A program made the position numbers and the translations under genes. The notes beneath the pieces were generated by a model. That model ran no database searches. It was not told the DNA's origin and saw only the letters and a program-made list of their open reading frames with translations. From the NCBI GenBank assembly GCA_947565635.1, contig CANOGU010000015.1, positions 1 to 51,341 of the forward strand: a DNA stretch of 51,341 nucleotides, in the 5' to 3' direction. Positions 1-51,341 of the stretch are shown piece by piece (the first letter of the stretch is position 1; each line of letters starts with the position of its first letter). The DNA is from an uncultured Lactobacillus sp. (GTDB lineage Bacteria; Bacillota; Bacilli; Lactobacillales; Lactobacillaceae).

Positions 1-191
1 TTTATTTGCTCTTTTCGCTTGCCTCAAACAGCATGTATTACTTTACAGGCTTTTTTACTTTTCGTCAACAAGTTTTTTAAGAAAAAATGCATTCTCGAAT
101 ATTAATTATTTATTTATCTATTATTATCTGGTTTTATCCTTAATATTTTTTGTTTAAGCCTACTGTCTATAATTAAAATTCGGATATATAG

Positions 192-223
192 AAAACTGCG
201 TTAAGCATATTTACTTAACACAG
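192..223 (-). terminator. terminator of the S1-domain gene
   Basis: A 10-bp stem (CTGCGTTAAG at 196-205 with CTTAACACAG at 214-223, one mismatch) is followed on the minus strand by a short T run. It lies just after the stop of the minus-strand S1 gene. The remaining bases 1-191 are AT-rich and show no gene I can support. Confidence 0.6.
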
Positions 224-245
224 CCTTCATCTCTTTTTATTTTTT

Positions 246-611
246 CTAAATTGAATATCTTTCTTTAGCTTCTTTAATCTGATTATTTAATACTTCTTTT
301 AATGGAGAAAATCCATTTTTTACACGTTTAGAGGTCCAAAAATGTACTCTCTTTTTTCTTGCTTCCTTTACTTCTGGCAAAACTGCACGTCTAGATAAAC
401 TAATTTGATTAGAATAAGGATCGATATCAAGTACTTGCACCTTTATAGTTTCTCCAACTTGATATTCTCTTCCTATATCTTTTACGTAACCTCCATGAAT
501 TTCAGAAATGTGTATTAAACCCTCTCTTTTACTATCTAACCTCACAAATATTCCATACTGCCGTATCCCACTAATCTTTCCTTCAACTATGTCACCAATT
601 TTAACTTGCAT
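246..611 (-). CDS. cvfD: S1 RNA-binding domain protein (CvfD/YugI/general stress protein 13 type)
   Basis: This 121-residue protein carries one S1 domain at about residues 1-75: it opens with KIGDIVEGKISGI, has the GIFVRLD strand and the GLIHISE signature, and closes with a DIDPYSNQISLSRR-like end. The remaining 45 residues are lysine-rich and probably flexible. The family consists of single-S1-domain proteins associated with ribosomes and post-transcriptional control in Firmicutes. The start at 611 has an AGGGATGAG ribosome binding site. The gene stands alone, diverges from the reductase gene and ends at a hairpin terminator. The family is clear; the exact role in this organism is inferred. 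Confidence 0.85.
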   Translation of the reverse strand: MQVKIGDIVEGKISGIRQYGIFVRLDSKREGLIHISEIHGGYVKDIGREYQVGETIKVQVLDIDPYSNQISLSRRAVLPEVKEARKKRVHFWTSKRVKNGFSPLKEVLNNQIKEAKERYSI

Positions 612-706
612 ACTATCTCATCCCTTACTAATATTAATTATAACTGTCTTTTTAATTAACGCTAAAGACATGACTTCTATGATTAATTTTGATGGAGGAG
701 TTTTTA

Positions 707-1663
707 ATGGAAAAATATGATCTAGCAATCATCGGAGCTGGTCCCATTGGACTTTTTGCTGCTTCTTTTGCTAATTTACATGGTTTAAAAACAATTTCTT
801 TTGACGCTTTAGACGAAGTCGGTGGACAAATCAATATGCTTTATCCTCAAAAAGAAATTAAAGATGTACCTGCCTTTTCTTCTATTAAAGGGAAAAAACT
901 GGTATCTAATCTACTTAAACAAAATACTAAAACTAACTTTTTACTTTCTCACAAAGTAAAAAATATCTCATTTTCAGACGATAATAGTATCTTAATTGAT
1001 AATGCATACCAGGTTAAGAGTTTGCTAATTGCTACTGGTCTTGGTGCTTTTAAACCTAAGACTCTCCCTTTAGCTATAAATGCTAATGAAAAATCACATA
1101 TTCATTATTCAATACAACATCCCGAAGTTTTTGCCAATAAAAAAGTCGCAATTCTAGGCGGAGGCGATTCAGCACTTGACTGGGCCTTAGAATTATCAAC
1201 TACGTCAGATGTATTTCTAATACATCGTAGAAATGAATTTCGTGGACTTGAAAGCTCAGTTACTAAACTTAAAAGTTTAAAAAATGTTGAACTTTTAACG
1301 CCTTACCTTCCAAAGGATCTTCACTTAATTGATAATAAAATGGAATTGGTTTTGCATAAGGTTGGTAATAGTGATGAATTTATTACTAAATATATTGATG
1401 AAATTTTAGTTGCATATGGATTTAAGAGTGATAATCGCCAGTTGCGTAAATGGGGTATTAAACTAGAAAATAATCTAATCTCTGTTTCACAGCAGATGCA
1501 TACAAATCTTCCAAATGTTTACGCAGTTGGTGATGCAATCACGTATCCTGGAAGAGTACCAATGATTGCTTTAGGTTTTGGTGAAGCACAAATTGCAATT
1601 AGCAGCATTATGCAAAAACTATTTCCAGAGAAAACAATGACTTTTCATTCTACTAGTATCTAA
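707..1663 (+). CDS. NAD(P)/FAD-dependent oxidoreductase, ferredoxin-NADP(+) reductase type
   Basis: The 318-residue flavoprotein has an FAD-binding GAGPIG near residues 10-15, an NADPH-binding GGGDSA near 151-156, and a C-terminal GDAITYPG FAD motif. The redox CxxC of thioredoxin reductases is absent from the NADPH domain. That points to the thioredoxin-reductase-like ferredoxin/flavodoxin-NADP reductases (YumC type), which pass electrons between NADPH and a small carrier. An upstream in-frame TTG/ATG exists, but GGAGGAG at 694-700 sits 6 bases before ATG 707, so I choose 707. The DedA gene follows after 26 bases, probably on the same transcript. Confidence 0.88.
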   Translation: MEKYDLAIIGAGPIGLFAASFANLHGLKTISFDALDEVGGQINMLYPQKEIKDVPAFSSIKGKKLVSNLLKQNTKTNFLLSHKVKNISFSDDNSILIDNAYQVKSLLIATGLGAFKPKTLPLAINANEKSHIHYSIQHPEVFANKKVAILGGGDSALDWALELSTTSDVFLIHRRNEFRGLESSVTKLKSLKNVELLTPYLPKDLHLIDNKMELVLHKVGNSDEFITKYIDEILVAYGFKSDNRQLRKWGIKLENNLISVSQQMHTNLPNVYAVGDAITYPGRVPMIALGFGEAQIAISSIMQKLFPEKTMTFHSTSI

Positions 1664-1689
1664 TTTTTGAAAGGAAAAAATTTATATTT

Positions 1690-2340
1690 ATGGGACTTAT
1701 TGATTTTATTCTACATATTGATGACCACTTAGTTACCATTGTAAATATGTTTGGCAACTGGACCTATTTAATCTTATTTGCAATTATCTTCATTGAAACA
1801 GGTTTAGTTATTTTTCCATTTTTACCGGGAGATTCACTTATCTTTGCTTGCTGTGCCATGGCCGCAACCCCAAAATATAATCTCCATTTCTGGGTCTGCT
1901 ATCTAGTCTTTATTGCTGCTGCTGTTTTAGGCGACACAATTAACTATGAAATTGGTCATTGGTCACAAGCCGAAGGAGCAAAACACAGCTGGTTTAATAA
2001 ATTGATTAATCAAGACAAGCGAAAAGCTGCAGAAAACTTCTTTGATCGACACGGCGGTATCACAATTGTAATTGGTAGATTCATTCCATTTATTCGTACA
2101 TTTGTTCCATTCGTATCCGGTGCAAGTAAGATGCATTATAGAACCTTCATCATCTATAACTTCATCGGTGGTTTTCTCTGGGTAACCTTATTCTCTGCTC
2201 TTGGATTTTTCTTTGGAAATATTCCAGTTGTCCAAGAACATTTTTCATTAATCGTAATCGCAATCATTTTAATTTCAGTACTGCCGGTCTTAATTATCTG
2301 GTTAAAGAAAAAGATGGTATTAAAAAAGGAGCTTCGTTAA
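1690..2340 (+). CDS. DedA family membrane protein
   Basis: This 216-residue polytopic membrane protein has the DedA/SNARE-associated features: FIETGLVIFPFLPGDSLIF in the first third, a GDTINYEIG motif, and the IGRFIPFIRTFVPFVSGAS signature in the middle. A hydrophobic helix then leads to a basic C-terminus. The family works in the cytoplasmic membrane; some members are undecaprenyl-phosphate or phospholipid translocases, others affect membrane potential and drug tolerance. Which applies here cannot be read from sequence. Its stop codon lies inside a bidirectional terminator shared with the convergent downstream gene. Confidence 0.92.
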   Translation: MGLIDFILHIDDHLVTIVNMFGNWTYLILFAIIFIETGLVIFPFLPGDSLIFACCAMAATPKYNLHFWVCYLVFIAAAVLGDTINYEIGHWSQAEGAKHSWFNKLINQDKRKAAENFFDRHGGITIVIGRFIPFIRTFVPFVSGASKMHYRTFIIYNFIGGFLWVTLFSALGFFFGNIPVVQEHFSLIVIAIILISVLPVLIIWLKKKMVLKKELR

Positions 2341-2357
2341 AGCTCCTTTATTTTTTT
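2325..2357. terminator. bidirectional terminator between convergent genes
   Basis: A perfect 10-bp stem, AAAGGAGCTT (2325-2334) and AAGCTCCTTT (2340-2349), has a 5-base loop and T runs on both strands. It contains the stop codons of both the DedA gene (+) and the DUF1461 gene (-), so each gene ends inside the hairpin. Confidence 0.85.
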
Positions 2358-2956
2358 GCCAAAATAAAACAAGAAAAATATAATTCATAGATTATTCCAC
2401 CAATTGCAAAACAACCAGCAAAGAATTCTTCTGTTAAGACATTGATAATCGGATCAGTTGTTGGATTAAATAGCCAGTCATTATTATTAAATAATAAGTG
2501 ATGAAATGAAATAAAGAATTCATCAAAATTCATTAAAGCAAAAGGTAAAACAATTACTGGTAAAATCATAAAAATCAAAGCAGTTGTTCTTGAAAGGTAA
2601 ATATAATTAAATCGCTTTCTCATTTTTAAGAAAATAAGAATAACTAACCCAATTATAAAAACAATTATTGCTAATTCAAACAGTAATTTACATTCATAAA
2701 AATGACGTGCTGCACTGGCTGAAGTTGGAAAATCAGACATGCGGAGATTTTCTTTAAAAGGCGATAATAAGTAATCTAACAGTTGAGTATAGTTTTTCAT
2801 TACTGTTCCAATTGAAGTTTTTACTAACACATTTGTTTTTTGAACTTTCACAAAAACTGCTAAAAGTGGCCAGCTCAAAACTAATGCGCCTAAAGTAGCC
2901 GTAGCTAACGCCATCAAAAAGTTATAAATAATTGCAACGATTGGTTTTCTTTTCAT
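2348..2956 (-). CDS. TIGR01906/DUF1461 integral membrane protein
   Basis: The 202-residue protein has about four hydrophobic segments: near the N-terminus, two in the middle, and one close to the C-terminus. The large hydrophilic loop holds DFPTSASAARHF and later short aromatic motifs. This matches a widespread, poorly characterised Firmicutes membrane family (TIGR01906). An upstream GTG at 2965 is possible. I prefer ATG 2956, because it overlaps the TGA of the HAD phosphatase as ATGA, the usual sign of translational coupling. It is the last gene of the operon running leftward from 6014. No function is claimed beyond the family. Confidence 0.8.
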   Translation of the reverse strand: MKRKPIVAIIYNFLMALATATLGALVLSWPLLAVFVKVQKTNVLVKTSIGTVMKNYTQLLDYLLSPFKENLRMSDFPTSASAARHFYECKLLFELAIIVFIIGLVILIFLKMRKRFNYIYLSRTTALIFMILPVIVLPFALMNFDEFFISFHHLLFNNNDWLFNPTTDPIINVLTEEFFAGCFAIGGIIYELYFSCFILAKK

Positions 2957-3735
2957 AGTTCCCACTCATCTAGATTCTCAACTACATAAGTTGGTTGTTT
3001 ATCTTTTTCATCAAGCTGCTCTTTAGTAGTAACTCCAGTCATTGTTAATAATGAATCAATCCCGCAATTAATCCCAGCCATTATATCAGTATCATAGTTA
3101 TCTCCAACTAAAATAGCATCTTGGCTTTGAGCATTTAACATTTTTAGAGCACTCGATACAATAATTGAAGATGGTTTTCCAATATAAGTTGGTTTAACTC
3201 CTGTAGCAACTTCAATCATTGTACAAAGTGCGCCATTTCCAGGTAATAATTCATCCCCAGAAGGTAAATTCTTATCAGCATTTGTCCCAATAAAAGTTGC
3301 ACCACCTCGAATTGAACGAGTTGCAACACGAATTTTATGATAGGTTAAGTCAGTATCCATTCCAACAATTACATATTTAGGATTACGATCATCATAATAA
3401 AAACGCTCATTTTTAAGTAATCCTTGAACTAGTCCAATCTGACCAATAATGTAAACTGGAATTTTAGCAGCACCAGGATTTTGTGCAAGCAAAAACGATT
3501 CAGTTGCCAAAACCGGCGTATAAATATGATAAATATCAGTATTAACTCCATGTCCACGAAGTTTATCAACTACCATTTGCGGTGTACGAGTTGAATTATT
3601 AGTTAAAAATAAATGTGGAATATTTTTCTCTTGCAAGCGGTGAATAAATCTAACACCACTTTCAATCGTATCGCTTCCGCGATAAATTGTTCCATCTAAA
3701 TCTATTAAGTAACATTTATAATCTTTATGTTCCAC
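2953..3735 (-). CDS. HAD-superfamily phosphatase, NagD-like (TIGR01457)
   Basis: The 260-residue cytosolic phosphatase has HAD motif I as DLDGTIYRG (residues 12-20), motif II as LTNNSTR, a type IIA cap, and motifs III/IV as IGKPS followed by VGDNYDTDI. The family (NagD, AraL, YutF) dephosphorylates small sugar or nucleotide phosphates and may have a house-cleaning role. It starts with GTG at 3735 behind AAAGGG. It lies 2 bases after yutD and overlaps the downstream membrane gene by ATGA. Gram-positive genomes often keep yutD and this phosphatase together. The natural substrate is unknown. Confidence 0.9.
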   Translation of the reverse strand: MEHKDYKCYLIDLDGTIYRGSDTIESGVRFIHRLQEKNIPHLFLTNNSTRTPQMVVDKLRGHGVNTDIYHIYTPVLATESFLLAQNPGAAKIPVYIIGQIGLVQGLLKNERFYYDDRNPKYVIVGMDTDLTYHKIRVATRSIRGGATFIGTNADKNLPSGDELLPGNGALCTMIEVATGVKPTYIGKPSSIIVSSALKMLNAQSQDAILVGDNYDTDIMAGINCGIDSLLTMTGVTTKEQLDEKDKQPTYVVENLDEWEL

Positions 3736-3737
3736 AA

Positions 3738-4283
3738 TTAGCCCTTTCTCTTCTTAATTACAAAGCCTTTATTTTTATGTTGTCCACTTCCACGTTGATA
3801 TTTTACAGCTGTTTTATGACCACCAATTCTTGTCTTATGCACGCGACTTTCTTTAAAATATGGACGTTTGCTACGATAACGATTATTGGATATATTCTTT
3901 CTCTTATTTTGTCTACCAAAAGCGACTTTCTTTATTTTATTTTCTTGAGCCAATCGTAAAACAAAATACGCGCTGCCAGGATTACAATATTCTTCTAAAT
4001 AATCAACAATTGCATTGGCTTTTTTATCTATTGCAACCCGATCATTTTCATCATAAAATCCTTTTAATCTTAAATGCTCACTTGATACGTCTCCAACCAA
4101 ATAATCATATTGATCCAGGTACGGATCGTACTTTTCTTTTAGCATATCAATATCTAGCGCATCTTTTATATTAGCTATAATTTCATACTTTCGCCCGTTA
4201 ATCATTACAAAATCTTCATTAATAATTACATGAGCTAAAGGATGATAAAGCGTTGATTCTTTATTTTCTTCTTTATACTCCAT
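3738..4283 (-). CDS. yutD: YutD family protein with long basic tail
   Basis: The protein has 181 residues. The conserved YutD core covers about residues 15-120 and includes YDYLVGD, LRLKGFY and a YLEEYCNPGSAYFVLR segment. After residue 120 the chain becomes strongly basic and low in complexity (repeated K, R, H, G and N). This tail suggests RNA or ribosome contact, but that is inference. The start overlaps the end of the upstream phosphoesterase by 11 bases, and its ribosome binding site is weak, consistent with coupled translation. The family has no firmly established biochemical function. Confidence 0.85.
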   Translation of the reverse strand: MEYKEENKESTLYHPLAHVIINEDFVMINGRKYEIIANIKDALDIDMLKEKYDPYLDQYDYLVGDVSSEHLRLKGFYDENDRVAIDKKANAIVDYLEEYCNPGSAYFVLRLAQENKIKKVAFGRQNKRKNISNNRYRSKRPYFKESRVHKTRIGGHKTAVKYQRGSGQHKNKGFVIKKRKG

Positions 4284-5661
4284 TATTTTTCTCTCTATTA
4301 CTTATTGGATATTTCCTTTTCAAATAATTTCCAATTACAGTCCTTAAATAATTAGGAAATAAAAATTTATTCTTCCCCATAATTGAAATTGTAGGGAAAA
4401 ATGGAATCAAAACATAATGATCAAGTAAAGCTAAGGTATATTCTTTTTCAGGATCAATCTCTTTTCCGTTAATGTAAACCGTTCTACTTGCATGATCAAC
4501 TTGTATTCCCTTATATACAAGATCTCCAAAAATCTTACCTCTAAAACTCATTCCCTTAAGTGCAAATTTACTTAGAAAATGACGATTTTTTTCCATCTCC
4601 ATTACCATGCGCCAAACATCACTTCCAAGCAGCTTAGTTTGTACCACATGCATTGGATGAGGCAAAGCAGCTTGTAAGTCGGCTTCCGTTAAAACTCCCT
4701 GATGAAATGGTTTTAAAAATAAACCACTATTCAAGACAGCAACATCAGTTCCAGCAAATTCACTAATTGCATCAAGTGAAACTTGAATTGCTGCCATTTT
4801 ATCATTATTAAATTTAGCCGGTAAATCAGCAACTTGACGGGCATTTAGCATTTCCTCACCTTTTTGACGCCAAGCCAAGATTTGCTTTTTATCAGAAGCT
4901 AAAGTTGGTAAATCTTCTGTAGAAACAGTATTAGGCTTGATTGATACTACTTGATGATCATCATTTAATTCAATGCTAATATCGCCAATATGCTGTCCCC
5001 ATTTACCTGTTTGCGTAATCCAAGTATGATTTACTTTTTCACCTTTTGGTAAATAATCATGACTATGTCCACCAACAATTAAATCTACTTCTGGATAATT
5101 ATGTGCTATATATTTATCTACTCTTAACCCAATATGACTAACTACTATTAACATGTCATATTCACCTTTTATTTTAGGAAGTAAATCATCTAAAGTATTA
5201 GAAATCAATTTTATATGCCAATGGTTTGGGCCATAAGTCATTGGATAAGCAGCCGTTAGGCCTACAACTGCAATTCTAGTATTCTTTTTAGTTTTAAAAA
5301 TCTTATATGGAGTGCACCATTTAGGCATACTTTCGTCTTCTTCACGTAAATTTGCCAAAATAACTGGAAAATTCGCATTATCAAATAATTTTTCTAATAC
5401 AGCATGTGAATTAGAAATTCCTTCATTATTTCCAATAGTAATTGCATCATAATTAAATTCATTCATTAATTCGATATTTGCTTCTCCCTCCGTTGCGTCT
5501 GACAAGGGATGGGAGCGATCCATAAAATCTCCAGCATCAAAAGTAAAAGTTTGATCGACACTTTTATCATTTTGTGCTTGGTGTAAATACCTTTTTATTT
5601 TAGGAAATTGTTCGAAATGAGAATGTAGATCATTTGTATGAACAATACGTAGTTTTTCCAT
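4273..5661 (-). CDS. 5'-nucleotidase/UDP-sugar hydrolase family metallophosphoesterase (YunD-like)
   Basis: The 462-residue protein has metallophosphoesterase motifs in order: THNDLHSHFEQ-like (HTNDLHSH, residues 8-15), FDAGDFMDRS near 42-51, GNNE near 77-80, VVSHIG in the middle, and GGHSHDYLP as the final metal-binding motif. A C-terminal 5'-nucleotidase-type domain follows. No signal peptide is visible, so it is probably cytosolic, unlike periplasmic UshA. It is the second gene of a minus-strand operon with the orphan 111-residue gene upstream and YutD downstream. Substrate is likely a nucleotide or nucleotide sugar. Confidence 0.88.
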   Translation of the reverse strand: MEKLRIVHTNDLHSHFEQFPKIKRYLHQAQNDKSVDQTFTFDAGDFMDRSHPLSDATEGEANIELMNEFNYDAITIGNNEGISNSHAVLEKLFDNANFPVILANLREEDESMPKWCTPYKIFKTKKNTRIAVVGLTAAYPMTYGPNHWHIKLISNTLDDLLPKIKGEYDMLIVVSHIGLRVDKYIAHNYPEVDLIVGGHSHDYLPKGEKVNHTWITQTGKWGQHIGDISIELNDDHQVVSIKPNTVSTEDLPTLASDKKQILAWRQKGEEMLNARQVADLPAKFNNDKMAAIQVSLDAISEFAGTDVAVLNSGLFLKPFHQGVLTEADLQAALPHPMHVVQTKLLGSDVWRMVMEMEKNRHFLSKFALKGMSFRGKIFGDLVYKGIQVDHASRTVYINGKEIDPEKEYTLALLDHYVLIPFFPTISIMGKNKFLFPNYLRTVIGNYLKRKYPISNREKNNGV

Positions 5662-5678
5662 ACTCTACCTTTTTCTTT

Positions 5679-6014
5679 CTAACCAATATGATTGGCTTTT
5701 AATACAGCTTTAAAAGCATCTAAAACTTTTCCTTTTGGCTTATCCCATTCTACCCATTGTGGATCCTTCCAGTCATCTTCATTAGTTAAGGTTTCTAGTT
5801 GATAAGTTTCATTAATATATTCTTCGTATAATTGAAGAGCCTTAGTTCTAGCCAAATTCAGCTGAAGTATCCGCACTTTCTTTATTAATCCTCGGTCTAC
5901 GGCTAGTTCAGCAATTCCATTTTGATCAATATTTGAAATTTCATAGTATTTAGATCCATCATTTCGAGTAACTTCTTCGATTAAATCTAATTGCTCATAA
6001 GCCATCTTTAGCAT
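5679..6014 (-). CDS. conserved-looking hypothetical protein, 111 residues
   Basis: I do not recognise this protein. It is acidic and soluble, without membrane segments or a clear metal site. It begins LDLIEEV-x-RNDGSKYYEISNI, has a helical middle rich in L and K, and a tryptophan-rich stretch (DDWKDPQWVEWDKP) near residues 82-95. It is the first gene of the operon ending at 2348, with 17 bases between it and the phosphoesterase. The start could be ATG 6014 or ATG 6005; AAGAAAGTAG just upstream favours 6014. Confidence 0.7.
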   Translation of the reverse strand: MLKMAYEQLDLIEEVTRNDGSKYYEISNIDQNGIAELAVDRGLIKKVRILQLNLARTKALQLYEEYINETYQLETLTNEDDWKDPQWVEWDKPKGKVLDAFKAVLKANHIG

Positions 6015-6104
6015 CTACTTTCTTAAAATCATTATTAACTACTATATTAATTATAGAAAAAAGTACACATCCATGCTATTGTTAAAAAGAATAGAGGTGT
6101 ACAC

Positions 6105-7487
6105 ATGAAAACAAGCAGGCTTTCTTTTTTAGCCCTTTTTTTTAGTTTGATTTTTATTTTTGAATCGGGATTTCTTGTTATTGGACATCGCGGCAATCCT
6201 AGCAAATATCCTGAAGAAACCATTCAAAGTGATGACTCAGCTTTTGACGATGGAGCGGACTATGTAGAACTAGACCTGCACGTTTCTAAAGATAATACTT
6301 TAGTTGTTTCTCATGATCGCGACTTAAGCCGAGTTGTTGGATCATCGGTTATTGTATCACAAAACAATTTCTCCTATTTAAACACCTTAAAACAAGCTAA
6401 TGGTGAATCAATTATCTCCTTAGATCAGTTATTTAACTACTATAAAGATAAACCTAAGACTAAGTTTCTTATTGAAACAAAAAAGACCAAACATAACAGC
6501 CCTAAAAATATGGAAGAGCTCCTTGCCGCAAGTATCAAAAAATATCATATGCAAGATCGAGTTATGATTCACAGTTTTTCTGCTTCTAGTCTAAAAACTA
6601 TGAATGAACTTTTACCAGATGTTCCAAGAATTTTTATTGTAGGATCATTAAAAAGAATTAACTTTGAGGTATTGAGTTATGTCAACGGTATTAATATCTC
6701 CTCTGATCTAATTACTCAAAATCCTAAACTTATTAGTCAACTTCATGCCTTGCATCAAAAAGTTTTTGTCTGGGCAGAAATGAATGAATCACCCAAACTC
6801 TGGAATTGGCTAATTAATAATGACATTGATGCTGTTGTAACTAACTTCCCAGCCCTAGGATACAAGTATAAGCTAGCCAAAAGTGGTACTAAGAAATATG
6901 ACGTCAACAAAGATGGGATGTACTTTGGTCGTCTTCCAATTACTATTAGTGAAAATCCATATCTAAGCGTCAAAACTTCAAAAGAGCTCAAATTCTTAGA
7001 ACCAGTTCATGTTTCTTCAGCTGTTATTACTTCTGAGCAAACATTCTATCAAATTGGTGATAAAGAATTTGTACCTGCAGACTTAGTTAGTTTAGACTTA
7101 CAACCTGAATGGATTTTACCTTATTGGAATTTAAGTATTATTAATCCTACTCAAAATCCAATTTTCACTTATAATAAACCTGATAAGCAATCTGGTAAAA
7201 AAGGTCAGCTTTTACCACGAAAGCACTATCGAATTTTGGGTGTAAGTGGGGGTGTTAAGGAATTATGGCTTTTGACTGATAATGGCTGGATTAAGTCATC
7301 AAAGATTCTGTACTATGGCTTATTTGACAAAAAATCATTTGCCTACAAGAACTATAAGCGACTTGATCCCGCCTATCGTCAAACAAATGTCGCCCTGTTT
7401 CCTTACTTACCCGTAGAAAAAGTTCCGATTAAAAGTTTTTGGTCGACTTATTCTGATGTAAATGCTGTAATATTTAATCAGAGATAA
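6105..7487 (+). CDS. membrane-targeted glycerophosphodiester phosphodiesterase with extra C-terminal region
   Basis: The 460-residue protein opens with a short basic stretch and a hydrophobic segment (residues 8-28) acting as signal or anchor. A GDPD domain follows: GHRGN-x4-PEET near 27-38, the metal-binding ELDLHVSKD near 56-64, and VVSHDRDLSRVV. Such enzymes cleave glycerophosphodiesters to glycerol-3-phosphate and an alcohol; a surface enzyme could act on lipid or lipoteichoic-acid debris. From about residue 265 to the end lies a beta-rich, tyrosine- and tryptophan-containing region that is not part of the catalytic fold. It looks like a wall-binding or SH3-like module, but I cannot assign it. 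GAGG lies just before the ATG. Confidence 0.85.
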   Translation: MKTSRLSFLALFFSLIFIFESGFLVIGHRGNPSKYPEETIQSDDSAFDDGADYVELDLHVSKDNTLVVSHDRDLSRVVGSSVIVSQNNFSYLNTLKQANGESIISLDQLFNYYKDKPKTKFLIETKKTKHNSPKNMEELLAASIKKYHMQDRVMIHSFSASSLKTMNELLPDVPRIFIVGSLKRINFEVLSYVNGINISSDLITQNPKLISQLHALHQKVFVWAEMNESPKLWNWLINNDIDAVVTNFPALGYKYKLAKSGTKKYDVNKDGMYFGRLPITISENPYLSVKTSKELKFLEPVHVSSAVITSEQTFYQIGDKEFVPADLVSLDLQPEWILPYWNLSIINPTQNPIFTYNKPDKQSGKKGQLLPRKHYRILGVSGGVKELWLLTDNGWIKSSKILYYGLFDKKSFAYKNYKRLDPAYRQTNVALFPYLPVEKVPIKSFWSTYSDVNAVIFNQR

Positions 7488-7506
7488 AAATTAAAGGAGT
7501 ACATTT

Positions 7507-8904
7507 ATGGAAGAACTAGATTACAAAAAATTAGCTCAAGAAAAAAAGGATGCTATTTTAAATGATTTAAAAGAATTAATCGCAATTGATTCTTCTGAAG
7601 ATTTAAACAATACCAGTAAAGAATACCCAGTTGGTCCTGGCCCAGTTAAAGCAATGAAGAAGTTTTTATCTTTTGCTAAACGCGATGGTTTCGACACTGA
7701 AAATTTTGATAACTATGCAGGTCGAATCAATATGGGTTCTGGTGACAAACGTGTAGGTATTATTGGACATATGGATGTTGTTCCTGCTGGCGAAGGCTGG
7801 AAGACTGATCCATTTAAGATGACTATTAAAGATGGAAAAATCTATGGTCGTGGTAGTGCTGATGATAAAGGACCTTCTTTAGCTGCTTATTATGGAATGC
7901 TTATCTTAAAGGAACATGGATTTAAGCCTAAAAAGAAGATTGATTTTGTCCTTGGAACTAATGAAGAAACTAATTGGGTAGGAATTGATTACTACTTGAA
8001 GCATCAACCAGCTCCTGACATTGCCTTTTCACCTGATGCAGAATTTCCAATTATCAACGGTGAACAAGGTATTGTTACCTTGAAGCTTGACTTCAAATTT
8101 GATCCAAGCCAAGGTAACGTTAAGCTTTGGACATTCCAATCAGGTATTGCTACTAATGTCATCCCTCAAACTGCTCATGCTCAACTTGAAGGCGACATTG
8201 ACGGTATTAAAGAAAAATTTGACCTATTCCTTAAAGAACATAAACTTGAAGGAAAGGCAGAAATGCTTAGTGGTCGTCTATCATTAACTTTAACTGGTCA
8301 TGGTGCTCACGCTTCAGCTCCAGAAACTGGTAGAAATGCTGCTACTTACCTTGCACTCTTCCTTGATAGCCTAAGTTTTGACGGTCAGGCAAAGAATTTC
8401 TTACATTTTCTTGCAACTGTTGAACACAAAGACTTTAATGGTAAGAAATTAGGTATCTTCCACCACGATGATTTAATGGGCGATTTAACTAGCTCACCAA
8501 GTATGTTTAACTTTGAAGGTCAAAATGCATACCTACTAAACAATGTTCGCTACCCACAAGGTATTGAACCAGAAGAAATGGTCAAAAACATTAACGAAAA
8601 ATTTGGTGACATCTTAGACGCTAGAGTTGAAGGTTCAGCAGAAGCTCCTCACTACGTTCCTGAAGACGATCCAATCGTTAAGACCCTTCTTTCAGTTTAT
8701 GAAAAGCAAACTGGTAAGAAAGGTCACGAAGTTATTATTGGCGGTGGTACATACGGCCGTTTATTTAAACATGGTGTAGCTTTTGGTGCTCAACCAGAAG
8801 GTGCCCCACTTGTTATGCACCAACCAAATGAATATATGAAAGTTGATGATTTGATCAATTCAATTGCTATTTACGCCGAAGCAATCTATGAATTAACTAA
8901 GTAA
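7507..8904 (+). CDS. pepV: dipeptidase PepV
   Basis: The 465-residue M20 metallopeptidase has [12 protein letters not shown] near residues 87-98 (zinc ligand His and catalytic Asp), [11 protein letters not shown] near 114-124 (bridging Asp) and GTNEETNW near 152-159 (catalytic Glu and zinc ligand). The last zinc-ligand His lies in the MHQPNE-like end. The length matches lactobacillar PepV, a cytosolic enzyme that releases amino acids from dipeptides after oligopeptide uptake. It has an AAAGGAG site before ATG 7507 and lies 19 bases after the phosphodiesterase. A strong terminator follows. Confidence 0.96.
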
Positions 8905-8926
8905 TTAAAAATATTAATGAATTCGT

Positions 8927-8957
8927 AAAAAGGACAGCATCAAAGCTAGTCCTTTTT
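8927..8957 (+). terminator. terminator after pepV
   Basis: AAAAAGGAC (8927-8935) pairs with GTCCTTTTT (8949-8957), with the T run continuing to 8959. Confidence 0.85.
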
Positions 8958-8958
8958 T

Positions 8959-8967
8959 TGCTATAAT
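8959..8967 (+). promoter_or_regulatory. extended -10 promoter of the penicillin-binding protein gene
   Basis: TGCTATAAT fits an extended -10 (TGnTATAAT), with TATAAT at 8962-8967. No -35 box is recognisable 17 bases upstream. It directly follows the pepV terminator and lies 39 bases before the GTG start at 9006. Confidence 0.6.
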
Positions 8968-9005
8968 AGGTGGAAAGTAAAGTAATTAACAAAGGATCCT
9001 GATCT

Positions 9006-11819
9006 GTGAAAAATTTAAAAGAAAAAATCAGAAAATTCCTGACTGCAGGGCCGGAAATAAAAAAACTACAAAGCGAATCAGACGAAAGTCAATGGAAGTT
9101 CTATAGTGGCATAATTTATTTGACTTTGCGTCGCGTTTTCCACTATTTGATTTTAATTGTCTTTTTCGGCTTATTTTTACTAATTGGTTTTGGTGGAGGA
9201 TATGCTCTTGGAATTGTCCGTAACCAATCTATTCCAACAGTTAGCGAATTAAATCATCAAATAAATCACGCTCAAAATTCAGCTACCCTTTATTACGCTG
9301 GCGGCAAGAAAATAGCTACAGTACAACCTGATACTGTTACTAAAAAAGCTAGTAAAAACGAAATAACTCCATTAGTTAAGAATGCTGTTACAGCAACTGA
9401 AGATGAGAACTTTTACATCCATAAAGGCGTATTACCTAAATCCTTAGTTAGGGCTGTTCTTTCTGAATTAACCGGCGTCGGGGTACAGACTGGTGGGTCA
9501 ACTTTAACTCAGCAATTAGTTAAAATGCAATTTTTAACTAGTCAGACAACTTGGCACAGAAAAGTTACTGAAATGTTCTATGCACATAAGATCGAAAAAT
9601 ACTTCTCTAAAGAGGACATTTTACGTGCATACTTAAATGCTGCTCCTTATGGTAAAAATAATCGTGGTGAAAACATTGTAGGTATCAAGACTGCAGCTGA
9701 AGGTATCTTTGGCAAGTCCATTTCTGAACTTAACTTACCTCAAGCTGCCTTTATCGCCGGTTTACCGCAAAGTCCCTCTGTTTATACTCCCTATCGCTTA
9801 AACGGAAAAGTCAAAAAAGATCTCGACTTAGCTATGCGTAGAAAAGATATCGTGCTTTTCCGTATGTACAGAAATGGTGATATTAGTAAAAAAGCCTATC
9901 TTGCGGCTAAAAAATATGATCTACGAGCAGACTTTCTTAAACCTGAAAAGGCACCAAAACAAAAGAAACAAAGCGGTTATCTGTACAACCTCGTTATGAA
10001 TAAGAGTACCAATCTTTTAGTAGAACAATTAATTGAGCAGGATGGTCTAAAAGTTTCTGACGTGAAACAAGACACTAATCGTTATAACCAGTACTTAACT
10101 AATGCTAGCGAATTATTGCATCAAAAGGGCTATCATATTAAAACTACAATTAGAAAGCCTCTTTACCAAACTATGCAACGTGTAGTTAAACAAAATAAAT
10201 ATGGTCAAGATAAAACTTCACGTGACTTTGATTCAGATACTAACAAGTGGGTTAATACAACGGAACATGTAGAAAATGGTAGTGTCGTAATTGATAACGC
10301 GACAGGCAAAGTTTTAGCCTTCAGCGGTGGCGTTGATTTCAAGAATTCTCAAATTAACCACGCCTTTGATACTTATCGCTCACCTGGTTCGTCCATCAAG
10401 CCATACCTAGTTTATGGTCCTGCAGTTGAACATAAACTTATCTCTAGTCAAACTGCACTTGCTGACTTCCCTACTCGCTTTGGAAACTATATTCCAACCG
10501 ACTATAATTCTACTGTTGAAAATAGATTTATATCCGCTCAAGAAGCATTAAGTAAGTCCTACAACTTACCAGCTGTAAACCTATACAGTAAGCTTGTAAA
10601 TGATAAGAATATTAATCTACGTCAAGATATGAAGAAGCTTGGCTTAAACCTTAGCAAAAGTGAATTTGAAAACTTAGGCCTAGCTCTTGGTGGTACAGAC
10701 TATGGCTTCTCTGTAGCTGATAATGCAAGTGCCTTTTCTAACTTCTACAACAATGGCAAACGTGCAGACCCTTACTACATTGATGAAATTCAAGACCCAT
10801 CTGGTAGAGTAATTTACAAACATAAGCAAAATTCACAAAAAGTATTCTCTACTGGTACTTCCTACATTATGCAGAAAATGCTTCACCAGGTAGTAACCAA
10901 GGGTACTGCTTCAAGTTTAACTGGTACTTTAAAGTTCAACTATAAAAACTTAATCGGTAAAACTGGAACTAGTAACGACTACCGCGATATTTGGTTTAAT
11001 GGCTCCACTCCAGGAATTACGATTTCTAGTTGGATGGGATATGATAACTTCTATGGTCACTCCTACAACCTAGATTCTAATTCTAGTGAAACCAATCTAA
11101 ACCTCTGGGCAAATATTGCAAATGCCTTATATAAAGAAGACCCTACAATCTTTAAGCTCTATGATGCTCCAAGTTCTCCAAGCTCTGTTTATAAGAATAG
11201 AGTTTTGAAACAAACTGGAACATTACTAGGAACAGTTAGTTTTGATGGCGATAACATCGACCTAACCGGTAAAAAGACAACTGCATTAAGTCTTTCTCCA
11301 GCTCCAGCTGCAACTGCTAAGTTTGGTATTGGTGGTTCAACTGCCGACTACAATCTCTTCTATGATCACTTAGAAGGAAAAGACAATGACTACGGTAAAG
11401 TCTTAATCTACACTGGTAAGACTATTTCTAAGAAGAAAAATATCAATAGTCTCTTTGCTGTAGCGAATGGCTCACCATCTGAAGATGCACGTAACTATTA
11501 TGGTAAGAACCATGAAGTCTACCGTGAATCAAATAACAACTCATCATCTTCAACTAATAGAAACGTTGGAGCAAATGATAGACAAGCTCGTAGTAGTGGC
11601 GGACAAGGAGGAAATAATAATTCTTCTTCATCGTCAACCAGACGGAATACAGCGACCGAATCTCCTTCTCAAAATACTAGTTCAGAAAACAGTAATTCAA
11701 CTAATGAAATTAATTCAAATATTAGTTCCGATGAATCTGTCTCTATTAATGCAAACAGTAGTACTGAACCAACAGCAGGCGATGCTGCTGCCGTGGACAA
11801 TGGTCCTACTACTCTATAG
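9006..11819 (+). CDS. pbp1A: class A penicillin-binding protein (PBP1A family)
   Basis: The 937-residue bifunctional peptidoglycan synthase has a cytoplasmic N-terminus, one membrane helix (about residues 45-72), and a glycosyltransferase domain with ATEDENFY and GGSTLTQQLVK near 130-170. The transpeptidase domain has the SxxK motif SSIK (near 461-464), SYN (near 517) and KTGT (near 650). The final 120 residues are an extracellular Ser/Asn/Thr-rich low-complexity tail, common in lactobacilli and probably wall-embedded. The start is GTG 9006 behind AAAGGATC. It is monocistronic, with its own promoter and a strong terminator. Confidence 0.94.
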   Translation: MKNLKEKIRKFLTAGPEIKKLQSESDESQWKFYSGIIYLTLRRVFHYLILIVFFGLFLLIGFGGGYALGIVRNQSIPTVSELNHQINHAQNSATLYYAGGKKIATVQPDTVTKKASKNEITPLVKNAVTATEDENFYIHKGVLPKSLVRAVLSELTGVGVQTGGSTLTQQLVKMQFLTSQTTWHRKVTEMFYAHKIEKYFSKEDILRAYLNAAPYGKNNRGENIVGIKTAAEGIFGKSISELNLPQAAFIAGLPQSPSVYTPYRLNGKVKKDLDLAMRRKDIVLFRMYRNGDISKKAYLAAKKYDLRADFLKPEKAPKQKKQSGYLYNLVMNKSTNLLVEQLIEQDGLKVSDVKQDTNRYNQYLTNASELLHQKGYHIKTTIRKPLYQTMQRVVKQNKYGQDKTSRDFDSDTNKWVNTTEHVENGSVVIDNATGKVLAFSGGVDFKNSQINHAFDTYRSPGSSIKPYLVYGPAVEHKLISSQTALADFPTRFGNYIPTDYNSTVENRFISAQEALSKSYNLPAVNLYSKLVNDKNINLRQDMKKLGLNLSKSEFENLGLALGGTDYGFSVADNASAFSNFYNNGKRADPYYIDEIQDPSGRVIYKHKQNSQKVFSTGTSYIMQKMLHQVVTKGTASSLTGTLKFNYKNLIGKTGTSNDYRDIWFNGSTPGITISSWMGYDNFYGHSYNLDSNSSETNLNLWANIANALYKEDPTIFKLYDAPSSPSSVYKNRVLKQTGTLLGTVSFDGDNIDLTGKKTTALSLSPAPAATAKFGIGGSTADYNLFYDHLEGKDNDYGKVLIYTGKTISKKKNINSLFAVANGSPSEDARNYYGKNHEVYRESNNNSSSSTNRNVGANDRQARSSGGQGGNNNSSSSSTRRNTATESPSQNTSSENSNSTNEINSNISSDESVSINANSSTEPTAGDAAAVDNGPTTL

Positions 11820-11843
11820 TTAAAATTATTATTTTAAAGTATC

Positions 11844-11879
11844 AAAACTGATAATCATTAATTTGATTATCAGTTTTTT
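11844..11879 (+). terminator. terminator after the penicillin-binding protein gene
   Basis: A perfect 14-bp stem, AAAACTGATAATCA (11844-11857) and TGATTATCAGTTTT (11864-11877), ends in a T run. Confidence 0.9.
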
Positions 11880-11971
11880 ATTTGTAAAAATTGTCATTTT
11901 ATTAAAATTTGTATTAAAAATAGTTAATTAAAGTATTAATATTTAAATAAATTTTAATTAAAGGAGAAGGT

Positions 11972-13606
11972 ATGGAATTACTGAAATATTTTAAAAAGTT
12001 AAAATGGGAATTTCTATTAGTATTATTTCTTATAATTGTTAATGCTGGATTTTTAACACTAGCAGGTATTTCTAGCGCGAATGCATTGAGTGCGGTTGCT
12101 AAATTACGCGCAGCTGAATTCTTTATGTGGGTTGCAATAATGGGTGGAGCCTATATTACTTATGCTATTGTTAATTGTCTTGTTAATGTAGAACAAACGC
12201 GTTTATCTCAAAATGTAGACAAACTAATCAGAAATAGTATTACAACAGACTTATCCAAGGCAAACTACGCTACTTTTCATAAACAAACTGTAGCCACATA
12301 CAGTTCTTGGTTAACTAATGATATTACTACGATTAATAATTTTGGAATCACTGACTTTTTAATGATTGTTAGACAAATTAGTGAGATTGTTTTTGGGATG
12401 CTCACCCTAGCATATTTCAATATAAGTTTGGTAGTAACTGTTATTGTCTTAACAGTTATTATGGGAATCGTGCCAAACATGTTTTCTAAAATCCTAGCTA
12501 AACGATCATTAGAATATACTCATGCTAACGAACGATTAGTTAACACAATTAATGATATATTAAATGGCTTCAATACCCTCTTTTTAGCCAATCTTCCTCA
12601 GACCATTGTTAAAAAAATCGATGGTTCTTCAGACGATGTTAAAAAGCATACATTAAATTACAGTAAAACTGCTGGAATAACTCAAGCAATAACTAATGGT
12701 TTAGCATTTATTAGCCAAGTTATTATTTTAGGACAAACGGGTTGGCTCATTTTACATCATCTCACTCCAATAGGAACTATTAGTGGTGCACAGTTTTTTG
12801 CCAGCACAATTTTTGCTGAATTAAGTGGTATTAGCTTTAACTGGCAAGAATTTAAGTCTATAAAACCAATAATGGAAAAGTTCAAATCTATATCTAACAA
12901 ACAAAGTGAGCCTCATTCAATTTCTAATTGGCAACTAGGAAAACTTGGCTTAAAGAATGTTTCCTATCATTATGCTAAAAATGATGAACCAATCTTTCAT
13001 AATTTGAATTTAGACTTTCTATTGCAAAATAAATATATCTTAACAGGAGATTCTGCAGCTGGAAAATCCACAATTTTAAATTTAATTGGTGGTTTACTAA
13101 GAAACTATCAAGGAGAAATTAATCTTGGTAATATGCGTTATGATCAAATTTCAGATCATGACCTACATCAAAAGATTTCTTATTTACAGCAAGATCCATA
13201 TATTTTTTCAGCATCCCTAAAATGGAATTTAACCCTAGGAAAAGAGATATCAACTCAAAAAATTAATAAAGTAATCAAAGAGTGCGGTCTAGAAGATTTA
13301 ATTGCTACACTACCTAAAGGAATTGATACAGTTTTAGATGATCAAGGAAAACAATTATCTGGCGGACAAAAACAACGTATCGCATTTGCTAGAGAAATAT
13401 TACGTGACACTCCAATTTACCTATTAGACGAGGCAACGTCTGCATTAGATAAAGCTTCAAGCATACAGCTTGAGCGTTTGATCTTGACTAAACAGGATAA
13501 AACTGTGATTATGGTAACCCACCACTTAAGAAACGAAATTGAACAATTAGCTAACGAAGTGATCAACTTAAATAAAATAAAAAACACGACCAGTGAAAAT
13601 ATTTAA
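11972..13606 (+). CDS. ABC transporter, fused permease and ATPase
   Basis: The 544-residue half-transporter has an N-terminal six-helix-type membrane domain (about residues 10-300). Its nucleotide-binding domain carries Walker A GDSAAGKST (near 360-368), signature LSGGQKQR (near 462-469), Walker B IYLLDEATSALD and an H-loop VTHH. It would act as a homodimer, or with a partner not seen nearby. The substrate is unknown; the architecture is that of exporters for drugs, peptides or lipids. AAAGGAGAAGG precedes ATG 11972. It is a single gene between two terminators. Confidence 0.9.
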   Translation: MELLKYFKKLKWEFLLVLFLIIVNAGFLTLAGISSANALSAVAKLRAAEFFMWVAIMGGAYITYAIVNCLVNVEQTRLSQNVDKLIRNSITTDLSKANYATFHKQTVATYSSWLTNDITTINNFGITDFLMIVRQISEIVFGMLTLAYFNISLVVTVIVLTVIMGIVPNMFSKILAKRSLEYTHANERLVNTINDILNGFNTLFLANLPQTIVKKIDGSSDDVKKHTLNYSKTAGITQAITNGLAFISQVIILGQTGWLILHHLTPIGTISGAQFFASTIFAELSGISFNWQEFKSIKPIMEKFKSISNKQSEPHSISNWQLGKLGLKNVSYHYAKNDEPIFHNLNLDFLLQNKYILTGDSAAGKSTILNLIGGLLRNYQGEINLGNMRYDQISDHDLHQKISYLQQDPYIFSASLKWNLTLGKEISTQKINKVIKECGLEDLIATLPKGIDTVLDDQGKQLSGGQKQRIAFAREILRDTPIYLLDEATSALDKASSIQLERLILTKQDKTVIMVTHHLRNEIEQLANEVINLNKIKNTTSENI

Positions 13607-13619
13607 ACTCACTACTACT

Positions 13620-13679
13620 AAAAAAGTACTATTAACATCGACGGTTTTTCAACCGAAGAGTAACAGTACTTTTTTATTT
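13620..13679. terminator. bidirectional terminator between the ABC gene and ccpA
   Basis: AAAAAAGTACT (13620-13630) and AGTACTTTTTT (13665-13675) form an 11-bp outer stem. An inner stem, CGGTT (13642-13646) with AACCG (13651-13655), lies within it. T runs on both strands suit both convergent genes. Confidence 0.8.
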
Positions 13680-13694
13680 TTAGTATTAACTTAT

Positions 13695-14690
13695 CTACTT
13701 AGTAGAAGCAGACTTCTTCAAAGTATATGGCAAGATGACATGAGCATCATCTAGCTCTTCATCATTCATCAACTTAGTTAACATTCTCATTGCAACAGCA
13801 CCGATATCATAAAGTGGTTGTTGAACAGTAGTTAATTGAGGACGAACAATTTTAGCAACATTAGTTGATGCAGCAGAAATAATTTCTAAATCTTCTGGAA
13901 TCTTCACACCTGCATCAGAAGCAGCATTAGCAATACCAGCAGCTACCACATCACGTGTTGCAATAATTCCATCTACTTTATCTGTCTTAATTTTATCAAA
14001 TAGATTATAACCATCTTCATAGGTTCTAGCATCTTCGTAGATATGAACATTCTTCAACTTATGTTCTTCCATAAAGTCTTTATAAGCAACGAAACGGTTA
14101 TCTTTGTTAACATAAGCTTTTCCGTCACCAACAACTAAAGCAAGGTTCTTCTTACCATTCTTCAATAACAAACCTAAAGCTTCTTTTTCAGCAGCCTTAT
14201 AATCAATTGTTACACTTGGAAAGTCTTGGTTAGCATCAGCAGTACCAGCTAAAACAACCGGTGTATTAGTACGCTCGAAGATTTCTTGCGCCTTTTCACC
14301 CATTAAGTTTGACATGTAAATTACACCATCAACTTGCTTATTAAGTAAGTTTTGGATTACTTGATCCTCATTTAACAAAGTATTACCAACACTGGAAAGT
14401 AAGATATTGTACTTGTACATTGTAGCAATATCGTCAATTCCTTTAGATAATTCTGCAAAGTGCATATTTGTCAAATCTGGCATAATTAAGCCGACTGTTG
14501 TAGTTCTCTTTGAAGCCAGTCCTTGAGCAACTGCATTAGGTTGATAATGCAGGCGATCAATGACAGCTAATACCTTTTCCCGTGTTTCTTTACGTACATT
14601 ATTATTTCCATTTACTACTCTTGAAACAGTAGCCATAGAAACTTTTGCTTCACGAGCAACATCATAAATAGTTACTTCTTGTTTTTGCAT
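13695..14690 (-). CDS. ccpA: catabolite control protein A
   Basis: The 331-residue LacI-family regulator has an N-terminal helix-turn-helix (VTIYDVAREAKVSMATVSRV begins near residue 5), a hinge helix PNAVAQGLASKR, and a periplasmic-binding-protein-like effector domain. The DNA-contacting residues match CcpA, the master regulator of carbon catabolite repression and activation, which binds cre sites with HPr-Ser-P. A longer reading frame to 14747 is unlikely: AGGAG upstream of ATG 14690 and the canonical MQKQEVTIYDVA start support 14690. It diverges from pepQ, the arrangement known from other lactobacilli. Confidence 0.96.
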   Translation of the reverse strand: MQKQEVTIYDVAREAKVSMATVSRVVNGNNNVRKETREKVLAVIDRLHYQPNAVAQGLASKRTTTVGLIMPDLTNMHFAELSKGIDDIATMYKYNILLSSVGNTLLNEDQVIQNLLNKQVDGVIYMSNLMGEKAQEIFERTNTPVVLAGTADANQDFPSVTIDYKAAEKEALGLLLKNGKKNLALVVGDGKAYVNKDNRFVAYKDFMEEHKLKNVHIYEDARTYEDGYNLFDKIKTDKVDGIIATRDVVAAGIANAASDAGVKIPEDLEIISAASTNVAKIVRPQLTTVQQPLYDIGAVAMRMLTKLMNDEELDDAHVILPYTLKKSASTK

Positions 14691-14749
14691 AAATTTCTCA
14701 CACTCCTGTAAAAACACTCTTTTATAACTTATCAAGAATATCAACACAT

Positions 14750-14763
14750 TGCAACCGTTTACG
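14750..14763. promoter_or_regulatory. cre-like operator between ccpA and pepQ
   Basis: TGCAACCGTTTACG agrees with the cre consensus TGnAARCGnWWWCA at all but two positions. It lies 60 bases upstream of the ccpA start and 70 upstream of pepQ, in their shared control region. CcpA-dependent control of both genes is therefore plausible. This is a consensus match by eye, not a tested site. Confidence 0.55.
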
Positions 14764-14833
14764 ACTAAAAACTCATTACTTTACCATATTATATGGTATA
14801 CTCCCAGTATATATTAAAAAAGGAGTTAAAATT

Positions 14834-15940
14834 ATGAACTTAGACAAATTACAAAATTGGTTAATTTCAACTAATAATGATGTTGCCTACATCTCTGACC
14901 CAATTAGTATTAACTACTTTACTGGCTACAGCATGGATCCTCACGAAAGAATCTTCGCTTTACTAGCTTTTAAAGATAAACCAGCCTTTATTTTTGCACC
15001 TGAATTAAATGTTGAAGAAGCTAAAAACTCTGCTTGGAACGGCGATGTTTATGGTTATCTCGACCATGAAGATCCCTGGGCAAAAATTGCTGATTTAGTA
15101 AATCAACGGATTAGCAATCTTAAAAATATCGCTATTGAAAAGACACACCTTTCAGTCGATCGCTTAGAAGCACTAAGAATCGCATTTCCTGATTCATCAT
15201 TTACAAATAATGTTTCTCCTTTTGTTGCCGAAGCACGCTTACGCAAAACTCCTGAAGAAGTTGAACAATTAAAAGCGGCTGGTGCAGAAGCAGATTTTGC
15301 CTTTCAAATTGGTTTTGATGCTCTAAGAAATGGCGTAACTGAGCGTTATGTTGCTGGCCAAATTGACTACCAATTAAAGCTTCAAAAAGGCGTCATGCAT
15401 ACTAGTTTTGAAACAATTGTTCAAGCTGGTAAGAATGCCGCTAATCCTCATCTTGGTCCAACTATGAACAAGATTGAGCCAAATGAATTAGTTCTTTTTG
15501 ACCTTGGAACTATGCACAATGGATACGCTTCTGATTCAAGTAGAACTGTAGCTTACGGCGAACCAACTGCTAAAGAAAAAGAAATCTACGAAGTTGATCG
15601 CGAAGCTCAACAAGCAGCTATTGAAGCCGCAAAGCCAGGTATTACTGCTAGCGAATTAGATGCTGTCGCTAGAGATATCATCACTAAAGCCGGCTATGGT
15701 GAATACTTTATTCACCGTCTTGGACATGGTATCGGAATGAATGTTCATGAATTTCCACAAATCATGGAGGGAAATGATATTGTTCTTGAAGAAGGTATGT
15801 GTTTCTCAATCGAGCCTGGTATTTATATCCCTAATGTAGCCGGCGTTAGAATCGAAGATTGTGGTGTTGTAACCAAGAATGGATTTGAAACCTTTACTAA
15901 GACCAGCAAAGACTTGAAATACATTCCGGTCAAAGATTAA
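14834..15940 (+). CDS. pepQ: Xaa-Pro dipeptidase PepQ
   Basis: The 368-residue M24 (pita-bread) metallopeptidase has an N-terminal creatinase-like domain (residues 1-130). The dinuclear metal ligands are in order: [21 protein letters not shown] (two Asp, near 221-235), [13 protein letters not shown] (His, near 290), a Glu near 325 in SIEPGIY, and a Glu in GVRIEDCG. PepQ hydrolyses Xaa-Pro dipeptides in the cytosol. AAAAGGAG lies before ATG 14834. The length is typical for lactobacilli. Confidence 0.96.
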
Positions 15941-15966
15941 TCCTAAAAAATAGTATCTCTATTTCC

Positions 15967-15997
15967 CTGCTGATAATTAAATCAGCAGTTTTTTTAA
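15967..15997 (+). terminator. terminator after pepQ
   Basis: CTGCTGAT (15967-15974) pairs with ATCAGCAG (15981-15988), followed by a run of T. Confidence 0.88.
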
Positions 15998-15998
15998 C

Positions 15999-16030
15999 AA
16001 AAAAAGAACCAAGTATCAAAACTTGATTCC
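15999..16030 (-). terminator. terminator of the YtxH-DUF948 operon
   Basis: GAACCAAGT (16006-16014) pairs with ACTTGATTC (16021-16029) with one mismatch. On the minus strand a long T run follows, about 20 bases after the YtxH stop. Confidence 0.7.
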
Positions 16031-16050
16031 TTAAATAATAAAATTTAACT

Positions 16051-16383
16051 TTAGTTAGTTTCAGCATTGTTTAAATCACTAACAGTATCCTTATCAGCCT
16101 TTTCGTCTTCACCAAGGTCCTTGTTAGTGTCGTCAATTACGATATCATCAAAATCTTTTAATTCTGAATCATCTTCAACTGACTTAGGGAATGATGCTAA
16201 TTGGTTCTTAATTGCTTCTGTTCCCTTATCATATTTTTCTTTTAAATGTTGCAATTTTTCATTTTCAGCAATTTTTTTCTTTACATCGTCAGTTACATCT
16301 TCTGGCAATAACAATGAGCCAGCGATCAAACCAACACCTAAACCAACAACGCTACCTAATAAAAATCCGCCAAGTTTACGCAT
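16051..16383 (-). CDS. YtxH domain-containing protein
   Basis: The 110-residue protein has an N-terminal glycine-rich hydrophobic segment (GGFLLGSVVGLGVGLIAGSLLLPE, residues 5-28), as in YtxH/general-stress membrane proteins. A helical charged region and an acidic Asp/Glu-rich tail follow. It is probably anchored in the cytoplasmic membrane with the tail in the cytosol. It lies 33 bases downstream of the DUF948 gene, and the pair is commonly co-conserved in Firmicutes, suggesting one envelope-linked complex. Function is unknown. Confidence 0.85.
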   Translation of the reverse strand: MRKLGGFLLGSVVGLGVGLIAGSLLLPEDVTDDVKKKIAENEKLQHLKEKYDKGTEAIKNQLASFPKSVEDDSELKDFDDIVIDDTNKDLGEDEKADKDTVSDLNNAETN

Positions 16384-16416
16384 AATTATTCTCCTTTAAT
16401 AAATATTTAATAAATA

Positions 16417-16848
16417 TTAGTCTTCACCGCGACGACGTTTACGTCTTGCAAACATTCGACTAACTAGAGATGAAAAGATGCCAATTCCAACTCCTCTAAT
16501 ACCCATATTAGAGAAACGCTCAACCATTCTTCTTGATGAAGAATTAATATCTGACACACTTTCACCTAAATCTGCAGCTGCCTTCACAACTGGTTCTAAT
16601 TCTGTTACTTTACCGTTTACATCAGCTAAAAGAGCATTACTTTTTTCTAATAAATCTTCACTTTGTTTCATCAATACAGCAGTTTGCTTTGTTAAATCAT
16701 CAACAGCTGTATTAACGCTATCCAGAGTTGAGTCAACTTTCTTCATTGTCTTAGTAGCTCTAACAATTAAAGGCAAAGTAAATAAGACCAAGATTAAAAA
16801 GGCAACCGCTGCAATTAAGCCAGCCAATGCACCATATGAAATTGACAT
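16417..16848 (-). CDS. DUF948 domain-containing protein
   Basis: The 143-residue protein has one N-terminal transmembrane helix (residues 7-29). A long heptad-like coiled-coil region (about 30-110, with LTKQTAVLMKQSEDLLEKSNALL) and a basic end (ARRKRRRGED) follow. This is the DUF948 layout found next to YtxH proteins. The good ribosome binding site AGGATAG lies before ATG 16848. It diverges from the mscS gene. No biochemical role is established. Confidence 0.85.
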   Translation of the reverse strand: MSISYGALAGLIAAVAFLILVLFTLPLIVRATKTMKKVDSTLDSVNTAVDDLTKQTAVLMKQSEDLLEKSNALLADVNGKVTELEPVVKAAADLGESVSDINSSSRRMVERFSNMGIRGVGIGIFSSLVSRMFARRKRRRGED

Positions 16849-16974
16849 AATCTATCCTCCATTAATTATTCCTCTCATAAGAAAGTCTAGCATTATTCCT
16901 CGCCTCAAGCAATAAAATAGTACCTAACTTTTTGATATACTATTAAAGAGAAAGTTAAGAAAGAAAGGAAATCT

Positions 16975-17874
16975 ATGAACTGGTCTACCCTTCTAAAAGG
17001 AACTTCTACTACAACTAAAAAAACTAATGTCGATTCCTTAATTGATTGGAACGACGTATTTCATACCTTATTAAGTCGTAGTATTCAAATAATAATCACC
17101 ACTGTCATTTTCTTTTTAATTTGGCATATTGGTAAAAAATTACTAACCAAATACTTACTCAAAAATCCTAAATTTCAAGAAAAAATGACAGGTCGAAAAA
17201 GGACTTTGGCTCAACTTGGAGTCGCTCTTTTCCAATATACCATTCTTTTGTTCTATCTCTACAGCATTTTAACCCTGCTTGGTATACCTGTTGGCACACT
17301 TTTAGCCAGTGTGGGACTTGTTTCACTAGCTTTAGGGATGGGCGCCCAAGGGCTTGTTAGTGACGTCATAACTGGAATGAACATCTTAAGTGAAGGGGAA
17401 TATAATATTGGCGATACAGTTAAGATTGGCAACTATACTGGAACCGTCCTTTCATTCACGCTACGCAATACTAGACTTAAGACAACCAATGGTGCCGTCA
17501 TCTACATCCCTAACCGCAACATTACTGTAGTTGAAAATTTAAGTCACGGTTCACATTCAGGGTGGAGTATGAACATCGACTTAAACTTATCAGTTGAAAA
17601 TGATCTTACTGATATTAATCATGCTGTCGATAAGGCTAATGGTGCTTTAAAAGATAAATTTAAGAAACAAATCAAAAAAGGACCGCAAATTATTGGAATT
17701 ATTAATCAAACAGGTTCTAGTTTTATTTATCAAATTCATTTTCAAGTAATTGCTAATAGTCAAAGTATGATTAAAAATGCTTATCTAACTGCCTATATTA
17801 AGGAATTTAATCAGGCAGGAATTAAATTTAGTTCCCTTCCCACCAAGCAAGATAATAATCAATCTAATTCATAA
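16975..17874 (+). CDS. mscS: small-conductance mechanosensitive channel, MscS family
   Basis: The 299-residue protein has transmembrane helices near residues 35-55 and 80-105. The pore-lining third helix, with the alternating small-residue pattern ASVGLVSLALGMGAQGLVSD, is near 113-132. The beta domain follows (GDTVKIGNYTGTVLSFTLRNTRLKT) and then an alpha/beta C-terminus. The family opens under membrane tension to release solutes during osmotic downshock. AAAGGAAA precedes ATG 16975. It is a single gene with its own terminator. Confidence 0.93.
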   Translation: MNWSTLLKGTSTTTKKTNVDSLIDWNDVFHTLLSRSIQIIITTVIFFLIWHIGKKLLTKYLLKNPKFQEKMTGRKRTLAQLGVALFQYTILLFYLYSILTLLGIPVGTLLASVGLVSLALGMGAQGLVSDVITGMNILSEGEYNIGDTVKIGNYTGTVLSFTLRNTRLKTTNGAVIYIPNRNITVVENLSHGSHSGWSMNIDLNLSVENDLTDINHAVDKANGALKDKFKKQIKKGPQIIGIINQTGSSFIYQIHFQVIANSQSMIKNAYLTAYIKEFNQAGIKFSSLPTKQDNNQSNS

Positions 17875-17918
17875 AAGATTAAATAGCTAGACTTTCGTCT
17901 ACAACTTAATCTTTTTTT
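17873..17918 (+). terminator. terminator after mscS
   Basis: AAAAGATTAA (17873-17882) pairs with TTAATCTTTT (17906-17915), with an inner TAGAC/GTCTA stem and a T run. Its end touches the 3' end of the acetate kinase pseudogene on the other strand. Confidence 0.8.
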
Positions 17919-18699
17919 ATTGCCTTACACGCACTATTTCACGTGCAATCATTAATTCCTCGTTAGCTGGGACAATTAATGCCTTTACTTTTGAATCAGG
18001 CTTAGAAATAAATTTTTCACCATCAGCTCGATTAGCTTTAAAATCTGGATCTAAACCTAAACCCTATAACCCCTACTCGAATGTCAGGATCATGCTTACC
18101 TATTCCAGCAGTAAAGATAATTGCATCTACCCTATTTAATTCAGCTGCATATGCACCAACATAGCAAACAACACGATTTATAAAAATTTTGCACGCTTAT
18201 CTTTGCTTTCAATTAAATCACGCAGATCAGATGAAATCCCTGAAATTTCCAATAAACCTGATTTATAGTTTAAAATATCAATTGTTTCATCTATATTTAT
18301 GCATTAATCTTTGCAAGGCAGCTGGATCAAAATCTCCACTTCTAGTCCCCATTGTTACACCTGTTAATGGACTAATTCCCATTGAGGTATCATAGGACTT
18401 TCCACATTTTACGGCCGTCACAGAAGCACCAGATCCTAAGTGACACACAATTAGATTAACCAAGTTAGGATTCTTTTTTAATATTTTTGCTGTTCGTTGT
18501 GCTACATAAAAAACTGATATTCCATACGCACCATATTTACGAATACCATAATCTTGATAGTACTTATAAGGAATTGAATACAAATAATGAATTTGATCAA
18601 GAGTTTGGTGATAAGAATTATCAAACACTGCAACTTGCGGTACATTCGGGACAATTCTAATGATGAACTTCCTGAGTTAATTGCTAAAACTCTTTTCAT
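17917..18699 (-). pseudogene. ackA: acetate kinase pseudogene with large internal deletion and frameshifts
   Basis: Reading leftward from ATG 18699, the gene opens with the acetate kinase start MKRVLAINSGSSSLE. After about 15 codons it jumps, in another frame, to the middle of the enzyme: VAVFDNSYHQT, YLYSIPYKYY, YGIRKYGAYG, CHLGSGASVTAV, DTSMGISPLTGVTMGTRSGDFDPA. The frame breaks near 18290 (a TGA appears after LQRLMHKYR) and continues with IDETIDILNYKSGLLEISG. It breaks again near 18180 and near 18060, before ending PDSKVKALIVPANEELMIARE. About 783 bases remain of the usual ~1190, so roughly 130-140 codons are missing. A functional kinase is not possible; a working paralogue presumably exists elsewhere. 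Confidence 0.93.
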
Positions 18700-18793
18700 A
18701 CGCTATAACCTCAAATTATATTTAAACTTACGTTTATTAAGAACTATACAGTTTAAGTATGGCGCTTTCATTAATAAAATTAAAAGTCACAAC

Positions 18794-18829
18794 AAAAAAA
18801 GAACTTATTCCTTAATTAGAATAAGTTCT
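18794..18829 (-). terminator. terminator of the murI-rdgB operon
   Basis: AGAACTTATTC (18800-18810) and GAATAAGTTCT (18819-18829) form a perfect 11-bp stem. A seven-T run follows on the minus strand, right after the rdgB stop. Confidence 0.9.
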
Positions 18830-18837
18830 AAATTTCA

Positions 18838-19461
18838 TTATTCATTTTCCATCTTTTTCCACCAACTAGGTAGTTCAGCCAATAACTTTCTTAAAGCTTG
18901 ACCACGGTGAGAAATTGCATTCTTTTCATCAACTGTCATTTCAGCAAAAGTCTTTCCCTTATCTGGTACAAAGAAAAGTGGATCATAACCAAAATTGCCG
19001 TCTCCTCGCGGATAAGTCAAAATTTCTCCGCGAATCTCTCCTTCGGCTACTAAATCATCATCAAACTTACCAGGCCAAGATACAACCATCGTAGTATGAA
19101 AAGTAGCCTGTCTTTTTTCTTTCGGTACACCGCCCAATTCTGCCAATAACTTGGCATTATTTAAAGCATCATTATGAGCTTCTCCACCATAGCGTGCTGA
19201 ATAAACACCAGGTGCTCCGTTTAATTTATCAACAGACAAACCTGAGTCATCGGCTAAAGTTGGTAAATTACTAAATTTAGCCATTTTATGTGCCTTTAAT
19301 TTTGCATTAGCTAAAAAGGTAGTTCCAGTTTCTAAGACATGTGGTGGATCATTTAAATCATGATTAGTAATCACATGAATTGGAAAATTAATCTTACGTA
19401 AGGCTTCTTCTACTTCTTTAGCCTTATTTTTATTGTTAGTCGCAAATAATAAAGTATCCAT
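18838..19461 (-). CDS. rdgB: XTP/dITP diphosphatase (RdgB/HAM1 family)
   Basis: The 207-residue pyrophosphatase has the family hallmarks: LLFATNNKNKAKE at the N-terminus, TLADDSGLSVDKLNGAPGVYSARYGG near residues 66-90, and the C-terminal GDGNFGYDPLFFVP and SHRGQAL motifs. It hydrolyses non-canonical purine nucleoside triphosphates such as dITP and XTP to monophosphates, protecting DNA and RNA from their incorporation. It starts 2 bases after murI ends, so the two genes are co-transcribed and probably coupled, an order common in Firmicutes. Confidence 0.95.
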   Translation of the reverse strand: MDTLLFATNNKNKAKEVEEALRKINFPIHVITNHDLNDPPHVLETGTTFLANAKLKAHKMAKFSNLPTLADDSGLSVDKLNGAPGVYSARYGGEAHNDALNNAKLLAELGGVPKEKRQATFHTTMVVSWPGKFDDDLVAEGEIRGEILTYPRGDGNFGYDPLFFVPDKGKTFAEMTVDEKNAISHRGQALRKLLAELPSWWKKMENE

Positions 19462-19463
19462 TT

Positions 19464-20264
19464 TTATTCCTCAGCATTTACATGATAACCATTAATAGTG
19501 TCGTCATTCATCCATTGACGCGTAATCTCGGTAAACTTCTTTGCTTCACCCGTTGTGTAATACTCATGTTTAGTATCATGTCCTTCAGCAGCAAATAAAC
19601 CATCGCGTCGTAAAACATTATAAGTATATTGTGCCACCTGGTCAGCTGGATCAACAATCTTTTTGTCTTGACCAACAACTTCTACAATCTCATCCCTTAA
19701 TAAAGGATAATGCGTGCATCCTAAAACTAAAGTGTCGTAATCCGCATCCTTTAGCGAAGCCAAGCTTTCTTTCACTACTACTTTTTTTATGTCTTCACTA
19801 GGATCTTCTTCAGCTAAAGGAGCTAATTTTGGTTGTGCGAATTCACTAACTTGAATTTCAGGATCACGATATTGAATTTCTTTTAAATACGAATGACTAT
19901 CTACAGTTGCATTTGTTCCAATTACGGCTACATTTTTAGTATCTGTAGTTCTAGCAGCCGCTAATGCACCTGATTGCACCACACCGATTATTTGCAAAGG
20001 AATTTCTTTTTGAATTGTAGACATAGCTACAGCAGTTGCAGTATTGCAACCAAAAATAATAATTTTTACATCTTTACTTAATAAGAAGTTTACACTATCG
20101 CGAGTTAGAGAAATAATCTCTTCTCTTGAGCGATCCCCATACGGCATATTAGCCTGGTCGCCAATAAAAATTGTTGACTCATTAGGCATTTTTTCAATTA
20201 CTTTTTTTAAAACGGTTAAGCCGCCTAATCCTGAATCTAAAACTCCAATTGGTCGATTATCCAT
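19464..20264 (-). CDS. murI: glutamate racemase
   Basis: The 266-residue enzyme begins IGVLDSGLGGLTVLKK and has both catalytic cysteines: FGCNTATA near residue 75 and LGCTHYPLL near 185. It also has the substrate-binding MPYGDR near 40-45. It converts L-glutamate to D-glutamate for peptidoglycan synthesis. AAAGGAG precedes ATG 20264. It is the first gene of a two-gene operon with rdgB and diverges from yslB. Confidence 0.96.
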   Translation of the reverse strand: MDNRPIGVLDSGLGGLTVLKKVIEKMPNESTIFIGDQANMPYGDRSREEIISLTRDSVNFLLSKDVKIIIFGCNTATAVAMSTIQKEIPLQIIGVVQSGALAAARTTDTKNVAVIGTNATVDSHSYLKEIQYRDPEIQVSEFAQPKLAPLAEEDPSEDIKKVVVKESLASLKDADYDTLVLGCTHYPLLRDEIVEVVGQDKKIVDPADQVAQYTYNVLRRDGLFAAEGHDTKHEYYTTGEAKKFTEITRQWMNDDTINGYHVNAEE

Positions 20265-20360
20265 TAAAAAAACTCCTTTAAATAAATGATGATTAAATTC
20301 TCTTTTCTACTCCACCTATTTTAAGTTAAAATGATATAGAAGACAAAAGGAAATGAAAGC

Positions 20361-20756
20361 ATGGAACATACAAACGAACATCTTTATTTTTTAAATTCAT
20401 TATATCGTGATTTTATCTTACCTACCATTTTAGGTAGCGAAGATAAAGAAATTCTTTACTGGGCTGGAAAACACGTCAGTAGAAAGTATGATCTATCAGA
20501 CATTGATGATCTAATTGAGTTTTTTGATATGGCTCAATTTGGAACATTAAAAGTTCTCAAAGATAAAAAGCATACTGCAGTTTTTGAATTATCGGGGCAA
20601 GTTGTGACTGATAGACTTGATAGTCAAAGCGATGAATTTTCACTTGAAAGTGGCATTATCGCTGAGTGTCTAGAACGTCAAAATGGTACACCAACTGAAG
20701 CTTCAGCTACAATCACTAAAAAGCACGTCGTTCAAATTACTGCACAATCTGATTAG
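20361..20756 (+). CDS. yslB: YslB family protein (DUF2507)
   Basis: The 131-residue soluble protein matches the DUF2507 pattern: DFILPTILGSEDKEILYWAGKHVSRKY in the N-terminal half and FELSGQVV with SFSLESGIIAECLE-like features later. These proteins have a fold related to V4R/H-NOX-like small-molecule domains and are conserved in Firmicutes near murI or the succinate/uvrC region. Function is unknown. AAAGGAAATG lies before ATG 20361. It is a single gene ending at a strong bidirectional terminator. Confidence 0.85.
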   Translation: MEHTNEHLYFLNSLYRDFILPTILGSEDKEILYWAGKHVSRKYDLSDIDDLIEFFDMAQFGTLKVLKDKKHTAVFELSGQVVTDRLDSQSDEFSLESGIIAECLERQNGTPTEASATITKKHVVQITAQSD

Positions 20757-20780
20757 CTTAGCGATGTAAGTATTAACACT

Positions 20781-20824
20781 AAAAAACGGGTAATTCCTCA
20801 ATACAGAGGTTTTACCCGTTTTTT
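20781..20824. terminator. bidirectional terminator between yslB and trxA
   Basis: A perfect 13-bp stem is formed by AAAAAACGGGTAA (20781-20793) and TTACCCGTTTTTT (20812-20824). An inner CCTC/GAGG stem lies within it. The A/T runs suit both convergent genes. Confidence 0.92.
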
Positions 20825-20835
20825 ATCTCTATAAA

Positions 20836-21147
20836 TTAGTCAGTGTATTGATCTAAAATCTGTTCTAGCTTTTCTTTAGGAGTGTAACCAGTCAAACGGT
20901 CAACAATCTTACCATCCTTCTTAATTAATAAGGTTGGGATTGCCATAATTCCTAAATTACGTGCAGTTTCTTGGTTTTGATCAACATCCATCTTAGTGAA
21001 CTTTACATCGTCCATTTCTTCAGAAAGTTGGTCAATTACCGGTGATTGCATCTTACATGGACCACACCAAGTTGCCCAAAAATCAGTTAAAACAACGCCT
21101 TCACTAGTTTCATCTTCAAAAGTTGCATCTGTAATTTCATCAACCAT
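20836..21147 (-). CDS. trxA: thioredoxin
   Basis: The 103-residue protein is a classical thioredoxin. It has the FWATWCGPCKMQSP active site near residues 23-36, the cis-proline loop IMAIPTLLI near 70-78, and the C-terminal helix. It reduces disulfides in cytosolic proteins using thioredoxin reductase. GAGGTAATAACT lies before ATG 21147. It sits just downstream of mutS2 on the same strand, an order seen widely in lactobacilli, with an 84-base gap. Confidence 0.96.
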   Translation of the reverse strand: MVDEITDATFEDETSEGVVLTDFWATWCGPCKMQSPVIDQLSEEMDDVKFTKMDVDQNQETARNLGIMAIPTLLIKKDGKIVDRLTGYTPKEKLEQILDQYTD

Positions 21148-21231
21148 AGTTATTACCTCACAAAATCAATTAAATTCTTTATATTATAAGTATAGTTTAG
21201 TTGAACTGCTTACTTTTTGCAAGTATATTGC

Positions 21232-23598
21232 TTACTGTAAATGAACGATTGTTGCTCCAGTTCCGCCTTGATTAGCAGGTGCATAGCTATAACTCTTTAC
21301 ATGTCGATTTCTCTTTAAGTATTGCTGTACACCATTTCTAATTGCACCAGTTCCGATACCATGAATAATAGTTACGGTATTTAATCCAGCTAACAGAGAC
21401 GTATCAAGATAACGATCTAAATTAGTTAAAGCTTCTTCATAACGTTGTCCTCTTAAATCAAGCTCACTACTTGCTCTACTTGAACGAAGACCGCGACTAG
21501 AACGAACAGTTTTTTCTGGTTTCTTTAGACTAGATTGAGTTGCAACTTTTTCAACATCACGATCAGTAACTTTAACTTTCAAGATACCAATTTGAACTTC
21601 AAATTCATGTTCTCCTAACTTCTTAGTAATCACACCTTGTTGCCCATATGACAATACTTTTACATTATCACCTACATTTACATCATGCCGCCGCTTTTCA
21701 CGTTGCAATACTTTATTATGAGCCAAATTTTGATTTTCACGTTCAAGTTTGTTTAACGCACCCTTAGCATCAATTACCTTATTAGTTCTAACCTGTCCAC
21801 CGGCTCTTCTTTGTTGTTCCAAATCATTGATAATCTTATCAGCTTTTTGTCTCTTTTTAGCAAGCATTTCATCAGCTTTTTCTTGAGCTTTTTCAAGTTG
21901 TTTCTCCACTTGCTGATTATACCAGTCAAGACCATTTTGAAGTTGGCGTTTAAGCGTAATACTTTGATCAACATTCTGCTTCAAAGTTTCATGAAGCTGC
22001 TCAGCTGCCTTAGTTTGCTCAGTTAAACGCTCAATCATCTTATTGATATCACTATCTTCATTATTCATTAGGCTTTTAGCTTTATCAACAACAGCTTCAT
22101 CCATCCCCAATTGATGTGCAATAGCAAAAGCATTACTTTGCCCAGGGATACCAATTCTTAAACGATAAGTTGGTGTCAATTTTTTTAAGTCAAATTCCAT
22201 TGAAGCATTTGTTGTTCTTTTGCGATTATAGCCATAGAGCTTTAATTCCGGATAGTGAGTAGTAATTGCAATTTTTGCTTTCGTTTGACGTAAATCATCT
22301 AGAATTGCAATTGCCAAGCTAGCACCTTCTTCAGGATCAGTACCAGCACCTAATTCATCAATTAAAACTAAATCGTCTTCAGTTACATCCTTCATAATGC
22401 GGATAATTTGATCCATATGGGATGAGAAAGTACTCAATGATTGCTCGATTGACTGCTCATCCCCAATATCAGCATAAATTTCATTAAAGACAGTTAGTTG
22501 ACTACCATCCTCAGCCGTAATAAATAAACCAGCCTGAGCCATTAATTGCAACAAACCTAAAGTTTTTAGAGTAATTGTCTTTCCACCTGTATTTGGTCCA
22601 GTAATTAGCATCGTGTCAAAACTGGTTCCTAGTTCAATATTATTTGGAACCACCTTTTTAGGATCAATTAAAGGATGTCGAGCCTTTCTTAATTTAATTA
22701 CATGATCTTGATTTAAAACTGGCTCAGTGGCCTTCATCACCTTAGCTAACTTACTTTTTGCACTTAAAAAATCTAGTTGCGTTAAAGCTGTAGCATTATT
22801 CTTAATTTCTTTTTGATAAATACCAGCAAGTTCTGATAATTCAACAAAAATGCGGTGAATTTCTTGTCGCTCTTGTGCCATTAAATTTTGCTGACGATTG
22901 TTAAGAACTAAAACTGCTTGTGGTTCAATAAATAAAGTTTGTCCACTAGCACTTTGATCATGAACGACTCCACCAAACTTATTTCGATATTCTTGTTTTA
23001 CTGGCAAAACATAGCGTCCATCTCTAATAGTTACAATATTTTCTGATAGATATTGTGTGTGTTTACCGCTAATATAGTCATTCATATGATTCTTAATGTC
23101 AGTTTCATTACTTTGAATATCATGTCTTAATTGCATTAATTTAGATGAAGCTGTATCTTTGACCGTTCCATCATATTCAATTGATTGATATAGTTTCTTA
23201 AATAATTCTTCTGGAACCGCTAAGTTTTTGAGATATTTTTCAATTGGACGTGTCTCAATTTCTCGCTCTTCTAAATCTGATGCAAATTGTCCAACATCTT
23301 TAGCTAAACTTAAAACTAAAAAGATATTACCTAATTCTTCACCGTTTAGATTAGCTTTAACTTTTAATCTCTTTAAACTAGGTCTAACATCCTTAAAATT
23401 AGTTATTGGCATTGGCCCTTTAACTCTAAGAATATTAGAAAGTACCCTAGTTTGATCGATTGACTTTTTTACTTCATCAAAATCACTACTTGGCATTAAT
23501 TTCAACGCCTGCTTTTTTGCAGGGGCAGTAATTGCCAAGTCACTTAGTTGTTTAATTATTCGATTATATTCTAATTTTTCAATAATTTTAGAGTTCAT
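21232..23598 (-). CDS. mutS2: endonuclease MutS2
   Basis: The 788-residue protein has the MutS-like core and ATPase, with Walker A TGPNTGGKT near residue 332 and Walker B LVLIDELGAGTDP. A long Gln/Lys-rich coiled coil (about 510-630) and a KOW-like segment follow, and then the C-terminal Smr domain (ELDLRGQRYEEAL, IIHGIGTGAIR, GGTGATIV). It lacks the mismatch-recognition domain of MutS. The family acts on recombination intermediates and on stalled or collided ribosomes. A GTG at 23607 is in frame, but AGGTGG placed 5 bases before ATG 23598 fixes the start there. Confidence 0.95.
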   Translation of the reverse strand: MNSKIIEKLEYNRIIKQLSDLAITAPAKKQALKLMPSSDFDEVKKSIDQTRVLSNILRVKGPMPITNFKDVRPSLKRLKVKANLNGEELGNIFLVLSLAKDVGQFASDLEEREIETRPIEKYLKNLAVPEELFKKLYQSIEYDGTVKDTASSKLMQLRHDIQSNETDIKNHMNDYISGKHTQYLSENIVTIRDGRYVLPVKQEYRNKFGGVVHDQSASGQTLFIEPQAVLVLNNRQQNLMAQERQEIHRIFVELSELAGIYQKEIKNNATALTQLDFLSAKSKLAKVMKATEPVLNQDHVIKLRKARHPLIDPKKVVPNNIELGTSFDTMLITGPNTGGKTITLKTLGLLQLMAQAGLFITAEDGSQLTVFNEIYADIGDEQSIEQSLSTFSSHMDQIIRIMKDVTEDDLVLIDELGAGTDPEEGASLAIAILDDLRQTKAKIAITTHYPELKLYGYNRKRTTNASMEFDLKKLTPTYRLRIGIPGQSNAFAIAHQLGMDEAVVDKAKSLMNNEDSDINKMIERLTEQTKAAEQLHETLKQNVDQSITLKRQLQNGLDWYNQQVEKQLEKAQEKADEMLAKKRQKADKIINDLEQQRRAGGQVRTNKVIDAKGALNKLERENQNLAHNKVLQREKRRHDVNVGDNVKVLSYGQQGVITKKLGEHEFEVQIGILKVKVTDRDVEKVATQSSLKKPEKTVRSSRGLRSSRASSELDLRGQRYEEALTNLDRYLDTSLLAGLNTVTIIHGIGTGAIRNGVQQYLKRNRHVKSYSYAPANQGGTGATIVHLQ

Positions 23599-23612
23599 AT
23601 TTTCCACCTAGC

Positions 23613-23640
23613 AAAAAGGTCCCATCACTGGGACCTTTTT
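23613..23640. terminator. terminator between cvpA and mutS2
   Basis: AAAAAGGTCCC (23613-23623) and GGGACCTTTTT (23630-23640) form an 11-bp stem. It overlaps the cvpA stop and sits just before the mutS2 ribosome binding site, so mutS2 expression may depend on readthrough or on a promoter inside this short gap. Confidence 0.85.
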
Positions 23641-24181
23641 ATATTGTTGTAATGAATAAATTTATAAAAATTTGGGAAATCCCTGGGGAAAAGTGCAAAA
23701 TTCCGCTTGCCAGAATAGAATGTCCCAACATATTTTGCAAACTATTATTAGGAATCGTAGCCAAAATAAACAAAAGTAGATAGACACTAATTAAAGTCAC
23801 AATAAAGGAAATTATTAAGCTCCCCCATAGATTTAATCTAGCATCTACAGTAACATATCTTAACTGACTAAAGCCTAACATTACCAGGCGCCATAAACAG
23901 CATACAATTAATAAAATAAGCGAAAAAGCAAAAGCTGCATAAAATGACTTATCTAATGTTAATCCTGTCGTTTTATCAAAAAATGCGAAACTACTTCGAT
24001 CACTTGCAGAAGGATATGGTACCCAAAGATTTAGAAAGTTGCTAAAAGGTCGATACAAAAGAGTTGCAAAAATTAATCCTATTACATATCCACCAGCCGC
24101 TAACCCCTCATATACTATTCCACGCCGATAGCCTACATAACAACAATAGATAAAAATTAATAAAATGAAGAAAGAAATCAT
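23639..24181 (-). CDS. cvpA: CvpA family membrane protein
   Basis: The 180-residue protein has four hydrophobic segments (about residues 1-15, 28-45, 80-100, 122-145) and the CvpA-type opening with YRRGIVYEGLAAGGYVIGLIFA. CvpA homologues are needed for colicin V export in E. coli and form a broad membrane family of unclear role. In Firmicutes the gene is regularly found just upstream of mutS2, as here. It lies between two terminators. Confidence 0.88.
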   Translation of the reverse strand: MISFFILLIFIYCCYVGYRRGIVYEGLAAGGYVIGLIFATLLYRPFSNFLNLWVPYPSASDRSSFAFFDKTTGLTLDKSFYAAFAFSLILLIVCCLWRLVMLGFSQLRYVTVDARLNLWGSLIISFIVTLISVYLLLFILATIPNNSLQNMLGHSILASGILHFSPGISQIFINLFITTI

Positions 24182-24199
24182 TGTTCATCCTTATTAAGC

Positions 24200-24228
24200 A
24201 AAAAAGACCAGCAACGCCAGTCTTTTTT
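24200..24228 (-). terminator. terminator of the alaS operon
   Basis: AAAAAAGAC (24200-24208) pairs with GTCTTTTTT (24220-24228) around an 11-base loop. It ends the alaS-ireB-ruvX-DUF1292 transcript. Confidence 0.85.
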
Positions 24229-24233
24229 GAAGA

Positions 24234-24548
24234 TTATTCGCCGCTTAAGCGATCGTCTGACAAAAATGTATTTAAAACTCCTTGTACCATGTTCCACTCA
24301 TCATCATCTGTGATTTCATGTAAGTCAGAACTAGTTACATCGCCATCTGCATCTGCATCATAGCTGAAAGCTTGTACTTCAACATCATCATCGTCACTAA
24401 CAGCTGCTGGATATAGCAAAACGTAAGATTTACCATAATCTTCAGATGTAAAAGTAAATAAGATTTCAAATAATTCTTCATTACCTTGTTCGTCAACTAA
24501 AGTAATTTGACGATCATTATCTTGGTTAGCGTTAATTTTTTCACTCAT
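24234..24548 (-). CDS. yrzB: DUF1292 domain-containing protein (YrzB family)
   Basis: This 104-residue, very acidic protein has the DUF1292 core: ITLVDEQGNEELFEILFTF, YGKSYVLLYP and a DDDDVEVQAFSY segment. It is conserved in Firmicutes directly after ruvX, as here with a 1-base gap. Its function is not known. AGGATAATT lies before ATG 24548. The context suggests co-expression with ruvX, alaS and ireB. Confidence 0.9.
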   Translation of the reverse strand: MSEKINANQDNDRQITLVDEQGNEELFEILFTFTSEDYGKSYVLLYPAAVSDDDDVEVQAFSYDADADGDVTSSDLHEITDDDEWNMVQGVLNTFLSDDRLSGE

Positions 24549-24549
24549 T

Positions 24550-24981
24550 TTAATTATCCTTTCTGGTTGCTTCTAAATAGTTTTGCAAGATTAAAACAGC
24601 AGCCATTTGGTCAATAACTTTTTTTCGTTCAACACGATCATGGACGCCAGCTTCTTCGACTAAAATTCGATCAGCTTGCACTGTTGTAAGACGTTCATCT
24701 ACGTAATAAACAGGTAGGTCAAACTTTTCTTTTAAGCGCTCACCATACTGTTTACTTCTTTCTACGGAATGTCCACTACTACCATCCATGTTTTTAGGTA
24801 AACCTAAAACAAAGCCTTCAACATCATATTTACGTACAATTTTTCTGATTTGACGCATACCAAAGCTAAACTTGCTTTCGTCAATCTTAATTGTTTCAAG
24901 CTCTTGAGCGGTAATTCCCAAAGGGTCACTGATTGCAACACCGACAGTCTTAGAGCCAACATCAAGTCCAAGTAATCGCAT
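24550..24981 (-). CDS. ruvX: Holliday junction resolvase-like RuvX (YqgF)
   Basis: The 143-residue RNase H-fold protein has [19 protein letters not shown] at the N-terminus with the first catalytic Asp. It also has [11 protein letters not shown] and the YVDERLTT motif with the second acidic residues, and ends near [13 protein letters not shown]. YqgF/RuvX proteins act in nucleic-acid processing; pre-16S rRNA 5' maturation is established for the E. coli protein, and resolvase activity has been reported in others. It abuts ireB (24981 is shared). Confidence 0.94.
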
Positions 24982-25238
24982 TATTTATTTTTACCTAAAT
25001 AACTCTTAACCAATTCCTCAATAATTTCATCACGTTCATGTTTCAAGATCAAATTACGTGCATCATTATGCCGAGGAATATATGCAGGGTCGCCTGAAAG
25101 TAAGTAACCAACAATTTGATTAATTGGGCTATAGCCCTTTTCCTCAAGTGCATTGTATACGTCTTGTAGAGTATCGTATACATTCTTACCCTTATTTTGG
25201 TTAAAGTCAAAATGCATTGTTTTATCTAGCGAACTCAT
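24981..25238 (-). CDS. ireB: IreB family regulatory phosphoprotein
   Basis: The 85-residue protein begins [12 protein letters not shown], then has [37 protein letters not shown], the hallmark of the IreB/YrzL (DUF965) family. In Enterococcus IreB is phosphorylated by the Ser/Thr kinase IreK and tunes cephalosporin tolerance. A longer frame to 25292 exists, but AGGAGG 7 bases before ATG 25238 and the family's usual length settle the start. It sits between alaS and ruvX. Confidence 0.93.
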
Positions 25239-25292
25239 AATAAAATTCCTCCTATTCTTCTTAATTTTACTTGAAATATCGAACGAACTCAA

Positions 25293-27941
25293 TTAATTTT
25301 GTTTTTCTTCAACTTCTTGTAACACTTTAGCAATAGCGTCCTTTAAACCAGCTGGGTTCTTACCACCAGCCTGAGCCATATTTGGACGACCACCACCGCC
25401 ACCACCAAAGATTGGAGCAGCAGTCTTAATTAAGTCGCCTGCCTTAAGACCTGCTTTAATTGCTTTATCATTCAAGCTAATTACCATGTTAGCCTTATCA
25501 TTAACTTGGGCAGCTAAAACTAAGACATCGGACTTATCGCTACTCTTCCAGTTGTCGGCAAGCTCACGTAAATCGTTCATACCTTCAACATCAGCTTGAG
25601 CAGCAATTACAGTTAAGTCCTTAACTTGTTTAACATCGTTGAACAAGTCACCTGCTTTTGCCCTGTTAATTTGAGCCTTTAATTGTTCAGCTTCTTTTTG
25701 GCTTGTACGTAAATCTTCTTCAATTGAAGCAATCTTATTAGTTACATCTTCAACCTTGGTTGCCTTAACTTCTTCTTGAACTTCCTTCAAGATCTCATCA
25801 CGGTCTGTTACATACTTGTATGCTTCTGGTCCAGTAACAGCAATAATTCTACGGGTACCAGCACCAACAGCAGATTCAGAAACAATCTTAAGCATACCGA
25901 TTTGGTCGGTGTTTTCACAGTGCGTACCACCACAGAATTCAGTTGAGAAGTCATCGATTTGAACAACGCGAACTGTATCACCATATTTTTCACCAAATAA
26001 GGCTAAAGCACCCATCTTCAAACCAGTATCAGAATCAGTAACAGTTGTCTTAACTGGAATTTCTTCCCAGATCTTTTCGTTAACGATCTTTTCAACGTTA
26101 GCAATTTCTTTCTTAGTCATTGGCTCTAAACTAGTAAAGTCAAAACGTAAGTAGTCAGGTTCAACTAAAGATCCAGCTTGGTGAGTATGAGTACCTAAAA
26201 CCTCACGTAGAGCTGCATGCAATAAGTGGGTAGCAGTATGATTGTGCTTTAAGCCGCGACGACGCTTTTGATCAACCTTCAAGATGTATTCTTGTCCCTT
26301 TTCAAGTGGCAAAATAACATCTACAAAGTGCAAGTTTTGATCATTTGGTGCGTGTTGTACATCAGTTACACGAGCGACTAATTCACCATTTTGATTCAAA
26401 ATTTCACCATGATCAGCAACTTGTCCACCACGTTCTGCGTAGAATGGAGTCTTATCAAAAATTAAAGTTGCATGTTCACTGTCAGCCTTGTCAACTAACT
26501 TATCATCTACAACAATATCAATCAACTTAGCATGCTTTTCTTCTAAGACACCATATTCGAATTCACTCTTATCTTTAATGTTCATTAAAGTAACATCTTG
26601 TGAACCCATTGATTGTAAGTTACCACGAGCTTTTCTCGCACGTTCCTTTTGGGCTTTCATTTCTTCATCAAAGCCCTTCTTATCAACTTTAAGGCCGGCA
26701 TCTTGAGCAGCTTCAAAAGTTAATTCGTATGGGAAGCCATAAGTATCAAATAACTTGAAAGCATCCTTACCAGAAATAGTTTTATTATCGCTCTTCTTAG
26801 CTTCAGCAATAATATTATCAAGCAAGTTCAAACCAGATGAAAGAGTCACTTGGAATCGTTCTTCTTCGTTCTTAATTACCTTTTGAATAAATGCTTGTTG
26901 ATCAACAACTTCTGGATAGTGACTCTTCATAATTTCACCAACTACAGGTACCAACTTGTACAAAAATGCACCCTTAATACCTAAACGTTGCCCATTTAAG
27001 TCAGCACGTCTAATTAATCGACGCAAAACATATCCACGACCTGAGTTTGAAGGTAAAGCACCATCTGCAATCGCAAAGCTAACAGCACGAACGTGGTCAG
27101 CAATGATCTTAAATGAAACATCGTCTTCTTTGTTTACTGCATATTTCTTGCCATCACTTAACTTCTCAGTTTCCTTAATGATTGGCATAAATAAGTCAGT
27201 TTCAAAGTTAGTTGGAGCGTCTTGAATAATTGAAACAACACGTTCTAATCCCATACCGGTATCAATATTTTTATGTGGTTGATCAACATATTTACCATTA
27301 GGCAAGTGGTTAAATTGTGAAAATACGATGTTCCAAATTTCGAGGTAGCGAGCATTTTCTCCACCTGGGAAGTTTTCTGGATCGTCTTCTGCAACGTCAT
27401 TATTTTCTTGACCACGGTCGTAGAAAATTTCTGAGTCAGGACCACATGGACCTTCACCAATATCCCAGAAGTTATCTTCTAACTTAACAATGTGGTCTTC
27501 TGGCAAACCAACAACATCGTGCCACATGTGGTATGCTTCAGTATCTTTTGGATAAACAGTTACATAAAGCTTATCTGGATCAAGACCTAACCACTTTGGA
27601 CTAGTTAAAAATTCCCAAGCCCAAGGAATAACTTCTTTCTTAAAGTAGTCCCCAACTGAGAAATTACCAAGCATTTCAAAGAAAGTTTGGTGACGTGCTG
27701 TTTTACCAACATTCTCAATATCGTTAGTTCTGATTGATTTTTGAGAAGAAGTAATTCTGTGATTCTTAGGTACAACAGAACCATCAAAATATTTCTTCAT
27801 TGTAGCAACCCCAGAGTTAATCCATAACAAGGTTGGGTCGTCTTGTGGAATCAATGATGCACTTTGCATAACCATGTGGCCATGCTCTTTAAAAAAGTCC
27901 AAGAACATTTGACGTACTTGTGAACTAGTCAATTGTTTCAT
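25293..27941 (-). CDS. alaS: alanyl-tRNA synthetase
   Basis: The 882-residue class II synthetase has an N-terminal catalytic domain, with FLDFFKEHGH then NDIENVGKTARHQTFFEMLGNFSVGDYFK. The editing domain carries HNHTATHLLHAAL (zinc HxxxH) and CGGTHCENT. The C-terminal DHHA1-like domain ends with a glycine-rich FGGGGGGRPNMAQAGGK motif. It charges tRNA-Ala and edits mischarged Ser/Gly. The frame extends upstream to 27986, but GTAGGAGAA before ATG 27941 and the family start MKQLTSSQVRQMFLDFF support 27941. It is controlled by the upstream T-box. Confidence 0.97.
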   Translation of the reverse strand: MKQLTSSQVRQMFLDFFKEHGHMVMQSASLIPQDDPTLLWINSGVATMKKYFDGSVVPKNHRITSSQKSIRTNDIENVGKTARHQTFFEMLGNFSVGDYFKKEVIPWAWEFLTSPKWLGLDPDKLYVTVYPKDTEAYHMWHDVVGLPEDHIVKLEDNFWDIGEGPCGPDSEIFYDRGQENNDVAEDDPENFPGGENARYLEIWNIVFSQFNHLPNGKYVDQPHKNIDTGMGLERVVSIIQDAPTNFETDLFMPIIKETEKLSDGKKYAVNKEDDVSFKIIADHVRAVSFAIADGALPSNSGRGYVLRRLIRRADLNGQRLGIKGAFLYKLVPVVGEIMKSHYPEVVDQQAFIQKVIKNEEERFQVTLSSGLNLLDNIIAEAKKSDNKTISGKDAFKLFDTYGFPYELTFEAAQDAGLKVDKKGFDEEMKAQKERARKARGNLQSMGSQDVTLMNIKDKSEFEYGVLEEKHAKLIDIVVDDKLVDKADSEHATLIFDKTPFYAERGGQVADHGEILNQNGELVARVTDVQHAPNDQNLHFVDVILPLEKGQEYILKVDQKRRRGLKHNHTATHLLHAALREVLGTHTHQAGSLVEPDYLRFDFTSLEPMTKKEIANVEKIVNEKIWEEIPVKTTVTDSDTGLKMGALALFGEKYGDTVRVVQIDDFSTEFCGGTHCENTDQIGMLKIVSESAVGAGTRRIIAVTGPEAYKYVTDRDEILKEVQEEVKATKVEDVTNKIASIEEDLRTSQKEAEQLKAQINRAKAGDLFNDVKQVKDLTVIAAQADVEGMNDLRELADNWKSSDKSDVLVLAAQVNDKANMVISLNDKAIKAGLKAGDLIKTAAPIFGGGGGGRPNMAQAGGKNPAGLKDAIAKVLQEVEEKQN

Positions 27942-27962
27942 AAAAAGTTCTCCTACAAATAT

Positions 27963-28152
27963 AAAAAACACTATTGCATAAAACAAGGACGCTCCCAGCG
28001 CGGTACCACCTTGATTGCAACAGTGTTTGTTACCTCTTAATTATTTATTATTTATCAATTTAAAATTAGGTAGCATTACTAAGTACCTCTAGATCTTCTC
28101 ACCTAATAGATCCTCTCTTTGAAGAAAATACCTCAGTAATATGTCCTAAACG
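27963..28152 (-). promoter_or_regulatory. T-box riboswitch leader of alaS
   Basis: The minus-strand leader contains the T-box core AAGGTGGTACCGCG (27999-28012). Upstream is a Stem I-like region with GGTGAGA and a GCU triplet in a candidate specifier loop (GTAAT-GCT-ACC), an alanine codon. The terminator is nested: an inner helix within 27984-28013, and an outer 12-bp helix with one wobble pair (27967-27978 with 28016-28027), then a T run. Uncharged tRNA-Ala would pair with the T-box and favour antitermination of alaS-ireB-ruvX-yrzB. Family and amino-acid assignment are strong; exact Stem I boundaries are approximate. Confidence 0.9.
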
Positions 28153-28158
28153 TGATTT

Positions 28159-28186
28159 ATTTTACTACAAATTTTCTAGTTGTCAA
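28159..28186 (-). promoter_or_regulatory. promoter of the alaS T-box transcript
   Basis: On the minus strand a perfect -35 TTGACA (28181-28186) stands 16 bases from TAAAAT (28159-28164). The -35 box overlaps the last codons and stop of the upstream DEAD-box helicase gene. Confidence 0.75.
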
Positions 28187-29570
28187 AATTCCCACGTGCT
28201 TGTTCGCGTTCACGTTTACGTCTACGCTTAGCTTTTCTAATTTGATGGCGTTCTTCGATCTTCCTCTTTTGCTGACGATCTTTTTGAATAGCCTGTTTAA
28301 TCTTCTTCTTGTAGCCCGGCTTAACCTTCTTCTTGGTCTTCTTAACCATTCCAATCATTCGGTTATCTAACTTGTGGCTACGAGCTTGACGATTGTCTCT
28401 ACGATGATAGTGAGGTCTTTCAACTAGTTCGCCATTTTTTAATTCCTTAAAGTCAAAGTGAATACCTAATTTTTCTAGATCTTCAATTTGTGACATTTCA
28501 TCATCATAAATTAAAGTAATTGCATGTCCTTCTAGTCCATTTCTTCCTGTTCTACCAATTCGGTGAATTACAAATTCAAGATCCTTAGGAATTTCATAGT
28601 TAATTACCGAACTTACACCAGGTATGTCAATTCCTCTAGCAGCTAAATCACTGGCTACAACGTATTGATATTGACCTTCACGTACTTGACGAATAATTCT
28701 CTTTCTTTCGCGTTCAGTAATTCCACCATGGATTTTCGCTACCTTAAGTCCTTGCTCTTCAAGATAGTCGGTCAATTCATCAACTGTCTTTTTGGTATTA
28801 GCAAAAACTAAAGCCAAATATGGCTGTCCCATCGTCAAAAGTTTGTACAAGATTTCTTTTTTATCGCGAGAACCAACATCAATTAAGTCATTTTGAATTG
28901 TTGGAGCAATAATTGCTGGATTATCAATTACAATAAAGTCTGGCTTTGCCATGTACTTTCTTAAAAAGTTTTCAAGTTTAACTGGAATTGTAGCTGAAAA
29001 TGCACCTAAAACAGCCTTCTTGTCTAGTTTAGACATAATTTCATCCATCTGACCTAAAAAGCCCATGTCTAATGTCATATCTGCTTCATCAATGATAAAT
29101 GCCTTGACATTCTCTAAATTAATGAACTTTTTAGAAACAAAATCATGTAAACGTCCAGGAGTTGCAATGATTAATTGCGGCGCCTTATTTTCAGCCTTCT
29201 CAATTTGTCGATTACGATCATTTCCACCACCTAAATATTCAATGGAAATATTTAAGCCACTAGCATCCCTTAATTGACGTGCAACCTTATATAATTGATT
29301 AGCTAATTCACGGCTAGGTGCAGTTACAACAGCTTGTGTTACTGGTGCATTTTCATCAATCATATTCAAAATTGGAATCAAATATGCATGGGTTTTTCCT
29401 GAACCAGTTGCAGCTTGTACAACAACATTTTTATTATCTAAAAGTGCTGGAATAACTGAAGATTGCACTTTAGTTGACTTTTTAAAATTAATTTTTTCTA
29501 GTCCAGCTTGTAATTCTGGACGAATTTTTTCATTTTGAAATATGCTACTTGTTTGTGCCATGTTCCTCAT
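28176..29570 (-). CDS. DEAD-box RNA helicase (CshB-like)
   Basis: The 464-residue helicase has, in order, a Q-motif region, Walker A AATGSGKTHAYLIP (near residues 54-60), TAPSREL, TPGRL, DEAD (IDEADMTLDMGF), SAT, and the second domain with ARGIDIPGV and HRIGRTGR. The last 65 residues are extremely basic, typical of helicases that bind structured RNA or pre-ribosomes. ATG 29570 and ATG 29561 are both possible starts and neither has an ideal ribosome binding site. The gene overlaps the end of nrnA, suggesting coupling. Substrate RNA is unknown; cold-stress or ribosome assembly is the usual role. Confidence 0.92.
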   Translation of the reverse strand: MRNMAQTSSIFQNEKIRPELQAGLEKINFKKSTKVQSSVIPALLDNKNVVVQAATGSGKTHAYLIPILNMIDENAPVTQAVVTAPSRELANQLYKVARQLRDASGLNISIEYLGGGNDRNRQIEKAENKAPQLIIATPGRLHDFVSKKFINLENVKAFIIDEADMTLDMGFLGQMDEIMSKLDKKAVLGAFSATIPVKLENFLRKYMAKPDFIVIDNPAIIAPTIQNDLIDVGSRDKKEILYKLLTMGQPYLALVFANTKKTVDELTDYLEEQGLKVAKIHGGITERERKRIIRQVREGQYQYVVASDLAARGIDIPGVSSVINYEIPKDLEFVIHRIGRTGRNGLEGHAITLIYDDEMSQIEDLEKLGIHFDFKELKNGELVERPHYHRRDNRQARSHKLDNRMIGMVKKTKKKVKPGYKKKIKQAIQKDRQQKRKIEERHQIRKAKRRRKREREQARGNFDN

Positions 29571-30510
29571 TGTACTTCTTTGTTACTTCTACTACTTCGT
29601 CAAAGACTTGTTTAACTTCATCCATATCTTTGGCATTAGCACCAGATGCTAATGCGTGTCCACCACCATCGTGCTTTTCAGCCAAGTGATTAATTACAGG
29701 ACCCTTTGAACGATAATGTACACGGAAAGAACCATCTGGTTTTTCAACGAATACGTTCCATGCTAAAACATCCTTAATTCGACCAGGGGTTGAAACAGCA
29801 ACATTTGCTTGATCATCAGTAAGACCCATTTTCTTTAAGTCATCTTGCATTAAAATGGTGTAAGCTGCTCCAACAGGATTAATTTCCATTTTATCCATTG
29901 CTAAAGCTTGAAGCTTAGCTTCATCAAAGGTTACATCCGCAATTTCTCTAGCGATATCAGTAATATTAATTCCTGTCTTAGTTAATTCAGCTGCTACATC
30001 AAAAGTATGTGCAGAAGTTTCAGGATACATAAATCTTCCCGTATCCCCGACTATACCAGCATATAAAGCTTCAGCCACTTCTTTAGTAATTGGTAAATTT
30101 TCTTCCTTTAAAAAGTCAAAGACAATTTCTGAAGCTGCTGGTGCGTCTGGATCAACGTAGCTCATATCTGCATAAGGATCTACATCAGGGTGGTGATCAA
30201 TCTTAATTAAAAGATCCCCTTTATCATAATTTTTATTAGAAATACGAGGTGTATTTGCAGTATCAGTTGTAATCACTAAAGCACCCTTATAGTCTTCAGG
30301 CTTAACTTCATCCATTTTGTTAATCCAGATTAGGTCGCCTTCATCATTTTCACCAGCACAAAGAATCTTCTTATCTGGGAAAGCTAATCTTAATGATCTA
30401 GCTAAACCAGCTTGTGATCCAATAGCATCTGGATCGGGACTAGTGTGTCGATGCAAGATAATTGTTGGATATTCTTTTATTTTTTCATAAATTTCATCAA
30501 AAGTTGCCAT
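29545..30510 (-). CDS. nrnA: DHH/DHHA1 phosphoesterase, NrnA-type oligoribonuclease/pAp phosphatase
   Basis: The 321-residue protein has the DHH-family motifs: HRHTSPDPDAIGS near residues 20-32, a DTANTPR metal site near 83-89, DHHPDVDPYADMSYVD near 106-120, and GIVGDTGRF near 152-160. The C-terminal DHHA1 ends in GGGHALASGA. NrnA degrades nano-RNAs and dephosphorylates pAp in Gram-positives. It is upstream of and overlapping the DEAD helicase gene, pointing to a shared RNA-turnover role. AAGGAG precedes ATG 30510. Confidence 0.93.
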   Translation of the reverse strand: MATFDEIYEKIKEYPTIILHRHTSPDPDAIGSQAGLARSLRLAFPDKKILCAGENDEGDLIWINKMDEVKPEDYKGALVITTDTANTPRISNKNYDKGDLLIKIDHHPDVDPYADMSYVDPDAPAASEIVFDFLKEENLPITKEVAEALYAGIVGDTGRFMYPETSAHTFDVAAELTKTGINITDIAREIADVTFDEAKLQALAMDKMEINPVGAAYTILMQDDLKKMGLTDDQANVAVSTPGRIKDVLAWNVFVEKPDGSFRVHYRSKGPVINHLAEKHDGGGHALASGANAKDMDEVKQVFDEVVEVTKKYNEEHGTNK

Positions 30511-30546
30511 AATTTCTCCTTATTCTTTTTTATTCAACTTTATTAT

Positions 30547-31668
30547 TTACTTATTTTCAAAAATATCTAAAGAAATATTTTCGACTGGGTGCTCTTCAAA
30601 ATCAGTTACTGTTAATCCTAAAAGCCGGATTCCGGTTGCAAGCATTTCTTTTTCTGTTTCAAATAATGCACGTCCAGTATCGTAAATAACTATTTTATCA
30701 TTAGTTCCTCTTTTTAGCTTTCTGCGTTTGGTAATTGTTTTAAAGTTAATGTCTCTAACCTTCAAGACAACACAATTAGCAAGAAAATGTCTTTCCCTTA
30801 GACTTTTCTCAAGCTCACCACTATAAGCACGCAATTTGGTTAAAGCTTCATTTTCATCAAATAAGCTTTGATTAAAAGTACGCTCAATTCCGATGGATTT
30901 CCGGTTTCTTTCTGAATCAGTTACTACAGGTCTTAGATCGATTCCATGAGCATGTTGAGCAATCACATACCCCATTCGGTTAAACTTCTTAATTAAAACG
31001 TCAGTGGGAACTTCTTTTAAATCTGCCCCAGTATAAACTCCCATTGCTTCAAGTCTTTCTTGTGTCTTTGGACCAATTCCAGGAAAATTACCAATTTTTT
31101 GTTTTGCTAGAAAATCAAGAGCAGTTTCTGATCTAATGATAGTCCTGCCAAAAGGCTTAGCATATTCTGAACCCATTTTAGCTAAAAATTTATTGTACGA
31201 GACACCAAACGAACTAGTCAAACCTACTTTTCGATAAATCTGCTCCTGTAAGATTGATCCAAGTCTGATAGGATTTGCAATATGGAGTTTGTTTTCGGTT
31301 ACGTCTAAGTAAGCTTCATCTAAGGCTACTGATTCAACTTTATCAGTTATAACATGCATCAAACGATGAATTTGAGCAGAAACCGCGCGATACTTTTCAA
31401 AATGAGGCTCTACAATTACTAGTTTGTCTGCTGGAATCAAGCGCATTGCTTTAGCTGTTGGCATAGCAGAATGAGCACCATATTGCCGAGCAATATAGTT
31501 AGCGGTCGCAACCACGCCGTGACCATTATTTTTCTTAGGATCTCCGCCAATTAAAACTGCCTTGTCTCTAATTGCGGGATTATCTCTCATCTCAACAGAA
31601 GCATAAAAGGCATCCATATCAATGTGGATTATTTTCCGACTGGTATTGTTTTTAGGCAGTAAATCCAT
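30547..31668 (-). CDS. dinB: DNA polymerase IV
   Basis: The 373-residue Y-family polymerase has HIDMDAFYASVEMRD near residues 15-29 (first catalytic Asp), SVALDEAYLDVT near 113-124 (catalytic Asp-Glu), and the helix-hairpin-helix GIGPKTQERL near 200. The little-finger domain follows. It performs translesion synthesis. No clear C-terminal clamp-binding motif stands out; the end reads PVENISLDIFENK, where LDIF is a possible partial match. The start overlaps the zwf stop by one base (TAATG). Confidence 0.95.
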   Translation of the reverse strand: MDLLPKNNTSRKIIHIDMDAFYASVEMRDNPAIRDKAVLIGGDPKKNNGHGVVATANYIARQYGAHSAMPTAKAMRLIPADKLVIVEPHFEKYRAVSAQIHRLMHVITDKVESVALDEAYLDVTENKLHIANPIRLGSILQEQIYRKVGLTSSFGVSYNKFLAKMGSEYAKPFGRTIIRSETALDFLAKQKIGNFPGIGPKTQERLEAMGVYTGADLKEVPTDVLIKKFNRMGYVIAQHAHGIDLRPVVTDSERNRKSIGIERTFNQSLFDENEALTKLRAYSGELEKSLRERHFLANCVVLKVRDINFKTITKRRKLKRGTNDKIVIYDTGRALFETEKEMLATGIRLLGLTVTDFEEHPVENISLDIFENK

Positions 31669-33116
31669 TAACGGTAAATCCAGTGTTCGCTATCTTTTTC
31701 AAAAATGTGGTTGCTTGACTCGGTTCCAAATTGGCCACTTGGATATCGTTCAAGCTGCTTGAGGTCTTTGTTTTCTTCTTGCCAAGCATCTTCAACTGCA
31801 TCAACAAACTTCCAATATTGCTTTAATTCTGACCAGTGCGTGAAATTAGTTCGATCAGCTACAAAAACATCATGTAGTAATCTTTCATAACCATCTGGAA
31901 CTTGTGCCATTTCTTCCTTAGAAAACTTGTAAGTGAGGTTTTCTCTTCTTAAGCCTTCACTAGTGATCTTCTTACCATTAATTGTGAAGAAAATCTCACT
32001 AGTTGGATCGATAATAATAGAAATATTATTTGAATGCGCATTGCCATACAAATTATTCAGATGATGAAGAACAATATCAATTCTAGAAACCTTGTCCTTC
32101 ATCTTCTTACCAGTTCTAAAATAAATTGGAACACCCGCAACTGGTCCCTTCTTGAAATTAACCTCACCAGCAACAAAAGTTTCCACCTTAGAATCAGGAG
32201 CAACTTGATCAGCCTTTAAGTACTCCACTTCATCATTGCTTGCTAGGTACTGACCACGTGAAAAGTGTTTTTTAACCATTTCTGGTGTTGGAATTACTAA
32301 ACTATCTAATAATTCTTGCTTTGCTTGGTGAATATGATCAGAATCTAATCCCTCAGGTTCTGGCATTGCTAAAAGAGTGATGATTTGGAAAATATGATTT
32401 TGAACCATATCACGCAACGCACCTGAAGTTTCATAATAACCCCCACGAGTTCCAACACCCAAACTTTCCGCAAGAGTAACCTGCATATTAGCAATGTAAT
32501 TCTTGCACCAAATATTCTTAACGATTGGGTTAGTCATACGAAGTGGCATAATATTTTGAATCATTTCTTTGCCAAGATAATGGTCAATTCGATATACTGA
32601 ATCTTCATCGAAACTTTCGCTAATTTCTTGATTTAATTTTTCAGCTGAAGCTAAATCATGACCAAACGGTTTTTCGATAACTAGACGGTTAAAACCAGTT
32701 CCAATTAGCTTTTGATCATTGATGTGGGTTGCAATTGTACCAAAAAATCTTGGAGCCATTGCCATGTAAAAGATACGGTTGCCTTCTGCATGATATTTTT
32801 CATCAAGTTTAGTAGCTAGCTCTTTTAAAGCAATATAGTGACCAACATCAGTTACATCATGGGATTGGTAATAAAAGTGAGAAGCAAATTCTCTAGCAGT
32901 TTTTTCATCAAAATTATCATTAGATTCTTTAACAGCTTCAATTACTTGTTCTTGTAAGTATTCATGGCTCCAAGGTCTTCTTGCTGTGCCAATTACGGCA
33001 AAATGATCATGGATTAGGCCTTTTTGGTATAGGTTATATAAGGCTGGATAAAGCTTACGGTGAGCTAAGTCGCCTGAACCACCAAAAATAATCATAATAA
33101 CTGGAATATTTTTCAT
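31668..33116 (-). CDS. zwf: glucose-6-phosphate 1-dehydrogenase
   Basis: The 482-residue enzyme has the NADP-binding IFGGSGDLAHRKLYPALYNL near residues 9-28, the VIEKPFGHDL loop, and the active-site signature RIDHYLGKE near 176-184. It oxidises glucose-6-phosphate to 6-phosphogluconolactone, the entry to the oxidative pentose phosphate pathway. AGGTAGG precedes ATG 33116. It is coupled to dinB through TAATG, a pairing that probably reflects co-transcription rather than a shared pathway. A terminator separates it from yajC. Confidence 0.96.
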   Translation of the reverse strand: MKNIPVIMIIFGGSGDLAHRKLYPALYNLYQKGLIHDHFAVIGTARRPWSHEYLQEQVIEAVKESNDNFDEKTAREFASHFYYQSHDVTDVGHYIALKELATKLDEKYHAEGNRIFYMAMAPRFFGTIATHINDQKLIGTGFNRLVIEKPFGHDLASAEKLNQEISESFDEDSVYRIDHYLGKEMIQNIMPLRMTNPIVKNIWCKNYIANMQVTLAESLGVGTRGGYYETSGALRDMVQNHIFQIITLLAMPEPEGLDSDHIHQAKQELLDSLVIPTPEMVKKHFSRGQYLASNDEVEYLKADQVAPDSKVETFVAGEVNFKKGPVAGVPIYFRTGKKMKDKVSRIDIVLHHLNNLYGNAHSNNISIIIDPTSEIFFTINGKKITSEGLRRENLTYKFSKEEMAQVPDGYERLLHDVFVADRTNFTHWSELKQYWKFVDAVEDAWQEENKDLKQLERYPSGQFGTESSNHIFEKDSEHWIYR

Positions 33117-33190
33117 ACTAACTACCTACCTAATAAAAAGTAACTTTACCAATTCATATTTTACAATACTAATCTTATCAGTGGAAAAAT

Positions 33191-33212
33191 AAAAACGTCC
33201 TTTCGGACGTTT
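33191..33212 (-). terminator. terminator after yajC
   Basis: AAACGTCC (33193-33200) and GGACGTTT (33205-33212) form an 8-bp stem with a four-base loop. T-rich sequence follows on the minus strand. Confidence 0.8.
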
Positions 33213-33231
33213 AACAGAATTTTTATTCAAT

Positions 33232-33660
33232 TTATTTATTTTCTTCTGAATTAGAATCAGTTTTTTCTTCAGCTTTTGTACTTTCATCTGCTATTTTTTC
33301 TTCTGATTCAACTTTTTCTTCTTTTGCTTCGTTAGCTTCTACATCTTTTGCAGGAGTTGCAGCAGTTGGAAGCACACGACGGATTGCCATTCTTTCAAAG
33401 GTTAAGAAGATTCCATCTGCATCAATAACAACAGTCTTATCTGCATCATTGATTGAATCAACCTTTCCGTGAAGACCATCAACCATAATTACTTGATCGC
33501 CCTTCTTAAGCTCAGACATCATCTTCATACGTTCTTGTTGTTGCTTCTTTTGTGGCTTAATCATTGAAAAATAGAAAAAGACAAAAATTGCGATAAAAGC
33601 AATGATCATAAAAATATTATTCATACCAGCAGCACTTTGTGCTAAGAAAAATGTATTCAA
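33232..33660 (-). CDS. yajC: preprotein translocase subunit YajC
   Basis: The 142-residue protein has one N-terminal transmembrane helix (about residues 16-35, IIAFIAIFVFFYFSMIKPQKK). The YajC core follows (LKKGDQVIMVDGLHGKVDSI), then a long Glu/Lys-rich tail not seen in the short E. coli protein. It associates with SecDF-YidC in the secretion machinery. The frame opens at 33675, but GAGGTG lies 7 bases before TTG 33660 and the earlier ATG is inside that ribosome binding site, so TTG 33660 is preferred. It is the last gene after ruvB. Confidence 0.9.
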   Translation of the reverse strand: MNTFFLAQSAAGMNNIFMIIAFIAIFVFFYFSMIKPQKKQQQERMKMMSELKKGDQVIMVDGLHGKVDSINDADKTVVIDADGIFLTFERMAIRRVLPTAATPAKDVEANEAKEEKVESEEKIADESTKAEEKTDSNSEENK

Positions 33661-33735
33661 AGTATTACACCTCATTATTTTTATTAATTAACTTTCAAGT
33701 AATAATTATACCGTATTTTTAGCTTAACTAAAAAC

Positions 33736-34755
33736 TTACTTTTCATCTTTTGGTGGATAACCTAATTGCAGATAAGCTTTTTGTGTAACGCTTCTGCCTC
33801 GAGGAGTTCGAGTAATAAAACCTTTTTGCAGTAAGTACGGTTCATATACTTCTTCAATTGTATCTGTATCTTCCCCTACATTAGCTGCAATTGTCTTAAT
33901 CCCAACTGGACCTCCGCCATAATTTTCAATCATCATTCTTAAAAGCTTCCGGTCCGTCTGGTCTAGTCCTTCATCGTCAACTTCTAATAAATGAAGTGAG
34001 TGCTTAGTTGTTACTAACGAAATAGCTTCTTCACCCTTTACTTCTGCAAAGTCACGTACTCGTTTAAGCAGACGGTTAGCCACACGCGGCGTACCACGGG
34101 AACGACGAGCCAATTCAATTGCAGCTTCAGGATCAATCTTAGTATTAAAGACCATACTTGATCGTTGAATAATCTTTTCTAAGTCTTCAACTGAATAATA
34201 CTGCATATGTTCAATAATCCCAAACCGATCTCTTAAAGGCGCTGACAATTGCCCGGCTCTAGTCGTCGCTCCAATCAAGGTAAATGGTGGCAGCGGCACG
34301 TGAACTGCGTGCGTTGTTTGACCTTCTCCAACAACAATATCGATATAGAAATCTTCCATTGCTGAATAAAGAACTTCTTCCACAGGTTTAGCTAAACGGT
34401 GGATCTCATCAATGAATAGGACATCCCCCGGATTCAATTCTGAAAGTAGCGCTACTAAGTCTCCAGCCTTTTCAATTGCTGGACCTGACGTACTCTTTAA
34501 GTGGACGCCCATTTCATTTGCAATTACAAAAGCTAAAGTCGTTTTACCCAAGCCAGGAGGTCCATAAAGTAAAACATGATCTAAGGCTTCATCACGTTGT
34601 TTAGCTGCCTTAATATAGATCTTCATTTCACTTTTAACCTTGTCTTGACCAATGTATTGTGCCAGGTATTGCGGACGAAGGGATAACTCTACAGCTTCAT
34701 CCTCGTCACTACTTTCAGCTCCTATAACTCGTTCTTCATCATTCACATTTTTCAC
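33736..34755 (-). CDS. ruvB: Holliday junction branch migration helicase RuvB
   Basis: The 339-residue AAA+ motor has Walker [12 protein letters not shown] near residues 65-75, Walker B FIDEIHRL near 115-122, sensor 1 [18 protein letters not shown], and a C-terminal winged helix with GGGPVG and RTPRGR. It drives branch migration on RuvA-bound junctions. It follows ruvA by 23 bases on the same strand. Confidence 0.97.
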
Positions 34756-34778
34756 TTCCCTATCTATAATTTAATTAC

Positions 34779-35357
34779 TTATTTTTTCAATAATAAGGCA
34801 AGTGCCTCTTTCACATAACCATCAGCAGTATTTTCAGGTAACTTTGCTAGTTTTGGCGTAATCTTATCGACTTCTTTTTGGGTATAACCAAGGGCAACTA
34901 AGGCAAGCAGAGCATCTTGCAAACTTGGCGAAATATCAACAGTAGGAGTCGCCTTTTTAACGTAATTACCTAATTTTCCTTTTAGGTCCAAAACAATCTG
35001 TGATGCAGTCTTCTTTCCTACCCCTGGGAAGCGAGTTAAGTATTTTACTTCACCATTTTGAATTGCGCTGGCTAAAGAATCGGTATCTTCAGCCGCCATA
35101 ATCGCTACAGCAGATTTAGGTCCAATTCCTGAAACACTCAAAAGCTTCAAGAATAGTTCCTTATCTTCTAATGATAGGAAGCCATACAAAGTAATTCCAG
35201 TATCACGCACAACTTGTTCTACATAAATAGTCGCAGGTTGATTCTCTTGGTAACTATAAGGAGTTGGGCAGAGAATCTTATATCCTACGCCATTTACATC
35301 TAGGACCACATACGCTGGATCAATTTTTGCTACTATTCCTTTGAGATATTCAAACAT
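34779..35357 (-). CDS. ruvA: Holliday junction branch migration protein RuvA
   Basis: The 192-residue protein has the N-terminal OB fold (residues 1-62, [18 protein letters not shown]), two helix-hairpin-helix motifs (SGIGPKSA and FPGVGKKTA, near 75-120), and domain III at the end, which contacts RuvB. It binds four-way junctions as a tetramer. It follows mutL by 5 bases and precedes ruvB, the usual Lactobacillales order mutS-mutL-ruvA-ruvB. Confidence 0.97.
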
Positions 35358-35362
35358 TTTAC

Positions 35363-37252
35363 CTACTCATCTTTTTTAAACATTTTATTTAAGTCATTTT
35401 CGCCTAATTGAACAATAATAATTTTACCTTCAAAGTCTTGGTAAGGATCACTACTTGTACTCAACTTTTTCAATAAGTCCTGTGCTTCAACTGGATTAAG
35501 CGTTCTACGCCTTATTTTTTGGTGTCTGGATATTTCACCAGCAACTTGCGCTTTAAGCTTAACCAAGTCATTAGCGCCTTGATTTAAGTAGAGATCTAAG
35601 ATCATCCGAACATTTTTTTCTATATTAGGTTGAAGCCAAATCGGATAAGTTCTTAAAATCAAACTATTTTGTCCAAAATCTTCTAAAAATAGACCAAACT
35701 CTTTTAAATTTTCTAAACTTTCTTTCAATTTTAGATAGTCTACATTGCTAAAATCTAAAATTAAGGGACTAAGCAGGCCTTGTTGAGAAATATTTTCGCT
35801 AGTTAAATCCTGCAAAATCTTGTCATACGCCAGTCGCTTTTCAGCGGTAACTTGATCAACCAGATATAGATCTTCATCATGACGAGCAATTAGATATGAT
35901 TTAGTTGCTCCTAAATAAGTTAATTGCGGCAAACTATTTGCTAGAATCTCATCTCCTGATGAAATTACGCTCTCGTCCTTCTGCTCTTCTTTTTCCTCAT
36001 CAAATGGATCAAGTTGAACTTGTTTAGCTACATTTTCGTCCCAACTCGCAGTAATAACATACTTATCGTCATTTCTTACCTTATCAAGACTAACAAATTC
36101 AGCTGCTGTTTCATGAACTTCATTACTTTCATCAGCTTCAACCTGCGGTGTAAATTCAATCGGTCGAGCGGTGTTTACGACATCTTGATTTAGATTAAAC
36201 TTCAATTGATCAATGTTAGTTGCCTTCTTTGGTGTCAATAAGTTATCAAGACCAGATTCAATTTGTGGAGTCTTTTCTAACGCTTCTGAAATACTCGTTG
36301 TTAACAAGCGTTCTAGTTCTTGTTCTTTTGATAAGCGCACTTCTTGCTTAGTTGGGTGCACATTTACATCAACTAACAAGGGATCAAGTTCAATCTTAAC
36401 TACCGCAATCGGATAACGACGCGGTCTTAACTTGCTACCATAACCCGCAATAATTGCTTGGGTTAAACGATAATTTTTAATATAGCGTCCATTTAATAGC
36501 AATGATATAAAATTACGATTTGATCGAGTAGTATTTGGGTCCGAAATTAAACCCGTAATTTTAAAGTCTGGACTACTGTTCTTTAAGACGTCCATCTTTT
36601 CAGCAAGCTGACGACCATAGATATTAGCAATATCTTGTCTAAGATCGTTACGTCCGTTAGTTTTAAGCAAAATTTTTCCGTTATTCGTCAGGGTAAAAGC
36701 AACATCAGGATGACCTAATGCAAGGCGGTTAACAATATCGACAATTTTTAAAATTTCAGTTCGCTCAGACCTCAAATATTTAAGCCGAGCTGGAGTATTA
36801 AAGAAAAGATCCGAAACCGAAATTTTTGTTCCTTTAGGAGAAGCAGCATCTTCTTGTAGTTTTTTTTCACTACCTGAAAAAACTGCACGGACTCCTCCTA
36901 AGTTATCGCTACTGGTTACTACTTCAACATGGGAAACAGCTGCAATTGAAGCTAAGGCTTCCCCGCGAAATCCAAGAGTTGAAATATTGAATAAATCGCG
37001 TTCAGTCGCAATCTTACTAGTTGCATGACGAGTAAAAGCTAGATCAATTTGATCTTTAGCAATTCCGCTTCCATTATCTTGGACTGTAACTTGCTTTAAG
37101 CCAGCGTCTATAAAATCAATTCGAATTCTAGTGCTACCAGCGTCAAGCGAATTTTCACATAGTTCTTTTACAACACTTGCCGGTCTTTCAATAACTTCAC
37201 CAGCTGCAATCTGATTAGTTAATTCAGGCGAAAGTTCATGAATTTTACTCAT
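35363..37252 (-). CDS. mutL: DNA mismatch repair protein MutL with divergent C-terminal nuclease site
   Basis: The 629-residue protein has an intact N-terminal GHKL ATPase: [25 protein letters not shown] near residues 15-40, DNGSGI near 58-63, and [11 protein letters not shown] near 92-102. The C-terminal dimerisation domain aligns well with Bacillus MutL, but its endonuclease motifs are replaced. DQHAxxExxxxE reads [12 protein letters not shown] (near 466), the SCKxSIKA region reads [12 protein letters not shown], and CPHGRP reads DFEGKI (near 605). It probably still couples MutS to downstream steps, but strand nicking by this protein looks doubtful. It follows mutS by 5 bases. Confidence 0.95.
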
Positions 37253-37257
37253 GATTC

Positions 37258-39834
37258 TCAGTCCTTATCTTTCAATTCCTGCTGCCACTGCGCTACCAGT
37301 TCCATTACTTGAAGTGGAGTCTTATCAGCAAGATATACATTTTGAATATCATCTAAAACATCTTTTTCATCATCTGAAATTGCTGGAGCACCTTCACTTT
37401 CTTCAGGTACAAATAAATCAAGTTGTTCACTAGCTGGTTGAAGTTCTCCTGCACCTTGTTTTTCTAATCGTTTAAGCATTGTAGTTGCTTCACGCAAAAC
37501 CTTGTGTGGCAATCCTGCTAATTGAGCAACATGAATACCATACGATTGATCAGCAGGTCCTGGAAGAATCTTGTGTAAGAAAATTAACTTTCCATTTTCT
37601 TCAGTAGCGCCAACATGAATGTTCTTTAGATGTTTTAAAGTCTGATCAAGATCAGTCAATTCATGGTAGTGAGTCGCAAAGAGAGTTTTAGCACCAACTT
37701 TATCATGCAGATACTTCACAATTGCGCCAGCTAACGCCATTCCATCATAAGTAGCTGTACCTCGTCCAATTTCATCAAATAATACTAAAGAACGCTTAGT
37801 TGCATGCTGCAAAGCATCGTTTGCTTCACTCATTTCTACCATAAAAGTACTCTGACCTGAAATTAAATCATCAGCCGCACCAATACGAGTGAAAATTTGA
37901 TCAAAAATCGGCAAAGTCGCACTATCTGCTGGTACAAAACAACCAATCTGCGCCATAATTGCGATCAATGCCATTTGACGCATATAAGTAGACTTACCGG
38001 ACATGTTTGGACCAGTAATCAAGAAAATATCAGTATCTTGATCCATCTTAATATCATTCGGAATATAACTACCAGCAGCCATGACTTGTTCAACTACAGG
38101 GTGGCGACCGTTAACCGCATTAATTTCTTGTTTATCTGTCGCAAAGCTAGGACGCACGTAGTTATTTTGTTCACTTATAGTCGCAAAGTTAGTTAAAACG
38201 TCTAAACTTGCAATTTGCTTGGCTAACTTCTGCAAGGCTGGAATATACTTTTTAACATCTTCCCTTAGTTTTACAAATAAGTCGTACTCTAAACCAGTAG
38301 ACTTAGCTTCAGCTTCTAAAATCAATGATTCATGTTCTTTTAAGTCAGGCGTGATATAACGTTCTGCATTAGTTAATGTTTGCTTTCTAGTATAGCGATC
38401 AGTTGGCACCTTATCTTTATTTGAATTTGTAACTTCAATATAGTAACCAAAGACCTTGTTATAGCCAACCTTTAAGTTATTAATTCCCGTCACTTCACGT
38501 TCATGGCTTTCCATTTCGGAAAGCCATTTTTTACCATTATTCATGGCATCACGATAGCGATCTAATTGATCCGAAACACCCTCTCTAATCAGACCACCTT
38601 CTGTAGTTGAAAGTGGTGGATTATCCACAATCGTGTTAACAATTAAATCATGGATTCCCTTTAGTGGATCAATTTGCTGAGCAAAATTTTGTAGATGTGG
38701 ATTATCTGTTTCAAGTAAAGAATCCAAAATATTAGGAATCGCAGCTAAAGAATGCGCTAATTGCAGCATTTCACGTGCATTAACCGATCCAAAGGCAATT
38801 CGGCCTGTTAATCTTTCTAAGTCATACACACCTTTTAAGCTGTCGATAACTTTTTCACGGGTAAAATAGTCATCAAGTAGCGCTTGAACCATTTCCTGCC
38901 GGCGTGTAATTTCAGAAACTGATAAAAGTGGACGTTCAATCCAAGACTTAAGAAGTCTACCTCCCATAGCTGTGCTAGTCTTATCTAAGAGCCAGAATAA
39001 AGACCCCATCTTCTTAGCGGTCTTAGCTGATTTGATTAATTCTAAGTTTGTTTGCACAGTATGAGACATTTGCAAATATTGCGTCGGCTCATAGCTTTGA
39101 GCTACCTGTAAGTGGGCTAAGCTGCGCTTTTGCGTTGAGAGCAAGTAGGCTACTAATTGCTTAGTTGCCTTAATTTCTGCGTCATCAGTTAAGTTTTGCG
39201 CTACATAAGAGATTTCTGCATGCTCACCTTCTACTTCAACTGGTTCAGAAACAGTAATGTTAGCTTTTTTTAAAAAGTCCTTGTTTGCCTCTGTTAAATG
39301 TCCGTTATATACAACTTCTCTTGTCTGAAGCGACAATAACTCGTTTGCTACTCCTTCAAAGTCAGCTAAGTGTGTGGAAAAAGTTTCCCCAGTGGATAAG
39401 TCACTGTAGGCTAAACCAAAGCCAGAATTTGTAGAAATAACAGAAGTTAAATAGTTGCTGTCTTTTGCTTGATCTGGCCGCTCTTGCATCATGGTACCTG
39501 GCGTAATTAATTGAATAATTCCGCGCTTAACCATCCCTTTAGCTTTTTTGGGGTCTTCCAGTTGTTCACAAAGCGCTACTTTATATCCCTTTTCTACTAA
39601 AGTATTGACGTAAGTATCCACAGCTAGATGAGGCACGCCTGCCATTGGAATTGGATTTTTAGTTTTATTTGAACGATGAGTTAGAGTTAATTCTAGAATT
39701 TGTGCACCTTTGATTGCATCATCTTCAAATAATTCATAGAAATCACCCACACGATAAAACAAAAACGCATCGGGATATTGTTCCTTAATTTCGTAATATT
39801 GCTTCATCATTGGTGTCGTATCTTTTTTTGCCAT
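37258..39834 (-). CDS. mutS: DNA mismatch recognition protein MutS
   Basis: The 858-residue protein has the N-terminal mismatch-binding domain with the conserved [15 protein letters not shown] (Phe-x-Glu region, near residues 25-40). The connector, lever and clamp domains follow, then the ATPase with Walker [15 protein letters not shown] near 608, and Walker [17 protein letters not shown]. The helix-turn-helix dimerisation region is at the end. It recognises mispairs and recruits MutL. It is the first gene of mutS-mutL-ruvA-ruvB-yajC. Confidence 0.97.
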
Positions 39835-39914
39835 TCGTTACCAAATATCCTTTCTTCCAAAAACCTATGTTCTATTATAACGTAAAAACTGATAAAAAAT
39901 CTTAACTGTTAAAA

Positions 39915-39951
39915 TGCAAAAAATTCTCCATGCTGCTTGCATGAAGAATTT
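39915..39951 (-). terminator. terminator after the ABC exporter gene
   Basis: AAATTCTCCATGC (39921-39933) pairs with GCATGAAGAATTT (39939-39951) with one mismatch. A T run follows on the minus strand. Confidence 0.85.
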
Positions 39952-39975
39952 AATTACTTATTTCAAAACTTAATC

Positions 39976-41739
39976 TTACAGATATGCATCTTTCTGTAAG
40001 TCGTACATTTCTTTATATTTTGGATTAGTATGCAACAAATTAGTATGCGTATCAAACCCGCTAATTTTTCCACCATCTAAAAATAGCACTTTATCAGCAA
40101 ATCTAACTGCTGACAAGCGGTGAGTAACAAAGAAAATTGTCTTTTTATCATTTTCTTTCAAAAAGCGTTGATAAATTTCTGATTCACTTTTTGCATCTAA
40201 GGCTGCCGTTGGTTCATCTAAAAATTCAATCTTACCATCAGCATATAAGTCTCGTGCCAAAGCTACTTTTTGCCATTGACCACCTGACAAATCAGTTCCA
40301 TTTTCAAAATCCTTAGCCAGTATCGTATTCAGATTAAGATGGTCATTAGCTAGCAAATCACCCAATCCCGATGCTTTAAGAACATTATTTACCCTATCTT
40401 TATTGAATGAATATCCAGTAATCACGTTTTCTTTAAGAGTTAATTTAAAGCGAGAAAAGTCTTGAAAAGTAGCTGATAAATTTTTGTGTAAGTCAAAGAT
40501 ATTAATGTCTTTTAAATCATAGTTATCAACAGAAATTTTTCCATTAGTCGGATCATAAAAACGCATTAATAATTTTACCAAAGTAGACTTTCCCGACCCA
40601 TTTTCTCCAACAACTGCAATCTTTTCTCCACTTTTAACTGAGAAACTAACATTGTGCAAAACCTCAGTATCAGAGAATGGATAAGTGAAGGATAAATTCT
40701 TAACGTTAAGATTCTCGAAATCATCGGGGAAATCTTGTGTGCCATTTTCAAAATTATCTTGATACTCAAGAAAATTAAAGTATTTTTCAATCCATAATAA
40801 TGAATCGTATAACAAACTACTGTCTTCTACTACTCGAGCCATACTGGTAGAAATATAGCCAATTACTGAAACAAACATCAATAAGACGCCAACTTCTAAT
40901 GCACCTGTTCTTACTGAATTAGTAAACCAATAAAAACCATAGCCAAACACTCCGACAGTTAATACAACAAACAGTGAACTAGTCGCAAGTTGCTTTCTAC
41001 GAATTTGATTAACATCTTTTTTAGTTTGTTCAAATAAGCTTATATATTTTTCGATGATCTTTGGAAACATATTAAAAAGTCTAACTTCTTTAGCATCCCT
41101 GCGGTCAAGCAATAATCCACTATAGTAGTGTAAATATCTAGCATTCTTGCTTCTTTCAACCATTGTTTCAAATGATTGCTGCTGAATACGGTAATAAGAA
41201 ATACTCTGTGGCACCATTACAATTAACAAGAGCAATGCCAGCCACCAATTGTATCGTGCTAGATAGATTAGCATAAAAGCTAGCGTTAGAAACGATTGCA
41301 AAACTGATACACCAAAAACAATTAAATTAACTGGACGCCAGCTTGCATCATCTCTGAGCATTTGTAAATCGTCAAAATATTTGCTGTCATCAAAAATACT
41401 GATTGATTGTAAATCCTCAGATTTTTTCATTAAGCTAATATTGATAAAGCCTGTTAATTTATCAGTTAGAACTCCCTGAACCATTGTCGAAAGGGATGGT
41501 AAAAATTGTTGAAATGCCGTAGCTACAATCCAGACAATGATCATTTCCATAAATGGTGAATGATTAGTAACTTGATCAATTACCTTTTGCCCCGCTGCCA
41601 CAGCAAGTAGAGGAATTATAGCTTGAAGTGGTGCAAGTAATAAGACACACGTGGCAACTAAAGGAGCTGATTTAAAGAACAGATGATAGGTGCGAGTTAA
41701 TTCTTTGAAGTATTGGTTTAATTTTTTAACGTGATTCAT
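39976..41739 (-). CDS. ABC exporter (permease-ATPase fusion) of the 16-codon-ORF/Rgg locus
   Basis: The 587-residue half-transporter has an N-terminal membrane domain of about six helices (residues 25-310) with the intracellular loop DAKEVRLFNMF, typical of this exporter class. The ATPase has Walker A GENGSGKST (near 378-386), signature LSGGQWQKVALAR (near 484), Walker B IEFLDEPTAALD and H-loop VTHR. There is no N-terminal C39 peptidase domain, so it would not remove double-glycine leaders. Similar proteins export lantibiotics, other peptides or drugs. It starts 61 bases after the 16-codon ORF, behind AAGGAC, and ends at a terminator. Substrate is inferred from context only. Confidence 0.9.
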   Translation of the reverse strand: MNHVKKLNQYFKELTRTYHLFFKSAPLVATCVLLLAPLQAIIPLLAVAAGQKVIDQVTNHSPFMEMIIVWIVATAFQQFLPSLSTMVQGVLTDKLTGFINISLMKKSEDLQSISIFDDSKYFDDLQMLRDDASWRPVNLIVFGVSVLQSFLTLAFMLIYLARYNWWLALLLLIVMVPQSISYYRIQQQSFETMVERSKNARYLHYYSGLLLDRRDAKEVRLFNMFPKIIEKYISLFEQTKKDVNQIRRKQLATSSLFVVLTVGVFGYGFYWFTNSVRTGALEVGVLLMFVSVIGYISTSMARVVEDSSLLYDSLLWIEKYFNFLEYQDNFENGTQDFPDDFENLNVKNLSFTYPFSDTEVLHNVSFSVKSGEKIAVVGENGSGKSTLVKLLMRFYDPTNGKISVDNYDLKDINIFDLHKNLSATFQDFSRFKLTLKENVITGYSFNKDRVNNVLKASGLGDLLANDHLNLNTILAKDFENGTDLSGGQWQKVALARDLYADGKIEFLDEPTAALDAKSESEIYQRFLKENDKKTIFFVTHRLSAVRFADKVLFLDGGKISGFDTHTNLLHTNPKYKEMYDLQKDAYL

Positions 41740-41800
41740 TTTGTCCTTCTTGATGAACGGGATTCAACAAAATGAATTGTAACTATTCTCCGCTCATCTA

Positions 41801-41851
41801 TTATTTATTGTCTTGTAAATTTTGATGAGCATTTAATACTACTGTCGGCAT
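41801..41851 (-). CDS. candidate 16-residue peptide gene upstream of the ABC exporter
   Basis: The ORF starts at ATG 41851 and ends TAA at 41801; its product would be MPTVVLNAHQNLQDNK. It has the strongest ribosome binding site of the neighbourhood, AAGGAGG with 8 bases to the ATG, and lies about 30 bases after a TATAAT box. It has no signal peptide, no double-glycine leader, no Cys, Ser or Trp for ring formation, and one Thr. It could be an exported peptide (pheromone or antimicrobial precursor) or a non-exported leader peptide controlling the exporter gene by ribosome stalling. No homologue is recognised. Confidence 0.55.
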   Translation of the reverse strand: MPTVVLNAHQNLQDNK

Positions 41852-41884
41852 AATTTGATCCTCCTTATTTAATATTTTTATTAG

Positions 41885-41918
41885 ATTATACTATATAAAT
41901 CCATTTTTTTATTAATAA
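41885..41918 (-). promoter_or_regulatory. promoter and candidate operator of the 16-codon ORF and exporter
   Basis: On the minus strand TATAAT (41885-41890) is a perfect -10 box, but no -35 resembling TTGACA exists 16-18 bases upstream. A perfect 10-bp palindrome, TTATTAATAA (41909-41918), occupies that position. A promoter without a -35 box suggests an activator; the Rgg-type protein next door is the obvious candidate. This is inference from layout. Confidence 0.5.
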
Positions 41919-41953
41919 TGTGTTAATTAATATAGAATTTCCTATTTAAAGAA

Positions 41954-42193
41954 TTAGTTACTTTTTTTAGTATAATATTTTTTCCAATAGTAAATAGACA
42001 ATACAGTAAAAATAACTACACCGATTAATAAGATGTATTCCCCTTGTATTACCAAATACAGACAAAATAGAGTTACATAAGCACATACTAAAGCTTCGTA
42101 TAAAATTGGAATTCTTGGTCGAATAATATAATAGAGAATAAAACTCACGATTATTGATAGTATTATAAGATAAAATTGAAATTGGTTATTCAT
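41954..42193 (-). CDS. small three-helix membrane protein
   Basis: The 79-residue protein is almost wholly hydrophobic, with predicted helices near residues 6-24, 29-48 and 52-69 and a basic C-terminal tail (WKKYYTKKSN). I recognise no family. It lies between the regulator and the 16-codon ORF on the same strand, with its own promoter-like sequence upstream. Small membrane proteins in such places can be immunity proteins or export helpers, but nothing in the sequence proves either. The ribosome binding site is weak (GAATGAG). Confidence 0.7.
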   Translation of the reverse strand: MNNQFQFYLIILSIIVSFILYYIIRPRIPILYEALVCAYVTLFCLYLVIQGEYILLIGVVIFTVLSIYYWKKYYTKKSN

Positions 42194-42210
42194 ACGTAAC
42201 TCATTCCATT

Positions 42211-42238
42211 ATTGTAAAATATGAAAACTATATGTCAT
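42211..42238 (-). promoter_or_regulatory. promoter of the 79-residue membrane protein gene
   Basis: On the minus strand ATGACA (42233-42238) is spaced 16 bases from TACAAT (42211-42216), each one or two mismatches from consensus. It is placed just upstream of the gene starting at 42193. Confidence 0.45.
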
Positions 42239-42336
42239 GTTCCAATTCAAATCCATTAAATCTGATTATGAAAATGATTATATTTACAGGCAATTATTTT
42301 TTATATTTATCATTTTACTCACATCTTTAGTGCAAA

Positions 42337-42362
42337 ATAAAAAGTGTCTAAATTGACACCTT
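42337..42362 (-). terminator. terminator overlapping the end of the Rgg-type regulator gene
   Basis: AAAGTGTC (42341-42348) pairs with GACACCTT (42355-42362), including one wobble pair. A T-rich tail follows on the minus strand. The regulator's last codons form the hairpin, so it is insulated from the membrane-protein gene downstream. Confidence 0.7.
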
Positions 42363-43184
42363 TAAAATTTCAGAAATTTTATTTATATTATTGTTAGTAA
42401 AAAAGTCTAGGATATCCTGTATTTTTTTCTCATCGCCTTGAAAATATGCTCGATAAAAATTTTTCATTATTTTTCCAAAGCAATTTAATGGTTTTACTGG
42501 TAAATTGTCTAATAAAATGAATATATCTTCTACTAAGTCTAAATTTTGTGATGATGATCTAATCAATAGGGACAGATAATTAACCATTATTGAAGAGACT
42601 AAAATTTGCATCTCTCGTGGAAAGTTTTCAATATTAATATATTTTTTCAAAAGAGATGTTACTATTGGTTTCATTTCTTGATCTGACCATAAAGGAAGAC
42701 TGATTGAGAATAAACTAAGATTTTCTTTATTCCAATTTTCTGCTTTGAAAATTAGAGATTTAACATGTCTTTTTATTTCATTAGGTAAGGTATCCATACT
42801 TTCCTTTAAATTTGCCTTATTCAGAATAATCATCGATTTTAAAAGATCTTTAGTATAAGTATCTGTTTTAATATTTGGTATTTCTAATTCTAGTTTTTTA
42901 ACCTTATTCAAGTCTTGATCATAATATGCCTGGCTTAACTGCTCTCCCCAATATTCTTTGTCAATCCTATTTTCTTTAACCCCGCATTTTGTCAGAAATT
43001 CACTAATATCAACATCATGCATCTCTAAGATCTTAATTAAATCACTGGCATTAATCTCATGAATTCCTCGTTCAATTTTAGAATAATATGATTTTGTCAG
43101 AATAGGATACGCCATCTCAGTTTGAGATAATTCTAGATTTTTTCTAGTTTCTTTTAAAGCTTCGCCAATGGTCATCCCTGTCAT
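42348..43184 (-). CDS. Rgg/GadR/MutR-type helix-turn-helix regulator
   Basis: The 278-residue protein has an N-terminal XRE-type helix-turn-helix (residues 6-60: IGEALKETRKNLELSQTEMA, YSKIERG, LIKILEMHDVDISEFL). An all-helical 210-residue C-terminal region resembles the repeat domain of Rgg/MutR proteins, which bind short peptides in streptococci or activate bacteriocin operons. The start at 43184 has AAGAAAG upstream. A TATAAT box at 43229-43234 follows the groEL terminator, so it has its own promoter. The likely targets are the two promoters just downstream, at the membrane gene and the 16-codon ORF; this is inferred. Confidence 0.82.
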   Translation of the reverse strand: MTGMTIGEALKETRKNLELSQTEMAYPILTKSYYSKIERGIHEINASDLIKILEMHDVDISEFLTKCGVKENRIDKEYWGEQLSQAYYDQDLNKVKKLELEIPNIKTDTYTKDLLKSMIILNKANLKESMDTLPNEIKRHVKSLIFKAENWNKENLSLFSISLPLWSDQEMKPIVTSLLKKYINIENFPREMQILVSSIMVNYLSLLIRSSSQNLDLVEDIFILLDNLPVKPLNCFGKIMKNFYRAYFQGDEKKIQDILDFFTNNNINKISEILKVSI

Positions 43185-43246
43185 CTTCTTTCTTAATGAA
43201 AAATTACAGTTTAATTTTTTATTAAGATATTATACTCTACTATACA

Positions 43247-43284
43247 AAAACACTCCATGATCATTAAAAATCATGGAGTGTTTT
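43247..43284 (-). terminator. terminator after groEL
   Basis: CACTCCATGA (43251-43260) and TCATGGAGTG (43271-43280) form a perfect stem, flanked by AAAA and TTTT. Confidence 0.9.
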
Positions 43285-43323
43285 ATCAATCTATTAAATT
43301 AGTAAACGTAATTAGTTTCTAAA

Positions 43324-44970
<1,647 letters not shown>

Positions 44971-44985
44971 TTATTTCAAATTTTA

Positions 44986-45270
44986 TTACTTAACGACAGC
45001 TAATAAGTCGCTTTCACGAAGAACTAAGTACTTTTCGCCTTCGTACTTCAAGTTAGTGCCAGAGTATTTATCAAAGAATACAGTTTCACCTTTTGCAACT
45101 GACATAGGAATTAAGTCGCCATTTACGTTGCGTTTACCATTTCCTACGGCAATAATTTCGCCCATTTGAGGCTTTTCTTTAGCGTTAGAAGCCAGGACAA
45201 TGCCTCCAACTTTTTCTTCTTCTTCGTCTTTTACTTTAACGATCACGCGATCACCGATTGGTTGTAACAC
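44986..45270 (-). CDS. groES: co-chaperonin GroES
   Basis: The 94-residue protein opens [17 protein letters not shown]. It has the mobile-loop region [18 protein letters not shown] near residues 20-38, and the [12 protein letters not shown] segment. It caps GroEL. It starts with GTG 45270 behind a near-perfect AGGAGGG. It is the first gene of groES-groEL, downstream of a promoter flanked by two CIRCE elements. Confidence 0.98.
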
Positions 45271-45313
45271 GTTAGTCCCTCCTGTACATAATTTAAATCT
45301 ATAATTATATTAC

Positions 45314-45340
45314 TTAGCACTCATATATTATAAGTGCTAA
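45314..45340. promoter_or_regulatory. CIRCE element (HrcA operator), promoter-proximal
   Basis: TTAGCACTC-N9-AAGTGCTAA differs from the consensus inverted repeat TTAGCACTC-N9-GAGTGCTAA at one base. It lies just downstream of the groES promoter -10 box, where bound HrcA would block transcription. Confidence 0.92.
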
Positions 45341-45352
45341 CTTACAATTACG

Positions 45353-45381
45353 ATAGTACATTGTTTATAAAAGAAAAGCAA
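45353..45381 (-). promoter_or_regulatory. groESL promoter
   Basis: On the minus strand TTGCTT (45376-45381) is spaced 17 bases from TACTAT (45353-45358). The promoter lies between the two CIRCE elements. Confidence 0.7.
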
Positions 45382-45395
45382 GTATTTAGACATAA

Positions 45396-45438
45396 AAATT
45401 AGCACTTTTTTACCTAGAGTGCTAAAAAGTGCTAATTT
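45396..45438. promoter_or_regulatory. second CIRCE element embedded in a terminator hairpin
   Basis: TTAGCACTT-N9-GAGTGCTAA (45399-45425) is a one-mismatch CIRCE upstream of the groESL -35 box. An additional half site, AAGTGCTAA (45427-45435), follows. The outer arms AAATTAGCACTTTTT (45396-45410) and AAAAAGTGCTAATTT (45424-45438) form a perfect 15-bp inverted repeat with a T-rich tail on the minus strand. The same bases therefore probably terminate the LiaF-like gene transcript. Confidence 0.75.
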
Positions 45439-45486
45439 ACTTGGATATTTATTTAAAATTTCAATATGGATTGTCTTGTTCTAGTT

Positions 45487-46245
45487 CTAAACTCTCTTAA
45501 TAGTAAGATCTCCCATGTTAGCACGACCTTGAAGTACTAATGTTGGCCCTTCTGCTGGTTGATCACCCTCAATAGTAAAATCACCAAATTTATGTTCAAG
45601 TTGATTATCAACTCGCCAAGAGGTTGGAATATAAATATTTATATCTCCCATCGACATATTGATATTAGCAACTACTTCATCCCCAGCAGGCTTAGCTGAA
45701 TCAAGATATACATTAACATCTCCCATTGAAACATTCACAGTCACCGTTTCTAAGTGTTGCGAATGAACATAACGCGAAGTAGAAGACATTTTTTCACTAA
45801 TTACGATATTGTCACCATTGTCTGAACTAGATGTATCAGAGAATACATGCTCAGCCTTAAATTTATGTGGAGCCTTCAAGTCTGACCAATTAGCATTAAC
45901 TTTTTCACCATTAATAATCACAGTCGGTCTCCAGCTTTTCTTGAAAATTAATCTCAAACCTCCCCAGATTAAAAATGCTGCTAAAAGTACTGTCCAAGGA
46001 ACTATACGCTCAATATGAAGAGGTTTTGCATAAATAATTAATAGGAATGCAATTGAAAAAATACTGCCTCCTAAACTTTTATTAACTAATGATGTAATCA
46101 AAGTTGCTCCAAATACAACTGTCCAAAAAATTGCCCAAAAACCTAATTCTAGTGGCATCAAGTGGAGCTGATCTAAAACTAAAAATGCAGCTGCCGCAAG
46201 TAAACCTAGCCCCCAAAGAACTCTTCCAAAACTGGCCTTTCTCAT
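45487..46245 (-). CDS. LiaF-like membrane protein (cell wall stress sensor family)
   Basis: The 252-residue protein has four hydrophobic segments in its first 110 residues. A C-terminal beta-rich domain contains two similar strand repeats (VTVNVSMGDVNVYLDSA and VANINMSMGDINIYIPTSW) and a final FGDFTIEG/NMGDLTIKRV. This is the LiaF/DUF2154 cell-wall-active antibiotic response fold. In LiaFSR systems LiaF restrains the sensor kinase. Here the partner is instead a LytTR protein whose TGA overlaps this ATG, so the two proteins are made together. The mechanism is unknown. Confidence 0.88.
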   Translation of the reverse strand: MRKASFGRVLWGLGLLAAAAFLVLDQLHLMPLELGFWAIFWTVVFGATLITSLVNKSLGGSIFSIAFLLIIYAKPLHIERIVPWTVLLAAFLIWGGLRLIFKKSWRPTVIINGEKVNANWSDLKAPHKFKAEHVFSDTSSSDNGDNIVISEKMSSTSRYVHSQHLETVTVNVSMGDVNVYLDSAKPAGDEVVANINMSMGDINIYIPTSWRVDNQLEHKFGDFTIEGDQPAEGPTLVLQGRANMGDLTIKRV

Positions 46246-46700
46246 GATAATGCCCTTCTCTCTTTTAATCTCTCATTTAAATCTCGGTAATATCTTCTTG
46301 AAACATAGACAGTTTTATATGAATCATGAAACTTAATCTGACAATTAGAGATCGATTTAGTAACAGCATAAATCTGATCTAAATTTAATATCGTCGATTT
46401 CGATACTCGCATGAACTGCCCATTTAATAAGTTTTCTAGTTCGTATAATTTATACTTAACAAAATATGCATTCCTAGTCGTATGCGCCATTACCTGCCTA
46501 GCGTCTGTTTCAAAAAAGAGAATATCGTTAATACTTAAATAATAGGAAGTATTGTCCATCATCCCTTCAATTTGATCAGGATGTTCTGAATCAGTTTGAA
46601 GTTGATGATAAATTCTTTCTACCTCAGGCGTTAAACTTTTAGCATGGATCGTTATTTCTGTCTCTTGCTGATCTGGATCAAGCTCAAGCTTAACTTTCAC
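46242..46700 (-). CDS. LytTR-domain DNA-binding regulator without receiver domain
   Basis: The 152-residue protein has a short N-terminal region (residues 1-45) and a LytTR DNA-binding domain (about 50-145, with ILFFETDARQVMAHT, YELENLLNGQFMRVSKSTILNLDQI and VSRRYYRDLNERL). It lacks the phospho-receiver found in AgrA/ComE. LytTR regulators paired with a membrane inhibitor are known in Firmicutes. Two GTG starts are possible; GTG 46700 has AAGGAAG at good spacing and is preferred over 46709. It overlaps the LiaF-like gene by ATGA and probably regulates its own operon through the repeats at 46777-46804. Confidence 0.88.
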   Translation of the reverse strand: MKVKLELDPDQQETEITIHAKSLTPEVERIYHQLQTDSEHPDQIEGMMDNTSYYLSINDILFFETDARQVMAHTTRNAYFVKYKLYELENLLNGQFMRVSKSTILNLDQIYAVTKSISNCQIKFHDSYKTVYVSRRYYRDLNERLKERRALS

Positions 46701-46776
46701 AATTCTCACTTCCTTGTTTCGTTCTTGATATTTATATTAAACATGGATATAAGATTAAAATCTAGTGAAATTGACT

Positions 46777-46804
46777 AAGCGGTTAATTTAAAGTTCCAAG
46801 CGGT
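46777..46804 (-). promoter_or_regulatory. direct-repeat operator, candidate LytTR binding site
   Basis: ACCGCTT occurs twice on the minus strand (complement of AAGCGGT at 46777-46783 and 46798-46804), with starts exactly 21 bp apart, two helical turns. Paired direct repeats at this spacing are typical of LytTR-protein operators. It lies about 75-105 bases upstream of the LytTR gene start. Confidence 0.65.
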
Positions 46805-46875
46805 CAAAAAAAGCATGAAACTAAAGATGCGGGGGAAAATTAGTTCATACTTCTTTTAGTTTTTAGCTTAATAAA

Positions 46876-47442
46876 TTAATATTCTCGATAAGCTGGAGCC
46901 TGGTATTCTTTCATAAACTGCAAAATTTTATCAAAATCAATTCCAAAATAAATTGCGTCTAAATAGATATTCTCTAAAAAATCATCTTGATTCATCCGCT
47001 TAAGGAGTTTATCTAAATTATCATAGAAACCATCATAATTATAGAAAGCCACCGGCTTAGCATTATCACCAATTGCTGTCCAAGAAATAGCTTGACTGAT
47101 CTCTTCCAAAGTACCAATACTGCCCGGAAGAGCCACCATCCCATCAGCTAACTTCATCATGACGTCTTTTCTTTTATCCATATTTTCAACTACGCGAAAA
47201 TCTTGTACCTTCTCATAAGCTGCTCCGCGGTCTTTTAATTCTTCAGTAATAATGCCATGGACAATGCCGCCATTTTCTAAAACCCCATCAGCAACTGCCC
47301 GCATCAAACCATATTTACCTCCGCCATAGACTAATTCGATCTGATGTTCTGCCATTTTCTTACCAAATTCATAAGCTGTCTTGGCATACTCTGATCGGTT
47401 GCCTGTTCGCGCTCCACAATAAACTGCAATCTTTTTAATCAT
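46876..47442 (-). CDS. LOG family (TIGR00730) Rossmann-fold protein
   Basis: The 188-residue protein begins IKKIAVYCGARTGN, has YGGGKYGLMRAVADG near residues 42-56 and the LOG signature as LPGSIGTLEE near 98-107 (PGGxGTxxE in most members, here Ser replaces the second Gly). The family includes cytokinin-activating LOG phosphoribohydrolases and nucleotide 5'-monophosphate nucleosidases; the bacterial substrate is uncertain. The frame runs on to 47532, but AAGGTAG before ATG 47442 and the family start support 47442. It lies downstream of rex on the same strand. Confidence 0.9.
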   Translation of the reverse strand: MIKKIAVYCGARTGNRSEYAKTAYEFGKKMAEHQIELVYGGGKYGLMRAVADGVLENGGIVHGIITEELKDRGAAYEKVQDFRVVENMDKRKDVMMKLADGMVALPGSIGTLEEISQAISWTAIGDNAKPVAFYNYDGFYDNLDKLLKRMNQDDFLENIYLDAIYFGIDFDKILQFMKEYQAPAYREY

Positions 47443-47520
47443 TTTATCTACCTTATTTCTAAAAATTCTATGCGCATTTATCTTAAAATTATTTTCTCTC
47501 TGATTACAAATAAAAGTGCA

Positions 47521-47573
47521 TAAAAAATGCACAAGCCTACATGAACTTGTGCAAAACTACTATAATATAGTAG
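47521..47573 (-). terminator. tandem terminator-like hairpins after rex
   Basis: GCACAAG (47529-47535) pairs with CTTGTGC (47546-47552) and is followed by a T run on the minus strand. Just before it, CTACTATA-A-TATAGTAG (47557-47573) is a palindrome directly after the rex stop. Confidence 0.75.
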
Positions 47574-47574
47574 A

Positions 47575-48219
47575 TTATTTTTTGTTCTTATCTTTATCAG
47601 AGTCTAAAAAATAAATCAAAGTTTGAAGTTCAGTTGCTAAATCCACATTCTGAACTCTTACGCTAGATGGAGCAGATAAACGAAGCGGCGTAAAGTTCAT
47701 AATTCCTTTAATTCCGGCATCAAACATTTCATTAGCTGTCTTTTGAGCCGCTGTTTGTGGAACACAAAGAATTGCAATCGTAATTTGTTGTTCACGTAGC
47801 TGCTTCTTCATTTCACTCATATCATAAACTGGCACGCCCGACATAATTGTTCCAGTAATTTCAGGATTAATGTCAAAAGCAGCACTAATTCTGATATTAT
47901 TAGTACGCTTGAAGTTATAATTCAAAAGCGCATGTCCCATATTACCAACACCAACTAAGGCAACATTGGTTAAAGTATCTTGGTTCAAAATCTTTTTAAA
48001 GAAATTAAGCAAGTTCTTAACATCATAGCCATAGCCACGCTTACCCAAAGCACCAAAGTAAGAAAAATCACGACGAATCGAAGCACTGTCAACTTGAACT
48101 GCTTCAGCAAGTTCAGTTGAAGAAACCTTTTCTTTTCCTTCATCATTTAAAAAGATCAAATAGCGATAATACAACGGCAAGCGTCTGGCAGTAGCCTTAG
48201 GAATCTTAATTTCATCCAT
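47575..48219 (-). CDS. rex: redox-sensing transcriptional repressor Rex
   Basis: The 214-residue protein has an N-terminal winged helix (residues 5-80: [50 protein letters not shown]). The Rossmann NADH-binding domain follows, with [16 protein letters not shown] near 86-101 and the swapped C-terminal helix. Rex binds DNA when NAD is high and releases it when NADH rises, controlling fermentation genes. It diverges from the ABC-F gene. A Rex-operator-like sequence is present upstream. Confidence 0.97.
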
Positions 48220-48249
48220 TAAGAGGCCTCTTTCTTTTATAAAATACGA

Positions 48250-48267
48250 ATGTGAAATATTTACTAA
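48250..48267. promoter_or_regulatory. possible Rex operator upstream of rex
   Basis: ATGTGAAATATTTACTAA resembles the Rex site TTGTGAA-N4-TTCACAA: the left half is nearly exact and the right half matches five of seven positions. Its place 31 bases upstream of the rex start would allow autoregulation. An extra half site, TTCACAA, lies near 48314. Confidence 0.4.
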
Positions 48268-48386
48268 TCAAACTAATAATAGGCATTCTTTAAGGATAAA
48301 TCAAGAAACAATTTTCACAAAGGTCATATTTTCATAAAATTTAAAAGATTCACTATGTTAAAATAAGCACTAGGAGAAAAATAATT

Positions 48387-50318
48387 ATGATTATTGCACA
48401 AGCTCAAGACCTCGAACAACGTTTTGGAGGCAATACTATCTTTAGTAACATTTCTTTCTCGGTTCCAGACAATGCCAGAATCGGTCTTGTCGGACCTAAT
48501 GGAGCTGGGAAGACTACCTTATTAAAGATCATGACAGGTCAACAAGAACCAACGAGTGGTCAATTTACTATTAATAAGGGATTAAAAGTCGGCTACATCG
48601 CCCAGGAAAATGGTCTCGATGAAGACAAAACAATCTGGGATGAAATGCTTACTGTCTTTAATGATTTAATCGAAAAAAATAAAAAAATCACCAAAATGCA
48701 AGAGCAAATTGCCGACCATCCAGAAGATGAAGCTTTGCTTAAGCGATATGATCAGTTAGCCTACGACTTCGAACAAGAAGGCGGATTTACTTATCAAGCT
48801 GAAATTAAGAGTATTCTTAATGGTTTTAATTTTAAAGAAAATACTTGGAATAAGGTAATTGGTACCCTTTCTGGCGGTGAAAAAACGCGACTTGCCTTTG
48901 TTAAATTACTTTTACAAAAGCCACCAGTGTTGCTGCTTGACGAACCTACTAACTACCTTGACCTAGATACTTTAGATTGGTTAGAAGCATTCTTAAAGAA
49001 CTATCAAGGCGCAATTATTACTGTTTCTCACGACCAGTACTTCTTAGATCATTTAGCTAATCAGATTTTTGAATTAAACTTCGGTAAATTAACTACTTTC
49101 AAGGGTAATTACAGCCAATACGTTAAAGAACGTGAATTGATGGATAGCCAGCAAGAAGCTGCTTATGAAAAGCAACAAGAAAAGATCAAAAAGGAAGAAG
49201 AGTTTATTCAAAAAAACCTAGTTCGTGCTTCTACTACTAAACGTGCACAAAGTCGGCGTAAAGTTTTAGATAAGATGGAACGAATTAAGCCACCTAAGCA
49301 TAAGCAAAAAGTCCGCATTAACTTCACTAGCGAACGTCCTTCTGGAAAGGAAGTCCTAATCGCTAAAGATCTGACTATCGGCTATCCTGATAAAGTAATG
49401 GTTTCTGATATTGACTTCCAAGTTAATAAGAATGACCGTGTTGCTATTATCGGACCTAACGGAATTGGTAAGTCTACCCTACTCAAAACCATTATGAAAA
49501 AGCTAAAACCAAAAGATGGTTCAATTAAATATGGCGCAAGTTTAGACATTGGTTATTATGACCAAGAACTCCAAAGTTTAGATCCTTCAAAAACTGTTCT
49601 TGATACGATTTGGGACCGTCACAAGACAATGCCTGAAAAAGACGTTCGCTCTATTTTGGCTTCTTTCTTATTCACTGCCGAAGACATTGATAAGACAGTT
49701 GGTCAATTATCTGGTGGTCAAAAAGCTCGACTAACTTTAACTGTTTTGTCTCTTGAAAAAGACAATTTCTTATTAATGGACGAACCAACCAACCACTTAG
49801 ACATTGAAGCTAAAGAAGTTCTTGAAGAAGCGCTAGATAATTATGATGGAACCTTGCTTTTTGTTTCTCACGACCGTTACTTCATTAATGAGTTAGCTAA
49901 CAAGATTATTTCTGTTCGCGACGGCCACGCTAAGATCTATAACGGTAACTATTCTTACTATTTAGATGAAAAAGCTAAGCAAGCTGCAGCTGCTCAGGAA
50001 GCGGAAGCACAAAAAACTGAAGCTGAAACTACTCTAGTAGGTAGTCAAAATAAGGGTAAACTATCTTATCAAGAACAAAAAGCACGCGACTCTCAAAAAA
50101 GAAAATTAGAACGTGCAGTTAGCGATGCCGAGGCTAAGATTGAAAAATTAGAAGCAGAAGAAAAAGAAATTCAAACTGAAATGGCAAATCCAGATATTGC
50201 CGCTTCATTTGAAAAGCTTGGACCATTGCAAGAAAAATTATCTGCTGTTCAAGAGCAATTAGATCAAGCAAACACTGACTGGGAAAATGCCTTAGAAGCC
50301 CTAGATGAATTTGAATAA
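48387..50318 (+). CDS. ABC-F family ATPase (translation factor type)
   Basis: The 643-residue soluble protein has two ABC domains and no membrane helices. The first has GPNGAGKTTLL near residues 37-47, signature LSGGEKTRLAF and LLDEPTNYLD. The linker between the domains is charged. The second domain has GPNGIGKSTLL near 361-371, signature LSGGQKARLTL and LMDEPTNHLD. The C-terminal 110 residues form a coiled coil. This is the Uup/YfmR/YdiF side of the ABC-F group, which acts on ribosomes. Some members confer antibiotic resistance, but the housekeeping types are more likely here. AGGAGAAA lies before ATG 48387. Confidence 0.93.
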   Translation: MIIAQAQDLEQRFGGNTIFSNISFSVPDNARIGLVGPNGAGKTTLLKIMTGQQEPTSGQFTINKGLKVGYIAQENGLDEDKTIWDEMLTVFNDLIEKNKKITKMQEQIADHPEDEALLKRYDQLAYDFEQEGGFTYQAEIKSILNGFNFKENTWNKVIGTLSGGEKTRLAFVKLLLQKPPVLLLDEPTNYLDLDTLDWLEAFLKNYQGAIITVSHDQYFLDHLANQIFELNFGKLTTFKGNYSQYVKERELMDSQQEAAYEKQQEKIKKEEEFIQKNLVRASTTKRAQSRRKVLDKMERIKPPKHKQKVRINFTSERPSGKEVLIAKDLTIGYPDKVMVSDIDFQVNKNDRVAIIGPNGIGKSTLLKTIMKKLKPKDGSIKYGASLDIGYYDQELQSLDPSKTVLDTIWDRHKTMPEKDVRSILASFLFTAEDIDKTVGQLSGGQKARLTLTVLSLEKDNFLLMDEPTNHLDIEAKEVLEEALDNYDGTLLFVSHDRYFINELANKIISVRDGHAKIYNGNYSYYLDEKAKQAAAAQEAEAQKTEAETTLVGSQNKGKLSYQEQKARDSQKRKLERAVSDAEAKIEKLEAEEKEIQTEMANPDIAASFEKLGPLQEKLSAVQEQLDQANTDWENALEALDEFE

Positions 50319-50333
50319 ATTATTGAATATAAG

Positions 50334-50379
50334 AAAACGATCAAGACTTTCCTTACGTGGAGAATCTTGATCGTTTTCT
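50334..50379 (+). terminator. terminator after the ABC-F gene
   Basis: AAAACGATCAAGA (50334-50346) and TCTTGATCGTTTT (50365-50377) form a perfect 13-bp stem. Confidence 0.9.
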
Positions 50380-50649
50380 TTTACTTGTTCGTCTATCTTA
50401 TAAAACATCTTTTTAGTAAAATAATGTTTAGATTCAATAAACAGGTAGCTCCTGTTTGAACTTAGTAACTTTAGTATGGCTACATATCCCTCAAACATTT
50501 TTAGGTTACAGAGATGAAAGCTATGCATAATTGGATAGACTGGAGAGTTAGACCGCCAAGTAATAGCTCTAGCTATTGCACTAAGCATTCCTTAGGTGCA
50601 TTAGGTACTTTTATTATTCGTGTTGCAATTGCTTACACAATAATAAAAA
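50380..50649. other. gene-free stretch with possible coding relic
   Basis: No intact gene is supported between the ABC-F terminator and the hairpin element. On the plus strand, short stretches in different frames look protein-like and membrane-like, for example LGALGTFIIRVAIAYTIIKR near 50580-50650 and, in another frame, RQVIALAIALSI just before. They may be a decayed membrane-protein gene, but they are too short to name. Confidence 0.25.
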
Positions 50650-50745
50650 GAGCTAATCACAAGGATTAGCTAACTCCAACAGTCATCTTAAGTTACGATC
50701 GGAGTTAGTGACCGGTACTCACTAGCTCCCTTTCTTTTACAATTA
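50645..50745. repeat. structured double inverted-repeat element
   Basis: Two self-complementary hairpins lie here. One is AGCTAATC/GATTAGCT (50652-50671), with a T tail on the minus strand. The other is a GGAGTTAGTGA/TCACTAGCTCC-type stem (about 50710-50738), with a pyrimidine tail on the plus strand. The two hairpins also resemble each other as inverted copies, sharing GAGCTA and TAACTCC ends, and CTAACTCC near 50671-50678 can pair with GGAGTTAG near 50711-50718. It could be back-to-back terminators, a switch or small RNA, or a remnant of a mobile repeat. Confidence 0.55.
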
Positions 50746-50836
50746 TATAATTTTTTGTGATTATTGTCTACATATCTGCTATCGAGGGTAAGTGTTAATA
50801 TTTTTGTAGTATTGTCTTACATTCTTACCTTATATT

Positions 50837-51341
50837 TTACTCAAACTCTTTTCGAATTTGTTCACCTTGTTCATTCAATTTTGATGCATCTTTTTGCAAG
50901 CCATATGAATTCCAAGTTCCATATTTCAAAGGAGAACCCAGGACTTCATTGCCGTCTGGTAGAGTTTTAACCATCCCGCGATCAATAATTTGATCAAGTC
51001 TTCTCGTTTTATCTACATTAAGTACCAAACCAGCTGGCACCCCTGCTTTATGCAAAATCTCGTTCCATTCAGTAGCCGATTTAGTTTTAAGTACATTTTG
51101 CATTACTGCCTTAACCTTTTGCCAGTTCTTTTCACGCAAGTCATTAGTCTTAAAATCAGCTTGATTAATCCACTCTTCATGACCTAAGGCCTTAGCTAAT
51201 AATCCCCATAAATGATCATTGCCGCATCAAATTGCAATTGGTTGATCTTGACAGTCAAAGGTGTCGATGGGATACATATCGGGATGTCTATTACCAAGAT
51301 TCCAGCTAACGGATAAGGCTTATTTTTATCTAGATGTGGAT
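50837..51341 (-). pseudogene. CaiB/BaiF CoA-transferase (formyl-CoA transferase-like) pseudogene, partial at window edge
   Basis: Reading leftward from the window edge, one frame gives DKNKPYPLAG. A one-base shift near 51293-51300 then leads into GNRHPDMYPIDTFDCQDQPIAI, an in-frame TGA (51227-51229), and CGNDHLWGLLAKALGHEEWI. It then runs on uninterrupted to KVKAVMQNVLKTKSATEW, AGVPAGLVLNVDK and the stop at 50837. GNRHP, the GND segment and the AGVPAG motif are characteristic of class III CoA-transferases such as oxalate-linked formyl-CoA transferase. With one frameshift and one nonsense codon the gene is broken, unless these are sequence errors. The 5' part lies outside the window. Confidence 0.75.

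Follow-up and report, generated by a model that had tools for sequence, protein, structure and literature searches.

Does a short ORF beside an Rgg-type regulator gene and an exporter encode a secreted peptide signal, or does it serve the exporter in some other way? The question is raised by a locus of an uncultured Lactobacillus sp., where the original prediction placed four genes on one strand, i.e., a regulator, a small membrane protein, a 16-codon ORF with a near-perfect ribosome binding site and an ABC exporter, and proposed a minimal, unmodified peptide export and sensing system, with an efflux operon under a regulatory leader peptide as its alternative. In the window, i.e., the whole 51,341-nucleotide stretch of DNA that was analysed, this arrangement was recovered with all parts mapping to the minus strand, and the ribosome binding site was found as AAGGAGG at 41866-41860. 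The features of the locus are as follows.

42348..43184, minus strand: rgg, encoding an Rgg-type regulator of 278 aa, probably accessory to the leader-exporter unit
42340..42363, minus strand: terminator-like hairpin closing rgg (terminator scan)
41954..42193, minus strand: gene of a 79-aa membrane protein, probably accessory, found solely alongside rgg
41885..41890, minus strand: TATAAT, likely -10 element of the leader transcript
41860..41866, minus strand: Shine-Dalgarno sequence of the 16-codon ORF (from sequence)
41801..41851, minus strand: 16-codon leader ORF MPTVVLNAHQNLQDNK, a predicted ribosome stalling site
39976..41739, minus strand: ABC half-exporter of 587 aa, with a membrane domain and an ATP-binding domain (sequence and profile matches)
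39951-39921, minus strand: terminator-like hairpin 3' of the exporter (terminator scan)

Terminator-like sites were more numerous in 39800-43400 than expected (6 vs 1.2), and the hairpin at 42363-42340, 3' of rgg, agrees with the internal terminator that had been proposed; a similar hairpin closes the related rgg in L049, L052 and L042. The separate promoters of the original prediction fared less evenly, as the promoter scan gave no more matches than chance (24 vs 21.6 expected), while TATAAT at 41890-41885 is the same in 11/11 homologous leaders. No good -35 box for this TATAAT was seen within the window. An Rfam search of the window returned no family reaching its gathering score, and a search with an anti-phage library gave partial ATPase and HTH matches only.

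The rgg product combines helix-turn-helix profiles above their cut-offs (HTH_3 and HTH_19) with a match to NCBIfam TIGR01716, the Rgg/GadR/MutR C-terminal domain (E 1.4e-12; 47.7 bits, cut-off 36.9), and as such is assigned by profile to the Rgg/GadR/MutR regulators; with Pfam Rgg_C it scored 23.2, under the cut-off of 27. For the 79-aa protein, profile searches gave no family match over a curated cut-off. Its hydrophobicity is of the membrane type, as had been claimed, with two hydrophobic stretches that overlap (2-32 and 27-72) and from which either two or three helices are possible, rather than three for certain. The exporter does have its membrane and ATP-binding domains fused in one chain (587 aa, 41739-39976), with GENGSGKST at 378, LSGGQ at 484 and hydrophobic segments starting at residue 18. 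Since ABC_tran is its sole Pfam match above cut-off, the profile search found no N-terminal C39 peptidase domain, the mark of C39-type bacteriocin exporters. Relatives of this exporter at 52% identity or more occur in 22/75 genomes of the genus.

If the four genes formed one system they should be conserved together, and a comparison across Lactobacillus genomes found otherwise. Strong matches to the DNA of the ORF and its 61-nt spacer (E 7e-32 or better) occur in 11/75 genomes of the genus, in every case directly 5' of this exporter, the remaining matches listed being weak and short (19-41 bases). The ORF and the exporter thus stay together, and the regulator and the membrane protein accompany them only sometimes: at these 11 loci the pair is present at four and absent from six (10 callable), and in one of the four, G060, the rgg match is broken across two frames. 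The membrane protein was found in 4/75 genomes, always with rgg. We consider it very probable, taken jointly with the attenuator explanation given below, that rgg and the 79-aa gene make up a module of their own, which accompanies the leader-exporter unit in some species.

This distribution bears on the reading in which the peptide of the 16-codon ORF is exported by the neighbouring exporter and signals via the Rgg regulator. In its favour, short peptides are genuine partners of receptors of the Rgg/RopB type, and the ORF combines a strong Shine-Dalgarno sequence with a constant length. A passage of PMC10518010 describes, in L. reuteri, a short ORF and an ABC transporter in the vicinity of a regulator of the Rgg family, and a leaderless peptide that induces the ABC transporter gene, while SIP is given in a passage of PMC6565748 as an 8-residue leaderless peptide. 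The likeness of our locus to RopB-SIP and the leaderless communication peptides (LCPs) lies in the same neighbourhood of genes; however, the 16-codon ORF also occurs apart from the regulator and belongs to a predicted RNA switch. In Rgg/SHP or Rgg/LCP systems the receptor would be a constant partner of the peptide gene, which it is not here, and the peptide would be short and aliphatic or aromatic, which MPTVVLNAHQNLQDNK, judged by composition alone, is not. With a mean hydropathy of -0.67 the peptide is hydrophilic, and it is more variable than the exporter, with a mean pN of 0.17 and pS of 0.28 over nine leaders against a mean pN of 0.046 for the exporter. Nor would a peptide signal account for the conserved pairing that involves the start site of the exporter. 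Because the regulator is absent at 6/11 loci and the peptide is hydrophilic and weakly constrained, we find this reading unsupported and rate it as highly improbable; the mere proximity of a short ORF to an Rgg gene and an exporter does not make its product a pheromone.

What is conserved in the ORF is of another kind. It has 16 codons in 11/11 leaders, which are close relatives and not independent, with no indels before the stop codon; its Shine-Dalgarno sequence is AGGAGG or AAGGAGG in ten and AAGGAAG in the pullistercoris leader. Codons 4-5, Val-Val, are invariant, and part of the conserved core of the peptide coincides with an RNA arm that pairs with sequence 3' of its stop. In the literature searched, no known stall motif could be matched to the leader and no report of it was found.

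Among 12 close orthologues of the exporter, one (G023) has no such leader, its place being taken by another, FecR-like gene. Homology of the ORF to the N-terminus of this FecR-like gene, in G023 and in more distant relatives, was considered and not supported: two of 35 peptide pairs scored high (2/300 and 8/300 shuffles as good), which carries little weight because 35 trials were made, and at the DNA level the leader scored 38 against the G023 intergenic sequence, no better than shuffles (mean 43.5). A degenerate DNA pattern of the ORF, run over a species-level genome collection that may omit records near the window's genome, returned 18 loci. Five were in Lactobacillus, with the exporter present at all five, and the 13 others were taken as chance: at 12 of them none of the three window proteins was matched, and at one there was only a 31% ABC match.

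Taken together, the ORF and its spacer are predicted to fold as an RNA switch with four arms, as follows.

41824..41831, minus strand: arm 1 TGCTCATC, leader codons 7-10, OFF partner of arm 2 (helix 1, 97.5% of cells paired)
41790..41798, minus strand: arm 2 GATGAGCGG, directly 3' of the leader stop, partner of arm 1 (OFF) or arm 3b (ON)
41766..41777, minus strand: arm 3 ATTCATTTTGTT, OFF partner of arm 4 (helix 2, 98.3% of cells paired)
41752..41760, minus strand: arm 3b CCGTTCATC, ON partner of arm 2 (100% of cells paired, 10 distinct leaders)
41734..41745, minus strand: arm 4 GACAAAATGAAT, covering the exporter start codon (41739-41737)

The modelled fold suggests, with high probability in our judgement, that the ORF encodes the leader peptide of a translational attenuator controlling the ABC exporter, and that it is most likely a stalled-ribosome sensor, not a secreted signal. 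The leader would be transcribed from its own promoter just 5', as the conserved -10 element suggests. In the free mRNA, or with a ribosome near the leader stop, arm 3 is computed to pair with arm 4 and bury the exporter start codon, while pairing of arm 1 with arm 2 would hold arm 2 off arm 3b. A ribosome stalled with its P-site anywhere from about codon 3-4 to codon 12-13 would mask arm 1, upon which arms 2 and 3b are predicted to pair, arm 3 to be caught in that hairpin and the exporter start site to open. By analogy with ermC and BmrCD, the stall would likely be caused by a ribosome-targeting antibiotic or similar small molecule together with the nascent chain, and the exporter would likely remove the stalling compound or a related one.

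Folding of the homologous leaders is largely consistent with this scheme. The OFF state, with arms 1:2 and 3:4 paired, is the minimum free energy structure of the free RNA in 8/9 leaders folded, and folding z-scores against shuffles were -2.0 to -4.6 across all nine. In free RNA the predicted probability that the start codon is unpaired is 0.00-0.01 in 9/11 leaders (0.23 in L039, 0.42 in L037); when the P-site is placed at codons 5-8, it reaches 0.23-0.91 in 9/11, staying at 0.05-0.07 in the hominis leader (L040) and 0.43 in L037. The computed cost of opening the start site falls in the window from 5.2 kcal to about 1 kcal upon stalling, and in 8/11 leaders from 5.2-9.7 to 0.8-3.0 kcal under a mid-ORF stall. 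Hominis is among those whose cost falls (9.7 to about 2.9 kcal), yet its start codon keeps a low unpaired probability. Three leaders change little, i.e., L037 (4.2 to 4.1-4.8 kcal), which has two arm-1 mismatches, L039 (4.6 to 4.0-5.0 kcal) and L036 (7.0 to 4.3-5.5 kcal).

The 61-nt spacer and the hidden start codon would likewise tie exporter translation to events on the leader if the ORF supplied the exporter simply by reinitiation, the hairpins blocking independent starts and no ligand being sensed. However, once the ribosome has reached codon 16 it is predicted to mask arm 2 and leave the start site harder to open, at 7.7-11.9 kcal in 11/11 leaders with a 30-nt footprint (24- and 36-nt footprints agree, at 6.2-11.9 kcal), and from codon 15 on the unpaired probability is 0.00 in 11/11. 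The ON hairpin, paired in 11/11 leaders, would moreover be without a role. We therefore give plain reinitiation very little chance, and return to the stall-driven attenuator.

The switch was compared with chance expectations under criteria that had been fixed after the fold had been seen: a strict three-helix test was passed by 10/11 leaders and 0/6000 dinucleotide shuffles, and a looser test (at most 0.05 in free RNA, with a gain of at least 0.3) by 7/11 leaders, 4/800 shuffles and 1/79 other genes. The OFF pairing is kept in 97.8% of cells vs 40-55% with slid partners, and the ON pairing in 100% vs 25-50%. Variable spacer columns are fewer in the arms than elsewhere (5/32 vs 9/18, Fisher p 0.019). 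Covariation is thin, with a single OFF pair in which both partners differ (U-A instead of A-U in helix 2, in three leaders), and its measures were equalled in 35-465/500 shuffles for OFF and 500/500 for ON. Recurrence of the switch in distant relatives was also considered and set aside: six short ORFs of distant exporters were folded, of which four had no clear switch, while stalling in L083 opens the start codon but closes its Shine-Dalgarno sequence and in L084 the start codon opens at the last codon only.

The best-known examples of translational attenuation by a leader peptide come from resistance genes such as erm, and ermC has the arm layout of 1:2 and 3:4 when OFF and 2:3 when ON. The likeness to ermC/ErmCL is a short leader ORF lying just 5' of the regulated gene, as seen in the sequence, a start site predicted to be hidden in the uninduced fold, and a stalled ribosome predicted to free it via an alternative helix, with little or no fall in opening cost in L036, L037 and L039. 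In ermC, according to a passage of PMC5118997, a stalled leader ribosome rearranges the mRNA and exposes the downstream start site; efficient leader translation, as described in part of PMC4191407, allows the downstream ribosome site to be shielded by a stem-loop. However, ermC regulates an rRNA methylase, and the predicted target here is an ABC exporter; the locus is therefore predicted to share the ermC-like working mode but is no erm operon.

The efflux operon with a regulatory leader peptide, which the original prediction had offered as its alternative by comparison with bmrB-bmrCD of Bacillus subtilis, fits well, although the level of control differs. The section of PMC4191407 on bmrB describes a leader peptide with alternative stem-loops 5' of the ABC exporter genes bmrCD, acting via an intrinsic terminator inside its coding region. 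Leader peptide and alternative stem-loops before an ABC exporter are shared; in contrast to bmrB, the terminator scan found no terminator-like site on the minus strand between 41851 and 41739, and helix 3:4 extends into the coding sequence with no U-run. Because the exporter start codon itself is predicted to be hidden and no such site separates ORF and exporter, transcriptional attenuation was rejected and control is placed at translation. Further, bmrCD are two genes and here there is a single half-transporter. The streptococcal msrDL-msrD pair resembles the locus in its very short leader peptide (MYLIFM, which stalls with macrolide in the account excerpted from PMC10314930), but it works by transcriptional attenuation and regulates an ABC-F translation factor instead of an exporter.

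Stalls anywhere from about codon 4 to 12 would turn the switch ON, therefore one exact arrest site would be unnecessary, and this would suit the same switch answering to nutrient or general state (charged tRNA shortage, slow translation) instead of a drug. Classical amino-acid attenuators have a leader with a run of one amino acid, which this leader lacks, and what it would control is an exporter and not a biosynthetic gene. On the other side, rare codons in bmrB influence its attenuation decision, as part of PMC4191407 reports. We regard a nutrient or state signal as unlikely and continue to favour a small molecule. An attenuator on a membrane exporter, if true, points to a ribosome-targeting compound that lactobacilli meet and to the cargo of an orphan exporter.

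Three related Rgg loci without the 16-codon leader have ORFs of 7-10 codons that resemble LCPs. A speculative reading, to which we would give a minor but not negligible chance, is that this exporter of a commensal Lactobacillus is under double control, by a quorum circuit of Rgg and short peptide and by a ribosome-stalling RNA switch, with one or both depending on the species, and that what the switch senses is a natural product of neighbouring bacteria or the exporter's own substrate instead of a drug used in the clinic. In that case the leader would amount to a genetically encoded sensor of a ribosome-targeting metabolite not yet known. As for its place in the chromosome, the leader-exporter locus sits between groEL and mutS in several lactobacilli.

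The four genes that the original prediction placed between groESL and mutSL were recovered there, all on the minus strand:

43184-42348, minus strand, Rgg-type regulator
42193-41954, minus strand, 79-residue membrane protein
41851-41801, minus strand, 16-codon ORF
41739-39976, minus strand, ABC half-exporter

The regulator belongs to the Rgg/GadR/MutR family (TIGR01716 at 47.7 bits against a cut-off of 36.9) and the 3' end of its gene, rgg, is marked by a terminator-like hairpin. Domain searches of the exporter returned a membrane part and a single ATP-binding domain but no peptidase domain, and 0 of the 25 NCBIfam models shown reached their own cut-off. The genome holding the window is 79.6% complete, and the nearest named relatives found for it belong to Lactobacillus. 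In the window mutS lies 3' of the exporter, with no second Rgg-type gene there; such a gene (24-32% identical) follows the exporter at loci L038, L041, L043, L044 and L070.

Among 75 genomes of the genus, 22 carry an exporter relative at no less than 52% identity: 14 full length without a reported stop, seven partial or broken, and one (genome G071) full length with one reported TAG inside. Because the copies at L021 and L023-L027 look broken or fragmentary, the exporter may be dispensable in those six genomes (G008, G027, G019, G017, G035, G028). The 16-codon ORF was found at 11 of the 12 loci whose exporter is at least 85% identical, with 108-115 nt from ORF start to exporter start; the sole exception is G023, where a FecR-like gene occupies the leader's place. 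L022-type partial loci aside, the leader was not seen at any of 10 exporter relatives of 52-74% identity. With leader DNA as the query, strong matches came from those 11 of 75 genomes and no others, every one immediately 5' of the exporter; at E 0.01 some match appeared in 26 genomes, those beyond the 11 being short and weak. Leader-bearing genomes include L. taiwanensis DSM 21401, L. hominis DSM 23910, Candidatus L. pullistercoris and two uncultured Lactobacillus (G071, G018, G037, G068, G059). The regulator and the 79-residue protein accompany four of the 11 leaders (window, G071, G024 and G060, the rgg match of G060 being split over two frames) and are absent from six, G059 being counted neither way since its contig ends; the 79-residue protein occurs in four of the 75 genomes. 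The co-conservation of four parts that had been proposed as a check was therefore not found, and this distribution, with the leader always beside the exporter, indicates that the unit is leader ORF plus exporter and that the regulator is accessory.

The peptide export and sensing system first favoured is not supported, given both the regulator's absence from those loci and the varying residues of the peptide, for which mean pN is 0.17 and pS 0.28 across nine leaders, compared with 0.046 and 0.42 for the exporter. The ORF is 16 codons long in all 11 leaders, and its invariant residues are Met1, Val4-Val5, Ala8-His9-Gln10 and Gln13, codons 8-10 falling within arm 1 of the predicted RNA fold. Since length is constant, residues change and the invariant residues 8-10 lie in an RNA arm, a secreted signal fits less well than a leader peptide with a coding sequence that doubles as that arm. 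A plausible arrest point would be the Val-Val pair of codons 4-5.

In the free leader RNA of the window and seven of eight others, the minimum-energy fold has two helices, arm 1 with arm 2 and arm 3 with arm 4 (the OFF fold), in which arm 1 lies inside the ORF, arm 2 just 3' of its stop, and the exporter start codon falls within arm 4. The exception, G021 (L037), is already in the arm 2:arm 3b hairpin (the ON fold). Folding z-scores for nine leaders ranged from -2.0 to -4.6. A ribosome was represented by a 30-nt footprint; lengths of 24 or 36 nt gave the same picture of opening energy. The predicted unpaired probability of the start codon in free RNA is 0.00-0.01 in nine of 11 leaders (0.23 in G014/L039 and 0.42 in G021); with P-site codons 5-8 it reaches 0.23-0.91 in nine, staying at 0.05-0.07 in hominis and 0.43 in G021, and once the P-site reaches codon 15 or beyond every one of the 11 leaders gives 0.00. 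In the window, start-site opening energy falls from 5.2 kcal to about 1 kcal with the stalled ribosome. It drops to 0.8-3.0 kcal in eight of 11 leaders, barely moves in G021 (4.2 to 4.1-4.8 kcal) and G014 (4.6 to 4.0-5.0 kcal), and declines only from 7.0 to 4.3-5.5 kcal in G034 (L036); with a ribosome at codon 16 it amounts to 7.7-11.9 kcal in 11/11. At 41761-41745 the window copy carries one additional C next to arm 3b and AAGAAGG before the exporter start, where relatives have AAGGAGG or GAGGAGG, which may weaken translation of its exporter.

Two tests against chance were applied, both with criteria set after the fold was seen. The strict test demanded three helices, one of 11 pairs covering the start codon, an alternative one of 9 pairs, and one of 7 pairs joining the ORF to its 5' arm; it was passed by 10 of 11 leaders, G021 failing, and by 0 of 6000 dinucleotide shuffles. 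A looser behavioural test was passed by 7/11 leaders, 4/800 shuffles built from four leaders and 1/79 other genes, which were taken from the window and the fetched loci. Among 10 distinct leaders, standard pairs fill 97.8% of OFF and 100% of ON cells (slid partners 25-55%), and variable spacer columns number 5/32 in arms against 9/18 elsewhere (p 0.019); these counts, like the passes, are not independent because the leaders are close relatives. Covariation is weak, with a single OFF pair altered on both sides; its score was reached by 35 of 500 shuffles for OFF and equalled by 500 of 500 for ON.

Sequence and computation give a short ORF whose ribosome site is strong, a pair of mutually exclusive folds, and start-site access predicted to depend on ribosome position along the leader. 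In the proposed mechanism, ribosomes would stall in the leader ORF, a ribosome-targeting compound would cause the stall, and the exporter would remove that compound. The arm-by-arm layout resembles that of ermC. ermC works by the stalled-ribosome switching proposed here (PMC5118997), and in B. subtilis the bmrB leader controls the ABC genes bmrCD via a terminator after ribosome-targeting antibiotics (PMC4191407). The alternative offered originally, an efflux gene behind a regulatory leader as in bmrB-bmrCD, holds in kind, a switch fold being predicted, but not in its terminator, as a terminator scan found no such hairpin between ORF and exporter. The Lactobacillus leader most likely combines an ermC-like mechanism with a BmrCD-like target, and our literature search found no earlier report of it.

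The FecR-like gene (about 215-240 aa) lies 5' of the exporter at five of 24 distant loci (L074-L097), with a fragment at one; among 397 family genomes it occurs in seven, beside the exporter in six:

L076, L078, L080, L085, L090, L042: FecR-like gene, upstream of exporter

Its protein frequently has a WVSPxxW-like motif at the C-terminus, and of two tested one gave a weak, below-cut-off Pfam FecR match (E 0.031). At three related Rgg loci that lack the 16-codon leader, ORFs of 7-10 codons with a Shine-Dalgarno sequence lie between rgg and either the FecR-like gene or what is left of it (coordinates oriented with the exporter on plus):

L042 (G023), ~7037-7060, MYPLFPF
L048 (G003), ~7851-7883, MWEWEFPVLP
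L049 (G016), ~7737-7760, MDPWYPL

No such ORF was found beside the rgg of the window or the three relatives of that gene. The products of these short ORFs resemble RopB/SIP-type leaderless communication peptides (cf. PMC10518010 and PMC6565748).

The window exporter is closest to those of G071, G021, G034, G018 and G014 (pS 0.17-0.32), whereas its leader is best matched by G024 (98% DNA) and G060 (96%), with identical ORFs, whose exporters differ from the window's at pS 0.56; the G071 leader matches at 92%. Since leader and exporter body have different nearest relatives, at least the leader and exporter gene start look to have been exchanged between species. The window rgg shares 96% identity with the G071 gene and 94% with the G024 gene, and the window's 79-residue protein is 96-99% identical to the G071, G024 and G060 copies. 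A mosaic boundary lies near the exporter start, at ~41715-41740 and upstream, the leader and first exporter codons resembling G024/G060 and the exporter body another lineage.
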